A DNA stretch of 48,557 nt from a virus: the IMG/VR virus record IMGVR_UViG_3300037245_001406, positions 1-48,557 of that record. One strand, written 5' to 3'. This document shows positions 1 through 48,557 of this stretch, piece after piece. Numbering within the stretch: the stretch's first letter is position 1; every line of letters starts with the position of its first letter. Below the pieces are notes generated by a model, which did no database searches, was not told the origin of the DNA, and was given only the letters and a program-made list of their open reading frames with translations. Position numbers and translations under genes: made by a program.

Positions 1-127
1 GTCACCATCGAGCTCGAGGATTGGGTCCGCATCCTCGCGGCTTTCAAGCTCGAGACGCTCCGCGGCCGCGGAGAGCTCCAAGGCTCCGCCGCGGCGCGCG
101 GCGCCGGCGGATGTGGTGACGCATGTG
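1..127. repeat. Left copy of 127-bp terminal direct repeat
   Basis: Bases 1-127 are identical to 48431-48557. A protein-coding frame runs unbroken through the right copy into the sequence after the left copy, so the two ends join. The exact length of 127 equals a common largest k-mer of de Bruijn assemblers, which points to a circular contig overlap more than to a biological terminal repeat (inference). Confidence 0.95.
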
Positions 128-222
128 GCGGCCACGGCGGTTGTGATTTCGAGGCCGGCGAGAAGCCGGAGCGCGTCTATGTTTGCCAGGACGGCCACGT
201 CATCCTCGAGCTCGAGGTATAA
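1..222 (+). CDS. 3' part of the gene split by the contig ends (hypothetical, Cys/Gly-rich)
   Basis: This is the end of a gene that begins at ATG 48386; codons 16-88 lie here in frame 1 and stop at TAA 220-222. The joined protein is 88 residues. It has an acidic, hydrophobic first half (IELEDWVRIL, AAFKLETLRG), then a Gly/Cys-rich stretch with three cysteines and a histidine (GCGDACGGHGGC), and ends with YVCQDGHVILELEV. The clustered Cys/His could bind a metal, but I recognise no family. It lies between small membrane proteins and a holin-like gene, so a late or lysis-associated role is possible. Confidence 0.75.
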   Translation, partial: VTIELEDWVRILAAFKLETLRGRGELQGSAAARGAGGCGDACGGHGGCDFEAGEKPERVYVCQDGHVILELEV

Positions 223-261
223 GCTCGAGGACGTTTCCATCCAACACCGGAGGACAGCAAA

Positions 262-585
262 TTGGAAAACCTCGAGCTCCACGCCGCGGCCATCGTGGCC
301 ATCCCCGCTCTCATCGTGCTCGCGCGCCAGCTCGCCAAGGCGTTTCCCGGCAAGCTCGCCATCTACGCCAACATCGCCGGCCAACTCCTCATCGCCGCCG
401 GCGTGGCGCTCGGCATGGGACCGGAGGGCCTCGGCGCCGGCGAGCTCGTGGCCGGCGCCGGTGTCTTTGCCGGCGTCAACTTCGCGGCCTCGTGGGGATT
501 GGTGGAGGCCATCAAAAAGGCCGGCGGTGACAAGGCCAAGTCCGTCATCAAGGGCAAGACCGGCACCGGCGACGGACGGAGCTAA
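262..585 (+). CDS. Putative holin (small membrane protein)
   Basis: A 107-residue protein starting at TTG 262, chosen because GGAGGA lies about 8 bases upstream and no ATG fits as well. It has a short N-terminus, a first hydrophobic helix (about residues 7-22, AAAIVAIPALIVLA), a second (about 32-51, IYANIAGQLLIAAGVALGMG) and a third Gly/Ala-rich one (about 58-80). It ends in a lysine-rich tail (IKKAGGDKAKSVIKGK). Two to three membrane helices with a charged C-terminus, placed directly before an endolysin gene, fit a holin that permeabilises the inner membrane. The assignment rests on topology and position, not on a family I can name. Confidence 0.6.
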   Translation: MENLELHAAAIVAIPALIVLARQLAKAFPGKLAIYANIAGQLLIAAGVALGMGPEGLGAGELVAGAGVFAGVNFAASWGLVEAIKKAGGDKAKSVIKGKTGTGDGRS

Positions 586-587
586 CG

Positions 588-1100
588 GTGGCCATCATCC
601 GCGTCACCCGTAACATCCATCTCGGGGAGCTCGTGTCCTCGAGGGAACATCCCGAGCTCGCGGCCAATCCGCTCGAGCTGGCGGCCGAGGTTGTGGTCAC
701 GCTCGTCCGTCTCGCATTGGTCCTCCAAGACATCCGTGAGCTCCTCGCCGCCGGCGCTATCCACATCTCGAGCGGATACCGTCCTCCGGCTCTCCACGCG
801 GCCGTCTACGCGCCGAAAATGGCGCCACCTACCTCAAGACACCTACGCGCCACCGCGGCGGATTTCGAGCTCGAGGAGCTCAATAGCATCCACGCCTTTG
901 TCCGCATCGCCAAGCTCGGCCTCGAGGTCCTCGAGGAGCTCCCGGAGTATGACCGGCTTTGCCTCTACCCTCTCCGTGGCCACATCCATGTGGACATCCC
1001 GCTCGACGCGGCGCAACCGCCGGCGCGTGAGCTCTACATCGACAATGGCGCCGGATGGGAGCGCATCTCCTACGAGGACGCCGCGGAGCTGGCGGCATGA
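588..1100 (+). CDS. Endolysin, peptidase M15-like (D-Ala-D-Ala carboxypeptidase type)
   Basis: A 170-residue protein starting at GTG 588, two bases after the holin-like gene. The pattern ISSGYRPPALHAAV (about 61-74), SRHLRATAADFE (about 83-94) and GHIHVDIP (about 129-136) matches the M15 zinc peptidase fold, in which H and D of the SxHxxGxAxD-like motif and the HxH of the C-terminal strand bind zinc. Such enzymes cut the peptide cross-links of peptidoglycan and serve as endolysins in many phages. The canonical Gly in SxHxxG is Ala or Thr here, so the motif is slightly off consensus. No signal peptide is visible, so export would need the neighbouring holin. Confidence 0.8.
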   Translation: MAIIRVTRNIHLGELVSSREHPELAANPLELAAEVVVTLVRLALVLQDIRELLAAGAIHISSGYRPPALHAAVYAPKMAPPTSRHLRATAADFELEELNSIHAFVRIAKLGLEVLEELPEYDRLCLYPLRGHIHVDIPLDAAQPPARELYIDNGAGWERISYEDAAELAA

Positions 1101-2032
1101 GCGGCCGAGCGGAGCTCCCCAAGCTCGAGGACATCGTCCCCGTATTTCCGGGGACGCTCACCGTCCTCACATGGCGCGTGGTGCCAACCAAGTTTCTCCG
1201 CGTGTGGACCTCCGAGGAGACCATCTTTGCCACATGGGAGCGGCTCGATGAGAGTGATTGGCCTTTCCTAGACTTGGACGGTGAGCCGGAGACGCTCGGC
1301 GTGATTTGGATGGTGTTCCGCGCCGGTGATAAGTTCATCGCCGCGCCGTCCGAGCGGCTCCGATGGGAGCGCGAGCGCAACCTCACGGAGTTTGAGTTTC
1401 TACACATCACCGGCGACGGCCACACGATGCCGGCGCCAGGGGAGCCGGTGGCTTTCTTTCTTGCCGGACCCTCTCGCCACATCGGCCGGAGCCGGCCGGA
1501 GTATGAGCACCGTGGAGAGCCGGAGTGGTTTGTTTGGGACGATGACACCGGACCGGATGGCGAGCTCGAGCGGTGGGAGGTCTCGCCGCCTCCGCCTCCG
1601 CCACCGCCACCGCCACCGCCACCGCCACCGCCACCGCCACCGCCACCGCCACCGCCTCCGCCTCCGCCTCCGCCTCCTCCGCCTCCACCGCCACAAACAA
1701 CTTGGGAGAAAATGATGGCCGCGTTGACTCTGATAATGCCTCTCATCCAAGCCGGCCTCGAGGCCTACAACAAAACGCTCGAGGTACAGCTCAAGCGGAT
1801 GGACCGGGACCTCCTCATCCTCGGCAAGCTCGAGGCCGGAGACCTCCTCACGCGCTACATCGAGCAGATGCTCCGAGGCGAGGGCATCGACCTCGAAAAC
1901 AAAGGATGGTGGCAAGAGCGTTTCCGCGCCTTTGGCGATGTCTTTGATGGCGATGCATGGGAGCGCCTCCGCAAGCTCCTCGCGGACGCCGGCATCGAGC
2001 TCCCGGACAAGCCGCCGGCGCCGAGCTCGTGA
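1097..2032 (+). CDS. Hypothetical protein with a 36-proline tract
   Basis: A 311-residue protein overlapping the endolysin stop (ATGA). Residues 1-163 form a Trp-rich, acidic globular region (for example FATWERLDESDWPFLDLDGE). Bases 1586-1693 encode 36 consecutive prolines. After them come QTTWEKMMAALTLIMPLI, a possible amphipathic or membrane helix, and a charged helical tail (EVQLKRMDRDLLILGKLE). I recognise no family. The proline tract would act as a long stiff spacer between two folded parts and would normally need EF-P for translation. It is the last gene before a strong terminator and is probably cotranscribed with the lysis genes; its role is unknown. Confidence 0.75.
   Translation: MSGRAELPKLEDIVPVFPGTLTVLTWRVVPTKFLRVWTSEETIFATWERLDESDWPFLDLDGEPETLGVIWMVFRAGDKFIAAPSERLRWERERNLTEFEFLHITGDGHTMPAPGEPVAFFLAGPSRHIGRSRPEYEHRGEPEWFVWDDDTGPDGELERWEVSPPPPPPPPPPPPPPPPPPPPPPPPPPPPPPPPPPPPQTTWEKMMAALTLIMPLIQAGLEAYNKTLEVQLKRMDRDLLILGKLEAGDLLTRYIEQMLRGEGIDLENKGWWQERFRAFGDVFDGDAWERLRKLLADAGIELPDKPPAPSS
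1586..1693 (+). repeat. Proline-codon microsatellite (CCG CCT / CCG CCA)
   Basis: 108 bases made only of proline codons, arranged as short tandem blocks of period 6: first CCGCCT, then many CCGCCA, then CCGCCT again and a mixed end. Because the unit is a multiple of three, slippage would change spacer length without breaking the frame. Confidence 0.95.
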
Positions 2033-2120
2033 GCTCGGTAGTCCGCATCTCCGCCGGATAGGAGAGGCCGGCTTGGCTCCGTTTCGCCCAACTTGAGCCA
2101 ACCAACCAAGGCCTCCCGTG

Positions 2121-2157
2121 GCCGCCTCGAGCTCCCCAAGCTCGCGGCGGCTTTTTT
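2121..2157 (+). terminator. Rho-independent terminator at the end of the late genes
   Basis: A 13-base left arm (2121-2133, GCCGCCTCGAGCT) pairs with 2139-2151 (AGCTCGCGGCGGC) at 12 of 13 positions. The loop is CCCCA and six T residues follow at 2152-2157. It is the only hairpin in the window that I found with a proper T-run. It lies 88 bases after the proline-rich gene and just before the early promoter candidate. Confidence 0.92.
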
Positions 2158-2206
2158 GCGTCCGTAAATGCCGATGACCAAAGGAGAATATATCGCGTCC
2201 AATCGA

Positions 2207-2254
2207 GGCTAACAGTGTTGACCTATAAGGATGGCAAAGAGTACACTGTTAACC
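2207..2254 (+). promoter_or_regulatory. Early promoter framed by an inverted repeat (putative operator)
   Basis: TTGACC at 2218-2223 (5 of 6 to the sigma70 -35) and TACACT at 2242-2247 (4 of 6 to the -10) are 18 bases apart. The arms GGCTAACAGTGT (2207-2218) and ACACTGTTAACC (2243-2254) are inverted copies matching at 11 of 12 positions; they overlap the -35 and -10. A dimeric regulator binding these arms would cover the promoter. The promoter lies between the terminator at 2157 and the first early gene at 2292. The 2033-2291 gap holds nothing else I can identify. Confidence 0.65.
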
Positions 2255-2291
2255 AGCCGGAGGCACCGGCCACCAACGGAGGAGGCAAGGC

Positions 2292-2651
2292 ATGAGCAAC
2301 ACACCGAGCACCAACAACAACGGCACCGCCAACGTCTACCGCGTAGCGCATTGGGGAGGCGCCGTCTACCGCGTGGAGCGCCAGCACCGCGGCCGCGATG
2401 GCCGGACGCTCTCCATTGGCGACTACTCCGCCGGCGCCGAGCACTACGGCCGCGAGGAGCTCACCTATTCCGAGGCCGTGGGCCTCGTGGACGCGCTCAA
2501 TGCCGCGGCGGCCGCCGTGGACGGCGTGGCGCTCGAGCTCGCCACCGCGCTCGAGGTCGCAACTCTCGCCATCCGCGCGCGCTCTCTCGGTTATGAGACC
2601 GTGGCGGATGCGCTCTCGGCTCTCGAGGACCACGAGGAGGGGAGCATCTAA
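2292..2651 (+). CDS. Hypothetical protein, first gene of the early operon
   Basis: A 119-residue protein starting at ATG 2292 after a strong GGAGGAGG at 2278-2285. The N-terminus is Asn/Thr-rich and disordered-looking. It is followed by a possible beta region (VYRVAHWGGAVYRVERQHRG) and a long alanine-rich helical C-terminus (YSEAVGLVDALNAAAAAVDG). I do not recognise the family. As the first gene behind the putative early promoter it is a candidate early take-over or regulatory protein, but this rests only on position. Confidence 0.75.
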   Translation: MSNTPSTNNNGTANVYRVAHWGGAVYRVERQHRGRDGRTLSIGDYSAGAEHYGREELTYSEAVGLVDALNAAAAAVDGVALELATALEVATLAIRARSLGYETVADALSALEDHEEGSI

Positions 2652-2950
2652 TGGTCACCACCACCGCCGTCACCATCAACGTCCCAACGTGCTCCGATTG
2701 TGGGCGCAACCTCCTCACCGAGCACGCTTGGCTTGAGGGTCCTACCGGCTACGTGTGTTTTTCGTGTGAGGCGTCCGCCTCGAGGCGCGCCGCCATCGAG
2801 AAGCTCACCGCTCACAAGAGCGCCGCCGAGCACATCGAGGAGCTCCGCGCCAAGGCGCGCCGCAAGGTGGAGCGCGAGCTCGGCCGCAACCTCCCCGCTC
2901 ACGCTCGCCGCGATGTCCGCCGGCGCCAGCTCGAGGAGCTCGGACAATGA
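2651..2950 (+). CDS. Small zinc-ribbon protein
   Basis: A 99-residue protein whose ATG (2651) overlaps the preceding stop by one base. Residues 11-38 contain CSDCGRN and CFSCEAS, two CxxC pairs about 20 residues apart, typical of a zinc ribbon. The rest is a highly charged helix rich in Arg and Glu (EELRAKARRKVERELG). It could bind nucleic acid or a protein partner. No specific family is recognised. It overlaps the next gene (ATG 2947), so the two are likely translationally coupled. Confidence 0.75.
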   Translation: MVTTTAVTINVPTCSDCGRNLLTEHAWLEGPTGYVCFSCEASASRRAAIEKLTAHKSAAEHIEELRAKARRKVERELGRNLPAHARRDVRRRQLEELGQ

Positions 2951-3732
2951 AAATGTATATTGGCCAAACCCGCTCACACTCCTTGGTGGCCGAGCTGGCG
3001 GCCGCCGGCTTTGGTGAGTGTGTCCAAAGGGACGAGTGGCTCCCTCGGCGCCATCCGTGGTTTCTGGATAACGGAGCCTATAAGGATTTCAAGGCCGGCC
3101 GGCCGTTTGACGGCGCGCAATTTCGCCGCGCCTTTGAGCGGTTGGCCGAGGCGCCGGCGCCGGATTTCATCGTGGTCCCGGACATCGTGGCCGGTGGCTC
3201 CGCCTCCTTGGACCTCTCTTGTGAGTGGTGGCTCGAGGTTGACGAGCTGGCGCGCTCAACGTGGGGAGCCGAGGTCCAACGCTACGTGGCCGTCCAAGAT
3301 GGCATGAGCCGAGAGGACATCCTCGGCGCCATCGGCCTCGTGGAGTACGGCCACCGCGGCGGCATCTTTATCGGTGGCTCCACGGATTGGAAATTTGCCG
3401 CGGCTCCCGGCATCATCCTCGAGGCTCACCGCGCCGGCGTCCCCGTCCACATCGGCCGCATCGGCTCCGGCAAGCGCATCGTCTACGCTCGCGCCATCGG
3501 CGCCGATAGCGTGGACTCTTGCATCCCGCTCCGCGAGCGCCGCAAGCGCGAGATTGCAGAGGAGGCCACCGGCCTCGAGCTCCGCGCCGCGGCCAACGTC
3601 TATCCCGCCGGCCGCAAGATGGCGAGCACCGCGGCCAACGGCTACGTCCAAAGAGCGTATCTCCGCGGTGAGCTCGAGGCGGACGTGGTCAACATCGCGC
3701 GCACCATTGATGAGCTCCATTGGAGTGGCTAA
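2947..3732 (+). CDS. DpdA-like 7-deazaguanine DNA transglycosylase
   Basis: A 261-residue protein. The motif order resembles phage DpdA proteins, relatives of tRNA-guanine transglycosylase that swap guanine in DNA for a 7-deazaguanine: WFLDNGAYKDF (38-48), PDFIVVPDIV (72-81), YVAVQDGM (113-120), GGIFIGGSTDWK (138-149), VHIGRIGSGKR (167-177) and IGADSVDSC (184-192). These are barrel strands carrying conserved Asp and Gly residues. No preQ0 synthesis genes (QueC, QueD, QueE, FolE) are visible in the window, so any base would have to come from the host. The ATG overlaps the zinc-ribbon stop. The family call is from memory of motifs, without a search. The alternative is an uncharacterised TIM-barrel enzyme of the same superfamily. 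Confidence 0.72.
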   Translation: MKMYIGQTRSHSLVAELAAAGFGECVQRDEWLPRRHPWFLDNGAYKDFKAGRPFDGAQFRRAFERLAEAPAPDFIVVPDIVAGGSASLDLSCEWWLEVDELARSTWGAEVQRYVAVQDGMSREDILGAIGLVEYGHRGGIFIGGSTDWKFAAAPGIILEAHRAGVPVHIGRIGSGKRIVYARAIGADSVDSCIPLRERRKREIAEEATGLELRAAANVYPAGRKMASTAANGYVQRAYLRGELEADVVNIARTIDELHWSG

Positions 3733-3769
3733 CATGGATAACCAACGCAACCAAGAGGAGGCAAGCTCG

Positions 3770-4261
3770 ATGAGACACACTATCTTTGACCCGGAGGCGG
3801 CCGCGGCCGCTCGCCGCTCGTGGGAGCTGGCCACGCCGGCGCAACAAGAGGAGATGCTCAAGCCGGAGCGCATCGCCTACGGCGAGGAGCGCGCGCGCCG
3901 CGCCATCCTCGCCACCTACATCACCAACATCAAGGACAATCTCGACGGCCGAGCGGTGAGAGCCGATAGCCTCATGGCCACGGCCGCGGTGGTCCGCGCC
4001 GCCGATGTCCTCGGCGCCATCTCGTCCGGGAGCTCCACCGGCCGGCCGCGCGTCCTCGTGGACAACAACGCCGTCACCTACTACGCCGAGCAATGGCGCT
4101 ACCGGCCGCAACATCGCATCCTCGCCGGCACCACGCTCGATGGACAGCTCACACCGGACCCCGTCATTGACCCGCTCCTCGAGCTCCTCGCGGACGCTCT
4201 CGGATTGGCGTGGACGTGGATTGGAGACGAGGCCATCGAGCTCGTGGAGCTCGGCCGATGA
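3770..4261 (+). CDS. Hypothetical protein
   Basis: A 163-residue protein. ATG 3770 is preferred because GAGGAGG lies 6-8 bases upstream. An in-frame ATG at 3734, just after the preceding stop, would add 12 residues (MDNQRNQEEASS) and also has a weak GGAG. The protein is mainly helical (FDPEAAAAARRSWELATPAQ, DGRAVRADSLMATAAVVRAA) with an acidic C-terminus (DEAIELVELGR). No family recognised. Its stop overlaps the next start (ATGA). Confidence 0.7.
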   Translation: MRHTIFDPEAAAAARRSWELATPAQQEEMLKPERIAYGEERARRAILATYITNIKDNLDGRAVRADSLMATAAVVRAADVLGAISSGSSTGRPRVLVDNNAVTYYAEQWRYRPQHRILAGTTLDGQLTPDPVIDPLLELLADALGLAWTWIGDEAIELVELGR

Positions 4262-4488
4262 CCACCACCAAGCTCTACGCCATCCGGCGTTTCTTTCGGG
4301 AGGGCCTCGGTGGCTCCCCGCTCGCGGAGGCCAAGCGCGGCCTCGCCAAGCTCTCCTATGACGAGGTCCTCGCCGTCCGCCAAGGCGCCTACGATGCCAT
4401 CGCCTTGTGTGATGAGGACCTCTCCAACCGGCTCATTGACGGAGACCTCGTCCTCACGGATGGCCAGCTCGAGGAGCGCGGCCGATGA
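4258..4488 (+). CDS. Small hypothetical protein
   Basis: A 76-residue protein coupled to its upstream neighbour by an ATGA overlap at 4258-4261. It begins MTTTKLYAIRRFFREGLGGS and has an acidic C-terminus (LSNRLIDGDLVLTDGQLEER). It is predicted helical, with no motif I recognise. It lies in the early operon between the DpdA-like gene and the recombination genes. Confidence 0.7.
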   Translation: MTTTKLYAIRRFFREGLGGSPLAEAKRGLAKLSYDEVLAVRQGAYDAIALCDEDLSNRLIDGDLVLTDGQLEERGR

Positions 4489-4769
4489 TGGAGATGGGAT
4501 GGCCGGCCGCGTTTCTCCTCGCCGTGGTGGCGCTCATCGCCGCGGCGCTCATCAACAACCAATGGGCTCGAGCTCACGAGCTCGGGACCAACTTGAGCAT
4601 CCGCGCCTACCAGCTCGAGAGCATCGAGGCCAACAAGGAGCTCGAGGTCCAACGCCACAAAATCGGGGACCTCTCCACGGCGCTCGAGGAGGCCGAGGTA
4701 GAGCTCAACACATGGCGCCGGCGCTACGGCCAAGGCCTCGAGGACCTCGAGGACGAGCGGAGCCACTAG
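4485..4769 (+). CDS. Small membrane-anchored coiled-coil protein
   Basis: A 94-residue protein overlapping the preceding stop; ATG 4485 and ATG 4488 are both possible starts. Residues about 6-24 (WPAAFLLAVVALIAAALI) form one membrane helix. A charged, heptad-like helix rich in Glu, Leu and Lys (ESIEANKELEVQRHKIGDLS) follows. The arrangement resembles Rz-type spanins in size and topology, but it lies in the early region far from the endolysin, so a spanin role is doubtful. Confidence 0.7.
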   Translation: MMEMGWPAAFLLAVVALIAAALINNQWARAHELGTNLSIRAYQLESIEANKELEVQRHKIGDLSTALEEAEVELNTWRRRYGQGLEDLEDERSH

Positions 4770-4770
4770 C

Positions 4771-4947
4771 GTGGCCAAGGCCAAGAAACCGACCAAGGAG
4801 GAGCTCGCACAACGCCGGGAGGACCGGCGCGGGGAGCGCGCCGCGCTCCGCGGGATAGCCACCGGACGGACCGGCCGGCTCCCCGTCCACATCCTCCTCG
4901 CCATCATCAATGTTGGTGAGGCCGTGGATGACCTCGCGGAGAAATAG
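4771..4947 (+). CDS. Small basic hypothetical protein
   Basis: A 58-residue protein starting at GTG 4771, one base after the previous stop. The N-terminal half is strongly basic and acidic (AKAKKPTKEELAQRREDRRG) and the C-terminal half is hydrophobic (LPVHILLAIINVGEAVDDLA). The start is uncertain because no clear Shine-Dalgarno sequence precedes it; coupling to the upstream gene would explain this. Function unknown. Confidence 0.55.
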   Translation: MAKAKKPTKEELAQRREDRRGERAALRGIATGRTGRLPVHILLAIINVGEAVDDLAEK

Positions 4948-4972
4948 CCACACCAAAACGGAGGAGGCACCG

Positions 4973-5245
4973 TTGGCAACTTTCAATCTCAAGGACACCG
5001 CACGGACCACCACCGAGGAGCGCGAAGTCTACGCGCTCCTCGAGCCGTGTGACCGGACCGTGTGGTGTCCCATCCGGGACCACCAATTGGACGCCGTGGT
5101 TTGCGCGCGTCTACAGAATGACCGGCGCCGGCGGTGTCGGCGCGTTCATTGTGTTAACCTCGATTCTCCCTCGGCCAAGGCGCTCCGCAAGGCGCGCAAA
5201 ATGGCCGACAAAAGGAGTGGTCAACCATGCATGAAATTCGCATAG
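4973..5245 (+). CDS. Small Cys-containing basic protein
   Basis: A 90-residue protein. TTG 4973 is chosen because GGAGGAGG lies directly upstream (4961-4968). It carries cysteines at about 29, 35, 48, 59 and 64 (EPCDRTVWCP, VVCARL, RRRCRRVHCVNL) and a basic C-terminus (KALRKARKMADKRSG). The Cys pattern could bind zinc. The end overlaps the start of the SbcC-like gene by 19 bases, so translation is probably coupled. No family recognised. Confidence 0.68.
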   Translation: MATFNLKDTARTTTEEREVYALLEPCDRTVWCPIRDHQLDAVVCARLQNDRRRRCRRVHCVNLDSPSAKALRKARKMADKRSGQPCMKFA

Positions 5246-7257
5246 CGGAGCTTGAGCTCCGAAACTTCAAAGGCGTCACGGCCTTTGCTCTCGAGCCTCA
5301 TGGGCTCGACGTCGCCATCTACGGTGACAACGCCACCGGCAAGACCACGCTCGCGGACGCCTTTTGTTGGCTCCTCTTTGGCGTGGACAGCTCCGGCGCC
5401 GCGGAGTTTGACATCAAGACGCTCGAGGACGGCGAGCCAATCCACAACCTCGAGCATGAGGTCCGCGCCGAGCTCATCCTCACCGGCGCCATCCGCCTCG
5501 AGCTCCGCAAGGTCTACAAGGAGGTTTGGACCAAGCGCCGCGGTGAGGCGGACAAGACGTTTACCGGCCACACCACGGACTATTTCGTGGACGGCGTCCC
5601 CGTCAAGAAAACAGAATATGACAAGCGCCTCATCGAGCTCGCGGACATTGACCTCGATGGCTTCCGTATCCTCACGGACCCCGTCCATTTCTCCGAGCGC
5701 GTCCATTGGCAAGAGCGGCGCGCGCTCGTCCTCGAGCTCGGAGGAGAGCTCACGGACGCCGATGTCATCCGCTCCAAGGCGGAGCTCGAGGAGCTCCCGG
5801 AGCTCCTCGGCAAGCGCACCATCGAGGACGAGCGCAAGGTCCTCAACGCTCGGCGCCGGGATGTCAACAAGGAGCTCGAGCGCATCCCCGTCCGCATTGA
5901 CGAGGTCCGCCGGACCATCCCGGAGGACGTGGAGAACATCGTGGCCGTCTGCACCGAGCTCGAGGCCGCGCGTCTCGAGCTCGCGGAGCTCGATGCCTCG
6001 AGGGTCTCCACCGCCGAGGGTGGCGCCGTGGCCTCCGGCAAGGAGACGCTCGCCTTGGCACGCGCCGAGCTCGTGGATGCCGAGACGGCCGCGCGCCAGG
6101 AGGCCAGCGGCGCCGGCGAGGAGCTCGAGCGCCAGGAGCGCACCTACGCGGCCGCCGTCACCACGCTCGGTGGCGAGCTCGCCAAGGCCAATGATGACCT
6201 CGAGGCCGGCAACGAGTATCTCCACGCGGCGCGCATCACGCGCGATGACCTCCGCAAGTATTGGGACCTCGTGGATGGCGAGGACTACGGGGAGCCGGAC
6301 GAGGCCTCCGAGCTCCACGAGCTGGCGGAGCTCCTCGAGGCCGCGGAGGCGGACCCCGTGGGGATGTGTCCAACGTGCCACCAAGCTCTCCCGGAGAGCA
6401 TCGTGGAGGAGGCCAAGAGCCGCGCGCTCGAGCGTTTCAATACCGCCAAGGCCGAGCTCCTCGAGACCATCACCGCTCGAGGCAAGACCACCGCGGACGC
6501 CATCACGGACACCGAGGCCGAGCTCCCGGAGCTCGAGGCCAAGCTCTCCAAGGCCAAGGACAATCTCGCCGGCGCGGATACCGCGCTCGAGGAGGCCAAG
6601 GCGAGGACGTCCTCAGCGGCGCCACAAGCGCCGGAGACCACCACCGTGATAGATGCGGCGCGTGAGGCCGTTATGCTCGCGGAGGCGTCCATTGCGGTGG
6701 CCACGGAGGGTGTCTCGTCCCTCCTCGCCGGCCTCGATGGAGAAATCCAAGTGACCAAGGAGCGCATTGACGGCATCCAAGCCAAAATCACCGCCGGCGA
6801 GACGGCCGCCAAGGCCGCGGCGCGCGTCACCGAGCTCGAGGAGGAGCTTGCCACGCTCGGCACCGAGCTCACGCGCATCGAGCACGTCCTCCATCTCCTC
6901 GAGATGTTCACACGCGCCAAGGTGGCGCTCCTCGAGGACCGCATCAATGCGAGGTTTCGGACGGCGCGTTTCAAGCTCTTTCACGTCCTCATCAACGGCG
7001 CGCTCGAGGAGTGTTGTGAGACCGTTTGCGATGGTGTCCCGTGGAGCTCCGCCAATCACGGCGCGCGCATCCAACACGGCATGGACATCATCCAAACGCT
7101 CCAAGGCCACTACGGCATCGCGCCGCCGGTGTGGGTGGACCAATCCGAGAGCGTCACCGTGCTCCCGGCTATGGATTGTCAGCTCATCCGTTTGGTAGTA
7201 TCGGCCGAGGACGCGGCGCTCCGCGTTTCCAACGTGGCGACGGACGCCACAAAATAG
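5227..7257 (+). CDS. SbcC/Rad50-like AAA ATPase with zinc hook
   Basis: A 676-residue protein. The N-terminal ABC-type head has the Walker A motif GDNATGKT (33-40). Long charged coiled coils flank a central CPTC zinc hook (Cys381 and Cys384), and a C-terminal lobe ends with a Walker-B-like region (about 640-660, VLPAMDCQLIRLVVSAEDAA). SbcC/Rad50 proteins use ATP to clamp DNA ends and feed them to an SbcD/Mre11 nuclease. No SbcD gene is visible here, so the MBL-fold nuclease at 8220-8921 is a possible partner. It lies upstream of recT in what looks like one recombination operon. Phage versions are usually shorter than cellular SbcC (about 1000 residues), as here. Confidence 0.88.
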   Translation: MHEIRIAELELRNFKGVTAFALEPHGLDVAIYGDNATGKTTLADAFCWLLFGVDSSGAAEFDIKTLEDGEPIHNLEHEVRAELILTGAIRLELRKVYKEVWTKRRGEADKTFTGHTTDYFVDGVPVKKTEYDKRLIELADIDLDGFRILTDPVHFSERVHWQERRALVLELGGELTDADVIRSKAELEELPELLGKRTIEDERKVLNARRRDVNKELERIPVRIDEVRRTIPEDVENIVAVCTELEAARLELAELDASRVSTAEGGAVASGKETLALARAELVDAETAARQEASGAGEELERQERTYAAAVTTLGGELAKANDDLEAGNEYLHAARITRDDLRKYWDLVDGEDYGEPDEASELHELAELLEAAEADPVGMCPTCHQALPESIVEEAKSRALERFNTAKAELLETITARGKTTADAITDTEAELPELEAKLSKAKDNLAGADTALEEAKARTSSAAPQAPETTTVIDAAREAVMLAEASIAVATEGVSSLLAGLDGEIQVTKERIDGIQAKITAGETAAKAAARVTELEEELATLGTELTRIEHVLHLLEMFTRAKVALLEDRINARFRTARFKLFHVLINGALEECCETVCDGVPWSSANHGARIQHGMDIIQTLQGHYGIAPPVWVDQSESVTVLPAMDCQLIRLVVSAEDAALRVSNVATDATK

Positions 7258-7270
7258 GAGGAGGCAAGCA

Positions 7271-8206
7271 ATGACCAAACCCAATGGACAAGACCCATCC
7301 TCGGCGCCAGCTCCGGCGCCAGCTCCCGGCGTGGCCGTGCTCGCGCTCACGATAAAAGACACCGTTGTGGACATCGTGGCGGCCAAGGTCAAGGCGATGG
7401 CCACGGCCGGCGAGCTCGTCCTCCCGCCGGACTACTCCGCGGATAATGCGATGAAAGCCGCGTGGCTCGAGCTCCAAGAGGTCAAGACAAGGGACAAGAA
7501 GCTCGCCATCCACGAGTGTTCCAAGGACAGCATCGCCAACGCTCTCCTTTCGATGGTCACCCAAGGCCTCTACGTTGGCGCCGCCAAGCGCCAAGGCTAT
7601 TTCATCGCCTACGGCAAGACGCTCGCCTTTCAACGCTCCTACTTTGGAGATATGGCGCTCGTCCACCGCATCGAGCCGGGGACGGAGTTTGCCTACGCGG
7701 TGGTGTGGGCGGCCGATGAGTTTGAGTATGAGCTCATCCGCGGCCGCAAGGAGGTCACCGTCCACCGCCAGAAAGTGGAGAACATCGGCGGAGACATCAA
7801 GGCGGCCTATTGCATCGTGGAGCCGCCAGGACGGCCGGCTCACACGGTGGTGATGACGTGGGCGCAAATCCAACAGTCTTGGAAACAATCCAAGACCTAC
7901 AAGGCCGGCGATGCCTCCACCACACACGCCAAGTTTGACGAGGAGATGGTCTACCGGACCATCATCCGCCGCGCGTGCAAGCCGTTCATCAACTCGAGCT
8001 CCGATGCTCACCTACTCCGCGCCATCCAAAGCTCCGATGAGCTTGCGGTGGAGGCCGAGATGGCGGAGGTTGTGGAGTCCGTGGCCAACACCGGAGCGGA
8101 GCTCCAACTCGAGCCGCCGGCCGGCGGTGTGGTGGAGGCCGAGGTCATCACCACCGGAGCCGATGAGGATGTGGAGGACGCCAACGCCGCGCGCCGCGGT
8201 TTCTAG
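7271..8206 (+). CDS. recT: RecT-family single-strand annealing protein
   Basis: A 311-residue protein starting at ATG 7271 behind TAGGAGGAGG. After a Pro/Ala-rich N-terminus (1-25) the core contains SIANALLSMVTQGLYVGAAK (about 93-112), GYFIAYGKTLAFQRSYFGDM (about 115-134), a TAQ-like helical region, and EEMVYRTIIRRACKPF (about 224-239). This order is typical of RecT/Bet-superfamily recombinases of phages, which anneal complementary DNA strands during recombination and replication. It is followed by an MBL-fold nuclease gene, a common pairing that would supply the single strands. The C-terminus is acidic (EVITTGADEDVEDANAA). Confidence 0.9.
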   Translation: MTKPNGQDPSSAPAPAPAPGVAVLALTIKDTVVDIVAAKVKAMATAGELVLPPDYSADNAMKAAWLELQEVKTRDKKLAIHECSKDSIANALLSMVTQGLYVGAAKRQGYFIAYGKTLAFQRSYFGDMALVHRIEPGTEFAYAVVWAADEFEYELIRGRKEVTVHRQKVENIGGDIKAAYCIVEPPGRPAHTVVMTWAQIQQSWKQSKTYKAGDASTTHAKFDEEMVYRTIIRRACKPFINSSSDAHLLRAIQSSDELAVEAEMAEVVESVANTGAELQLEPPAGGVVEAEVITTGADEDVEDANAARRGF

Positions 8207-8219
8207 GGGACCGGCCGCA

Positions 8220-8921
8220 ATGCTCGACGTCAAGCCGCTCGCATCCTCGAGCGCCGCCAACGCCACCGTCATTGATGACGGCGCCACGCGCGTCCTCCTC
8301 GATGCCGGCCTCCGTTGGTCCGAGCTCCGCCGCTCCATTGGGCCGGCGGAGCTCGGTGGCGTCCTCATCACCCATGAGCATCAAGACCATTGCCGCGGCG
8401 CGGCCGAGCTGGCGCGCCGTGGCATCAATGTCTACGCCACCGCCGGGACGCGCGATGCGCTCGGCCTCCAACATCCGTTGGCGCGCGTCATCGTGGCCGG
8501 CGAGAGATTTGAGGTTGGCTCTTTCGCCGTCCTCCCATTCTCCGCCATCCACGATGCGGCGGAGCCGGTGGGTTTCTTTCTCGCCTCCAACCGTGGCGCC
8601 AAGGTCCTCTATGCCACGGACACCGCCTACATCCCCCACACCTTTGAAGGGCTCACCCACGTCCTCGTGGAGTGCAACTACTCTCTCGAGATAATGCGCC
8701 GGCGCGTCTACGCCGGGGAGCTCCGCCTCGAGCAAAAGAGCCGCGTGCTCCGCTACCACTTTGGCCTCGAGCGCGTTGTGGCTATGCTCGAGGCCAATGA
8801 CCTCTCGGACGTCCGGGAGATACACCTAATGCATCTAAGCGATGGCAACGCGGACGCGGAGCGTTTCCGCGCGGTGGTCCGAGCGGCAACCGGCAAGCCC
8901 GTCTACATCGCGCAACGATAG
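8220..8921 (+). CDS. Metallo-beta-lactamase-fold hydrolase, likely exonuclease partner of RecT
   Basis: A 233-residue protein starting at ATG 8220. The zinc signature HEHQDH (about 50-55) is present, followed by SAIHDAAEPVGFF (about 108-120), ATDTAY (about 134-139) and a C-terminal HLMHLS (about 202-207). These match small MBL-fold nucleases of the YycJ/WalJ type often found beside phage recT genes. The expected role is 5'-3' resection to provide single strands for RecT (inference from context). The Shine-Dalgarno sequence is weak (GGGGA). Zinc ligands appear complete. Confidence 0.85.
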   Translation: MLDVKPLASSSAANATVIDDGATRVLLDAGLRWSELRRSIGPAELGGVLITHEHQDHCRGAAELARRGINVYATAGTRDALGLQHPLARVIVAGERFEVGSFAVLPFSAIHDAAEPVGFFLASNRGAKVLYATDTAYIPHTFEGLTHVLVECNYSLEIMRRRVYAGELRLEQKSRVLRYHFGLERVVAMLEANDLSDVREIHLMHLSDGNADAERFRAVVRAATGKPVYIAQR

Positions 8922-8934
8922 GAGGAGGAGGCCA

Positions 8935-9333
8935 ATGGCAAACAAGCCGCGTGATGAGGACCGCGTCACGCTCACCACGCTCAAGGACGGAGCGGCCGTG
9001 GAGCTCTTTGAGGCCGCGCTCGAGGAGGTCCTCAGCAACATCGAGGACCCCAACATCGTGGCCAAGGCCAACCGCGTCATCAATATCAAGGTGACGTTTA
9101 TGTGTGGCGAGGACCGGGACATCTCCGGCGTGGCCATCGAGGTTGTCACCAAGCTCGCCAACCGCAACGCCGTCACCACCGTTGTCCACATGGGGCGCCG
9201 CATGGGCGCTCTCATCGCCGTAGAGTATGACCCTCGCCAACGGGACATCTTTGACCCGGAGCGCGGTGAGGGCATCACACCGCTCGCCTCCGTGGCCGGC
9301 GGCAAGAAGGAGGAGGCAACATCCGATGATTGA
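8935..9333 (+). CDS. Hypothetical protein of the recombination operon
   Basis: A 132-residue protein starting at ATG 8935 after AGGAGGAGGAGG. It contains a compact domain with predicted strands and helices (LTTLKDGAAVELFEAALEEV, INIKVTFMCGEDRDISGVAI) and a charged C-terminus (VAGGKKEEATSDD). Similar-sized proteins lie between recombination and single-strand-binding genes in other phages; I cannot name a family. It overlaps the next ATG by 8 bases. Confidence 0.75.
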   Translation: MANKPRDEDRVTLTTLKDGAAVELFEAALEEVLSNIEDPNIVAKANRVINIKVTFMCGEDRDISGVAIEVVTKLANRNAVTTVVHMGRRMGALIAVEYDPRQRDIFDPERGEGITPLASVAGGKKEEATSDD

Positions 9334-10120
9334 CGAAACAACCATCCAAGCCATCGCCAAGCTCGAGCGGAATAAGTACCGCCGGGAGGACATCGCGGAT
9401 GTCCCGATGGGGAGCGCCGTGCTCCATGACCTCCGGCCACGGCTCCCGGAGCCGGCCGCTCTCGAGCTCCACACGCTCTCCGGCATGGTGGACTACCTCG
9501 AGGCGGACGTGGACGGCATCCGCGCCGCGATGTCCGAGAGCCTGTTAGAGAACATGCACGAGCTCGAGGATGCGCCGCGCCTCGCGCTCCACGTCAAAAG
9601 CCACACGGAGGTCCTCCTCATCGGGGAGCTCCGCGGTGTGTTCCGGCAACGCTTCACCTACGCTCGAGCGTGCCACGAGGTTGGCCGGTTTGAGTTTGGC
9701 CGATGGCATGAGACGGAGGATTTTGTCATCCGTCTCGGCTCGATGTTCGTGGCCGAGACCGGCGATGTGGATGCCGTCATCAAGCTCGCCGGCACGGTGA
9801 GCAAGGACCAATCCGTCAAGACGGAGGACGATGGCATCACCCAAACCATCCACGTCCGCCAGGGTGTGACGTTTGTTGGCGCCGCGCCTCTCCCCAATCC
9901 CGTGGAGCTGGCGCCGTTTCGCACCTTCAACGAGCTCGAGCAACCGGCGTCCAAGTATCTCCTCCGCGCTCGCGGTGGCGGTGAGGACCCCGTGGAGTGG
10001 GCGCTCTTTGAGGCCGATGGTGGCGCGTGGAAGCTCACCGCCATCGAGCGCGCCGCGGCCTATCTCAAGGCCGAGCTTGGCGAGGCGGCCGGCACCATCG
10101 CCACCGCCATCATCCGATGA
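9326..10120 (+). CDS. DUF2303 (YfdQ-like) protein
   Basis: A 264-residue protein. ATG 9326 follows GGAGGAGG at 9309-9316. Conserved-looking parts are FEFGRWHETEDFVIRLGSMF (about 125-144), DVDAVIKLAGTVSKDQSVKT (about 149-168) and DDGITQTIHVRQGVTFVG (about 170-187), followed by LLRARGGGEDPVEWALFEAD. This matches my recollection of the DUF2303 family, found beside recT or other annealing proteins in many phages; its function is unknown. The position here, directly after the recombination genes and before the origin-like segment, suggests a replication or recombination accessory. Confidence 0.75.
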   Translation: MIDETTIQAIAKLERNKYRREDIADVPMGSAVLHDLRPRLPEPAALELHTLSGMVDYLEADVDGIRAAMSESLLENMHELEDAPRLALHVKSHTEVLLIGELRGVFRQRFTYARACHEVGRFEFGRWHETEDFVIRLGSMFVAETGDVDAVIKLAGTVSKDQSVKTEDDGITQTIHVRQGVTFVGAAPLPNPVELAPFRTFNELEQPASKYLLRARGGGEDPVEWALFEADGGAWKLTAIERAAAYLKAELGEAAGTIATAIIR

Positions 10121-10200
10121 CATCGGCGCCGGCGGTAGAGAGGGACCTTGGCAACGCTTGGGAGGCGATGACGAGAAACCCAATCACGCCGCCGGCGCCG

Positions 10201-10453
10201 TTTTCCACAATTTCTCCACAGCTCAAAGCCAACACCGGAGCGGGTTTGATGATGTTTTCCACAAGGACCATGTGGGAAACCGGTGGAGCTCCTCGAGGCC
10301 TCCGGTTTTCCGCGCTCTATCCGCGCTCGATGCACAATGTTTTCCACACAAGAACGCCAACGCCGGCGCGGCTTCGCCTACGTTTTCCACGTTTCCACAA
10401 GGCCTAGTGCTACTACTACTTATGAAAAACCCTCTTTTGGTCAGTAGTAGTAG
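10201..10453. other. Candidate replication origin (DnaA-box cluster plus hairpin)
   Basis: The stretch 10121-10421 has no convincing gene. It is much less GC-rich than its surroundings and carries repeated TTTTCCACA, which fits the relaxed DnaA box TTWTNCACA: 10201-10209, 10255-10263 and 10340-10348. One-mismatch forms lie at 10212-10220 (TTCTCCACA), 10383-10391 (TTTTCCACG), 10391-10399 (GTTTCCACA) and, on the other strand, 10271-10279 (TGTGGGAAA). A CTA/TAG hairpin and an A/T-richer loop follow at 10410-10453. Together these resemble a DnaA-dependent origin placed after the recombination genes. Function is inferred. Confidence 0.68.
10410..10453. repeat. Perfect inverted repeat of CTA triplets (hairpin)
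   Basis: CTACTACTACT (10410-10420) and AGTAGTAGTAG (10443-10453) are perfect inverted copies with a 22-base AT-rich loop. There is no T-run, so this is not an ordinary terminator. The first possible ATG of the HNH gene (10422) lies in the loop. Confidence 0.9.
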
Positions 10454-10832
10454 AAAAGGCCACCACCGGCCGGCATCCGTGGGAGCTCCACCGTGGAGCT
10501 CCGGGGATTTGTCCAAGCTCGTCAACCGCGTCCGCACCATGCTCACCGGCCGCGCCAGGAGGCTCAACACGCTCCCCGTTGGTGACCTCGGCGGCCTCGC
10601 CATTTGTGGCTACACCGCCGGCGAGCTCCTCGAGCATCTCGAGGTCCGGCACCGCCAAGGATGTCTCCTTTGCGGCGCGCCTTTCTCCCGCGGTGAGTGT
10701 TTCGAGGTTTGCCACATTGACCCTCGAGAGGCTCACGATGGCGCCGAGCTCGTGGAGCTCATGCAACTCACCAACATTGGCCTCTCTCACATCTCATGCA
10801 ACCGCCGTCTTGGCCGCCGGCCTCTCCGATGA
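10422..10832 (+). CDS. HNH endonuclease-like protein
   Basis: A 136-residue protein if started at ATG 10422. In-frame GTG 10479 or ATG 10539 would give shorter forms, and none has a clear ribosome site. The C-terminal half holds CLLCGAPF (about 83-90), ECFEVCHIDPREAHDG (His in CHIDP), LTNIGLSHISCNRRLG (Asn and the second His). This is the ββα-metal HNH layout with four cysteines binding structural zinc. HNH proteins next to phage origins may act as homing-type or packaging-related nicking enzymes; the target here is unknown. The start lying within the origin-like hairpin is odd and suggests that either the start is downstream or translation is controlled by the hairpin. Confidence 0.75.
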   Translation: MKNPLLVSSSRKGHHRPASVGAPPWSSGDLSKLVNRVRTMLTGRARRLNTLPVGDLGGLAICGYTAGELLEHLEVRHRQGCLLCGAPFSRGECFEVCHIDPREAHDGAELVELMQLTNIGLSHISCNRRLGRRPLR

Positions 10833-11002
10833 GGAGCTTGCGGCCGGCGCGCGGAGACTGTAGAAACCTCATGGACGGGATGGTGGTGATGTCCGAGCAC
10901 GCCGGACGTTGGCTTTGCCTCCTCCGGCCGGCGCGCCAGCTCACGCGGCGCAACGCCATAGAGCTCTCACCGCCGTCCCGTCACCTAATTAGGAGGCAAC
11001 CA

Positions 11003-11329
11003 ATGGCGCAACGATTTACACCGGTGAGAGCCGTGCTCCTCCGTCTCAATGAGACCGAGGCCGCGGAGCTCCACCAACATCTCAACGAGCTCACGCCGGC
11101 GGACGTTATGCGGATGCTCCCCGGCGATGAGGACCCGCGCGCCGTCTCGGCCGTCCGCCGCATCGCCACCAAGATTGGACGCGGCACCAACAAGCTCACG
11201 CTCTTTGAGGCGCGCATCCTCCTCGAGCTCCTCATCCGCCTCGAGCGCATCTCCAAGCTCTCCCCTATCGCCACACGCCTCGGCGTGGAGCTGGCGCGCC
11301 AGGGTGGCGCCAAGGTTGGCCGGCGATGA
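11003..11329 (+). CDS. Hypothetical helical protein
   Basis: A 108-residue protein. ATG 11003 is chosen for the AGGAGG at 10991-10996; the frame is open further upstream but lacks a ribosome site. Mostly helical: LNETEAAELHQHLNELTPAD, followed by a leucine-rich helix (LFEARILLELLIRLERIS). The stretch 10833-11002 before it holds no gene I can support. No family recognised. It opens a long series of small, overlapping accessory genes. Confidence 0.75.
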   Translation: MAQRFTPVRAVLLRLNETEAAELHQHLNELTPADVMRMLPGDEDPRAVSAVRRIATKIGRGTNKLTLFEARILLELLIRLERISKLSPIATRLGVELARQGGAKVGRR

Positions 11330-11445
11330 GCTCGAGCCGCCGATACTTTTGGGGATGTCTCACCGTCCTCCTCGTGTGGGCTCTCCTCGCGCTCGCCTCC
11401 ATCCCCATCATCCTCAACTTTCTCCAAGGAGTCCGCACATGGTGA
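11326..11445 (+). CDS. Very small membrane protein
   Basis: A 39-residue protein coupled by ATGA to its upstream neighbour. A basic start (MSSSRRYFWG) precedes one hydrophobic helix of about 20 residues (CLTVLLVWALLALASIPIIL). Its end overlaps the next ATG. Size and coupling suggest a real gene; the function is unknown. Confidence 0.6.
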   Translation: MSSSRRYFWGCLTVLLVWALLALASIPIILNFLQGVRTW

Positions 11446-11987
11446 CCGAGGCCACGCTCTTTGACCCGGCGCCGCGAAACCCGGCGCGGCCGTCCATTGA
11501 CGAGGTCCGCGCGGCCTACGCGGCCGATGTCCGCCACCGGCAAGGCGTGGCCAAGCTCCTCGAGCGGGACCAAACCGTGGAGTGTCCCGTTTGCACCCAC
11601 GAGCTCCACGTCTACGCCAAGCCGCTCTCCCGCCAGATGTTGGACTACCTCGTCAAGCTCGCGCGCCACACGGACGCTCACGGCCTCGGCTACCACCACG
11701 CGCGCAAATTTCTCGGTGGCTCCCACAAGGCGAGCTCGGACGGCGTCTATCTCACCCATTGGGGCCTCATCGAGTGTGGCGGCCGCGGCCTCTATCGCAT
11801 CACCAAGGCCGGCCGGCTATGGCTCGCCGGCGAGGAGCGCATCCCCGCCGGCGTCATCCTCTGGCGCGGCACCGCGCTCGGTTGGTACTCCGCGCGCGTC
11901 CTCCCGGACGATGTCCGCGGCCGGCCGTGGGACTACGGCGCCACGGAGAAACCGGCCGGCGAGCTCACGGAGGACCTCACACCATGA
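11439..11987 (+). CDS. Zinc-finger / winged-helix-like hypothetical phage protein
   Basis: A 182-residue protein starting at ATG 11439 (overlap of 7 bases with the previous gene). It has CPVCTHELHVYAKPLS (about 49-64) with one CxxC and nearby His, then LARHTDAHGLGYHHARKFLG, YLTHWGLIECGGRGLYRITK and WLAGEERIPAGVILW. I recall hypothetical phage proteins with the order CxxC, then WGLI, then GLYRITxKG. The middle part reads like a winged-helix fold. DNA or RNA binding is possible. No catalytic motif seen. Confidence 0.75.
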   Translation: MVTEATLFDPAPRNPARPSIDEVRAAYAADVRHRQGVAKLLERDQTVECPVCTHELHVYAKPLSRQMLDYLVKLARHTDAHGLGYHHARKFLGGSHKASSDGVYLTHWGLIECGGRGLYRITKAGRLWLAGEERIPAGVILWRGTALGWYSARVLPDDVRGRPWDYGATEKPAGELTEDLTP

Positions 11988-12193
11988 GCGTCCGGCCGGT
12001 GGTTCATTATCCGCCTCTGGCGCCGCTCCCGGAGCCGCGGTGGTGGTGTCGGATGGGATGGCATTGGTGGCGCACCGTCACCGTCTACGTTGGCGCCTCC
12101 ACCACCACCGCCGGCAAGGAGCGCGGCACCGCCAAACAATGCTCCATGTGTCTCCGCCTCTCCGCCGATGCCGTCAAGGAGCTCCGGCCGTGA
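11984..12193 (+). CDS. Small Cys/Trp-containing hypothetical protein
   Basis: A 69-residue protein with ATGA overlap to its neighbour. It has WWCRMGWHWWRTVTVYVG (about 20-37) and QCSMCLRLS (about 52-60). One isolated Cys plus a CxxC and His residues could bind zinc. The aromatic cluster is unusual. Function unknown. Confidence 0.65.
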   Translation: MSVRPVVHYPPLAPLPEPRWWCRMGWHWWRTVTVYVGASTTTAGKERGTAKQCSMCLRLSADAVKELRP

Positions 12194-12375
12194 GCCGCCA
12201 GGACCGGGACCTCGAGCGCAAGGCCATCCTCGACAGCTCCGAGGACCACATGGCCGGCAAAGGAGCCGCGGACCTCGATGACATCCTCTACGGCCTCGAG
12301 CTCCTCACGCGCGCCGTGTGCAACGTGGGGGAGACCATCGAGGCCGTGGCACACCGCAAGGAGCGCAAGCGATGA
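12190..12375 (+). CDS. Small hypothetical protein
   Basis: A 61-residue protein starting at GTG 12190, overlapping the previous stop by four bases. Charged and helical (RQDRDLERKAILDSSEDHMA; LDDILYGLELLTRAV). No family recognised. Overlaps both neighbours, consistent with translational coupling. Confidence 0.6.
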   Translation: MSRQDRDLERKAILDSSEDHMAGKGAADLDDILYGLELLTRAVCNVGETIEAVAHRKERKR

Positions 12376-12740
12376 GCACGCGCCGAGCGTTTCTTGGCTA
12401 CCTCGGCGCGTTTGCGGTGGTGGCCATCACACCGCCGGCCGTGGCCAAGGCCGCTCGAGCCACCGCGCTCGATGTCCTCGCCACGCCGGCCGTCACGCCG
12501 GCCGCCGGCTTTGATTTCGCGGCCGAGCTCGGCCGCATCTCGGACGCGCTCCCGGATATGCTCGGATGGTCCACATGGACGCCGGCCGAGGGAGCGGAGA
12601 AAGGCGCACCGCTCGAGCTCGTCCCCGGCGACATTGCCACCGCGGAGCTCCCCGGCATCAAGGACCGCACCTTTGAGCTCGAGGTCCTCGAGGTCCGCGG
12701 CTACCACGTCCGCCATCGGCTCTATGAGGTCCCGCGATGA
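12372..12740 (+). CDS. Protein with a Tat-type signal peptide
   Basis: A 122-residue protein. The N-terminus MSTRRAFLGYLGAFAVVAIT has a twin-arginine motif (RRAFLG, Arg4-Arg5), a hydrophobic stretch and a likely cleavage region near AVAKA-A. This is the pattern of a Tat export signal. The mature part has FDFAAELGRISDALPDML, then a beta-rich end (RTFELEVLEVRGYHVRHRL). Exported phage proteins with Tat signals are uncommon. It might act in the periplasm or at the cell surface, for example in superinfection exclusion (inference). A non-cleaved membrane anchor is the alternative. Confidence 0.68.
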   Translation: MSTRRAFLGYLGAFAVVAITPPAVAKAARATALDVLATPAVTPAAGFDFAAELGRISDALPDMLGWSTWTPAEGAEKGAPLELVPGDIATAELPGIKDRTFELEVLEVRGYHVRHRLYEVPR

Positions 12741-13093
12741 AAGGCGACAATGACACCGCCTCGGAGCTGGCGCGCCTCCTCGAGCACTACCACGAGACGC
12801 TCGAGCCGCCATCCGATGAGGAGCTCCGCAAGGCGCTCAAATGCCGGTGGCCTCTCGGCATGGTGGCCAAGATGGTGGCGGCCGATGGTCTCGAGGCCGA
12901 GCAATCAATCCCGATGCCACCGCCACCCAAATGGGAGCGGCCGCTCCAACTGCCGAGGTCCTCGATGGTCTCGGACTCCGCGGCGCCTACGAGCGCGCCA
13001 ACAATTCTCACCCGCGTCTACGAGCTCGTCCACGTTGACCTCGAGCTCGGCGGATGCATCTACCAAGAGGTCCTCGATGTCCGCCTCCGGTGA
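12737..13093 (+). CDS. Hypothetical protein
   Basis: A 118-residue protein with ATGA overlap to the Tat-signal gene. The N-terminal part is helical (TASELARLLEHYHETLEPPS). A proline-rich segment (IPMPPPPKWERPLQLPRS) and a hydrophobic end (TRVYELVHVDLELGG) follow. It has two cysteines and no recognised motif. Its 3' end overlaps the next ORF by 17 bases. Confidence 0.65.
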   Translation: MKGDNDTASELARLLEHYHETLEPPSDEELRKALKCRWPLGMVAKMVAADGLEAEQSIPMPPPPKWERPLQLPRSSMVSDSAAPTSAPTILTRVYELVHVDLELGGCIYQEVLDVRLR

Positions 13094-13220
13094 GGACATC
13101 GCCGCGGCCGGCCTCCTCTACGCGGCCGTCATCGCCGGCGCCGGCATCTTGTGGGAGCTCCTCGCCACGGCATGGCGCGGAGCTCGCCGGCGCCGGCGCC
13201 AGGAGCCGCCGGCGTGGTGA
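13077..13220 (+). CDS. Very small membrane protein
   Basis: A 47-residue protein with a single hydrophobic helix (DIAAAGLLYAAVIAGAGILW) and a strongly basic C-terminus (RGARRRRRQEPPAW). Its ATG at 13077 lies inside the preceding gene. The topology suggests the basic end faces the cytoplasm. Function unknown. Confidence 0.55.
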   Translation: MSASGEDIAAAGLLYAAVIAGAGILWELLATAWRGARRRRRQEPPAW

Positions 13221-13324
13221 TGCTCGGCGTTGGCGTCATCGGCGTGGCCGTGATGCTCTACGCCATCTTTGGGGACCTATTCAAACACCGGCCGCCGAGG
13301 CCGAGGAGGAGACGGGGACGATGA
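13220..13324 (+). CDS. Very small membrane protein
   Basis: A 34-residue protein coupled by TGATG to the one before and by ATGA to the one after. It has a hydrophobic start (MLGVGVIGVAVMLYAIFG) and a basic Pro/Arg end (RPPRPRRRRGR). Real only if the coupling is used; no independent evidence. Confidence 0.5.
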   Translation: MLGVGVIGVAVMLYAIFGDLFKHRPPRPRRRRGR

Positions 13325-14010
13325 CGATACCAATGGACAAGGTCCACATCCGAGCTCGAGACGTGTTTGGCAAACCGATTACGAACATCACCGCGGACCT
13401 CGAGGACAAGGATGGCCACGTCCTCGCCACCATCACGGCGCCGGGGTTTCTCAAGGCGCGGTGTATCCTCGATTTCAACCACAAGGCGGAGCTCCTCATG
13501 CTCATGGACGCGGAGGCGCGCCGGTGGCCGGACCTCGAGGACGCCTCCCGCCAGCTCCACCGCCTCATCCTCGGCCACACCTACGTGGCCGGCGCGGACG
13601 TCATCGGATACACGCTCGGCATCGTCCACGTCCAATCGGACCGCGTCTACTACGTGGTCCGGGAGCAACTCCTCGAGGACCTCGCCGGCTCGATGGCCTT
13701 TGAGACGGCAAACGCCACCATGCATGAGGCGCCGGAGGGATTTGATTGGGGAGACCCGCTCGTCTCCTACAAAGGCCGCAACATCAAGGCCGCTCCACAG
13801 CTCACCATGTGGCGCGGCAACGTGGCCGGCGTCCCCGGCCTCGAGGCCGGCAAGCGCCTCATCCTCGAGGCGGATGTGGACATCTCCAAAGGCATCCGCC
13901 ACACCTTGGACGCTCTCATCATCCACCCAATCTCCGGCCAACCGGACCCGCGCATTGTGGCGCAGCTCGTCACCTACTACCGCGGCTTTCCGCTACCTTG
14001 GAGGGCGTGA
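13321..14010 (+). CDS. Hypothetical protein
   Basis: A 229-residue protein starting at ATG 13321 (MTIPMD; a second in-frame ATG lies four codons later). It mixes strands and helices: VHIRARDVFGKPITNITADL, FNHKAELLMLMDAEARRWPD and RLILEADVDISKGIRHTLDA. No family or catalytic motif is recognised. The last codons overlap the next ATG (TGATG). Confidence 0.7.
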   Translation: MTIPMDKVHIRARDVFGKPITNITADLEDKDGHVLATITAPGFLKARCILDFNHKAELLMLMDAEARRWPDLEDASRQLHRLILGHTYVAGADVIGYTLGIVHVQSDRVYYVVREQLLEDLAGSMAFETANATMHEAPEGFDWGDPLVSYKGRNIKAAPQLTMWRGNVAGVPGLEAGKRLILEADVDISKGIRHTLDALIIHPISGQPDPRIVAQLVTYYRGFPLPWRA

Positions 14011-14333
14011 TGCGGCCGGTGGACGTCCGCGCATATGCGGCCTATCTCTTGCGGTGGGATGCGCCGGAGCCGGGGACGCCGGAGGCCTACTCCTACGTGG
14101 AGCTCGGCAAGGGCCAAGCGGACTATCAAACGCTCCCCGCGCTCCGGGGACCGGACAGCCGAGGCCGGACGGTAACCGTGTGGGAGCCGGATGCCGAGGA
14201 GCTCGCGGCACTATGCTCCGGCGGACGCATCGTGCTCGCCGTCCTCACGTTTGGACAGCCGTTTCAACCGGTGACCCTCTCGGTGATTGGTGGCAACCGA
14301 GAGCTCCGCGTTGGCGCCGGCGAGGAGGAGTGA
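14010..14333 (+). CDS. Hypothetical protein
   Basis: A 107-residue protein coupled by TGATG at 14008-14012. It contains VRAYAAYLLRWDAPEPGTPE and a beta-rich C-terminal half (RIVLAVLTFGQPFQPVTLSV). No family recognised. Joined by the same TGATG overlap to the next gene. Confidence 0.65.
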   Translation: MRPVDVRAYAAYLLRWDAPEPGTPEAYSYVELGKGQADYQTLPALRGPDSRGRTVTVWEPDAEELAALCSGGRIVLAVLTFGQPFQPVTLSVIGGNRELRVGAGEEE

Positions 14334-14692
14334 TGCTCGAGAATCCGGCGGCCGTCCCAATCATCGGCGCCTTTGATTGTAACCACGCCGAATGTGACCT
14401 CCCGGCCGAGGTCATCCCCGTCCTCGTCCTCCGCCACAAGCGCAACAAGGAGCCGAGCTACGTGGACGTCCACGTCCCCGTGTGCCGAGCTCATCTCCCC
14501 ACGTTTGAGGCGATGGTCCAAGGCGGAGGATGGGAGACGCTATGCGAGGTCATCACCAAAGCCGGCCGCAAAAAGCCGCTCCGCAAATTCTCCGAGCTCG
14601 CCTTTAGGCGCCTCGGAGAGCAACGCGCCGCCATGCTCCTCACACCGGAGGAGACACCGGTGGAGCTCAACAAGGAGGACACCGTCCAATGA
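14333..14692 (+). CDS. Hypothetical protein with Cys/His pairs (possible zinc binding)
   Basis: A 119-residue protein. FDCNHAECDL (about 14-23), VLRHKRN and VHVPVCRAHL (about 47-56) give four candidate zinc ligands (C, C or H, C, H) in a short beta-rich N-terminal domain. The C-terminus is helical and basic (TKAGRKKPLRKFSELAF). A small treble-clef or zinc-ribbon-like fold is possible. Function unknown. Confidence 0.65.
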   Translation: MLENPAAVPIIGAFDCNHAECDLPAEVIPVLVLRHKRNKEPSYVDVHVPVCRAHLPTFEAMVQGGGWETLCEVITKAGRKKPLRKFSELAFRRLGEQRAAMLLTPEETPVELNKEDTVQ

Positions 14693-14940
14693 GAAAAGCC
14701 AACCTCTACATCCCCGGCATCACCATCGAGGACGTGGACATCAAGGACCCACCGCCGGAGGAGATGCAAGCGCGCGCCATCCCGGACTACCCCGGAGAGC
14801 ATAATTTCGTCCGGTGGCCGGCGATGGACAACGCCACCCATGTGGCCTACCGCCTCGAGACCGCGGCGGCCGCCGTCATCGTGGCGCAGCTCAAGGCCAA
14901 GGCCAAAGCCGCCTTGGACAACGGCACCGGCCACGCATGA
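14689..14940 (+). CDS. Small hypothetical protein
   Basis: An 83-residue protein with ATGA overlap to its neighbour. Begins with a beta-like segment (ANLYIPGITIEDVDIKDPPP) and ends with an Ala/Lys-rich helix (AAVIVAQLKAKAKAALDNGT). No family recognised. Confidence 0.65.
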   Translation: MRKANLYIPGITIEDVDIKDPPPEEMQARAIPDYPGEHNFVRWPAMDNATHVAYRLETAAAAVIVAQLKAKAKAALDNGTGHA

Positions 14941-15107
14941 AAATCCACGCCTACCTCTTGGATGGCCGCGTCCTCGAGCGGGACCTCCCCGTGGATATGC
15001 CGAGGCTTGAGGTAGAGCTCCCCGATGACGGCGGCAAGCGCCGCGTCCTCCGCCGGACGGATGACTCCTACAACGGCGCCGTCATCTACCGCGAGGTCAC
15101 ACCGTGA
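14937..15107 (+). CDS. Small hypothetical protein
   Basis: A 56-residue protein, ATGA-coupled. It looks beta-rich (KIHAYLLDGRVLERDLPVDM; SYNGAVIYREVTP). No motif. Its stop overlaps a GTG start for the next gene. Confidence 0.6.
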   Translation: MKIHAYLLDGRVLERDLPVDMPRLEVELPDDGGKRRVLRRTDDSYNGAVIYREVTP

Positions 15108-15430
15108 GCCTCTCTCTCTCAACGCTCGAGGAGGTCCGCCGGTTTGGGGACCTCCTCGAGCTCGAGGCCGGACCTCCTCTCCGGGATGGCAACCTCGCGG
15201 AGCTCCAATCTCTCGGACTCTGGCGGAGCAACCGCCAGCTCTCCACCGTCCTCGAGGAGCGCGCGGAGCCTTGGCAAAACGAGCAACGCCGGCGCCAGGA
15301 GGAGCGCCGCATGGAGGCCGCGCGCGCCGCGGAGCTCGAGAGGCGCCAGAAGCGCCGCCAGGAGGAGGAGGAGGAGACGCGGCGCCTTTGGGATGACATC
15401 TTTGCCATCGGCCTCCCGCTCAAGCCGTAG
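15104..15430 (+). CDS. Charged coiled-coil protein
   Basis: A 108-residue protein starting at GTG 15104. From about residue 55 it is a long Arg/Glu helix (EQRRRQEERRMEAARAAELE and RRQKRRQEEEEETRRLWDD). The N-terminal part is leucine-rich (LSTLEEVRRFGDLLELEAGP). It may oligomerise or bind a partner. No family recognised. Confidence 0.65.
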   Translation: MSLSLSTLEEVRRFGDLLELEAGPPLRDGNLAELQSLGLWRSNRQLSTVLEERAEPWQNEQRRRQEERRMEAARAAELERRQKRRQEEEEETRRLWDDIFAIGLPLKP

Positions 15431-15499
15431 CGGTAGACGTGGACCCGTTGACGGAGTTATCCTCATGGGCGGCACCACACCACAACAAGGAGGAGGCAA

Positions 15500-15670
15500 T
15501 TGCCAACGTGGATTCTCTACGTGGTCCCGGCCGGCGTCTTGGCCGTGGCCTTTGTGTTGATTGGCCACCGGGAGTTTCGGCGCGCCAAGGAGCGGAGGCG
15601 GATGGCCGCCACCGTCCTCCGTCTCGCAACGGCGGAGCTCAAAAAGCAAGAGCGCGGCGCCGAGGAGTAG
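15500..15670 (+). CDS. Very small membrane-anchored protein
   Basis: A 56-residue protein. TTG 15500 is chosen for the strong AAGGAGGAGG at 15487-15496. One hydrophobic helix (WILYVVPAGVLAVAFVLIG) is followed by a basic helix (HREFRRAKERRRMAATVLRL). The good ribosome site supports it as a real gene. Function unknown. Confidence 0.62.
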   Translation: MPTWILYVVPAGVLAVAFVLIGHREFRRAKERRRMAATVLRLATAELKKQERGAEE

Positions 15671-15710
15671 TCCGGCGCCACGCTCTCAAGGCAAGGAGTG
15701 GTCAAAAACC

Positions 15711-15902
15711 ATGCCCACAAGGACAGTATCCACGCGCTCGAGCCGAGCGCAACCGCCACGCTCGAGCACGCGGCTCCGGCTCCGAGATGTGGTCACCAAT
15801 CTCCGGCGCGTCCGCCAGGACCCGGACGCCAATGACGAGCTCGCCACCACGGCCGAGGACTACGCCACCGAGCTCGAGGAGGCCTCCAATGGCTCGATGT
15901 GA
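15711..15902 (+). CDS. Small hypothetical protein
   Basis: A 63-residue protein with ATG 15711; AGGAG lies 12-13 bases upstream, which is rather far. A Ser/Arg-rich basic start (RTVSTRSSRAQPPRSSTRLR) is followed by an acidic helix (DELATTAEDYATELEEASNG). It overlaps the next gene's start at 15889. Confidence 0.55.
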   Translation: MPTRTVSTRSSRAQPPRSSTRLRLRDVVTNLRRVRQDPDANDELATTAEDYATELEEASNGSM

Positions 15903-16578
15903 CTATGAGCTCCTCCAAGGTCCGCGGTGTTGCCTCGAGGCCGGCCACGCGGACGAGGAGCCGCACCGCTACAAATGCGCCGGCGCGCATTGTCCCGGCC
16001 TCACCTATCCCGCGCACGTCCTCGCGCATCCGGCCTCTTGCGCCATCCCCCACAATGAGAAAGTCCGTATGACGCTCGAGGCCGCGGACACCGCGGCGGA
16101 TTTCGAGGACGGCATGGAGGCCGTCAACGCGCTCCTCCGGCCGGTGGACGGAGAGGATTGGGGACGCCACGCGGCCGCCGAGCTCGGCCGCAAGGCGCTC
16201 GATGGCGGCAACGCTCTCGAGCTGGCGGCCGCGGTGGACACTCTCGCCGGCATCGCCATCGAGAGACACCGGCGCCGGTTTCTCATCGGCACGCGCGTCA
16301 AGGCGCTCCGTGGTTTCTCCGGCGTCCCCATCAACACCGAGGGCATCGTGGACGCGCACTATCCCGCCGGCGTGATGGTGGCGTGGGACCTCGAGGACCG
16401 GCCTCTCCGGCCGGACTACGCGGAGCGCATCCTCGGCGGGATGCTCCCACTACCGCAAGCGGCAATAGGAGCTCCTCTCCGGGACGGTTTCTCTTTACGT
16501 GACCTCGCCTCCCTCGAGGTCCTCCCGGCGCCAGGAGCGGCCACCACGGAGCTCGAGGAGGCCAAAGATGGGAGGTAG
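15889..16578 (+). CDS. Hypothetical protein with N-terminal Cys/His cluster
   Basis: A 229-residue protein; ATG 15889 has GAGGAGG just upstream. Residues 4-35 contain CDYELLQGPRCCLEAGHADE and HRYKCAGAHCPG, a dense set of Cys and His that probably binds zinc. A helical middle (AADTAADFEDGMEAVNALLR) and a small beta-barrel-like part (RFLIGTRVKALRGFSGVPIN, GVMVAWDLEDRPLRPDYAER) follow. The latter resembles KOW or SH3-like nucleic-acid or protein-binding folds (inference). Confidence 0.68.
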   Translation: MARCDYELLQGPRCCLEAGHADEEPHRYKCAGAHCPGLTYPAHVLAHPASCAIPHNEKVRMTLEAADTAADFEDGMEAVNALLRPVDGEDWGRHAAAELGRKALDGGNALELAAAVDTLAGIAIERHRRRFLIGTRVKALRGFSGVPINTEGIVDAHYPAGVMVAWDLEDRPLRPDYAERILGGMLPLPQAAIGAPLRDGFSLRDLASLEVLPAPGAATTELEEAKDGR

Positions 16579-17158
16579 ATGGCGGACGTGTGGAGATGAG
16601 CGCGTTTGCGAGGCTTGCCAATCCCAAGATGGTGGCCATTGGACCGGAGAGGCCGGCGTCCCGCCTCATCCGGGATGCACCAACCCGGACGGATGCCGGT
16701 GTTACCTCATCTCGGATGAGGACATCGCCGCCGGCGTCAACCATCTCCTCCGCGTGGAGCTCACCGAGGAGAGCGGTGACCCGTCCATCATCGCCAAGGC
16801 TCGCATTGTGCCGGCTCAACACGCTCGCATCCACGGAGACCTCGGCGCCACCGAGGGCCGCTCCGTCAAGGAGGTCCTCGAGGATAGCCTTGGCGTGGAG
16901 CTCGAGGTCCTCGAGGTCCACCCCATCGGCGTCTCCGAGGAGGAGTGGCGTAGCGCGCCGCTCCCGCTCATGTGCTCCGGCTTTCTTGGAGACTACCGGC
17001 CGCCTCCTCCGCCGGCGCCGTGGTGGCGCGTGCTCGTGTGGTTGGTCCGCGATGTCCTCGAGCGCATCCGGGGAGATATCCGTTTCCGGTGGGACCGCGC
17101 GGCGCGCAACGCGGCCGAGGAGCTCGAGAGGAGCCGAGACGATGCCAACCGGGATTGA
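16568..17158 (+). CDS. Protein with MuF-like Cys/His motif and hydrophobic C-terminal helix
   Basis: A 196-residue protein. The N-terminus has CGDERVCEACQSQDGG, then VPPHPGCTNPDGCRCYL (about 31-47). The order CxxC...HPxC...CRC is the zinc-binding ending found in MuF-type head morphogenesis proteins, here without the preceding MuF helices. The middle part is charged and beta/helical (VKEVLEDSLGVELEVLEVHP). A Pro-rich hinge leads to WWRVLVWLVRDVLERIRG, an amphipathic or membrane-associated helix. It overlaps both neighbours. Whether it belongs to the head is not shown by its position. Confidence 0.65.
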   Translation: MGGRWRTCGDERVCEACQSQDGGHWTGEAGVPPHPGCTNPDGCRCYLISDEDIAAGVNHLLRVELTEESGDPSIIAKARIVPAQHARIHGDLGATEGRSVKEVLEDSLGVELEVLEVHPIGVSEEEWRSAPLPLMCSGFLGDYRPPPPPAPWWRVLVWLVRDVLERIRGDIRFRWDRAARNAAEELERSRDDANRD

Positions 17159-18209
17159 GTGGACCGAGGAGACGTGGAATCCGGCCACCGGATGCTCGGC
17201 CGTCTCGCCAGGGTGCCGAAACTGTTACGCCGCCAGGATGGCGCGCCGGCTCGATGGCCGCGGTGTTGGCTACGATGGGACCACGCGGCCTCGAGGCTCC
17301 CGCCTCGGCGCCGCCTCGATGTGGACCGGCCGCGTCAATTGGCTCCCGGAGCGCCTCGAGGTCCCGCTCCGATGGCGCAAGCCGCGCACCGTCTTTGTGT
17401 GCTCGATGGCGGACCTATTCCATGAGGAGCTCGAGCTCGGCCGCATCGCCGCCGTCTTTGGCGTGATGGCCGCCACGCCGCGGCACACCTACCAAGTCCT
17501 CACCAAGCGCGCCTCGAGGATGGCGGACTTTTTCGGTTGGCTCGAGCTCCAATCCGAGAGGACGCGCAAGACCGTCCCGCAACTCCTCGCGGAGCATACC
17601 GCCACGGAGCTCGGCCAGATGGTGCCGATGGCCACGGAGTGGCCGCTCTCCAACGTGTGGCTTGGCGTCTCCATCGAGGACCAAAGGCGCCTCGAGGAGC
17701 GGCTCCCCTACCTCATGGATACGCCGGCGGCCGTCCGGTTTCTCTCGTGTGAGCCGCTCCTCGGTCCTCTTGATTGCCACAATGAAACCAACGCCGGAGG
17801 CGAGGACTACGATTGGCTCACCGGAGAAAACTACCAATGGCGCGATGGGAGCCCGGAGAGACTCCCGCTCCGGCCATCCCTTGATTGGATTATCGCCGGC
17901 GGGGAGAGCGGCGCCGGAGCTCGGCCGTCTCATCCGGCGTGGTTTCGCAAGCTCCGCGATGACGCCACCGAGGCCGGCGTGGCTTTCTTTTTCAAACAAT
18001 GGGGAGCGTGGGCGCCAAGACGGCCGGCCATCCTCACCACCGCCATCGAGGAGCGCATCATCACGGACGCCGGTGGTGGTGATGTCTTGATGCGATGTGT
18101 TGGAAAAACCAAGGCCGGCCGCGAGCTCGACGGCCGGACGTGGGAGGAGATGCCGGCTACAATGGATGACACCGTTAACGAGGAGGAGGACAAGGATGGC
18201 AAAACGTAG
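17142..18209 (+). CDS. Phage Gp37/Gp68 family (DUF5131) protein
   Basis: A 355-residue protein. The start MPTGIEWTEETWNPATGCSA, followed by SPGCRNCYAARMA, is the family hallmark: Cys18, Cys25 and Cys28 with CYA. FVCSMADLFHEE (about 85-96), TYQVLTKRASRM, LSNVWLGVSIEDQ, RFLSCEPLLG, WIIAGGESG and FFKQWG follow in family order. These conserved blocks and the Cys cluster resemble radical-SAM-type TIM barrels, so a [4Fe-4S]-dependent reaction on nucleic acid has been considered plausible; I know of no proven reaction. It is widespread in phages and mobile elements. Three of the family blocks are intact, so I expect it to be functional. Confidence 0.88.
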   Translation: MPTGIEWTEETWNPATGCSAVSPGCRNCYAARMARRLDGRGVGYDGTTRPRGSRLGAASMWTGRVNWLPERLEVPLRWRKPRTVFVCSMADLFHEELELGRIAAVFGVMAATPRHTYQVLTKRASRMADFFGWLELQSERTRKTVPQLLAEHTATELGQMVPMATEWPLSNVWLGVSIEDQRRLEERLPYLMDTPAAVRFLSCEPLLGPLDCHNETNAGGEDYDWLTGENYQWRDGSPERLPLRPSLDWIIAGGESGAGARPSHPAWFRKLRDDATEAGVAFFFKQWGAWAPRRPAILTTAIEERIITDAGGGDVLMRCVGKTKAGRELDGRTWEEMPATMDDTVNEEEDKDGKT

Positions 18210-18408
18210 ACGGATGTACGGCACCGCGGAGCTTGCCGCGGAGCTCGGCGTGGACCGCTACCACGTCTCCATGTGGCTCAAGCGCGGCAACCGCAACATC
18301 CCGGAGCCGGACGCTCGGCTCTCGATGGGACCGGTGTGGATGGCGGACACCGTCCGCGGATGGCTCCGCAAGACCAAGCGCCAGCTCAAGGCCGAGGCGG
18401 CCACATGA
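18196..18408 (+). CDS. Small helix-turn-helix protein
   Basis: A 70-residue protein starting at ATG 18196 behind AGGAGGAGG. MYGTAELAAELGVDRYHVSM, followed by WLKRGN, reads as an HTH in which the recognition helix lies around VDRYHVSMWLK. PDARLSMGPVWMADTVRGWL then resembles the wing and last helix of excisionase/AlpA-like or MerR-like small DNA-binding proteins. It may regulate this operon or a promoter elsewhere; it is the best candidate DNA-binding regulator I can see in the window. Confidence 0.75.
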   Translation: MAKRRRMYGTAELAAELGVDRYHVSMWLKRGNRNIPEPDARLSMGPVWMADTVRGWLRKTKRQLKAEAAT

Positions 18409-18887
18409 GCGGACCCGTCAAGGCTCGAGGACCTTGTCCTCACGCCGTAGTGGAGGGGATTTGTTGGCAATGCACACCGGACGCCGAGGTCCTCCGGCAA
18501 GCCGGCGCCGCGCTCTTGCGCGGTGTGAAAATGACCGGCAAGGCCTACGAGGGCATCGGCACCGAGCTCGAGCGGATGGCGGTGGAGCTCGAGCGCCAGG
18601 AGAGCGCCGCGGCCAACTTCGAGCGCATCGAGGGCACCGCCAAGCTCACGGAGTGGCCGCCGGCCGGCACCGAGACGGAGGACCCGCTCGAGAGACCGGC
18701 CACGCTCCTCACCGCGGCGCATGAGGAGGCGATGCGCAAATGGTGGAGCTATCCATGCTCCTTTGGCTTTGAGTATCACGGCGAGATGACGGAGGAGGCG
18801 ATGCGGGACATCCTCGGCATCCCCGCGTCTATGGACCTCGAGGCGCCAGGAGACCACGAGCTCGAGGACGTGGAGCTCGAGCCATGA
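18405..18887 (+). CDS. Hypothetical protein with Cys motif
   Basis: A 160-residue protein with ATGA overlap. The N-terminus has CPHAVVEGICWQC (about 11-23), giving C, H, C and C as possible zinc ligands. A long helical stretch (IGTELERMAVELERQESAAA) and an acidic C-terminus (DLEAPGDHELEDVELEP) follow. No family recognised. Confidence 0.68.
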   Translation: MSGPVKARGPCPHAVVEGICWQCTPDAEVLRQAGAALLRGVKMTGKAYEGIGTELERMAVELERQESAAANFERIEGTAKLTEWPPAGTETEDPLERPATLLTAAHEEAMRKWWSYPCSFGFEYHGEMTEEAMRDILGIPASMDLEAPGDHELEDVELEP

Positions 18888-19336
18888 GCGGATATGTCCG
18901 GGACTTTTTCCGCTCATTGGTCCGCAACGTGGACCCCGGAGACCCGGCGCAGCATCGCGGCTCCTTTGTGCTCGACACTCGAGGCCACGTCCACGGCGCC
19001 TCCGTCCTCGTCAACGGCCACGAGCTCAATGACGTGGTGGCGGATGTGGAAATCATCTCGAGACCGGGAGACCCCGTCCCGCTCGTCACGCTCACGGTGG
19101 TCCCGTGTGAGGGCCTCGTGGCGCAGCTCGAGCGCGCGGACATCAACGTGGACACAAGCCGCATCCGGGAGGCTCTCGATGTCCTCCACGGCCACCGGAG
19201 CGCCAAGGACATCAAGAACGCCAGGACCATCCGCGACGCGGCCGCGCTCATCGCCTATGACCGCGCCGGCCGCAAGGAGGATATGGAGCTCGTGGCCAAG
19301 CTCAAGCGCATCGCCGCCGCGCTCACGCGGCCATGA
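18884..19336 (+). CDS. Hypothetical protein
   Basis: A 150-residue protein, ATGA-coupled to its neighbours. The first half looks beta-rich (GHVHGASVLVNGHELNDVVA, PVPLVTLTVVPCEGL) and the second half is helical (RDAAALIAYDRAGRKEDMEL). No family or active site recognised. Confidence 0.68.
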   Translation: MSGYVRDFFRSLVRNVDPGDPAQHRGSFVLDTRGHVHGASVLVNGHELNDVVADVEIISRPGDPVPLVTLTVVPCEGLVAQLERADINVDTSRIREALDVLHGHRSAKDIKNARTIRDAAALIAYDRAGRKEDMELVAKLKRIAAALTRP

Positions 19337-19650
19337 TGGAGCTCCCGGAGTGGTCACCGGAGATGAGCGACGGATGCACCGCCGCGCCGGATGCCGGACC
19401 GTGGGGAGACCATCGCCGGTGTTGTGTGGAGCATGACCGGCGCTACTACTACGGCGGCACCAAGGCGGACCGGCGCGAGGCGGATGTGGCGATGCGCTCG
19501 TGTATGGTCTCGCGCGGGATGCCGGCGCCGTTTGCGTGGCTATATTTCGGCGCGGTGAGAGTCTTTGGTCACCCGGCCGGCCACCGTCCCGGCGTCTCCT
19601 GGGCATTTGGCGGAGGCCGTTTCTGCTACTCGAGGAGCTCGAGCCGATGA
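19333..19650 (+). CDS. Phospholipase A2-like small protein
   Basis: A 105-residue protein. It carries CTAAPDAGPWGDHRRCCVEH, then DRRYYYGGTKADRREAD. The CCxxHDxxY order (Cys30-Cys31, His34-Asp35) is the catalytic HD dyad and calcium-loop neighbour of phospholipase A2 folds. The Gly-Gly and the following R-AD helix also fit small phage and parvoviral PLA2-like domains. It could hydrolyse membrane phospholipids, perhaps in entry or lysis. It has no signal peptide; AWLYFGAVRVFG is a mildly hydrophobic helix. It is next to another membrane protein with an HPxCRC motif. Activity is inferred only from motif. Confidence 0.66.
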   Translation: MMELPEWSPEMSDGCTAAPDAGPWGDHRRCCVEHDRRYYYGGTKADRREADVAMRSCMVSRGMPAPFAWLYFGAVRVFGHPAGHRPGVSWAFGGGRFCYSRSSSR

Positions 19651-20159
19651 GTGGATGGGATGTCCTCGCCGGCATCATCAACATCGCCGGCATCCTCGGC
19701 GTGGTGCTCGGCATCGTGCTCGGCATCGTGGCCATCGTGCTCGCCACCATCCGCGAGGAGCACGTCAAGCGCCAGGAGGCCACGCGCAACCGCGTCCTCA
19801 CCGCGGCGCGTGGCCGCCTCGAGGAGCTCCGCCTCGATGGGCCGGAGGCCTATGTCTCGGCCGCCGAGGCGGAGGCTTTCTACCGGGAGAGTGAGCGCCT
19901 CCGGCATGAGCTCGGCATCGCCGGCCTCCTCCCGCCGTTTGATGGGCCGCCAGCTCATCCAAATTGCCGGTGTGTCCTCGCGCCGCTCGAGGAGCTTGCG
20001 CACGCGCTCGCCGGTGGCGAGCTCGAGGTTGGCATTGATTGGGCATCCGGCAAGTCCTCCATCAACCTCGTCCCATCCCGCGCCGCCGTTGACGCGCTCC
20101 TCGAGGAGCTCGCCGCGGCCGAGCTGGCGGACCTCGAGCGCCTCTCCTCCGAGGAGTAG
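19647..20159 (+). CDS. Membrane protein with HPNCRC motif
   Basis: A 170-residue protein, ATGA-coupled to the PLA2-like gene. An N-terminal membrane helix or hairpin lies at about 5-33 (VLAGIINIAGILGVVLGIVL and following). A charged helix (EEHVKRQEATRNRVLTAARG) and the motif GPPAHPNCRCVLAP (about 99-112) follow, resembling the zinc-binding end of MuF head proteins. It has an acidic C-terminus. It is the last gene before the terminase genes and is followed by a hairpin, so it probably ends the early/accessory transcript. Function unknown. Confidence 0.68.
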   Translation: MSGWDVLAGIINIAGILGVVLGIVLGIVAIVLATIREEHVKRQEATRNRVLTAARGRLEELRLDGPEAYVSAAEAEAFYRESERLRHELGIAGLLPPFDGPPAHPNCRCVLAPLEELAHALAGGELEVGIDWASGKSSINLVPSRAAVDALLEELAAAELADLERLSSEE

Positions 20160-20165
20160 GCGCCA

Positions 20166-20211
20166 CGCCGCCGGCGGCCGGCCGCGAGATGGGCACCGGC
20201 CGCCGGTGGTG
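20166..20211. repeat. Strong hairpin between accessory genes and terminase genes
   Basis: CCGGCGGCCGG (20171-20181) and CCGGCCGCCGG (20196-20206) are perfect inverted copies. The stem can be extended to 20166/20211 with G-U pairs; the loop has 14 bases. No T-run follows. It may slow or process the transcript at the accessory-late boundary. Confidence 0.8.
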
Positions 20212-20227
20212 GTGTATCCTCGGCGCC

Positions 20228-20818
20228 ATGACCCCGAAACAAGCCGCCTTTGTTGGCTTCTATCTCGGACAAGCCAAAGGCAATGCCACCAAGGCCGCGC
20301 TCCTCGCCGGCTACTCCAAGAAAACGGCGCGCGTCATCGGCGGGGAAAACCTGCTAAAACCTGCTATAGCGGACGCCATCGCGGAGCGGCAAGCCAACCT
20401 CTCGGCCGAGCTCGAGCTCACCCAAGAGAACATTGCGCGCGAGCTCGCGCTCATCGGCTTTTCCAACATGCTCGATTATGTCCGCATCACCGCCGATGGT
20501 GAGCCCTACGTGGACCTCACCGAGCTCACGCGGGATCAAGCCGCCGCGCTCTCCGAGGCCACCGTGGATGATTTCGTAGACGGCCGCGGTGATGACGCGC
20601 GTGAGGTCCGCCGCGTCCGCATCAAGCTCGGGGACAAACGCCACGCGCTCATGGACCTCGCGCGGCTCCTCGGCCTCGAGGCGCCGCGACAGCTCGAGGT
20701 CACCGGCCAACACGGCGGACCCATCGAGGTCCGCGATGCCGAGACATCGCCGTTGGCCGCGCTCTCCTCCGAGCTCCTCCGCGGCATCCGCAAGGAGCTC
20801 CGCGCTCGAGCTCGATGA
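20228..20818 (+). CDS. terS: Terminase small subunit
   Basis: A 196-residue protein. MTPKQAAFVGFYLGQAKGNA begins a helix-turn-helix, then TKAALLAGYSKKTARVIGGE, typical of terminase small subunits (Terminase_2 type), which bind the packaging start site. A helical oligomerisation region follows (RQANLSAELELTQENIAREL), then a beta-like part with VDDFVDGRGDDAREVRRVRI and RHALMDLARLLGL. The stop overlaps the large-subunit ATG (ATGA). Start ATG 20228 follows the hairpin; there is no strong ribosome site (GGCGCC), a weak point. Confidence 0.88.
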   Translation: MTPKQAAFVGFYLGQAKGNATKAALLAGYSKKTARVIGGENLLKPAIADAIAERQANLSAELELTQENIARELALIGFSNMLDYVRITADGEPYVDLTELTRDQAAALSEATVDDFVDGRGDDAREVRRVRIKLGDKRHALMDLARLLGLEAPRQLEVTGQHGGPIEVRDAETSPLAALSSELLRGIRKELRARAR

Positions 20819-22272
20819 CCAAGGCCGCCGAGGTCCTCAAGTCCGAGGTCTCCGTGGACGAGGTAGACGCCGAGCTCGCGCGCCGCGCCAAGGACGAGCT
20901 CGCGGAGTTTGTCCGTGAGGCGTGGGCCATCCTCGAGCCGGAAACCGAGCTCCGGTGGAATTGGCATCTAGACGAGCTTTGCGATGTCCTCGAGCGCGTC
21001 ACCGCCGGCGAGCTCACGCGCGTGGTCATCAACGTCCCGCCGGGGACGATGAAATCTCTTTTGGTGTCCGTCTTTTGGCCGGCGTGGGAGTGGGCCTCCA
21101 ATCCCGGCCTCCGGTATTTCGCCGCCAGCTATGGCGAGGAGCTCGCCGTCCGGGACAACGAGCGGCTCCGGGACCTTGTGACGAGCTCGTGGTATCAACG
21201 CCACTACAACCTCACGCTCAAGAGGAGCGCCAACCAAAAAGTCCGTTTCAACACCACCGCCGGCGGATGGCGCATCGGGACCTCCGTGGGAGGCCGCGGC
21301 ACCGGCGAGCACCCGGACCGCGTCATCATTGATGACCCGCTCACCGCCGAGCAAGCGCGGAGCTCCAAGTATCGGGACCGCGCCATCCAATGGTTTAAGC
21401 GCACCATCGCAACGCGCGGCAAGGCTCGAGGCGTCCGCATCGTGCTCATCATGCAAAGGCTCCATGAGGAGGACCTCGCCGGCCATCTCTTGGAGTCCAA
21501 CACCGGATGGGAGCACGTCTCCTTTCCGATGCGCTACGCCAAGAAACCAAAGCCGCCGGCGCCGCGGCCGGACCCTCGAGACCACCGCATCACGGACGGT
21601 GAGCTCCTTTGGCCGGAGCTCTTTACCGAGGAGATGGTGGCCGAGCTCGAGATTGACCTTGGACCATTCGGCACCGCGGGACAGCTCCAACAGTCCCCGG
21701 CGCCGGAGGGTGGCGGCCTCTTTCGGCGTGAGTGGTTTGGCATCATTGATGCGGCGCCGGCGGCCTCGGATAGATGCCGAGGATGGGACACCGCCGGCAC
21801 GGACAACGCCGGCGACTACACCGCCGGATGTCTCATCGGCTATGACCGGAGCACCGGCCTTTTCTACATCGAGGACGTCCTCCGCGAGCAAATGGACCCT
21901 CTCTCGGTGGAGCTCGTCATCAAGCAAACGGCGGAGATGGACGGCCGAGATGTGAGCATCGTGGAGGAGCAAGAGCCGGGGAGCTCTGGCAAGGGAGTCA
22001 TCGCAACGCGCACGCGCCAGCTCGCAGGCTATGATTACGCCGGCGTCCCCACATCGGGAGACAAGGTCACGCGCGCTCGAGCTTTCCGAGCTCAATGCCA
22101 AGCGCGCAACGTGCTCCTAGTGAGAGCGCCGTGGAATCGAGCATACTTGGACGAGCTCGCCGTATTTCCGGCCGGCGCGCATGATGACCAAGTTGACGCG
22201 AGCTCGGCCGCCTTCAACGAGCTCACCACCGGCGCGCGTCCGCTGGACGAGCGTGACATTGAAATGGGATAA
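20815..22272 (+). CDS. terL: Terminase large subunit
   Basis: A 485-residue protein. The ATPase half contains RVVINVPPGTMKSLLVSVFW (Walker A variant PPGTMKS, about 76-82), DRVIIDDPLTAEQA (Walker B, about 163-176) and RIVLIMQRLHEEDLAGHLL (coupling motif). The nuclease half has RGWDTAGTDNAGDYTAGCLI (first Asp about 322) and later DQVDASSAAFNELTTGA. It moves DNA into the procapsid through the portal and cuts it. Length and motifs are normal for the family. It overlaps terS by 4 bases. Confidence 0.95.
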   Translation: MTKAAEVLKSEVSVDEVDAELARRAKDELAEFVREAWAILEPETELRWNWHLDELCDVLERVTAGELTRVVINVPPGTMKSLLVSVFWPAWEWASNPGLRYFAASYGEELAVRDNERLRDLVTSSWYQRHYNLTLKRSANQKVRFNTTAGGWRIGTSVGGRGTGEHPDRVIIDDPLTAEQARSSKYRDRAIQWFKRTIATRGKARGVRIVLIMQRLHEEDLAGHLLESNTGWEHVSFPMRYAKKPKPPAPRPDPRDHRITDGELLWPELFTEEMVAELEIDLGPFGTAGQLQQSPAPEGGGLFRREWFGIIDAAPAASDRCRGWDTAGTDNAGDYTAGCLIGYDRSTGLFYIEDVLREQMDPLSVELVIKQTAEMDGRDVSIVEEQEPGSSGKGVIATRTRQLAGYDYAGVPTSGDKVTRARAFRAQCQARNVLLVRAPWNRAYLDELAVFPAGAHDDQVDASSAAFNELTTGARPLDERDIEMG

Positions 22273-22296
22273 CCTCCGCGCGAGAGGACGAGGACA

Positions 22297-23757
22297 ATGC
22301 CGGTAGAAACACCACACAAGGCCTACGTGGCCGCCTCCCATAAGTGGACCCGATGCCGGGATTGCTACGAGGGCTCCGATAGCGTCAAAGCCAAAGGTCC
22401 GGTGTACCTCCCCGCGCTCGATTCTCACGAGGTCAACCCGCGCGCCTATGAGGCCTACCTCCTCCGCGCGCTCTACTACAACGCCGTGGGCCGGACGGTG
22501 GACGGCCTCGCCGGCGGCATTTTCCAAAAGCCGATGGAGGCCGAGGTCCCGCCGAGCATCGAGCCGTTTCTCAAGGACGTCACGCTCACCAACCAATCCA
22601 TCGAGATGTTTGCCTTGCAGACCATCCGCGAGGTCCTCATCACCGGACGCTATGGCATCCTGATAGACGTCTCCGGTGAGGCCGCGCCGGCCGGCAAGGA
22701 CCGGCCATATTGGGCCGGCTACAAAGCCGAGGAGGTCATCTCTTGGCGGACCTCTCGCCAGGACGGAGACGAGGTCCTCACGCGCGTGGTGCTCTCCGAG
22801 GAGCTCGAGCTCCCAAAGGCCTCGGACCCGTTTGTCATCGAGTGTGAGACCATCTACCGCGTCCTCGAGCTCGGAGAGGATGGCATCTACACCCAAGCCA
22901 CATGGCGCAGGGACAAGAAAACCGGCAAATATGCCGAGGCGCCGCTCCCCGGCACCGGCAACGAGGCGCAACACACGCCATCCCGCCGCGGCACGCCGCT
23001 CGATTTCATCCCGTTTATCTTTACCTCCCCGATGTCCGTGACCCCGGACGTGGAAAAGCCACCGCTCGAGGACCTCGTGGACGTCAACCTCTCGCACTAT
23101 CGGAGCTCCGCGGACCTCGAGCACGGCCGCCATTGGACAGCTCTGCCAACGCCGTGGGTGGCCGGCATCAAGGCAAAGTCCGGCGCGCTCTCCATCGGCT
23201 CCGGCAAGGCGTGGGTCCTCGACAAAGACGGCAAGGCGGGGATGCTCGAGTTTACCGGCCAAGGCCTCAAGGCGCTCGAGACGGCGGACACCCAAAAGCG
23301 CGGCATGATGGCCACGTTGGGAGCTCGCCTCCTCGAGACACAACCGACCAACGCGGAGACGATGGGAGCCGTGGCGATGCGCCATAGTGGAGAGCACGCC
23401 TCTCTACGGACCATCGCCGGGACCACCGAGATAGCCTTGACGATGGCGCTACAAATCTCCGCGTGGTGGGCCGCCGGACCGGCCACCGCGACGGCCGCGG
23501 ATTGGGCGGACGTGGCGGCGGCCGCCAAGCTCAATAAGGATTTCTTTGCGGTGAGGATGTCCGAGGCCGAGCTCAAGACGTGGGTGATGGCTTTGCAGGC
23601 GGACAAGGTGGCCTATCCAACTTTCTACGCCGCGCTCGAGCGCGGTGGCCTCGCGCGCGCCGGCATTGATGCCGCGGAGGAGCTCAAGGACATCGAGCGG
23701 TTTGCGGATGACACCAAGCTCGGCGCCGGCGGAGACCTCATCATCGAGGAGGACTAG
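22297..23757 (+). CDS. Portal protein, DUF4055 type
   Basis: A 486-residue protein. VYLPALDSHEVNPRAYEAYL, then YYNAVGRTVDGLAGGIFQKP, is the characteristic start of DUF4055 proteins, which I take to be the portal because of size, position after terL and downstream head genes. Later parts: ISWRTSRQDGDEVLTRVVLS, FIPFIFTSPMSVTPDVEKPP, DLVDVNLSHYRSSADLEHG and METPTNAETMG-like helices. The portal forms the dodecameric DNA channel at one capsid vertex. Start ATG 22297 has GAGGACGAGG upstream. Confidence 0.87.
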   Translation: MPVETPHKAYVAASHKWTRCRDCYEGSDSVKAKGPVYLPALDSHEVNPRAYEAYLLRALYYNAVGRTVDGLAGGIFQKPMEAEVPPSIEPFLKDVTLTNQSIEMFALQTIREVLITGRYGILIDVSGEAAPAGKDRPYWAGYKAEEVISWRTSRQDGDEVLTRVVLSEELELPKASDPFVIECETIYRVLELGEDGIYTQATWRRDKKTGKYAEAPLPGTGNEAQHTPSRRGTPLDFIPFIFTSPMSVTPDVEKPPLEDLVDVNLSHYRSSADLEHGRHWTALPTPWVAGIKAKSGALSIGSGKAWVLDKDGKAGMLEFTGQGLKALETADTQKRGMMATLGARLLETQPTNAETMGAVAMRHSGEHASLRTIAGTTEIALTMALQISAWWAAGPATATAADWADVAAAAKLNKDFFAVRMSEAELKTWVMALQADKVAYPTFYAALERGGLARAGIDAAEELKDIERFADDTKLGAGGDLIIEED

Positions 23758-23760
23758 CCT

Positions 23761-24069
23761 TTGGCCAAGGTCCCGCAAGAGCATCGAGACATCCACGCCG
23801 AGGCGGACCAACGTGAGCCGGCGATGGAGACGGCCTTTGCTCGAGGCGCTCGAGAGCTGGCGGAGGCCATTGACCTCGATGGCCTTGAGCTGGCGCTCGG
23901 GACCGGGGACGTGGCCACGGTTATGGCGATGTTTCCCAAGGAGCTCGTCAACGGGAGCCTCGAGGACCTCGCGGAGCTCATCGGGGAGGCTTGGCTCGAG
24001 GGCAATGAGATTGGCGCGGCCAACATCAATGACCTCCTCGCCGCGGAGGCGGAGGACGATGCCGGATAG
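23761..24069 (+). CDS. Hypothetical small head-region protein
   Basis: A 102-residue protein starting at TTG 23761, three bases after the portal stop. Acidic and helical (LAEAIDLDGLELALGTGDVA and LAELIGEAWLEGNEIGAANI). The sequence just before MuF-domain proteins often includes such short helical pieces. No family recognised. It overlaps the next ATG at 24059. Confidence 0.65.
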   Translation: MAKVPQEHRDIHAEADQREPAMETAFARGARELAEAIDLDGLELALGTGDVATVMAMFPKELVNGSLEDLAELIGEAWLEGNEIGAANINDLLAAEAEDDAG

Positions 24070-24349
24070 CACGGTGGCCAATCTCAACGAGGAGCGCGCC
24101 TACCGCGCCAATGACTCCAAGCTATGGTCACCCAAGGACGCGCTCGAGGCCGCGCTCCGGGACATCGAGGACGGGACCATCAAACCCACGCGCATGGTTA
24201 TCCATCTCCTCGAGCCGAGCGTGGACGAGCACGGAGAGCCGGAGGAGGGCTCCACGCTCCTCCACTACGTGGCCGGCGCCAGCTTTGACGAGCATGTGGC
24301 GCTCCTCGAGCTCGCCAAACACATCACTATCAAACGGTGGCTCCGATGA
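24059..24349 (+). CDS. Hypothetical protein
   Basis: A 96-residue protein overlapping its neighbour by 11 bases. It contains PKDALEAALRDIEDGTIKPT, MVIHLLEPSVDEHGEPEEGS and HYVAGASFDEHVALLELAKH. Similar short proteins with PxxALExALxDI-type starts occur in phages; no function is known to me. Stop overlaps the YkgJ-like ATG. Confidence 0.65.
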   Translation: MPDSTVANLNEERAYRANDSKLWSPKDALEAALRDIEDGTIKPTRMVIHLLEPSVDEHGEPEEGSTLLHYVAGASFDEHVALLELAKHITIKRWLR

Positions 24350-24699
24350 GATGCGATGTGTGCCGCGGCGCGTGTTGCGAGGAGGTCATCCTCCCGCGCG
24401 TGATGTTCCTAGCTCCCACCGAGGACATCCGCCGGTGGTGGGAGTACCGTGGCGAGCTCGTGAGCCATGAGCTCATCGAGGGCATCGAGCTCCCGGAGGC
24501 CGGCATCCGCCTCGAGCTCCCATGCACCAAGCTCGAGGACGGCGGCCGTTGCAGCATCTACGAGGACCGGCCGGACGTGTGCCGAGACTATGCGCCAGGT
24601 GGCCGGCATTGCCTCGAGACCGTGGCGCGCCGGCGCTCGATGACGGAGTACCAACTCATCCGCGATGACGAGGACCCGGAGGAGCTCGATGCCGGATGA
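24346..24699 (+). CDS. YkgJ-family cysteine-cluster protein
   Basis: A 117-residue protein; ATG 24346 overlaps the previous stop (an in-frame GTG at 24337 is less likely). The Cys pattern MRCDVCRGACCEEV (CxxCxxxCC), ELPCTKLEDGGRCSIYEDRP and DVCRDYAPGGRHC is that of the YkgJ zinc/iron-chelating family: a cluster of eight cysteines with the DRPxxCRxY motif. The function of the family is unknown; metal binding is well supported by the motif. Finding one between portal and MuF genes is unusual and suggests a role other than head structure. Confidence 0.85.
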   Translation: MRCDVCRGACCEEVILPRVMFLAPTEDIRRWWEYRGELVSHELIEGIELPEAGIRLELPCTKLEDGGRCSIYEDRPDVCRDYAPGGRHCLETVARRRSMTEYQLIRDDEDPEELDAG

Positions 24700-26212
24700 T
24701 TTCGAGCCAACCGTCTTTTATGGCTTCAACGCCAAGAGTCCGTCCGCCGTCCGGCAAGCTCAACGCTACGCCGCGAGCCGTGTGACGGAGGTTGGCCAAG
24801 AGACCATTGACGCGCTCCGCGCTATGGTCCTCCGAGGTTTCAAGGACAACATCCCGCCGCGCGAGCTGGCGCGCATCATCGCCGGCCGCGCCAAAGGGAC
24901 CACGCCGATGATTGGCCTACACTCTCGGCAAGCCGCCGCGGCTTTCAACTATCGGGAGAGCCTCAAGGCCGCCGGCCTCGCGCCGTCATCCATCACGCGC
25001 ATGATGTCCACCTACGTCCGCCGCAAGAGGTATGAGCGCGCGCTCAACATCGCGCGGACGGAGACGATGACCTCTCTTAACATGGGCCGCAATGCCCAAT
25101 TCAACACCGCGCGCCGCAAGGGCCTCATCCGCAAGGACGCCGGCAAGGAGTGGATTATCACGCCGGACGAGCGCCTTTGTCAGCTATGCGCACCGATGGC
25201 CGGCGTGGTGGTCCGCGTGGACCAAGAATTTCAGACGGCGCGCGGCTCCGTCAAGGCGCCACCGCTCCATCCGTCTTGTAGATGCACCATCGGCCTCAAG
25301 CCAATCCCCGGCGGCAAGCGCCTCTCTCCAATCCCGCAACCGGGAGCTCCGCCGGTGTTCCCCATCCCAACGCCAAAGGCACCGCCGGCCGCGCCAGCTC
25401 CGAAGCCAACCACCAAGCCAACGCCACCGCCGCAACCACAACCACAACCGCCGGCGCCGGCGATGACGGAGACGGTGGATTTTGCGCCGGACGTGGACAT
25501 CAACAATCCCGGCATTGGTGTCGTCACCGTTGGCCGGCTCCGCGGATGGGGCAAGCTCAAGGGCACCGGCCAAGGCATCATGGAGCAAATGAGGGCCGAG
25601 GCCGCGCGCCACAAAAAGAAGTGGATACGAACGGCTAACACGCGCGTGGCCAACCTCGTGGTGGACAACTCCAAAGCCCTAATGAACGTCAATGGAGACG
25701 GCCGCGTCCTCGGTTGGTACGGCTACAAGGGGATGATGCGAGGCGGCATCAACATCCTCGCCAACAAGGCGCGCCGCAACCTCCCGGACGTCCTCGAGGC
25801 CGCCGGCATCTTTGACCTCCGCGGCATCGTCAACCGCTCCGTCCGCGGCTCTTTCCGCCACGAGTATGGCCACGCGGTTTGGTATCAATCTCTCTCGCCA
25901 GGGGAGCGCGGGAGGGTGGCCAATCTCTACAAGAGCCTCACGAGCAAAAAGCCGCAGCTCGCCAACAACGTCAAGAGCCGGCTTGGGGAGACGCTCTCCG
26001 TCTACGGGGAGAGCAAAGTGGAGGAGATGTGGGCCGAGGCCTATGCTGTCTACACTCACCCGGATTTCAAGATGGGGACCAAGATGCTCCCGCGGCGCCT
26101 CGAGGAGCTCATGGATGATTTGATGACCTCGCCGCACCAAGGCAAGGGCATCTACGAGCTCGCGCCACCGCCGGCAAGTATCAAGCAATTTCTCGAGACC
26201 GACCAAATGTAA
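24689..26212 (+). CDS. MuF-type head morphogenesis protein fused to an HEYGH metallopeptidase-like domain
   Basis: A 507-residue protein. Residues 1-200 are MuF-like: SLKAAGLAPSSITRMMSTYV, RARTETM-type helix (IARTETMTSLNMGRNAQFNT), then CQLCAPMAG (164-172) and PPLHPSCRC (191-199). Residues 205-259 form a Pro-rich linker. Residues 260-507 form a second domain with RGSFRHEYGHAVWYQ, where HEYGH (391-395) is an HExxH zinc site, and VEEMWAEAYAVYTHPDF with Glu446 and Glu450 as possible third ligand. MuF proteins sit at the portal and are sometimes fused to effector domains delivered with DNA. The C-terminal domain resembles zincin-type proteases of toxins (inference), possibly processing a head protein or acting in the host. 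It overlaps the YkgJ-like gene by 11 bases. Confidence 0.85.
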   Translation: MPDDFEPTVFYGFNAKSPSAVRQAQRYAASRVTEVGQETIDALRAMVLRGFKDNIPPRELARIIAGRAKGTTPMIGLHSRQAAAAFNYRESLKAAGLAPSSITRMMSTYVRRKRYERALNIARTETMTSLNMGRNAQFNTARRKGLIRKDAGKEWIITPDERLCQLCAPMAGVVVRVDQEFQTARGSVKAPPLHPSCRCTIGLKPIPGGKRLSPIPQPGAPPVFPIPTPKAPPAAPAPKPTTKPTPPPQPQPQPPAPAMTETVDFAPDVDINNPGIGVVTVGRLRGWGKLKGTGQGIMEQMRAEAARHKKKWIRTANTRVANLVVDNSKALMNVNGDGRVLGWYGYKGMMRGGINILANKARRNLPDVLEAAGIFDLRGIVNRSVRGSFRHEYGHAVWYQSLSPGERGRVANLYKSLTSKKPQLANNVKSRLGETLSVYGESKVEEMWAEAYAVYTHPDFKMGTKMLPRRLEELMDDLMTSPHQGKGIYELAPPPASIKQFLETDQM

Positions 26213-26230
26213 CCAGGGAGGAGGCCAACG

Positions 26231-26464
26231 GTGCTAGACGTGCCACGATGCGTTGACCGCAGTTGCCGGCATCTCGCCGGCGTCAAGGACGCGCCGGACG
26301 CTCACCCGGACATCATCGGCGTCCAAGTTTGGCATTGTCCGGCTTTCCCGGACGGCATCCCGGAGGACATCACCACCGGGGACAATCTCCACATGGAGCC
26401 GGACCCGCGCCAGAAGGACGGGACCGAGGGCATAATCTACGAGCGCATCGAGGCGCCAGCATAG
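26231..26464 (+). CDS. Small hypothetical protein with Cys residues
   Basis: A 77-residue protein starting at GTG 26231 behind GGGAGGAGG. It contains VPRCVDRSCRHLAGV (CxxxxCRH) and VWHCPAFPDGIPEDITTGDN. Small Cys-containing proteins of this type, with a conserved CPAFPxGIPxxI core, occur widely in phage and bacterial genomes; metal binding is possible. Function unknown. Confidence 0.7.
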   Translation: MLDVPRCVDRSCRHLAGVKDAPDAHPDIIGVQVWHCPAFPDGIPEDITTGDNLHMEPDPRQKDGTEGIIYERIEAPA

Positions 26465-26499
26465 GCGCCGCGCTCACCATCAACACCGAGGAGGACAAG

Positions 26500-27294
26500 G
26501 TGGCATTAAAGGCAGTAGTCCCGGACCTCGAGAGCGTAGACGAGGCGCTCCGAGGAGAATACAGGCGCGGGGATGACGGAAATTTCTACCTCGAGCTCGA
26601 TGGCAACCCGCGCGGCTTGGTCAAGGCGTCCGAGCTGGCGGAGGCCAACTCCAAGGTGGAGGAGTTTCGCGGCAACAACGTCGGCCTCAAGAAAGACCTC
26701 GAGGACGCGCAAGAAAAGGCCAAGCCGTTTGAGGGCATTGACCCGGAGGTCCACCGCCAGCTTGTGGCCGATGCCGCGGGCATCAAGAAAAAAGGCGTGA
26801 GCTCGGTGGAGGACCTCGAGGGCATCGTCCAACGCGCCGTGGACGGCGCCGTCAAGCCGCTCAACGCGCGCATCGAGGGCCTCGAGACGGACAAGGCGGA
26901 CGCTCTCTCGGACCTCGGCAAGTCCCAAGTCTCCGCGGCTCTCACACAAGCCGCCTCGGCCACCGGCGTGGACGTCGAGCACGCCTTGGATGATTTCCTC
27001 GGCCGCGGCCGCAAGGTGTTCCACTACGAGGACGGCCGCATCATCGCCAAAGGCGAGGACGGCGCGCCGCTCTACAATCCCGACAAGCCGGCGGAGCCGC
27101 TCTCACCGGCCGCGTGGTCCGCGAGCCTCGCGGAAAAGGCGCCACACCTTTTCAAATCCAATAGCGGTGGCGGAGCTGGCGGAGGCGGTGGGAGCTCGTC
27201 CACCGTCCGCCGTGTGAGCTCGGACCCGTTGGATTTTGGCAAGAACGCCGAGGACATCGCCGCCGGCAAGGCCACCACCGTGGGAGCGGAGTAG
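26500..27294 (+). CDS. Scaffolding protein
   Basis: A 264-residue protein; GTG 26500 has GAGGAGG at 26489-26495. It is mostly helical and charged (LAEANSKVEEFRGNNVGLKK, DLEDAQEKAKPFEG, DGAVKPLNARIEGLETDKAD), with Gly/Ser-rich and basic C-terminal parts (SGGGAGGGGGSSSTVRRVSS). It lies immediately before the coat protein gene, where scaffolds are encoded. A helical, acidic-basic composition of this size is typical. It guides coat assembly and is removed afterwards. Confidence 0.8.
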   Translation: MALKAVVPDLESVDEALRGEYRRGDDGNFYLELDGNPRGLVKASELAEANSKVEEFRGNNVGLKKDLEDAQEKAKPFEGIDPEVHRQLVADAAGIKKKGVSSVEDLEGIVQRAVDGAVKPLNARIEGLETDKADALSDLGKSQVSAALTQAASATGVDVEHALDDFLGRGRKVFHYEDGRIIAKGEDGAPLYNPDKPAEPLSPAAWSASLAEKAPHLFKSNSGGGAGGGGGSSSTVRRVSSDPLDFGKNAEDIAAGKATTVGAE

Positions 27295-27445
27295 ACGGCG
27301 GGAGAGCTCGAGCTCGAGGCGGCACCGGCGCCGGCGTCTTTGGCCGTCTACACCGGCGGCCGGCTAGCGCGCCTCGAGCTCGAGGTTATATATTGGTTTC
27401 GACAATTTGACGGCGAGGCCGGCGCGTCACACATCGCCGGCGCGG

Positions 27446-27488
27446 CCGCGCTCTCCGGGGGAGAGCGTGGGGCGTGCTCCGGGGGAGC
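27446..27488. promoter_or_regulatory. Two tandem hairpins upstream of the coat protein gene
   Basis: The 27295-27518 gap holds no gene. Hairpin 1: 27446-27456 pairs with 27460-27470 (11 pairs, one G-U) around a GGG loop; hairpin 2: GCTCC (27476-27480) and GGAGC (27484-27488) around another GGG loop. They share the sequence CTCCGGGGGAG and end 30 bases before the coat ATG. An AT-rich patch (TTATATATT, 27386-27394) lies upstream, with no matching -35. These may stabilise, process or attenuate the coat mRNA. Confidence 0.62.
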
Positions 27489-27518
27489 CATCCATCTCAC
27501 CAATGGAGGGCCTCCCAA

Positions 27519-28655
27519 ATGGCCAACACCAACACCGTCACCAACGTCATCCAACAGCTCCTCGCGCAAGGCCTCCTTGCGCTCCGGGAGAACGCGCAAA
27601 TGCCGCGGCTCGTCAACCGCGGCTATGAGTCCGTGGCCGGCGAGAAGGGCTCCACCATCGACATCCCCATCCCGTCCGCCATCACGGCGCAGGATGTCAC
27701 GCCGTCCTACGTCCCGCCGGACGATGCCGGCATCTCTCCCACCAACGTGTCCATCAACTTGGACCAATGGGTGGAGGCGCCTTTCTTCCTCACGGACAAG
27801 GAGCTCCTCGAGGTCCAAGAGGGGACCATCCCCATGCAGGCGTCCGAGGCCATCAAGGCTCTCGCCAACGATGTGGATGACTACCTCTTTTCCCTCTACA
27901 AGAGGGTTTTCGGATGGTCCGGCGTGGGAGGGACTACGCCTTTCCAAACCGACCTCACCGAGTACCTCGACGCGCGCAAGGAGCTCAATAACCAGCTCGC
28001 GCCGATGGACCCGCGCTACTCCGTCATCAACGCGGACGCCGAGGCGGCCGCGCTCGGTCTCCGAGCGTTTCAGGATGCCTCTTTCCGCGGTGACGCGGAT
28101 GGCATCATCCGAGGCCAGATTGGCGAGAAGCTCGGCGCCATGTGGGTGATGGACCAAAACGTCCCGTCCCACACCGCCGGTGACGCCTCCGGCGCCACCA
28201 CGAACGCCGCCGGCTATGCGCTCGGCATCAAGACCATCACCTTGGCGAGCGCCGGCACCGGCGACATCCTCGAGGGGGATGTGATTACCTTCGCCAACCA
28301 CGCGCAAACCTACGCCGTGGTCACCGGTGACGCGGACGTGAGCGATGGCGGGACGGTGGTTTTCTATCCCGGCCTCAAGACGGCCTTGCCTACCTCGGCG
28401 CAGGCCATCACCGTCAAGCCGGACCATGTGGTCAACCTCGCCTTTCATCGGGACGCCTTTGCGTTGGCCTCGCGGCCGTTCGCCGGCGCGGACCCGATGG
28501 GCTTGGGGACCTACATGAGCGCGGTGGACCCCGTCTCGAGGTTGGCTCTCCGCCTCGAGGTTTCGCGCCAGCACAAGAGGACCCGTTTCTCCTATGACAT
28601 CCTCTACGGCGCGCAGCTCGTCCGGCCGGAGCTCGCGGCACGGATGGCCGGCTAG
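27519..28655 (+). CDS. Major capsid protein, P22-coat-like
   Basis: A 378-residue protein starting at ATG 27519. The N-terminal helix (VTNVIQQLLAQGLLALRENA) and VNRGYESVAGEKGSTIDIPI, then IPSAITAQDVTPSYVPPDDA, LDQWVEAPFFLTDKELLEV and MQASEAIKALANDVDDYLFS match the P22-coat/gp5-type family of HK97-fold capsids. A central Gly-rich variable region (HTAGDASGATTNAAGYALGI) may be a surface-exposed insertion. The C-terminus (RLALRLEVSRQHKRTRFSYD) closes the fold. It forms the icosahedral shell. It lies between scaffold and connectors and is bracketed by hairpins; this fits high expression. Confidence 0.88.
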   Translation: MANTNTVTNVIQQLLAQGLLALRENAQMPRLVNRGYESVAGEKGSTIDIPIPSAITAQDVTPSYVPPDDAGISPTNVSINLDQWVEAPFFLTDKELLEVQEGTIPMQASEAIKALANDVDDYLFSLYKRVFGWSGVGGTTPFQTDLTEYLDARKELNNQLAPMDPRYSVINADAEAAALGLRAFQDASFRGDADGIIRGQIGEKLGAMWVMDQNVPSHTAGDASGATTNAAGYALGIKTITLASAGTGDILEGDVITFANHAQTYAVVTGDADVSDGGTVVFYPGLKTALPTSAQAITVKPDHVVNLAFHRDAFALASRPFAGADPMGLGTYMSAVDPVSRLALRLEVSRQHKRTRFSYDILYGAQLVRPELAARMAG

Positions 28656-28684
28656 GAGACCGGCACAACACGATTAGCGTGGCC

Positions 28685-28713
28685 GCCGGCGAGCTCCTCG
28701 AGAGCTCGCCGGC
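28685..28713. terminator. Hairpin after the coat protein gene (no T-run)
   Basis: GCCGGCGAGCT (28685-28695) and AGCTCGCCGGC (28703-28713) are perfect inverted copies around a 7-base loop. There is no T-run, so it is more likely an mRNA-stabilising or pausing hairpin than a full terminator. The same arm sequence recurs at 39097-39109. Confidence 0.55.
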
Positions 28714-28772
28714 ACCGCCGCGCGGATGCTCGGAAATACCGACTAACGCAAGGCCACAAGGAGGCCACGCCA

Positions 28773-29039
28773 ATGGTTACCAAGATGTATCCCGAGGGCA
28801 AAGGCGGGATCAAAAGCCACTACGAGGGTGACGTCCTCGTCCTCCACCACCGAGACGGCACGGAAATCGTCCGCTATGACGTGGCCAACGCCAAGGTCAT
28901 CATCCCGGCCGGCGCCACGTTGCAGCTCAACTCCGGTTGCATGTTGCAGGTTGGCACCGGTGGCGTCCCCACGGCGGACCCGTCCGTGGCCGGCGAGGTT
29001 TGGGCGGACTCCGGCGTCCTCACCGTTTCGTCCGGCTAG
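28773..29039 (+). CDS. Head decoration-like small protein
   Basis: An 88-residue protein; ATG 28773 has AAGGAGG upstream. Beta-rich (HYEGDVLVLHHRDGTEIVRY; KVIIPAGATLQLNSGCMLQV) and ending SVAGEVWADSGVLTVSSG, a tail pattern seen in small phage head-associated proteins after the coat gene. It could trimerise on the capsid surface. No firm family call. Confidence 0.65.
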   Translation: MVTKMYPEGKGGIKSHYEGDVLVLHHRDGTEIVRYDVANAKVIIPAGATLQLNSGCMLQVGTGGVPTADPSVAGEVWADSGVLTVSSG

Positions 29040-29079
29040 TCCCGGCGCTCATCACCATCAACGCAATAGGAGCCGCGAG

Positions 29080-29508
29080 ATGTCCCGATTTGAAAAGTTC
29101 AAGGCGATGGCGCCGAAGCTCCGGCCAACGGTGTATGTCCGTTACAAGGCCGGCGGCAATGAGGCCTACGTGGCGGAGGAGGATTTCCGGGAGGAGCTCC
29201 ACGAGCGCGTGGATGCGCCACCGGACGCTCCGGCCGTAGCAACGCCGGCCGCAGCTCCCCCGGCCGCAGCGGATGGCGTGGAGGCCACTACGGCATCGGC
29301 CGGTGATGCCGGCGAGGCGTTTGACGCCGCCGGCTATGACGGCCTCAACGCCGGCGAGGTCATCCAACTCATCGGCACGCTCGAGGACACCGAGCGCGTG
29401 GCCGCGGTGGCCGCCTACGAGGAGACCAACAAGAAGCGCAAGACCGTCATCCACGCGGCGGCCGCGCGCACCGAGGAGCTCGAGGGGACCGAGGAGGATG
29501 GAGCTTAG
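29080..29508 (+). CDS. Hypothetical head-associated protein
   Basis: A 142-residue protein starting at ATG 29080 with AGGAG upstream. A basic N-terminal part (FEKFKAMAPKLRPTVYVRYK) leads to an Ala/Pro-rich linker (DAPAVATPAAAPPAAADGVE) and a helical end (GEVIQLIGTLEDTERVAAVA, YEETNKKRKTVIHAA). The last helix (AAYEETNKKRKTVIHAAAA) resembles the end of head-tail region proteins. A 92-base gap (29509-29600) with no convincing gene follows. Confidence 0.65.
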   Translation: MSRFEKFKAMAPKLRPTVYVRYKAGGNEAYVAEEDFREELHERVDAPPDAPAVATPAAAPPAAADGVEATTASAGDAGEAFDAAGYDGLNAGEVIQLIGTLEDTERVAAVAAYEETNKKRKTVIHAAAARTEELEGTEEDGA

Positions 29509-29600
29509 ACGCTCCCCATCACAAGCCGCCGCGGTGACGAAACCGGCGCCGCGGCGGCCGGTGGTGGCTTGGCCGCCGGAGCTCCGAGAGGAGGCGGACG

Positions 29601-30005
29601 GTGGAGCAAAGAAACCACGTTTGGGACATCCAAATCACGTTGGCATCGGAGCCATATCCATCTTGGAGTGACCCGCTCCTCGTGAGTGCAACAAAATCCG
29701 CCGGCACGGAGGGCCTCCTCGATTTGCTCCGGGATTTCAAGTCCCATTGTCCCGGCGTGCTCCGTCTCCATGTGAACCACGCCGCCGGCGATGTCTTTGA
29801 CTACGTCATCACCCACGAGGACACACGAATGTGGCGCCAACAGCTCCGCCGAGCGGAGCCAATCACCCAAGCCGCGATGACGTTTGATGTCCCGGAATTT
29901 TGGGCCATCCATGAAATCGCCGGCGTCCGCGGCTCCCTCGTCCGCAAGGTCATCGAGCTCCTCAACGCCTATGACATCACGAGCATCGAGGTCGAGTGGC
30001 TATGA
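29601..30005 (+). CDS. Hypothetical head-tail region protein
   Basis: A 134-residue protein starting at GTG 29601. Mixed fold: VWDIQITLASEPYPSWSDPL, GVLRLHVNHAAGDVFDYVIT and helical FWAIHEIAGVRGSLVRKVIE. I recognise no family. Stop overlaps the next ATG (ATGA), linking it to the following connector-like genes. Confidence 0.65.
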   Translation: MEQRNHVWDIQITLASEPYPSWSDPLLVSATKSAGTEGLLDLLRDFKSHCPGVLRLHVNHAAGDVFDYVITHEDTRMWRQQLRRAEPITQAAMTFDVPEFWAIHEIAGVRGSLVRKVIELLNAYDITSIEVEWL

Positions 30006-30508
30006 ACGCGGAGAAAGTCTATTTCCATTTCTTCCGGGAGAGCGGTGGCTCCGAGGCGATGAACGCGGACGGAGACCCCACGCCGGTTAACTTTGACATC
30101 ACGGCGCCGGACGGCGACCGGGACAAATGTTTCATCCGGCGCATCAATCTCGTCCTCATAGATACGCTCATGCGGCCGGAGTGGTTTGGCGGGAGCGGTG
30201 TTGGCGCCGCGCTCGCCAATGGCATCCGCGCGGTGGTGCTCGACAAGGACGGCAACGAGGTCCTCGATTTTCTCGAGGGTGAGACCATCAAGGCCAACGT
30301 GGATTGGGCGCTCCTCGCCGGCGTTGACAATCTAATCTATGCGCCAACCGGCGCCGGCGATGACAGCCTCTCCGTCCGGTGGACGCTCACCAAAGGCCTC
30401 GGAGAACCCGGCCTCACGCTCGAGCCGGGACAGATTTTCCGCGTCATCGTCCAAGATGACCTCTCCGGCCTCACATCATTTCGGATGTTCGCTCAAGGGA
30501 CGAGGTAG
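30002..30508 (+). CDS. Hypothetical virion-region protein
   Basis: A 168-residue protein, ATGA-coupled. Beta-rich: KVYFHFFRESGGSEAMNADG, INLVLIDTLMRPEWFGGSGV, GIRAVVLDKDGNEVLDFLEG and FRVIVQDDLSGLTSFRMFAQ. The jelly-roll-like alternation suggests a structural or decoration protein, but no family is recognised. Confidence 0.65.
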   Translation: MNAEKVYFHFFRESGGSEAMNADGDPTPVNFDITAPDGDRDKCFIRRINLVLIDTLMRPEWFGGSGVGAALANGIRAVVLDKDGNEVLDFLEGETIKANVDWALLAGVDNLIYAPTGAGDDSLSVRWTLTKGLGEPGLTLEPGQIFRVIVQDDLSGLTSFRMFAQGTR

Positions 30509-30511
30509 CCA

Positions 30512-31039
30512 ATGCCAACCGCTGTCAATGCCACCGCCGGTGATGCCGGCCAAAACTCCTACATCACCACGGCCGAGGTTGACACCTACTTTGATGACCG
30601 GCCGAGCTCCGGGACAACGTGGAGCGGCGCGGACGAGGATGACAAAATCCGCGCCGTGCTCTACGCCACCAAGCTCATGGATGCGCTCTTTGTGTGGACC
30701 GGCAATGCCTCGGACCCCGGAGGCCAAGGTCTCCTATGGCCGCGCGTGGGGATGTGGTATCGGAGCGGGGAGAGCGTGCCATCGGACATCATCCCGGATG
30801 AGCTCAAGGACGCCTTGGCGGAGTATTGCCGCGAGGTCCTCGCCGGGGACCGGACGGCGGACAATCCCATCGAGACGCTCGGCCTCAAGAAGCTCCGCGC
30901 CGGACCGGTGGCGCTCGAGTGGGACGAGGACACATCGGCCAAGGTGGTCCCGGACGTGGTGGCCAACCTCCTCCCGGATGATTGGTTTTCGAGCATCTCC
31001 GGCCGTGACCAAGGCATCCGCGAGCTCTCGAGGGCATAG
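30512..31039 (+). CDS. DnaT-like / head-tail connector protein
   Basis: A 175-residue protein starting at ATG 30512. NSYITTAEVDTYFDDRPSSG, then DKIRAVLYATKLMDALFVWT, LLWPRVGMWYRSGESVPSDI and PDELKDALAEYCREVLAGD match small phage proteins annotated as putative DnaT-like or head-tail adaptor. They sit just after coat genes and close the portal. Position and helical pattern favour the connector role. The stop overlaps the next GTG. Confidence 0.78.
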   Translation: MPTAVNATAGDAGQNSYITTAEVDTYFDDRPSSGTTWSGADEDDKIRAVLYATKLMDALFVWTGNASDPGGQGLLWPRVGMWYRSGESVPSDIIPDELKDALAEYCREVLAGDRTADNPIETLGLKKLRAGPVALEWDEDTSAKVVPDVVANLLPDDWFSSISGRDQGIRELSRA

Positions 31040-31434
31040 TGGCCAAGCTCTCCGATGTCATCGCGGGCGCGCTCGAGCTGGCGGACGAGCTCCTCGAGGA
31101 TGAGCAAATCCTCCGGCCAATCACCGTGGCGCGATGGACCGGCCAGGACGTGGAGGGTGACCCCACCTACGCCACGGACATCACGCCGCCGGCCATCGTG
31201 GAGCTCAAACAACAGCTCCGCAAGGACAACAACGGCGTGGAAGTGATGAGCAAAACCAAGCTCACCATCATTCGGCCTATCCCGGACGAGGGCACCGCCG
31301 GCCGGCGTGAGCCAATTGACCCTCGAGACAAAATCACGCTCCCGGATGGGACCACCGGACCCATCATAGACATCGGCGGCCTTGTCTCCGGCGGCACCGG
31401 CAAGCCCTACATGCTCGAGGTTTGGCTTGGATGA
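31039..31434 (+). CDS. Head-tail joining/stopper-like protein
   Basis: A 131-residue protein starting at GTG 31039. Beta-rich with ITVARWTGQDVEGDPTYATD and TGPIIDIGGLVSGGTGKPYM, then LEVWLG. This is the usual pattern of small head-completion or stopper proteins, with a final LEVWLG-type strand. It follows the connector and precedes the glycan genes. Its end overlaps a short ATGA-coupled ORF (31431). Confidence 0.72.
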   Translation: MAKLSDVIAGALELADELLEDEQILRPITVARWTGQDVEGDPTYATDITPPAIVELKQQLRKDNNGVEVMSKTKLTIIRPIPDEGTAGRREPIDPRDKITLPDGTTGPIIDIGGLVSGGTGKPYMLEVWLG

Positions 31435-31562
31435 TGGGAGCTCCCCGCTCTACTGCCGGCGGACGCTCGCCTCGAGACACCAACGGGCTCCGTTTGCGGA
31501 GGAGCTCCCACCAACATCTCACCAAGGAGACGGACCCGCGTGCCACAACCTCCCGATTATGA
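31431..31562 (+). CDS. Possible small ORF coupled to the stopper gene
   Basis: A 43-residue open frame starting at an ATGA overlap. It is Arg/Ser/Pro-rich (APRSTAGGRSPRDTNGLRLR) without hydrophobic or structural motifs, and overlaps the aminotransferase start. Coupling is its only support; it may be spurious. The 31435-31539 interval holds nothing else I can identify. Confidence 0.25.
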   Translation: MMGAPRSTAGGRSPRDTNGLRLRRSSHQHLTKETDPRATTSRL

Positions 31563-32856
31563 GGCCATCCTCGATTATCACGGAACACCACCGGCCGGCT
31601 CTCGAGCTGGCGGTGGCTACTTTGGCCAACACGGCCACGAGCTCCACCGCCAGGAGGAGCGCGCCGCCGTCCTCACGATAGACGGCCGCCAGCTCGCGGA
31701 GGCGGTGGTGGCCAAGCGGCCGCGCCGCATCCCGTTTCAACATCCAACGCTTGGAGCTCTCGAGCGGGAGGCCGTCCTCGAGGTCCTCGAGAGCGGATGG
31801 CTCACCCACGGCGCCAAGGTCCTCGAGCTCGAGAGGCGCGCGGACCTCGAGCTCGCCGGTGGTCCCATCGTCCAACACGCGGTGGCGTGCTCGAGCGGCA
31901 CCGCGGCGCTCCATCTCGGCCTCCTCGGCCTCGAGGTCACCGCCAAGGACGCCGTCATTGTGCCGGCGCTCACCTACATCGCCACCGCCAACGCCGTGGC
32001 CTACACCGGCGCCGAGCTCCTCGTGGCGGACGTGGACCCCGACACATGGACAATGGACCCGGAGAGCGCCGCGAGATTGGCGCATGGCGCGCGCCAGCAC
32101 GGCCGCCGTGTGGCCGCGGCCATCCCCGTGGCTCTATGTGGTGTCCCGGCGGACATCGGCGCTCTACGGGCCGCTCTCGGCTCCGATGTGGCGCTCCTCG
32201 AGGACAACGCGCAAGCCATCGGCCGCGAGCAACACCCGGACGTGGCCGCCGCCTCCTACTCTCTCCACGGCTCCAAGACCATCACCGCCGGCGAGGGCGG
32301 CCTCCTCATCACCAAGGACGAGGAGCTCGCGGCTCGAGCTCGCCTCTATCGCGGCCAAGGATTTGACCCGCGCCTCCGCCATAGCTACATCCACCGCGTC
32401 ATTGGTCACAACTATCGCCTCACCGAGCTCGCGGCCGCCGTCGCCTTGGCACAGCTCACACGCCTCCCCGAGCTCCTCGGCCGGCGCCGCGAGCTCGCCA
32501 ACCTCTACGTCAAGGAGCTCCGCCGCGCGATGACGGCCAAACGCGGACCGCTCCCCGAGCTCCAAGGCCAAGGCCGTGACGTCTCCGCGCCGTGGGCCAT
32601 CGGCATCAAGCTCCCGGAGCGGTGGCACCACACCAACGTCCGCCGTGAGCTCAAGCTCCGCGGCATCGAGACGCGGCCGATGTTCTATCCCATCCACAAG
32701 CAACCGCCGTATGCCGAGCGCGTCCGCCATGATGCACCGGTGGCCGAGGCGCTCGCGGAGCGTTGCCTATTCCTACCTCTCCACGCCGAGCTCGAGGACG
32801 CCGATGTTGTCCGCATCGTCTCCGAGCTGGCGGACATCCTCGAGGGTGGCCGGTGA
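31540..32856 (+). CDS. DegT/DnrJ/EryC1/StrS-family sugar aminotransferase
   Basis: A 438-residue protein starting at GTG 31540 behind AAGGAGA. From about residue 63 it follows the family: RIPFQHPTLGALEREAVLEV, LESGWLTHGAKVLELER, ACSSGTAALHLGLLGLEV, VPALTYIATANAVAYTGAEL, VALCGVPADIGAL, LLEDNAQAIG and SYSLHGSKTITAGEGG, with Lys246 as the PLP Schiff-base lysine. Such enzymes add an amino group to a nucleotide-linked keto sugar. The first 62 residues are an extra Gly/His/Arg-rich N-terminal piece (GGGYFGQHGHELHRQEERAA), not part of the usual fold. It stands first in a glycan gene cassette with an acyltransferase directly after it. Confidence 0.9.
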   Translation: MPQPPDYEAILDYHGTPPAGSRAGGGYFGQHGHELHRQEERAAVLTIDGRQLAEAVVAKRPRRIPFQHPTLGALEREAVLEVLESGWLTHGAKVLELERRADLELAGGPIVQHAVACSSGTAALHLGLLGLEVTAKDAVIVPALTYIATANAVAYTGAELLVADVDPDTWTMDPESAARLAHGARQHGRRVAAAIPVALCGVPADIGALRAALGSDVALLEDNAQAIGREQHPDVAAASYSLHGSKTITAGEGGLLITKDEELAARARLYRGQGFDPRLRHSYIHRVIGHNYRLTELAAAVALAQLTRLPELLGRRRELANLYVKELRRAMTAKRGPLPELQGQGRDVSAPWAIGIKLPERWHHTNVRRELKLRGIETRPMFYPIHKQPPYAERVRHDAPVAEALAERCLFLPLHAELEDADVVRIVSELADILEGGR

Positions 32857-33500
32857 TATTGCCGGACGTCTTGAACGCGGCAAGGCGACGGCTTGCCGGC
32901 CATCCTCAACTTTCCCAAGATGAGCATGAGCTCTACTCTCCGGTGGTGGTCCTCGAGGCGGCCAACATCCACGCCGCGCTCTCCTCGAGGATTGACTCCT
33001 TTTGCAAGCTCGAGGGCGCCGGCGGCATCTACATCGGAGAGCTCGTCCACATCGCCTCCTTTTGCCACATCGGCGTGGGCGGAGGCCTCGTCATCATGGA
33101 TGACAACTCGAGCGCCGGGAGCGGCGCCAAGGTCATCTCCGGGAGCAACACCTATGGAGCCGGCCACGGATGCTCCGCCATCGCGCCGGACGCCAAGGTC
33201 ACGCGCTCCTATGTCTACATCGGCCGCAACGCCACGCTCTACGCCGGCGCCATCGTCCTCCCCGGATGCACCATCGGAGACGGCGCCGTCATCGCCGCCG
33301 GCGCGGTGGTCCTCGAGGGCACCGATGTCCCCGCCGGCGAGATGTGGGCCGGCACGCCGGCGCGGCTAGTGCGGATAATCGAGAGCGGCCGCGTCCGAGC
33401 TCGGTATCTTTGCAAGGCCGAGGGATGCGCCAAACCACGCCGGCCGGACCGTCACACATGCGGCGGGACATCTTGCGTCCACGTAGAGGAGCTCCATTGA
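32853..33500 (+). CDS. Left-handed beta-helix sugar acyltransferase with zinc-like tail
   Basis: A 215-residue protein starting at GTG 32853. The hexapeptide-repeat core is IYIGELVHIASFCHIGVGGG, VIMDDNSSAGSGAKVISGSN, SAIAPDAKVTRSYVYIGRNA and LYAGAIVLPGCTIGDGAVIA, with AAGAVVLEGTDVPAGEMWAG. This is the LbH fold of WbbJ/perB-type O- or N-acyltransferases; with the aminotransferase it could make an N-acetyl or N-formyl amino sugar. The last 32 residues add CKAEGCAKPRRPDRHTCGGT, then SCVHVEELH, a Cys/His set that may bind zinc and is not usual for this family. It overlaps the aminotransferase by 4 bases. Confidence 0.88.
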   Translation: MILPDVLNAARRRLAGHPQLSQDEHELYSPVVVLEAANIHAALSSRIDSFCKLEGAGGIYIGELVHIASFCHIGVGGGLVIMDDNSSAGSGAKVISGSNTYGAGHGCSAIAPDAKVTRSYVYIGRNATLYAGAIVLPGCTIGDGAVIAAGAVVLEGTDVPAGEMWAGTPARLVRIIESGRVRARYLCKAEGCAKPRRPDRHTCGGTSCVHVEELH

Positions 33501-33796
33501 CGCTCTCCGAGGCCGTGGACTCTTGGCTTGAGAATGAGGCCGCCATCCGCAAGCTCGCCGGCGACGTCGGCGGGGATTTCCTCGAGCTCGTGGAGGACCT
33601 CTACACCACCATCACGGCGCCGGCCTCGAGGCGGAGCGCCAAGATAGAGGCCACGCGCCGGCTCCTCGAGCTCACGCGCTCGAGCCTCGCCAACATCAAC
33701 ACGCGCGGACCTCGGCCTCACACGCCGGCGGATGATTGGGATTGGGGAGTCCCCGGCTCCACGGAGGACCTCGAGCTCCTCGAGCTGGCGCCGTGA
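33497..33796 (+). CDS. Small hypothetical protein in the glycan cassette
   Basis: A 99-residue protein starting at TTG 33497 (TAGAGGAG just upstream). Helical N-terminus (LSEAVDSWLENEAAIRKLAG), Arg/Lys-rich central part (ASRRSAKIEATRRLLELTRS) and acidic end (WGVPGSTEDLELLELAP). No family recognised. It is tightly packed between acyltransferase and membrane gene, so a role with this pathway or a terminal piece of an older gene is possible. Confidence 0.68.
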   Translation: MTLSEAVDSWLENEAAIRKLAGDVGGDFLELVEDLYTTITAPASRRSAKIEATRRLLELTRSSLANINTRGPRPHTPADDWDWGVPGSTEDLELLELAP

Positions 33797-33906
33797 CCGC
33801 GCGCCGATTGGCCGAGCTCGCGGCCATCGTCTTTGGCTCCCTCTTGATTTGGGCGCTCATCGGCTTTGCGTTGTGGTGGACCTACAACTTTGAGGGCCGT
33901 GGATGA
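33793..33906 (+). CDS. Very small membrane protein
   Basis: A 37-residue protein starting at GTG 33793, overlapping both neighbours. It has a basic start (MTARRLAELAA) and a hydrophobic helix (IVFGSLLIWALIGFALWWTY). It may anchor a complex in the inner membrane. No further evidence. Confidence 0.58.
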   Translation: MTARRLAELAAIVFGSLLIWALIGFALWWTYNFEGRG

Positions 33907-34592
33907 GGATTGTGGTGGGCTCCGCGTTTCGAGACGCGGCCGGCTACGTGGAGCGACACATGCGGCAAGTCCGCGAGCTCGAGGACCACGCCGGCGGGGA
34001 CCACACCGTCCGCGTCCTCGCCGTGGAGGGTGACAGCTCGGACAAGACGCGCCGAGCTCTCGCCGTGTGGGCTCACACCTTTGACCTCGAGCTCCAACTC
34101 AACACCCACAACCACGGCCTCCCGCCGATGGGCTCCACCGAGGCGCCGGCGCGCATGGCCGCGCTCTCCGGTGTTGGCAATGCCATCTTTGCCGGCGTCC
34201 GCCAGGAGGACGAGGTCCTCGTCTACGTGGAGAGTGATTTGGTTTGGGGGCCTCACCACATCGGGAGCCTCGTGGACATCGCCGCCGAGCGCCGCGGTGG
34301 CTTTGATGTCATCTCCCCAATGGTGTGGGCCGGTGACAATTTCTATGACATTTGGGGGTTTCGCCGCGGTGGCCACCGTTTCTCCGGTGGGCCGCCGTAC
34401 CACCGCGAGCTCAAGGCCACCGGCATCACCGAGCTCGACTCCGCCGGCTCTTGCCTCGTGATGCGAGCCGATGTGGCGCGCAAGGTCCCGCCGATGTCCA
34501 CCGGCGCGCTCGTGGAGTGGTGTGCAAACGCTCGAGCGTCCGGCTACCGTCTCGGAGTTCATCGAGATTTCCACGTCCGCCATCCCGCATAG
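33903..34592 (+). CDS. GT-A fold glycosyltransferase
   Basis: A 229-residue protein starting at ATG 33903. MRIVVGSAFRDAAGYVERHM begins a nucleotide-sugar-binding fold; VRVLAVEGDSSDKTRRALAV and DEVLVYVESDLVWGPHHIGS (ESD as a DxD-like metal site, about 111-113) and FDVISPMVWAGDNFYDIWGF follow. It ends GYRLGVHRDFHVRHP, a typical acceptor/His end. This resembles GT2 or Mnn9/Anp1-like transferases. It probably adds a sugar to an acceptor in the cassette. Tight overlap with the small membrane gene. Confidence 0.82.
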   Translation: MRIVVGSAFRDAAGYVERHMRQVRELEDHAGGDHTVRVLAVEGDSSDKTRRALAVWAHTFDLELQLNTHNHGLPPMGSTEAPARMAALSGVGNAIFAGVRQEDEVLVYVESDLVWGPHHIGSLVDIAAERRGGFDVISPMVWAGDNFYDIWGFRRGGHRFSGGPPYHRELKATGITELDSAGSCLVMRADVARKVPPMSTGALVEWCANARASGYRLGVHRDFHVRHPA

Positions 34593-34602
34593 GAGGACCC
34601 GC

Positions 34603-35586
34603 GTGCCGTATCAACCAATCTACATCGCCGGCGAGACCAAAAACGTGGAGCATGAGCGCGCCTCAACGCCGGCGCGTTTCGAGCTCATCAAGCGCGTCCT
34701 CGATGAGTACCGCCGGCCGTTTACCGTCTTGGACATCGGCGCATCGTGTGGCTATTTCGGTTTCCGCGCAGCTCACGAGCACGGCGCCGCGGCCATCCTC
34801 GTGGATACCGGCGAGATGCTCCCGGCGTTGGCCGCGGATAACGCGGCCGCCGGCAATGACCGCATCATCGTCCTCAAGCGCAAGCTCTCCATCGAGGACC
34901 TCGAGGCGCTCGCCTCGTGTGAGGCCTTTGACGTGGTCCTCGCGCTCAACGTCCTCCATTGGTTTGGCGCGAGCTGGCGGCCGGCCGCGGACCTCCTCCT
35001 CGAGCTCGGTGACAATGTCATCATCGAGACGCCGCCGGCCAATGACACCGGCGCGCTCGGCCAAGGCGTGGTCCCGGAAATCCACCGCTATCTCGAGGAG
35101 CTCACCGGCCACGAGCTCCTCGGCACCACACCAAGCCACACCACCAAAGGCGTGGAGCGTCCCATCTACCTCTATCGCCGGCCAAAGCGCCAGCTCCGCC
35201 GCGCCTACATCGGCGCGCCGCCTAAAGCTCACATCCGCGCTCACGCCATCCAATCCACGCCGCAAGCTCGGAGCGTCATCTTTGCCGGCGCCGGCATCGG
35301 ACCACGGCTATGGCATCCCGGCATCAACCTCGTCACCTACCTCGAGCTCGGTGGAGCGTGGCCGCTCCCGGCCTACATCGCCGCGCACTATGGCGCCGCG
35401 GTGGCGGAGCTCGAGGACCACCACGGAGACCTCCGGCCTCACAACGTCATCATCAACGGCCGGAGCGCCAAGCTCATTGACGGCCGCCAGGAGGACGCGC
35501 GCGCCATCTACGATGACGCCGATGTGGTCAAGGAGACCGTGGCCACCATCCTCCGCCACGGAGCGGCGCCAGGAGGCGCGGTGTGA
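34603..35586 (+). CDS. Methyltransferase joined to a kinase-like domain (WbdD-like order)
   Basis: A 327-residue protein starting at GTG 34603 after AGGAGG (34591-34596). The N-terminal half has the SAM site TVLDIGASCGYFGFRAA (41-57), VDTGEML, and FDVVLALNVLHWFGASWRPA (about 109-128). The C-terminal half has GPRLWHPGINLVTYLELGGA, then HHGDLRPHNVIINGRSAKLI, ending DGRQ: H274-G-D276-L-R-P-H-N281 and D293-G294 match the HxDxxxxN catalytic loop and DxG of small-molecule kinases. This is the domain order of WbdD, which methylates and phosphorylates the end of an O-antigen chain and stops its growth. The kinase half is short, so it may be a minimal form. Confidence 0.78.
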   Translation: MPYQPIYIAGETKNVEHERASTPARFELIKRVLDEYRRPFTVLDIGASCGYFGFRAAHEHGAAAILVDTGEMLPALAADNAAAGNDRIIVLKRKLSIEDLEALASCEAFDVVLALNVLHWFGASWRPAADLLLELGDNVIIETPPANDTGALGQGVVPEIHRYLEELTGHELLGTTPSHTTKGVERPIYLYRRPKRQLRRAYIGAPPKAHIRAHAIQSTPQARSVIFAGAGIGPRLWHPGINLVTYLELGGAWPLPAYIAAHYGAAVAELEDHHGDLRPHNVIINGRSAKLIDGRQEDARAIYDDADVVKETVATILRHGAAPGGAV

Positions 35587-36521
35587 TGCGCGTATTTGTC
35601 CAAGCGCCGGAGAAATTGAGCCGCGCGATGCATCGTGTGGCCAATGCGCTCGAGCATGAGGGGATGGAGGCCGGATTGGAGCTCGTGAGCCGGCCGGAGG
35701 ACGCCGAGCTCGTGGTCCTCCATGTGATTGGATACCCCGAAACCGTCAAGGCCGTGGAGGCGCTCGAGCTCGCCGGCAAACGCTACGCCATCATCCAATA
35801 TTGCCTCCGCTCCACCCAAGAGCCGCGCGTCCCGGAGTGGCTCGAGCTCTGGCGCGGGAGCGTTGGCGTGTGGAGCTACTACAACCTCGAGGAGCTCGCG
35901 GCCGAGGACGGCGTGGAGCTCGATGGCGTCCCTTTCTACTTCGCTCCGCTCGGCGCGGATTCGCGGATTTTCAATCCCGGCATCGGCATCGAGGTCCCGC
36001 CTCCGCCGCGGTTTGTCATCACCACGAGCGGCTACGTGGCCGCCACGGAGGGCATCAAGGAGGCCGCCGCGGCCACGCGCCGAGCTCGCCGGCGGATGTA
36101 CCACCTTGGACCGGACCTCGGCCTCGGCGCGTGGGTGGAGCGCGGCTTGGACATCACGGACCTCATGCTCGCCAAAATCTACCGGCGCTCGGACTACGTG
36201 GCCGGCCTCCGGCGCGCGGAGGGCTTCGAGCTCCCGGCCGCCGAGGGCCTCCTATGCGGAGCTCGGCCAATCTGCTTTGACCGGCCACACTACCGAGACC
36301 ACTATGGCCGATGGGCCTACTTCGTCAACGAGGGCACCAAGGAGGAGCTCGAGGAGGAGCTCCTCGGCCTCTTTGAGTGTGAGCCGGAGCCGCTCACCAC
36401 GGACGAGCTCGAGGAGGCGCGGACCTATTTCTCATGGAGCCGCGTTTGCTCCGGTTTCTACAACTCCATCCTCGAGCTCCTCGAGGACACCACCGCGAGA
36501 GATGACGATGGCAAAACGTAA
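35586..36521 (+). CDS. Glycosyltransferase, GT-B-like
   Basis: A 311-residue protein; ATG 35586 overlaps the previous stop (GTG 35583 is possible). MRVFVQAPEKLSRAMHRVAN, LVVLHVIGYPETVKAVEALE, RYAIIQYCLRSTQEPRVPEW and VPFYFAPLGADSRIFNPGIG, with EVPPPPRFVITTSGYVAATE, is a GT4-like layout: N-terminal acceptor domain, linker FAPLGAD, then donor domain. The usual EGFG/E-x7-E block reads SDYVAGLRRAEGFELPAAEG, then LLCGARPICFDRPHY (about 206-239), which fits. It is likely an inverting or retaining sugar transferase of this cassette. Confidence 0.8.
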   Translation: MRVFVQAPEKLSRAMHRVANALEHEGMEAGLELVSRPEDAELVVLHVIGYPETVKAVEALELAGKRYAIIQYCLRSTQEPRVPEWLELWRGSVGVWSYYNLEELAAEDGVELDGVPFYFAPLGADSRIFNPGIGIEVPPPPRFVITTSGYVAATEGIKEAAAATRRARRRMYHLGPDLGLGAWVERGLDITDLMLAKIYRRSDYVAGLRRAEGFELPAAEGLLCGARPICFDRPHYRDHYGRWAYFVNEGTKEELEEELLGLFECEPEPLTTDELEEARTYFSWSRVCSGFYNSILELLEDTTARDDDGKT

Positions 36522-37791
36522 GCTCCTTTGGGTGGGAGACGCCGGCGTGGCTACCGGCTTCGCTCGAGCAACTCATCACCTATGCGATTGGCTCCACGCC
36601 TCCGGTGAGTGGGACGTGGAGGTCCTCGGCATCAACTACTACGGTGACCCCGATGTCCAAGCGCGGTGGCCATACAAAATCCACCCATGCATGACGGAGC
36701 GCGGTGGTGACCCGCTCGGCATGGCGCGCCTCCCGGAGATTTGCGCGCGCCACCGGCCGGACGTGGTGGTGGTCCTCCAAGACCCGTGGTTTATCCCTCA
36801 CTACCGCGCCGCCGTTGGCACCACACCGCTCGTGGTATGGCTCGCCGTGGACGGCAAGAATCTCCGCGCGGACGAGTACCTCGCCGGCGTCAATCACGCC
36901 ATCTTTTGGACGGAGTTTGCCAAGGAGGAGGCGCGCCTCGGTGGCTTCGCCGGCCACGCCGGCGTGGTCCCGCTCGGCGTGGACCTCGAGCTCTACCGGC
37001 CGCTCCCGCGCCAGGAGGCGCGCGTGGCGTGGGGCCTCAAAGGCTCGCCGGCGGAGACCGGCTACATTGTCGGCAACGTCAACCGCAACCAACCGCGCAA
37101 GCGCCTCGAGCTCACCATTGACTATTTCGCGGAGTGGGTCCTCGAGGACAAGGTCCACGACGCCTACCTCATGCTCCATCTGGCGCCAACCGGGGAGCAC
37201 GCCGTAGACGTCAAACAACTCATGGGCTATTACGGCATCCCTCACCGCCTCATCCTCTCCGTCCCGCCAACCATCGGCCAAGGCGTCCCGGAGAAAAGTC
37301 TCGCGGGGATGTATTCCGCGTTTGATGTGATGCTCTCCACCACACAAGGAGAGGGCTTTGGTCTCACCACGTTTGAGGCGATGGCGGCCGGCGTCCCATG
37401 CATCGCGCCGGATTGGTCCGCGCTCGGTGAGCTCCTCGCCGGTGGCGCCGGCGAGCTCGTCCCGTGCTCCACCATCTCCGTCACCGCGGGGAGCCGCTCT
37501 TTTCCCGCCGGCAACATCATCAACCCCAACGTCATCGGCGGAGTCCCGGACAAGGCCGCCAGCATCGAGGCGCTCCGCAAGCTCTACGCGGACAAGAGCT
37601 ACCGCGCCGAGCTGGCGGACCGCGGCCGCGCTCGTGTTGGAGAGGACCGTTTCCGATGGAGTAACATTGGCGAGGCTTTCCACCGCGAGCTCGAGGCGGC
37701 CTTGGAGCCGCGCATCACACGCTACGAGCTCCCCAAGGACGGCGCCGCCTCCGCGAGCGGCAACGAGGAGACGGATGCCGGCAACGCCTAA
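36508..37791 (+). CDS. Glycosyltransferase family 4-like
   Basis: A 427-residue protein. ATG 36508 is preferred over ATG 36502 because GAGAG lies 6 bases upstream. MAKRKLLWVGDAGVATGFAR starts the GT-B N-domain. VVVLQDPWFIPHYRAAVGTT and FWTEFAKEEARLGGFAGHAG follow. The C-domain has VPLGVDLELYRPLPRQEARV, VGNVNRNQPRKRLELTIDYF and TTQGEGFGLTTFEAMAAGVP (donor-binding EGFGLTxxE). The overall layout is normal for GT4. It overlaps the previous gene by 14 bases, and its C-terminus overlaps the gp10-like gene by 17. Confidence 0.9.
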   Translation: MAKRKLLWVGDAGVATGFARATHHLCDWLHASGEWDVEVLGINYYGDPDVQARWPYKIHPCMTERGGDPLGMARLPEICARHRPDVVVVLQDPWFIPHYRAAVGTTPLVVWLAVDGKNLRADEYLAGVNHAIFWTEFAKEEARLGGFAGHAGVVPLGVDLELYRPLPRQEARVAWGLKGSPAETGYIVGNVNRNQPRKRLELTIDYFAEWVLEDKVHDAYLMLHLAPTGEHAVDVKQLMGYYGIPHRLILSVPPTIGQGVPEKSLAGMYSAFDVMLSTTQGEGFGLTTFEAMAAGVPCIAPDWSALGELLAGGAGELVPCSTISVTAGSRSFPAGNIINPNVIGGVPDKAASIEALRKLYADKSYRAELADRGRARVGEDRFRWSNIGEAFHRELEAALEPRITRYELPKDGAASASGNEETDAGNA

Positions 37792-38158
37792 ATTCAAGCT
37801 CGAGGGCGCCAGGGAGATGGAGCGCAACCTCCTCGGCATCGCCAAGGAGCTCCCCAAGGACGCCGGCGCCGCGCTCCTCAACGCGGCCGAGGCCGTCCTC
37901 ACGCTCTCTCTCCGCGTCTATGTTCCGGTGGACCTCGGACCGCTCCGCGCCTCCGGCCAAACGGCCGGACCGGAACACACGCGCAAGCTCATCATTGTGG
38001 CCATAGCCTTTGGCTCCCCCACGGTTGACTATGCGGTGGTCCAACACGAGGAGCCGGATTTCGAGCACACCGTTGGAGAGTACAAATACCTTGAGACACC
38101 TTTGATGCAAGCCGCGGGGAGCCTCGCGGCCAACCTCGCGCGGGAGCTAAGATTTTGA
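37775..38158 (+). CDS. HK97-gp10-like tail/neck protein
   Basis: A 127-residue protein. FKLEGAREMERNLLGIAKEL, then PKDAGAALLNAAEAVLTLSL and YVPVDLGPLRASGQTAGP are typical of HK97-gp10-like small virion proteins (PVDxGxLRxS). FGSPTVDYAVVQHEEPDFEH and KYLETPLMQAAGSLAANLAR complete the pattern. It sits at the head-tail interface next to the tail terminator. It resumes the structural gene order after the glycan cassette. Confidence 0.84.
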   Translation: MPATPKFKLEGAREMERNLLGIAKELPKDAGAALLNAAEAVLTLSLRVYVPVDLGPLRASGQTAGPEHTRKLIIVAIAFGSPTVDYAVVQHEEPDFEHTVGEYKYLETPLMQAAGSLAANLARELRF

Positions 38159-38577
38159 CGGCCTACTATCGGCGGATAAAAATGTTGCAAGAGCCAAACG
38201 ATGCGCTCGGCTTGGACAAGAAAAGCCGGCCGCGGTGGAGTTTCAACATTGGCATCGAGAAGTCCCCGAGCTCGGTGGACCACACCGGCCTCGAGCTCAC
38301 GCGGCTCCTCCAAAACAAGGGCCTTGGGACGGAGACGGTGGACCTATTCACCGGCCGCCGCGCGGCCATCCCGGACGGGGATGGACCCTACACTCAAGTC
38401 CTCGTCAATCCGGGAGCCTCGCCGGAGATGATTCAAAACCAAGACGCTCCATTTACCGAGCGGCCAAACGCTCAAGTGGTAGTGAGAGCCGCGTCCAACG
38501 CCGTGGCTCGAGCCAAGGCGCGAGCGGTATACAATGCTCTCGCCGTCATCAAAAACGAAACACTCTCGACGGCGTAG
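38155..38577 (+). CDS. Tail terminator-like (minor capsid) protein
   Basis: A 140-residue protein starting at TTG 38155, overlapping the previous stop by four bases. DHTGLELTRLLQNKGLGTET, GDGPYTQVLVNPGASPEMIQ, RPNAQVVVRAASNAVARAKA and ARAVYNALAVIKNETLS match proteins that cap the tail tube at the head side. The central RxxxxAxAKAxxxYNAL helix is characteristic. Function: stops tail tube elongation and joins it to the neck. Confidence 0.75.
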   Translation: MTAYYRRIKMLQEPNDALGLDKKSRPRWSFNIGIEKSPSSVDHTGLELTRLLQNKGLGTETVDLFTGRRAAIPDGDGPYTQVLVNPGASPEMIQNQDAPFTERPNAQVVVRAASNAVARAKARAVYNALAVIKNETLSTA

Positions 38578-38622
38578 AGGCCTCGAGGCCAAACAAACCA
38601 ACCGCGTGATTGGAGGAGCAAG

Positions 38623-39075
38623 ATGGGCGGACAGTCAGCGCAAGGCACCATCCTCGCGCGGAGCGTAGACCCCAATTGGCCGGACAGCTCACCGCAAGGA
38701 GGTCCCGTCGCCTTTACGGACGTGGCCGAGCTCAGGGACCTCACCCCGCCGGCGTTGCAGCGCAACACCATCGAGACCACCACCCACAACGAGACGTGGG
38801 ACAAGAAAGTGGTTGGCATCAAGCGCCACGGTGACCTCTCGGCGGACCTCAACTTCGAGCCATCCGATGCCACCCAAGACCATCTCACCGGACTCCAAAA
38901 GTCCTACGACGATGGCGCGCGGGACATCTGGCAAATCACCTTTCCCAACACGGAGAAATGGCTTTTCTCCGGCTACATCACCGGCTTTGAGGTAGACGCG
39001 CCGGTGGATGACCGACTCGCCGCGGACCTCACCGTGGCCGTCACCGGCCAACACGAGTGGCAAGCCGCGGCCTAG
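38623..39075 (+). CDS. Major tail tube protein
   Basis: A 150-residue protein; ATG 38623 has GGAGGAGCAAG upstream. VAELRDLTPPALQRNTIETT, HNETWDKKVVGIKRHGDLSA, LNFEPSDATQDHLTGLQKSY and WQITFPNTEKWLFSGYITGF, then LTVAVTGQHEW, match the tube fold (beta-sandwich with helix). Small, very abundant proteins with a GxKRxGDLS core are tail tubes of siphophages. Its gene is followed by a strong hairpin (39096-39135), as the coat gene is. Confidence 0.85.
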   Translation: MGGQSAQGTILARSVDPNWPDSSPQGGPVAFTDVAELRDLTPPALQRNTIETTTHNETWDKKVVGIKRHGDLSADLNFEPSDATQDHLTGLQKSYDDGARDIWQITFPNTEKWLFSGYITGFEVDAPVDDRLAADLTVAVTGQHEWQAAA

Positions 39076-39095
39076 TGCCGTAGCCGCGCTCATCA

Positions 39096-39135
39096 CGCCG
39101 GCGAGCTCGAGGCCAAGGTCACGAGCTCGCCGGCG
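39096..39135. terminator. Hairpin after the tail tube gene (no T-run)
   Basis: CGCCGGCGAGCTCG (39096-39109) and CGAGCTCGCCGGCG (39122-39135) are perfect 14-base inverted copies around a 12-base loop. There is no T-run. The arm shares GCCGGCGAGCT with the hairpin after the coat gene. It may pause transcription or protect the 3' end of the tail tube mRNA. Confidence 0.55.
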
Positions 39136-39161
39136 CCTCCTATCACCACCGCGAGGAGAGA

Positions 39162-39686
39162 ATGGCAAATACGAGGAGCACCAAGAGCACCAAGCCGCCA
39201 GCACCAAAGGCCAAGGAGGACATCGAGCTCGTCCTCCTCACCGGAGCCGATATTCTCGATGCCGATGACCTCAAGACCACCACCATCTACGTGGAGGATT
39301 GGGGAGGCCACGTCCCCATCCGGCTCATGGATGCCAAGAGCGCGGAGACGTGGGGCCGCGTCTCCGCGGACAAGGACGCCACCGCCGTCTCCTCGGCCAT
39401 CGCGCTCGTCCGAGCGTGCGCCATCAATCCCGATGGCTCCAAGATGTTTGCCTCCAAGGAGAGCATCGAGCGCCTCGCCAAAAAGTCCATGCGAGGCATC
39501 CGCACCGTCTCCGATGAGTGCATCAAATTCAACGGCCTTGGCGACAGCCGCCGGCGCGAGCTGGCGGAGATGTTGCGGTTACGCGCCGAGGACGAGGAGC
39601 TCGAGGGTGAGATTGTGGCCGTGCTCATGGAGCTCGCCACCGAGCTCGACGGCGAGACGGCGGAGGCCGCGGCAAAAAACGCCTAA
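39162..39686 (+). CDS. Tail assembly chaperone, first frame (G-like)
   Basis: A 174-residue protein starting at ATG 39162. DIELVLLTGADILDADDLKT, then KTTTIYVEDWGGHVPIRLMD, AKSAETWGRVSADKD and MFASKESIERLAKKSMRGIR, RRRELAEMLRLRAEDEELEG. This is the G-like part of the tail assembly chaperone. Near its end lies the A AAA AAC slippery site, so a share of ribosomes make the longer G-T fusion. It helps the tape measure and tail tube assemble and is not in the virion. Confidence 0.82.
   Translation: MANTRSTKSTKPPAPKAKEDIELVLLTGADILDADDLKTTTIYVEDWGGHVPIRLMDAKSAETWGRVSADKDATAVSSAIALVRACAINPDGSKMFASKESIERLAKKSMRGIRTVSDECIKFNGLGDSRRRELAEMLRLRAEDEELEGEIVAVLMELATELDGETAEAAAKNA
39674..39680 (+). promoter_or_regulatory. 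Programmed -1 frameshift site (A AAA AAC)
   Basis: The heptamer A AAA AAC has the correct phase relative to the zero frame (AAA at 39675-39677, AAC at 39678-39680), with the stop TAA at 39684-39686 only four bases later. After a -1 slip the frame continues from 39680 through the T part to 40114. This is the classical arrangement of the tail assembly chaperone genes of siphophages. Confidence 0.92.
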
Positions 39687-40114
39687 AGGCGGACCCGTTC
39701 CGGCGGTTCGCCTATCGGCTTGCTCTGGCGCTCGGAGAGGTCAACGTAGATGAGATGCTCCGGCGAATTGACATCGAGGAGCTCCGGGAGTGGAGAGCTT
39801 TCGCGGAGCTCGAGCCATTTGGACCGCGGCGCGATGATGCGCGCGCGGCTCAAACCTCGTGGATGTTGGCGGAGCTCCACCGGGACAAGAAGAAACGCCG
39901 GCGGCCGTTTGACCTCGATGATTTTGTCTTGGACCACGGCGATGACAAGCCAAAGAAAAGGCGCAAGCGCAAGACGTGGAAACAAATGCGAGCCATCGGC
40001 GCGATGCTCGCCAGGGCGGCCGGCGCCAAGGTCCCGGCCAAGGTCCCGGAGTCCAAGGATGACAAAGCCGCCAGCATCGAGCGCGCCAGCGGCTACGATG
40101 ATGATGACGAGTAA
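39680..40114 (+). CDS. Tail assembly chaperone, frameshifted part (T-like)
   Basis: A 144-residue extension in the -1 frame. It has RLALALGEVNVDEMLRRIDI, then EELREWRAFAELEPFGPRRD, which is the T-like signature (LALALGE-x-DVxxML, EWxAFxxLEPFG). An acidic/basic C-terminal part follows (KKKRRRPFDLDDFVLDHGDD, ending GYDDDDE). The full fusion has about 317 residues (173 + 144). It is translated only by frameshift; a separate start at ATG 39755 would lose the first part. Confidence 0.86.
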   Translation, partial: RLKADPFRRFAYRLALALGEVNVDEMLRRIDIEELREWRAFAELEPFGPRRDDARAAQTSWMLAELHRDKKKRRRPFDLDDFVLDHGDDKPKKRRKRKTWKQMRAIGAMLARAAGAKVPAKVPESKDDKAASIERASGYDDDDE

Positions 40115-40163
40115 GTAGCAACGACGTCCACCACCGCGGAGGATGTGAGATAGGAGCCATACC

Positions 40164-43100
40164 GTGGCGCTAACAATTGGGACGCTCCGCGGTTTCCTCG
40201 AGCTCGTAGATAACTTTACTCCGGGGCTCGAGAAAGCCGGCAAGCTCGTCACCCAAGCCGGCGACAAATGGACCAAGACCGGCGCCAAGATGCAAGGCGC
40301 CGGCGTCAAGATGACGCTTGGCATAACGGCTCCGCTCGTGGCGGCCGGTGGCGCGGCCATCAAGTTTGCAACGGATATGAACGCCGGGATGGCCAACGTG
40401 GCCACGCTCATCCCCGGCAACTCCGAGCGCATCAAGGAGCTCAAAGGCAACGTCCAAGAGCTCGCCATCGAGACCGGCAAGTCCACCAAGGACCTCGCGG
40501 ACGGCCTCTTTCAAGTGGTGTCCGCCTTTGGCGATAGCGCGGAGTCCGCCGAGCTCCTCAGCATCAACGCCAGGGCCGCCGCGGCCGGCCTCGCCACCAC
40601 CACGGACGCCATCAATCTCACGTCCGCGGTGACCAAAGGCTATGGCGACACATCCGCGGCCGCCGTCCAAAAGGCCGCGGACCTCGCCTTTATGGCCAAC
40701 AAGCTCGGCCAAACTACTTTCCCGGAGCTGGCGGCCTCGGTGGGCCGCGTCACGCCTCTCACCGCCGAGCTCGGCGTCTCCCAAGAGGAGCTCTTTGGTG
40801 TGATGGCCACGTTTACCGGTGTGACCGGTGGCGCGGCCGAGGTCTCCACACAACTCCGTGGTGTCCTCCAAAGTCTCCTCTCGCCAACCGACTCCATGAA
40901 AGAGCTCTTTGGCGAGCTCGGCGTGGAGAGCGGCAATGCGCTCATCGCGCAACGAGGCCTCCAAGGCGCGATGGCCACGGTGGTGGCCGCGGCCAAACAA
41001 GGTGAGGGTGACCTCGCGGACTACATTGGGAGCATCGAGGGACAGACTCTCGCGCTCTCCGCGAGCGGAGCTCAAGCGGACACCTTCACCGAGAAGATGG
41101 CCGCGATGGGTGACGTGGCCGGCTTGGCGGAGGAGGCTTTCCGCGAGCAATCCGAGGGCATCAACGCGGCCGGTTTCCAGTGGCAACAATTCCAACAACG
41201 TATGGCGGTGGTGGCGCAAAATCTCGGAGACGTCCTCATCCCCATCCTCATCCGCGTCCTCGATTTCGCGGAGCCGCTCATTGATTGGGCAATGTCCGCC
41301 ATCAAATGGTTTGGCAACCTCCCGGCTCCCGTCCAAGCCGTAGGCGTGGCCATCGCCGGCATCGCGGCCGCGGCCGGACCGGTGTTGGTGGTCCTCGGTA
41401 CGCTCGTCTCCTCCTTTGGCGCCGTGGCCGGCGTGGTGGGTCCTCTCATCGGCGCCGTGGCCGGCACGGCCGGCCTCTCGGTTGGCATCGGCGTCCTCGG
41501 CGCGGCGCTCGCCACGCTCGCGGGACCTCTCGCCATCGGCGCCGCCGTGGCCGGCCTCGCCGTGCTCATCGTCAAGATTGGCTCGGCAAAGGCCGAGGCG
41601 GAGGAGGCCGCGCTCGCGCTCGCCAATATCAACGGCGTCATCATGGACAACGCGCTCGCCGTCAATGATTTGAAAATCGCCTACCAAACCGCCGGCGAGG
41701 AGGGCCTCCGCAAATTCTTGTCCGAGATGGACCCCGCGGTGGTCAAGAGCAAGGAGTTTTCCACGCAACTCTCGGACCTCCGCAACTCCGGCCGCATCAC
41801 CCAAGAGGAGTTTGAGGGCATCGCGGACACCGTCCGAGGTTTCCGCGATGAGGCCGGCCTTGTCCCGGAGGCGCTCGAGGCCGCACAAACGGCGATGGAG
41901 GGCACCACCACGGCCACCACGGCCGCGGCCGGCGCCATTGACCTCCTCCCGCCGAGCTTTGGCGCCGCCAGCTCCGCCGCGGATGATTTCACCGGCACCG
42001 CCTCGCCGCTCGAGCGCCTAATGTGGAAACTCCAAAACGCCGCGGCCGCGGTGGTCCCGCCGTTTGAGGACACCACCGAAGTGATGACGGAGTTTGCGGC
42101 GGGACCACCGGCCAAGGTCCCGGAGCTCATCGACAGCATTGACCGCTCGATGGAGCGGTGGGGAGTCACCATCCCCAACACCGGCCGCGAGCTCGCGGAG
42201 GTCAATAACCTCATGGCCTCCGGCCAAGTCCCCGCCAAGCAAATGGCCGGCATCGTGGCCGAGCTCCGGGATAGGTATGAGCGCCTCGGTGTGATGACGC
42301 CGGAAGTTAACGCGCAGCTCCGCGAGCTCGAGCGCGGCTCCAAAGCGGCCGGCGGTGGCCTCGGTGGGATGTTCGGAGAGTTTGACACCGGCATCCCGCT
42401 CCTTGATGGCGCCATCGGAGCTCTCGGCTCCTTTGTCTCGGAGGGCCTCGGTGGGCTCCTCGGCGGCATCACCGGCCTCTTTGGTGGTGACGGTGGTGGC
42501 GGCATCCTCGGCGGCATCATGGGTGGCGTGGCGAGCCTCTTTGGGAGCTCCGGCAAAAAGAGCGGAGACGGATTTCTCGGCGGCCTCGGCGGCATCATGG
42601 GGAGCATCACCGGCCTCTTTGGTGGGTCCGGCACATCGAGCGGCAACTCCTTTGTAAAGAGCGCCGAGGGCGCGCTCTCTGGACCCATCGAGGACGTCTT
42701 TGGCACCGCCGGAGTAATGGGCGGAGGCGGCTTTCTCTCCGGCATCGCCGGCATCCTCGGAGGCGGAGAGGGTGGCGGCCTCGGCGGCCTATTCTCCGGC
42801 CTCTTTGGTGGAGGCGGAGGCGGAGCCGGAGCCGGTGGCGGAGGTCTCGGAGGGATGCTCTCCGGCCTCTTTGGCGGCCTCGGCGCAGGCGGAGCCGGTG
42901 GGCTCCTCGGCGGCCTCACATCCATCCTCGGCACCGCGTCTAATTTCATCCCCGTCATTGGACCGCTCATCTCGGCCTTTGGGCCAATGCTTTTCAAGGG
43001 ACTCAAGGCGCTCGGCTCCAAGATGTTTGGCGCCATCGCGGGCCTCTTTGGTGGTGTGTCCGCGGCCGAGAAAGCCGGCCGAGAGACGGCCGGCGCCTTT

Positions 43101-44147
43101 GTGGGTGAGCTCTCCGGGATGCTCGGCGTGGCCGGCAAGGCGGAGGCGGCCGCGGCGGCCGCCGGCGGAGCCTCGGAGGCATGGGCCTCCAAGGTCATCG
43201 CCATCCGGGACTCTTTCTTGGCCGTTGGCAAGTCCGAGGCCGAGGCTCTCCGATTGGCGGACGCACTTTGGAAAGCCGAGAAAGAAGGGCCGGAGGCCGT
43301 CAAGGCCATCATCGCGCAAATCCAACCGACATTAGACACGGTTACCGCCGGGATGGCGGCCACCGGCCTCGAGCTCCAAGAGCTCCGCAACGCGGCCACC
43401 AACGCCGCCACCAAGCTCGGCATCTCCCACGCGGAGGCGCTCGAGCAACTCACCGCCGGGACAATCGGTTTCACACAAGAGGCCGGCGGAGCCATCAAGC
43501 TCCTCTATACCGATGCCCAAAAGGCGGCCGCGGAGATGGCCGGCGCCGTCACCACCACAATGGAGGAGGCCACCACGGCCGTGGAGCAAACGGCCACGGC
43601 ATCGGCCGCCGTCATCGAGGACGTGGCCACCACCACCGCCGGCGCGGTGGCGATGGTGGCCGATGAGGCCAAGGCCAAGACGCTCGAGGCCACCCAAGCG
43701 ATGATGGACCAAGCCGCGGCGGCCAAGACGGCCGCGGCCGAGCTCGCCAACGTGGACATCACCATCCCCATCAGGTTTGACGTTGGAGACATCCCGGATT
43801 TCGATGGCGGTGATGGAGGAGGAGGAGGCCGCGAGGATGAGCGGGAGCGGGAGCGGGAGGGTTTCGCTCGAGGCACCGGCTTTGATTTCCTCAACTTTGG
43901 CAAAGCCACGGACACCACGCTCCACGGTGACGAGGCCGTGGTCACATCGAGCCAGGGCCGCAGCCTCGCCACGATGGTGGGAGCCGCGGCTCGAGCTGGC
44001 GGAGCCTCCGCTCGCGGCGGAGCTGGCGGTGGTGGTGGTCCGATGGTGATAAAAGTGATGCTCCCGAATGGCAAGGTGCTCGCGGAGGAGGTCCTCGACA
44101 ACATGCCTCGGATGCTCTCTCATCGTGGCGTGGGCCGCGGCAACTAG
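40164..44147 (+). CDS. Tape measure protein
   Basis: A 1327-residue protein starting at GTG 40164 with TAGGAG upstream. The N-terminal third matches the TP901-type tape measure core: TDMNAGMANVATLIPGNSER, GLFQVVSAFGDSAESAELLS, TKGYGDTSAAAVQKAADLAF, GQTTFPELAASVGRVTPLTA and MATFTGVTGGAAEVSTQLRG. Membrane-like helices follow at about 390-475 (VGVAIAGIAAAAGPVLVVLG and similar), then long Gly/Ser/Phe-rich repeats (GGLFGGGGGGAGAGG) and helices. It sets tail length and leaves the tip on infection; about 1327 residues suggest a tail of roughly 200 nm by the usual 1.5 Å per residue rule (inference). A Gly-Phe/Leu repeat zone near 760-960 is unusually low in complexity. Confidence 0.95.
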   Translation: MALTIGTLRGFLELVDNFTPGLEKAGKLVTQAGDKWTKTGAKMQGAGVKMTLGITAPLVAAGGAAIKFATDMNAGMANVATLIPGNSERIKELKGNVQELAIETGKSTKDLADGLFQVVSAFGDSAESAELLSINARAAAAGLATTTDAINLTSAVTKGYGDTSAAAVQKAADLAFMANKLGQTTFPELAASVGRVTPLTAELGVSQEELFGVMATFTGVTGGAAEVSTQLRGVLQSLLSPTDSMKELFGELGVESGNALIAQRGLQGAMATVVAAAKQGEGDLADYIGSIEGQTLALSASGAQADTFTEKMAAMGDVAGLAEEAFREQSEGINAAGFQWQQFQQRMAVVAQNLGDVLIPILIRVLDFAEPLIDWAMSAIKWFGNLPAPVQAVGVAIAGIAAAAGPVLVVLGTLVSSFGAVAGVVGPLIGAVAGTAGLSVGIGVLGAALATLAGPLAIGAAVAGLAVLIVKIGSAKAEAEEAALALANINGVIMDNALAVNDLKIAYQTAGEEGLRKFLSEMDPAVVKSKEFSTQLSDLRNSGRITQEEFEGIADTVRGFRDEAGLVPEALEAAQTAMEGTTTATTAAAGAIDLLPPSFGAASSAADDFTGTASPLERLMWKLQNAAAAVVPPFEDTTEVMTEFAAGPPAKVPELIDSIDRSMERWGVTIPNTGRELAEVNNLMASGQVPAKQMAGIVAELRDRYERLGVMTPEVNAQLRELERGSKAAGGGLGGMFGEFDTGIPLLDGAIGALGSFVSEGLGGLLGGITGLFGGDGGGGILGGIMGGVASLFGSSGKKSGDGFLGGLGGIMGSITGLFGGSGTSSGNSFVKSAEGALSGPIEDVFGTAGVMGGGGFLSGIAGILGGGEGGGLGGLFSGLFGGGGGGAGAGGGGLGGMLSGLFGGLGAGGAGGLLGGLTSILGTASNFIPVIGPLISAFGPMLFKGLKALGSKMFGAIAGLFGGVSAAEKAGRETAGAFVGELSGMLGVAGKAEAAAAAAGGASEAWASKVIAIRDSFLAVGKSEAEALRLADALWKAEKEGPEAVKAIIAQIQPTLDTVTAGMAATGLELQELRNAATNAATKLGISHAEALEQLTAGTIGFTQEAGGAIKLLYTDAQKAAAEMAGAVTTTMEEATTAVEQTATASAAVIEDVATTTAGAVAMVADEAKAKTLEATQAMMDQAAAAKTAAAELANVDITIPIRFDVGDIPDFDGGDGGGGGREDEREREREGFARGTGFDFLNFGKATDTTLHGDEAVVTSSQGRSLATMVGAAARAGGASARGGAGGGGGPMVIKVMLPNGKVLAEEVLDNMPRMLSHRGVGRGN

Positions 44148-44156
44148 GAGCTCGAG

Positions 44157-47033
44157 ATGGCCGTTACCATCACCGTGGCCGGCGTTGACCGGACGGACGT
44201 TTGGAAGCGCGAGCGCACCAACTTTGAGCTCATCACCAATGGCCGCGGCAAGGCCTCCGGCATCGTCTTTGATGTCCCCGTTGGAGACGCTTTCCGGCCG
44301 GTGGATGGCATGGTCATCGTCATCCTCGAGGATGCCACCGTCCGCTACCGCGGCATCCTCCTCGAGCCGGAGGAGGAGGAGCTCGGAGACCGGGACCAAA
44401 ACCGGTTTGTCCGGTTCGATTGCTCGGCCTCGGATTTCAACCTCATAGCAGACCGGCGCACCGTGGCGGCCACGTATGAGGCCACGGCCTTTGAGGACAT
44501 CGTAGAGGACATCAACACCAACTATTTGACCGGCGAGGGCCTCACCACCACCGGCGTGGAGGCCGGCGCCGTCATCGACAAAATCATATTCAACTACGTC
44601 ACCGTCACCGAGGCTTTTAACATCCTCTCGGAGCTCGAGGGCAAGGCGTGGTTTATCGACGCGGACAAGGACATCAACTTTCGGGACCTCACGAGCGTCC
44701 CCGCGCCGGCGGACCTCGATGGCGCTATAGCTCTCCGCAACTCCGTCAAGATTCGGCCGGACCGCCAGAAATACCGCAACCGCCAATTTGTGATGGCGGG
44801 GACGGATATGTTTCCAATTGTGGCCACCGAGGAGGACGCCGGGGAGATAGCGGCGCGCGCCGCGCTCGAGGGCACATCCGGCATCTACGAGCGCGTCACC
44901 GAGGCCGGACCGGACATCACGAGCGGCGCCGTGGCCTCGGAGTATGCGGCGGACCTCATCGAGCGGTTTGCGATAGTCCCCAAAATCATCGAGCTCGAGA
45001 CGCGCACCGCCGGCTACGAGGCCGGCCAAGCCGCCACCGCGGATTTCCCCAACAACGATGTCAACAATGAGGCCGCCTTTATCGAGGAGGTTAACGGCTT
45101 CATCAACGAGGAGCTCGATGAGGTTTGGTATCGGATAAAGGCCACCACCGGAGACCCGTTTGGCGCGTGGATGGAGTATTTCCGCAAGGACGAAAAGACC
45201 AAGCCGCCTCTCCAAATCGAGCCGCCAGCTCCGGGAGAGTTTGACCTTGTGGCCATCGAGCCGGGGCCGGTGGTCCATGACCCACCGCCGGTGGATTTCG
45301 AGTGGTTCCAAGGTCCGGTCTCCGGCGCTATGGATACCTTTGGGAGCGCCCAAGGCGTGACGCCGGATGGCCTTTTCTTGGTGACGATGCGGCGCGGCGG
45401 AAACGCCGGCTCTGGCGGATGTCCCGGCGGTGAGTTTCCCGGATGCGCCGGCCAATGTTTCCCATCGGCGCGTCAAATCATCGTGGAGAAATACGCCATT
45501 GACGCGGTGACGCGCCAGGTGGCGACGTCACCGAGCGCGTGCGGCTCTCACGATGTTTTCAACGCCGGCGCCAACATCAAACAACAAATCTACATCTCGC
45601 CGGACGGGACCAAATGCGCCTACTTCCAAACCGCGGCGGTGGGCTCAGAAATGGGCGTGTTTTCTCTCGAGAGCATGAGCCTCCTTGGCTCCGTGGCAAC
45701 CTCGATGCTCGAAAACTCCAATCCCTCCGAGGGCATTTGGAGCTCGGACGGCTACATCTACGCGGTGGACCAAAGCGCCAATATCTTTGTCTACGATGTG
45801 ACCTCCCCAACGGCTCCCATCGAGGCGCAAGTCCTCGCCACGTCCGTCTCCGGCATCCGCGCTCTTGTTTTCTCACCGGACGAGAGCGTTATCTATGGAT
45901 GTGGCGGAGACCCGGATGGCGCCGCGTTTGACCGCTCCTCGCCGGCGGCCATCACCGAGGACACCGTCATTGCTATCGGTTTCTCCGCCGTTTCGTGGGA
46001 CCTCAATGACGATGGCACCGCGCTCGTCATGTTTCGCCGCGCCAGCTCCTCGGCGGTTTTTTGGGCCACCATTGATGTGGTCAAGAACACCACCACCATC
46101 GCGCTCAATACTCAAAGCTCCTTGGCCTTGTCCACCGGCGTGATGGATGGCGCCGGCGTCATCTTCGCCGGCGTCTCGGCGGTGTGTTGGAGCTCGAAAA
46201 ATGTCTCCTCGCCGGATAATAGTCTCAAGCTCTACCGGTTTGACGTCTCGGACCTCACGGCCGTCACGCTCGCGGAGACATTCTCGTGGAGTCACGGCAC
46301 CAACGGCAACATTGGACCGTTCAAGAACGCCACCGCCTTGATGGGCGCCTACATTTTCAACTTTGGTACGGACGCTCAAGTAGCCTACGCCAGCGCGGCC
46401 TATACGGACGTGGTCCCGCTCTCCATTGACCGGCCGCTCCGCGCCGGCTTTGGTGGCACCGGCATCACCAACTACAGCCCCGGAGAAATCCTCTACGCCT
46501 CCGTGGAAATTCCAACGGACCGGCGTTTCAACGGAGCTCTCACGCGCCTCCCCATCGGCACCACCGGCCAACATCTCATCTCGAGCGGCGGTCTCCCGTT
46601 GTGGGCGGATGTCCCCGGAGGCGGTGGACCCGGACCCGTAGCGGATGGCGAGCTCATCGCCTACCTCGGCACCGAGCTCGAGGTCCTCTCCGGGACGCTC
46701 GTGGAGGTCTCCGGCCTCTCCGTCAACGTGGCGGCCGGCTCCCAATACGCTTTCCGCGCCGAGCTCTTTATTGAGGCGGACTACCAGCTCGGCGCCAAGT
46801 ATGTGATGGGCGGCACCGCGCTCGGCACGGCCATCTACCAAATCCGCACCACGGACGATGACACCGGTGAGTGTTCCGTCCTCGTGAGCGGACAGCTCAA
46901 CGCGCTCCATCCCACGGCCGCGGCCGTGGGCGCCTCTGGCGTGGTCCGAGGTTTCACGGAGATAATGGGCTCGATTGATGTGACCTCGAGCGGCACATTG
47001 GTCCCGATGTTTGCCACGCTCAATGACCCGTAG
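44157..47033 (+). CDS. Tail-tip protein with a beta-propeller-like centre
   Basis: A 958-residue protein starting at ATG 44157. Residues 1-370 look like a baseplate-hub or distal-tail domain (ITVAGVDRTDVWKRERTNFE, FVRFDCSASDFNLIADRRTV). Residues about 390-790 contain repeated strands and WS/SPD motifs (QIYISPDGTKCAYFQTAAVG, EGIWSSDGYIYAVDQSANIF, VFSPDESVIYGCGGDPD, VSWDLNDDGTALVMFRR), suggesting a beta-propeller for receptor or glycan binding. From about 795 come GGTGITNYSPGEILYASVEI and GTTGQHLISSGGLPLWADVP, tail-fibre-like segments, and a last beta-rich domain. It probably contacts the host surface. Confidence 0.82.
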   Translation: MAVTITVAGVDRTDVWKRERTNFELITNGRGKASGIVFDVPVGDAFRPVDGMVIVILEDATVRYRGILLEPEEEELGDRDQNRFVRFDCSASDFNLIADRRTVAATYEATAFEDIVEDINTNYLTGEGLTTTGVEAGAVIDKIIFNYVTVTEAFNILSELEGKAWFIDADKDINFRDLTSVPAPADLDGAIALRNSVKIRPDRQKYRNRQFVMAGTDMFPIVATEEDAGEIAARAALEGTSGIYERVTEAGPDITSGAVASEYAADLIERFAIVPKIIELETRTAGYEAGQAATADFPNNDVNNEAAFIEEVNGFINEELDEVWYRIKATTGDPFGAWMEYFRKDEKTKPPLQIEPPAPGEFDLVAIEPGPVVHDPPPVDFEWFQGPVSGAMDTFGSAQGVTPDGLFLVTMRRGGNAGSGGCPGGEFPGCAGQCFPSARQIIVEKYAIDAVTRQVATSPSACGSHDVFNAGANIKQQIYISPDGTKCAYFQTAAVGSEMGVFSLESMSLLGSVATSMLENSNPSEGIWSSDGYIYAVDQSANIFVYDVTSPTAPIEAQVLATSVSGIRALVFSPDESVIYGCGGDPDGAAFDRSSPAAITEDTVIAIGFSAVSWDLNDDGTALVMFRRASSSAVFWATIDVVKNTTTIALNTQSSLALSTGVMDGAGVIFAGVSAVCWSSKNVSSPDNSLKLYRFDVSDLTAVTLAETFSWSHGTNGNIGPFKNATALMGAYIFNFGTDAQVAYASAAYTDVVPLSIDRPLRAGFGGTGITNYSPGEILYASVEIPTDRRFNGALTRLPIGTTGQHLISSGGLPLWADVPGGGGPGPVADGELIAYLGTELEVLSGTLVEVSGLSVNVAAGSQYAFRAELFIEADYQLGAKYVMGGTALGTAIYQIRTTDDDTGECSVLVSGQLNALHPTAAAVGASGVVRGFTEIMGSIDVTSSGTLVPMFATLNDP

Positions 47034-47041
47034 GGGAGACG

Positions 47042-47740
47042 ATGGCTCTCACCGTTGTCCAAGACACCAAGAACACCAACGGCCTCGCGCAAACTTTCGC
47101 CAACACCTACTCCGTGACGCCAACGGAGGGCAACCTCCTCGCGGCCTTTCTTTGGCATGATGAGACCGTGGCGGACATCGCCACGTTGACCTCGAGCGGA
47201 TGGACGCGGATGGCCACCGCCGTCACCACGCTCGGCGGCTTTGATTACCGTCTCCACATCTACGCCAAATTTGCCGGCGCCGCGGAGTCCACCACCGTTG
47301 GATGGGACCTTGGCGAAGTCAACCGCCGGACTCACGGCTACGCGGTGGAATACTCGAGCTCTGGCGTCACCGAGCTCAACGCCGAGGACGCGGCCACAAA
47401 GGTCACCGGGGACAACGGCGGAGCCGCGGCCACGTCCAATCAAGTGGACGAGGCCATCATCATCGCGGGCGGCCAAATTGCTTTGGCCATTTGCGGGACC
47501 ACAAACACGAGCGCCACGGCGCCATCGTGGGCCTCGGAAATCACCACCAACGAGAATTGGAGTAACAATTTCAAGGCCTCCGGCATCGGCTACGCGGACG
47601 GCGGAGCCGGGAGCATCCAACCTACGGCAACATGGGGGAGCAACCGGACCAATTTCCACATGGTGGTGGCGCTCGGCCTCCCGCCAACCACATCCAAGCT
47701 CAAGGCCGGCTCGACGTTTCGAGCTCTCAAAGTGGCATGA
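47042..47740 (+). CDS. Tail protein (fibre- or tip-associated)
   Basis: A 232-residue protein; ATG 47042 has GGGGAGACG upstream. It is beta-rich throughout (SVTPTEGNLLAAFLWHDETV, FDYRLHIYAKFAGAAESTTV, QVDEAIIIAGGQIALAICGT, NFHMVVALGLPPTTSKLKAG). This fits the TPxxGNLLVA-type minor tail protein repeated in phages of several kinds. It could be a second adhesin or a cap of the tip. Confidence 0.7.
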   Translation: MALTVVQDTKNTNGLAQTFANTYSVTPTEGNLLAAFLWHDETVADIATLTSSGWTRMATAVTTLGGFDYRLHIYAKFAGAAESTTVGWDLGEVNRRTHGYAVEYSSSGVTELNAEDAATKVTGDNGGAAATSNQVDEAIIIAGGQIALAICGTTNTSATAPSWASEITTNENWSNNFKASGIGYADGGAGSIQPTATWGSNRTNFHMVVALGLPPTTSKLKAGSTFRALKVA

Positions 47741-47761
47741 GGAGCCGGAGCCGGTGGAGTG

Positions 47762-47767
47762 TATAAT
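47762..47767 (+). promoter_or_regulatory. Possible -10 box of an internal promoter
   Basis: A perfect TATAAT lies in the 47741-47807 gap upstream of the small membrane gene. No convincing -35 box was found 15-19 bases upstream, so the assignment is weak. If real, it would drive the lysis genes. Confidence 0.3.
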
Positions 47768-47807
47768 CCCGGCGACGGCCAGCAACGAGGGGACCAAGAC
47801 TAGGCCG

Positions 47808-48149
47808 ATGGACAGCACCGCGGGGAAGAAACCAGCACGGCGGGAGATGACGTTGGCCGAGGGTTTGGCGGATTTTGCAAGACCGAATAGTGGCAAGGAT
47901 TGGTCCCGTTTGGCGCTCGGCCTTGTGGCCGGCGTTGCAATGCTCCTCGTGGGCCGCGTGTGGGGGGAGTCCATGCTCGTGGGCACCACCGAGCGCGCGC
48001 TCCGCAATGAGGTCCGCGTGGAGGCGATAGAGCAACGCTTCGAGGACCACGTCCGCGTCCAATCCGAGCAAAACCGCACCGTCCTCGAGCAACTCACGGA
48101 AATCCGCCGGCTCCTACAGGACCGGCAAAATGGACCCTCGGACAATTGA
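47808..48149 (+). CDS. Small membrane protein with coiled-coil tail
   Basis: A 113-residue protein starting at ATG 47808. Hydrophilic N-terminus (DSTAGKKPARREMTLAEGLA), one membrane helix (about 43-58, LALGLVAGVAMLLVGRVW), then a charged helix (VEAIEQRFEDHVRVQSEQNR, TVLEQLTEIRRLLQDRQ). Resembles small phage lysis-region proteins such as anti-holins or Rz-like proteins. It overlaps the next gene by 20 bases. A lysis role is inferred only from position and topology. Confidence 0.68.
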   Translation: MDSTAGKKPARREMTLAEGLADFARPNSGKDWSRLALGLVAGVAMLLVGRVWGESMLVGTTERALRNEVRVEAIEQRFEDHVRVQSEQNRTVLEQLTEIRRLLQDRQNGPSDN

Positions 48150-48393
48150 GCAACTCCGGCGCGGCATCCGCCTTGGTCTCCTCATCGCGCTCTTTCTGGC
48201 GCTCATGTTTCTCGCCGGCGCCGCCATCCCCTACGCTTGCCAAATCACCTACGTCCCGGAGGCGCGCCTCGAGCAAGCCGAGCGGGACATCCGCGCCAAA
48301 ATGAAAGACCTCGGCCGGAGCTCCGAGAGCATCGAGGCCGCAGTAGATGAGCTCCACCGGAGCTACCGCGCCAAGGAGGAGACCGATGGCTAA
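48130..48393 (+). CDS. Small membrane-anchored protein (Rz/spanin-like candidate)
   Basis: An 87-residue protein starting at ATG 48130, overlapping the preceding gene. Residues about 12-33 form a membrane helix (IRLGLLIALFLALMFLAGAA). A periplasmic-type charged helix follows (ARLEQAERDIRAKMKDLGRS; IEAAVDELHRSYRAKEE). The size and layout resemble an i-spanin (Rz), which would link inner membrane to outer membrane or cell wall at lysis. No outer-membrane partner (lipobox) is visible. It overlaps the split gene at 48386. Confidence 0.66.
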   Translation: MDPRTIEQLRRGIRLGLLIALFLALMFLAGAAIPYACQITYVPEARLEQAERDIRAKMKDLGRSSESIEAAVDELHRSYRAKEETDG

Positions 48394-48557
48394 GGACCGG
48401 AGCACCGCTACCAAAATCCACGGTGACAAGGTCACCATCGAGCTCGAGGATTGGGTCCGCATCCTCGCGGCTTTCAAGCTCGAGACGCTCCGCGGCCGCG
48501 GAGAGCTCCAAGGCTCCGCCGCGGCGCGCGGCGCCGGCGGATGTGGTGACGCATGTG
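48386..48557 (+). CDS. 5' part of the gene split by the contig ends (hypothetical)
   Basis: This gene starts at ATG 48386 (coupled: its start overlaps the preceding stop region) and runs past the right end; it continues at bases 1-222 after the overlap. The N-terminus is MAKDRSTATKIHGDKVTIEL, then EDWVRILAAFKLETLRGRG. Because bases 48431-48557 equal 1-127, only bases 48386-48430 are unique to this end. The full protein has 88 residues and is described at position 1. Confidence 0.75.
   Translation, partial: MAKDRSTATKIHGDKVTIELEDWVRILAAFKLETLRGRGELQGSAAARGAGGCGDAC
48431..48557. repeat. Right copy of 127-bp terminal direct repeat
   Basis: Identical to bases 1-127. It lies inside the small gene that begins at 48386. 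Removing one copy leaves a circle of 48,430 bp. Confidence 0.95.

Follow-up and report, generated by a model that had tools for sequence, protein, structure and literature searches.

A modular glycan-synthesis locus in the virion operon of an uncultured phage and its possible role in virion glycosylation

Results

Gene content and position of the cassette

The window analysed here (the whole 48,557-nucleotide stretch of virus record IMGVR_UViG_3300037245_001406), for which no DNA similarity to named phages was found, carries a glycan cassette at positions 31540-37791, lodged between head-completion and tail-completion genes. The cassette and all genes described below lie on the plus strand unless stated otherwise. 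It encodes a sugar aminotransferase, a hexapeptide acyltransferase, a GT-A glycosyltransferase, a methyltransferase-kinase and two GT-B glycosyltransferases (GT-B1 and GT-B2), together with two small ORFs. Upstream, it is flanked by genes for an Ad1-like head-tail adaptor (30512-31039; phrog_477, 2.4e-26) and a head-tail connector or head-closure-like protein with homologues in 45 loci (31039-31434; phrog_3881, 2.6e-4). Downstream follow a neck or head-closure-like protein (37775-38158; phrog_556, 2.9e-5), whose homologues adjoin GT-B2 in most contigs, a tail-terminator-like protein assigned by synteny and a phrog_10344 match of 0.0017 (38182-38577), and the major tail protein (38623-39075; phrog_158, 1.3e-20). 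The latter and the major capsid protein (27519-28655; phrog_283, 2.8e-78) are candidate acceptors.

The junctions read, from 5' to 3', GTGA, TTGA, GTGA, ATGA, an 11-nt spacer containing GGAGG, TGATG, and finally overlaps of ~20 and ~17 nt, and the cassette genes are translationally coupled. An original prediction, made from the sequence, had placed six overlapping or nearly touching enzyme genes between head-tail connectors and tail genes. This arrangement holds, and family, profile or structure matches confirm all six enzymes at their positions and strand, whereas the two small ORFs between the acyltransferase and GT-A had been overlooked. One of them (33497-33796, 99 aa) had no match in family searches and no homologue in the fetched loci; the other (33793-33906) encodes a 37-aa peptide with one hydrophobic, single transmembrane segment and is joined to its neighbours by the GTGA and ATGA overlaps.

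Amino-sugar enzymes and glycosyltransferases

The first gene (31540-32856) encodes a DegT/DnrJ sugar aminotransferase (DegT, 3.5e-82), whose nearest PDB chains are those of perosamine synthetase (3bn1/3dr7). Both the catalytic Lys246 and Asp222, the PLP lysine and aspartate of the DegT fold, are invariant in an alignment of 17 homologues. The ~60 N-terminal residues form an extension that is missing from most relatives, the first 36 of them matching a separate small membrane ORF of a related contig. The second gene (32853-33500) starts at a GTG overlapping the aminotransferase stop and encodes a left-handed beta-helix acyltransferase similar to WbbJ, NeuD and maltose acetyltransferase (Hexapep, 2.5e-12; NeuD_NnaD, 1.9e-12; WbbJ, 1.9e-10).

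The GT-A glycosyltransferase (33903-34592), related to GT69/CAP59, Anp1 and GT2 enzymes and displaying a VESDL motif, matches CAP59 weakly when searched alone (0.0046); among its 36 homologues, 18 match CAP59, 10 GT2 and 6 Anp1. A minus-strand ORF at 33882-34376 outscored GT-A in a simple gene caller; it was discarded in view of the conservation of GT-A across the 36 aligned homologues and of an operon lying entirely on the plus strand. GT-B1 (35586-36521) is GT4-like, with an EX7E motif and a profile match to the PDB at 9.1e-10. Its own sequence gives weak matches, whereas its AlphaFold model (pLDDT 91.3, pTM 0.89) matches MshA at 5.6e-12 in Foldseek. GT-B2 (36502-37791), a GT4 enzyme (Glyco_trans_1_4, 1e-9; phrog_2170, 7.7e-29), is the constant gene of the locus. 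The phage glycosyltransferases thus identified have intact catalytic motifs. GT-B2 also has cellular relatives in Verrucomicrobia, and two such loci (L229 and L230), inspected by eye, were devoid of phage structural genes.

A reduced WbdD relative

The remaining enzyme (34603-35586), which probably starts at GTG 34603 (preceded by GGAGG) rather than at 34471 or 34522, fuses an N-terminal WbdD-like methyltransferase (Methyltransf_12, 1.4e-5; phrog_9361, 4.5e-15) to a reduced kinase C-lobe (HGDLRPHN..LIDG). A search for relatives with the single sequence found none, and a two-row profile recovered 47 loci. A profile of relatives has WbdD as its best match in the PDB (7.4e-19), with both domains aligned; the protein is, as judged from its sequence, a reduced WbdD relative. 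An AlphaFold model computed without alignment (pLDDT 41) was set aside as a basis.

The WbdD phosphate-site residues Tyr16, His132, His133 and Arg203 are essential (PMC3482155). In the window protein, Tyr3, His119 and Arg186 correspond to Tyr16, His132 and Arg203, and the position of His133 is taken by Trp120, while the remaining aligned relatives keep the His-His pair. The kinase part spans ~130 aa, with only the catalytic loop and the metal-binding Asp of a complete two-lobed domain (~250 aa), and a Pfam kinase search of the protein gave no match. Since a phosphate-site histidine is replaced by tryptophan and the kinase is short, whether this phage's own enzyme is active appears uncertain. 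Other phages pair the same methyltransferase with an APH-like kinase encoded by its own gene, or fuse it to a CTP-dependent riboflavin-kinase-like domain.

A hypervariable locus in related phages

Contigs of relatives were chosen by similarity to GT-B2 alone, yielding 61 distinct viral contigs. GT-B2 is followed within 3 kb by neck, terminator and tail genes in 58 of them, a count that is not independent of ancestry because the contigs were selected through GT-B2; adaptor or connector genes lie upstream in 13 of the 17 contigs with enough flank. The five-gene set of aminotransferase, acyltransferase, GT-A, GT-B1 and GT-B2 is complete in 15 contigs, and others swap in different sugar enzymes. 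The cassette is not a chance assembly: the five genes keep one order across many contigs, their proteins being roughly 35-55% identical, and dN/dS values of 0.10-0.47 between close pairs of relatives show selection. Among the variable genes are GT2s, many methyltransferases, C-methyltransferases, B12-radical SAM enzymes and one sulfotransferase. The cassette is a glycan locus of hypervariable content within the virion operon. Finally, in mirror-tree style correlations, which were weak and near saturation and hence bring minor support only, the divergence of GT-B2 follows that of the tail genes as closely as these follow one another, and that of the aminotransferase and GT-A does not.

Discussion

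A modular locus of the virion operon that assembles a short glycan on a virion protein is the best explanation of these data, and we consider it fairly probable. The cassette would be expressed late, presumably together with the virion operon. The aminotransferase would aminate a nucleotide keto-sugar, probably a 4-keto-6-deoxyhexose; as no 4,6-dehydratase was found, the host would need to supply this substrate. The beta-helix enzyme would then acylate the amino sugar, and GT-A, GT-B1 and GT-B2 may act in the cytoplasm to build a short glycan on the major tail, capsid or neck protein. The WbdD-like protein would modify the growing glycan, ancestrally by sugar phosphorylation followed by phosphate methylation. 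Each step of the chemistry originally proposed (building, acylation, transfer, methylation and phosphorylation) has some sequence support; the acyl group might sit on nitrogen, as proposed, or on oxygen, the reduced kinase and the methyltransferase with its His-to-Trp change are of uncertain activity, and the keto-sugar step lacks its dehydratase. The departure of this phage's kinase and methyltransferase from the WbdD consensus speaks against this explanation, and the position in the structural operon could reflect late expression only.

The original prediction had left two targets side by side, virion proteins or the host's surface glycan. Remodelling of the host polysaccharide late in infection could mask receptors, exclude superinfection or block re-adsorption of virions, and the WbdD-, perosamine synthetase-, WbbJ- and NeuD-like enzymes are indeed typical members of O-antigen loci, to which the verrucomicrobial relatives of GT-B2 may be added. 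However, membrane-segment and family searches of the cassette revealed no flippase, polymerase, lipid-carrier transferase or Gtr-type membrane protein. Since no polytopic membrane protein occurs in the core genes (one candidate was seen among 78 variable ORFs), no flippase/polymerase export route is visible, and this absence favours, on sequence grounds, an acceptor located in the cytoplasm, a virion protein being the likeliest. Moreover, the locus is fixed in the head-tail operon and not among morons, and late expression would leave little time to change the envelope. We therefore regard host remodelling as unlikely, and glycosylation of virion proteins as the better supported target, given the fixed position, the missing flippase and lipid-carrier genes and the resemblance to mycobacteriophage loci with reported glycosylated virions. 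No acceptor site or Ser/Thr-rich tail is visible, the major tail and capsid proteins not being unusually rich in these residues.

The cassette might also be cargo of the late operon whose product (a free nucleotide sugar, a small glycoside or a glycosylated host protein) never reaches the virion. Its variable gene content recalls a cargo hotspot, and aminotransferase and GT-A divergence is uncoupled from that of tail genes; yet GT-B2 is maintained beside neck and tail genes in almost every contig and covaries with tail genes, which renders this quite improbable. Modification of phage DNA bases against restriction is highly improbable: although phage glycosyltransferases able to hypermodify DNA have been described (Pyle et al. 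2024, as cited in PMC12619734), no hydroxymethylase, thymidylate-synthase-like or other base-priming gene occurs among the window proteins scanned, which covered part of the small unannotated ORFs. The genes moreover sit in the structural operon, and a DNA-glycosylation system would not usually include amino-sugar and cap enzymes.

A few actinobacteriophages are known to glycosylate their virions; judging from this locus, the trait may be widespread among uncultured siphoviruses. Hypervariable chemistry at one fixed slot of the virion operon is what selection by host or environment would be expected to produce in a coat. In Che8-type virions, the capsid and the tail tube are reported to bear glycans (Freeman et al. 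2023, Cell Host Microbe, as cited in PMC12619734 and PMC11256854). Like them, the window phage is a tailed phage encoding its own glycosyltransferases, and related kinase-methyltransferase-glycosyltransferase blocks are found in Tweety, Baka and LittleE. It differs by its glycosyltransferase families, by having both an aminotransferase and an acyltransferase for an amino sugar and by a locus between connector and neck genes, where Che8 has its glycosyltransferases at the genome end. The Tweety block occupies this same genome-end locus of its congener Che8, whereas those of Baka and LittleE lie between capsid and adaptor genes. In Baka (cluster J, Omegavirus; genes 11-20), a kinase, a methyltransferase 28-32% identical to the window domain and several glycosyltransferases also sit inside the head module. 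There, unlike in the window, kinase and methyltransferase are separate genes, the block precedes the adaptor, and no aminotransferase or beta-helix gene is annotated.

Perosamine synthetase/PseC-type aminotransferases and NeuD/WbbJ-type acyltransferases of O-antigen loci belong to the same classes as the window pair and are likewise encoded by adjacent genes; the cassette differs in that it lacks genes for a dehydratase, a lipid carrier or export. WbdD of E. coli O9a is a kinase-methyltransferase that caps the O-antigen with methyl-phosphate. Besides the three phosphate-site residues, the window protein keeps the equivalents of Asp351, Asn356 and Asp369, but has no recognisable kinase N-lobe and no coiled-coil domain, and the cassette has no ABC-transporter export. 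The pairing of the methyltransferase with differing kinases across phages suggests, at the level of gene content, that the phage glycan is capped by phosphorylation and then methylation. More tentatively, tailed phages might commonly cap virion glycans with methyl-phosphate (or phosphate) through a WbdD-type methyltransferase joined at least three times to different kinases, namely a reduced protein-kinase C-lobe fusion, a CTP-dependent riboflavin-kinase-like fusion and a separate APH-like kinase gene. Because the methyltransferase recurs with three types of kinase, a specific glycan cap can be tested for in already cultured mycobacteriophages.

A head-tail slot with changing sugar enzymes

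The linkage of GT-B2, the last glycosyltransferase of the cassette (36502-37791), to tail genes and the variety of the ORFs accompanying it reveal a slot between the head genes and the tail genes in which one glycosyltransferase is constant and the other sugar enzymes change from contig to contig. A GT-B2 profile search yielded at least 570 relatives; the best 80 of these lie on 61 distinct contigs. On 58 of them a homologue of a neck, tail-terminator or major-tail gene follows GT-B2 within 3 kb (47 of the 50 whose flank reaches at least 1.5 kb); these positions are not independent events, since the contigs were chosen by similarity to the window's GT-B2. Among the same best 80, an adaptor or connector is found upstream in 13 of the 17 contigs with enough flank. 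The connector-to-neck gap spans from 1.2 kb, with GT-B2 alone, to 11 kb.

No DNA-level similarity of the window to named phages was found. The gene set itself, which the original prediction proposed to look for in related phages, does recur. The IMG/VR contig L093 keeps the sugar aminotransferase, the beta-helix acyltransferase, GT-A, GT-B1 and GT-B2 in the same order and place, and contig L098/L013 adds a further GT-A and another methyltransferase to these five. Over 87 distinct GT-B2 contigs from all sources, the four other genes occur together in at least 15, the set without the aminotransferase in at least 5 and GT-A with GT-B1 in at least 5, these being lower bounds because several contigs are incomplete. 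In 78 other cassette ORFs, Pfam recognized GT2 (11), sugar C-methyltransferases (3), B12-binding radical SAM enzymes (2), several methyltransferase families, one sulfotransferase and one nucleotidyltransferase. Virion glycosylation by phage enzymes is already known; within a limited literature search, what appears to be new is that this connector-neck slot, with its variable sugar chemistry, recurs among uncultured phages.

Pairwise identities of GT-B2 correlate with those of the tail terminator and major tail protein (rho 0.38; 0.25-0.34 for tail genes among themselves), and those of the aminotransferase and GT-A show little relation to tail genes (rho 0 to 0.2). These correlations fit a constant backbone gene with exchanged cargo, although the identities are close to saturation and the numbers small. 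In close-relative pairs, dN/dS was 0.26 for the aminotransferase, 0.39 for the acyltransferase, 0.26-0.41 for GT-A, 0.15-0.47 for GT-B1 and 0.10-0.33 for GT-B2; the cassette genes are therefore not, in these relatives, the inactive remnants that the original prediction named as a refutation.

A B12-binding radical SAM enzyme lies within a glycan cassette (L092:4443-6047), and a similar protein adjoins GT-B2 on a contig assigned to a Sulfuricaulis MAG (L228:6204-7811). Verrucomicrobia contigs (L229-L236) carry GT-B2 relatives at 37-40% identity, with a serine/threonine kinase-like gene upstream at L229 and L230, the two loci examined.

Cassette enzymes and candidate sugar

The genome in this IMG/VR viral record (48,557 bases; G+C 65.5%) is of siphovirus type and encodes both terminase subunits (small and large), a portal, a head-morphogenesis protein, a scaffold, major capsid and major tail proteins, an adaptor, a connector, a chaperone and a tape measure. 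All six predicted enzymes are present at 31540-37791 (+), their ORFs sharing a few bases or following a ribosome-binding site, as anticipated; the predicted list lacked two small ORFs between the acyltransferase and GT-A, one encoding a single-span membrane peptide. Pfam matches were DegT for the aminotransferase (3.5e-82), hexapeptide transferase for the acyltransferase (2.5e-12), methyltransferase for the methyltransferase-kinase (1.4e-5) and GT4 for GT-B2 (1e-9). As single sequences, GT-A and GT-B1 gave only weak matches. Among 36 GT-A homologues, 18 matched CAP59, 10 GT2 and 6 Anp1, and the proposed structure search, run on a predicted GT-B1 model (pLDDT 91.3, pTM 0.89), retrieved MshA (5.6e-12) and many other GT4 enzymes.

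The solved structure nearest to the aminotransferase is perosamine synthetase (5e-64). PseC and LegC types are nearest in NCBIfam, all far below equivalog cut-offs, so the exact sugar is not fixed by this enzyme. Either N- or O-acylation is conceivable for the beta-helix enzyme. Neither the window nor the scanned cassette ORFs yielded a 4,6-dehydratase, and the keto-sugar would thus be supplied by the host.

The first 36 residues of the aminotransferase ORF (31540-31650; LDYxGTPxAGxxAGGGYxGQHxHxLH) share 58% identity with the beginning of a stand-alone 101-residue L098 ORF (reverse strand, 14743-15048) with a C-terminal TM segment, and a separate 37-residue TM ORF lies at 33793 in the window. 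This looks like a small membrane protein that was divided, with part of it joined to the aminotransferase.

A WbdD-type methyltransferase and its three types of kinase partner

For the METHYLTRANSFERASE-kinase, a two-row profile (window methyltransferase and mycobacteriophage Baka gp13) had WbdD as best PDB match (1.3e-6), as did a profile built from 17 phage fusion proteins (7.4e-19), in which a second weak stretch aligned the phage HGDxRPxN...LID with HDDVRPWN...LID, the catalytic loop of the WbdD kinase. On the O9a O-antigen, WbdD first adds a phosphate to the terminal mannose and next methylates that phosphate; methylation requires Tyr16, His132, His133 and Arg203, phosphorylation requires Asp351, and Asn356 and Asp369 are the metal-ion ligands (PMC3482155). 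GTG 34603, preceded by GGAGG, is the most likely start of the window protein, since the YQ motif there is also where the homologues begin. Numbered from there, it has the equivalents Tyr3, His119, Arg186, Asp276, Asn281 and Asp293; Trp120 replaces His133, and other aligned relatives carry His-His. Its kinase activity is uncertain, since this part has about 130 residues versus about 250 in WbdD and was not recognized by Pfam.

About 20 more contigs carry similarly reduced fusions, and on several of these (L264, L269, L270, L271, L275) the fusion sits in the connector-neck slot. Five viral contigs (L294, L298, L301, L304, L310) join the same methyltransferase to a CTP-dependent riboflavin-kinase-like domain (DUF120; best 6.7e-15), and mycobacteriophages Baka, LittleE and Tweety have a separate kinase gene ahead of the methyltransferase gene (Baka kinase, APH match 2.7e-7). 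That one kind of methyltransferase is combined with three different kinases suggests successive phosphorylation and methylation steps. This partnering also appears to be new within the limited literature search.

Proposed function

Most likely, the cassette would be expressed along with the virion genes and build in the cytoplasm, on a virion protein, a short glycan that may be capped and contain an amino sugar. This reading is favored by the fixed place in the virion operon, by the near absence of polytopic membrane proteins (none in the window cassette, one candidate among the 78 variable ORFs) and by related mycobacteriophage blocks. Tweety, of the same genus as Che8, has a kinase-methyltransferase-glycosyltransferase block at a genome-end locus where Che8 has three glycosyltransferases, and capsid and tail-tube proteins of Che8-type phages bear glycans according to Freeman et al. 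2023, as summarized in PMC12619734 and PMC11256854.

The enzymes might instead remodel the host surface, as the original prediction also envisaged, or serve DNA glycosylation, but the partner genes expected for either were not found among the proteins scanned. A further alternative is that the virion never receives the product. Counting against a virion-protein glycan, a search for an acceptor signature found none.

Elsewhere in the window, a DUF5131 protein is encoded at 17142-18209 (6.2e-91). GAGCTC hexamers, often coding Glu-Leu, give the impression of being very frequent throughout, for example at 31440-31700 and 33760-33820.
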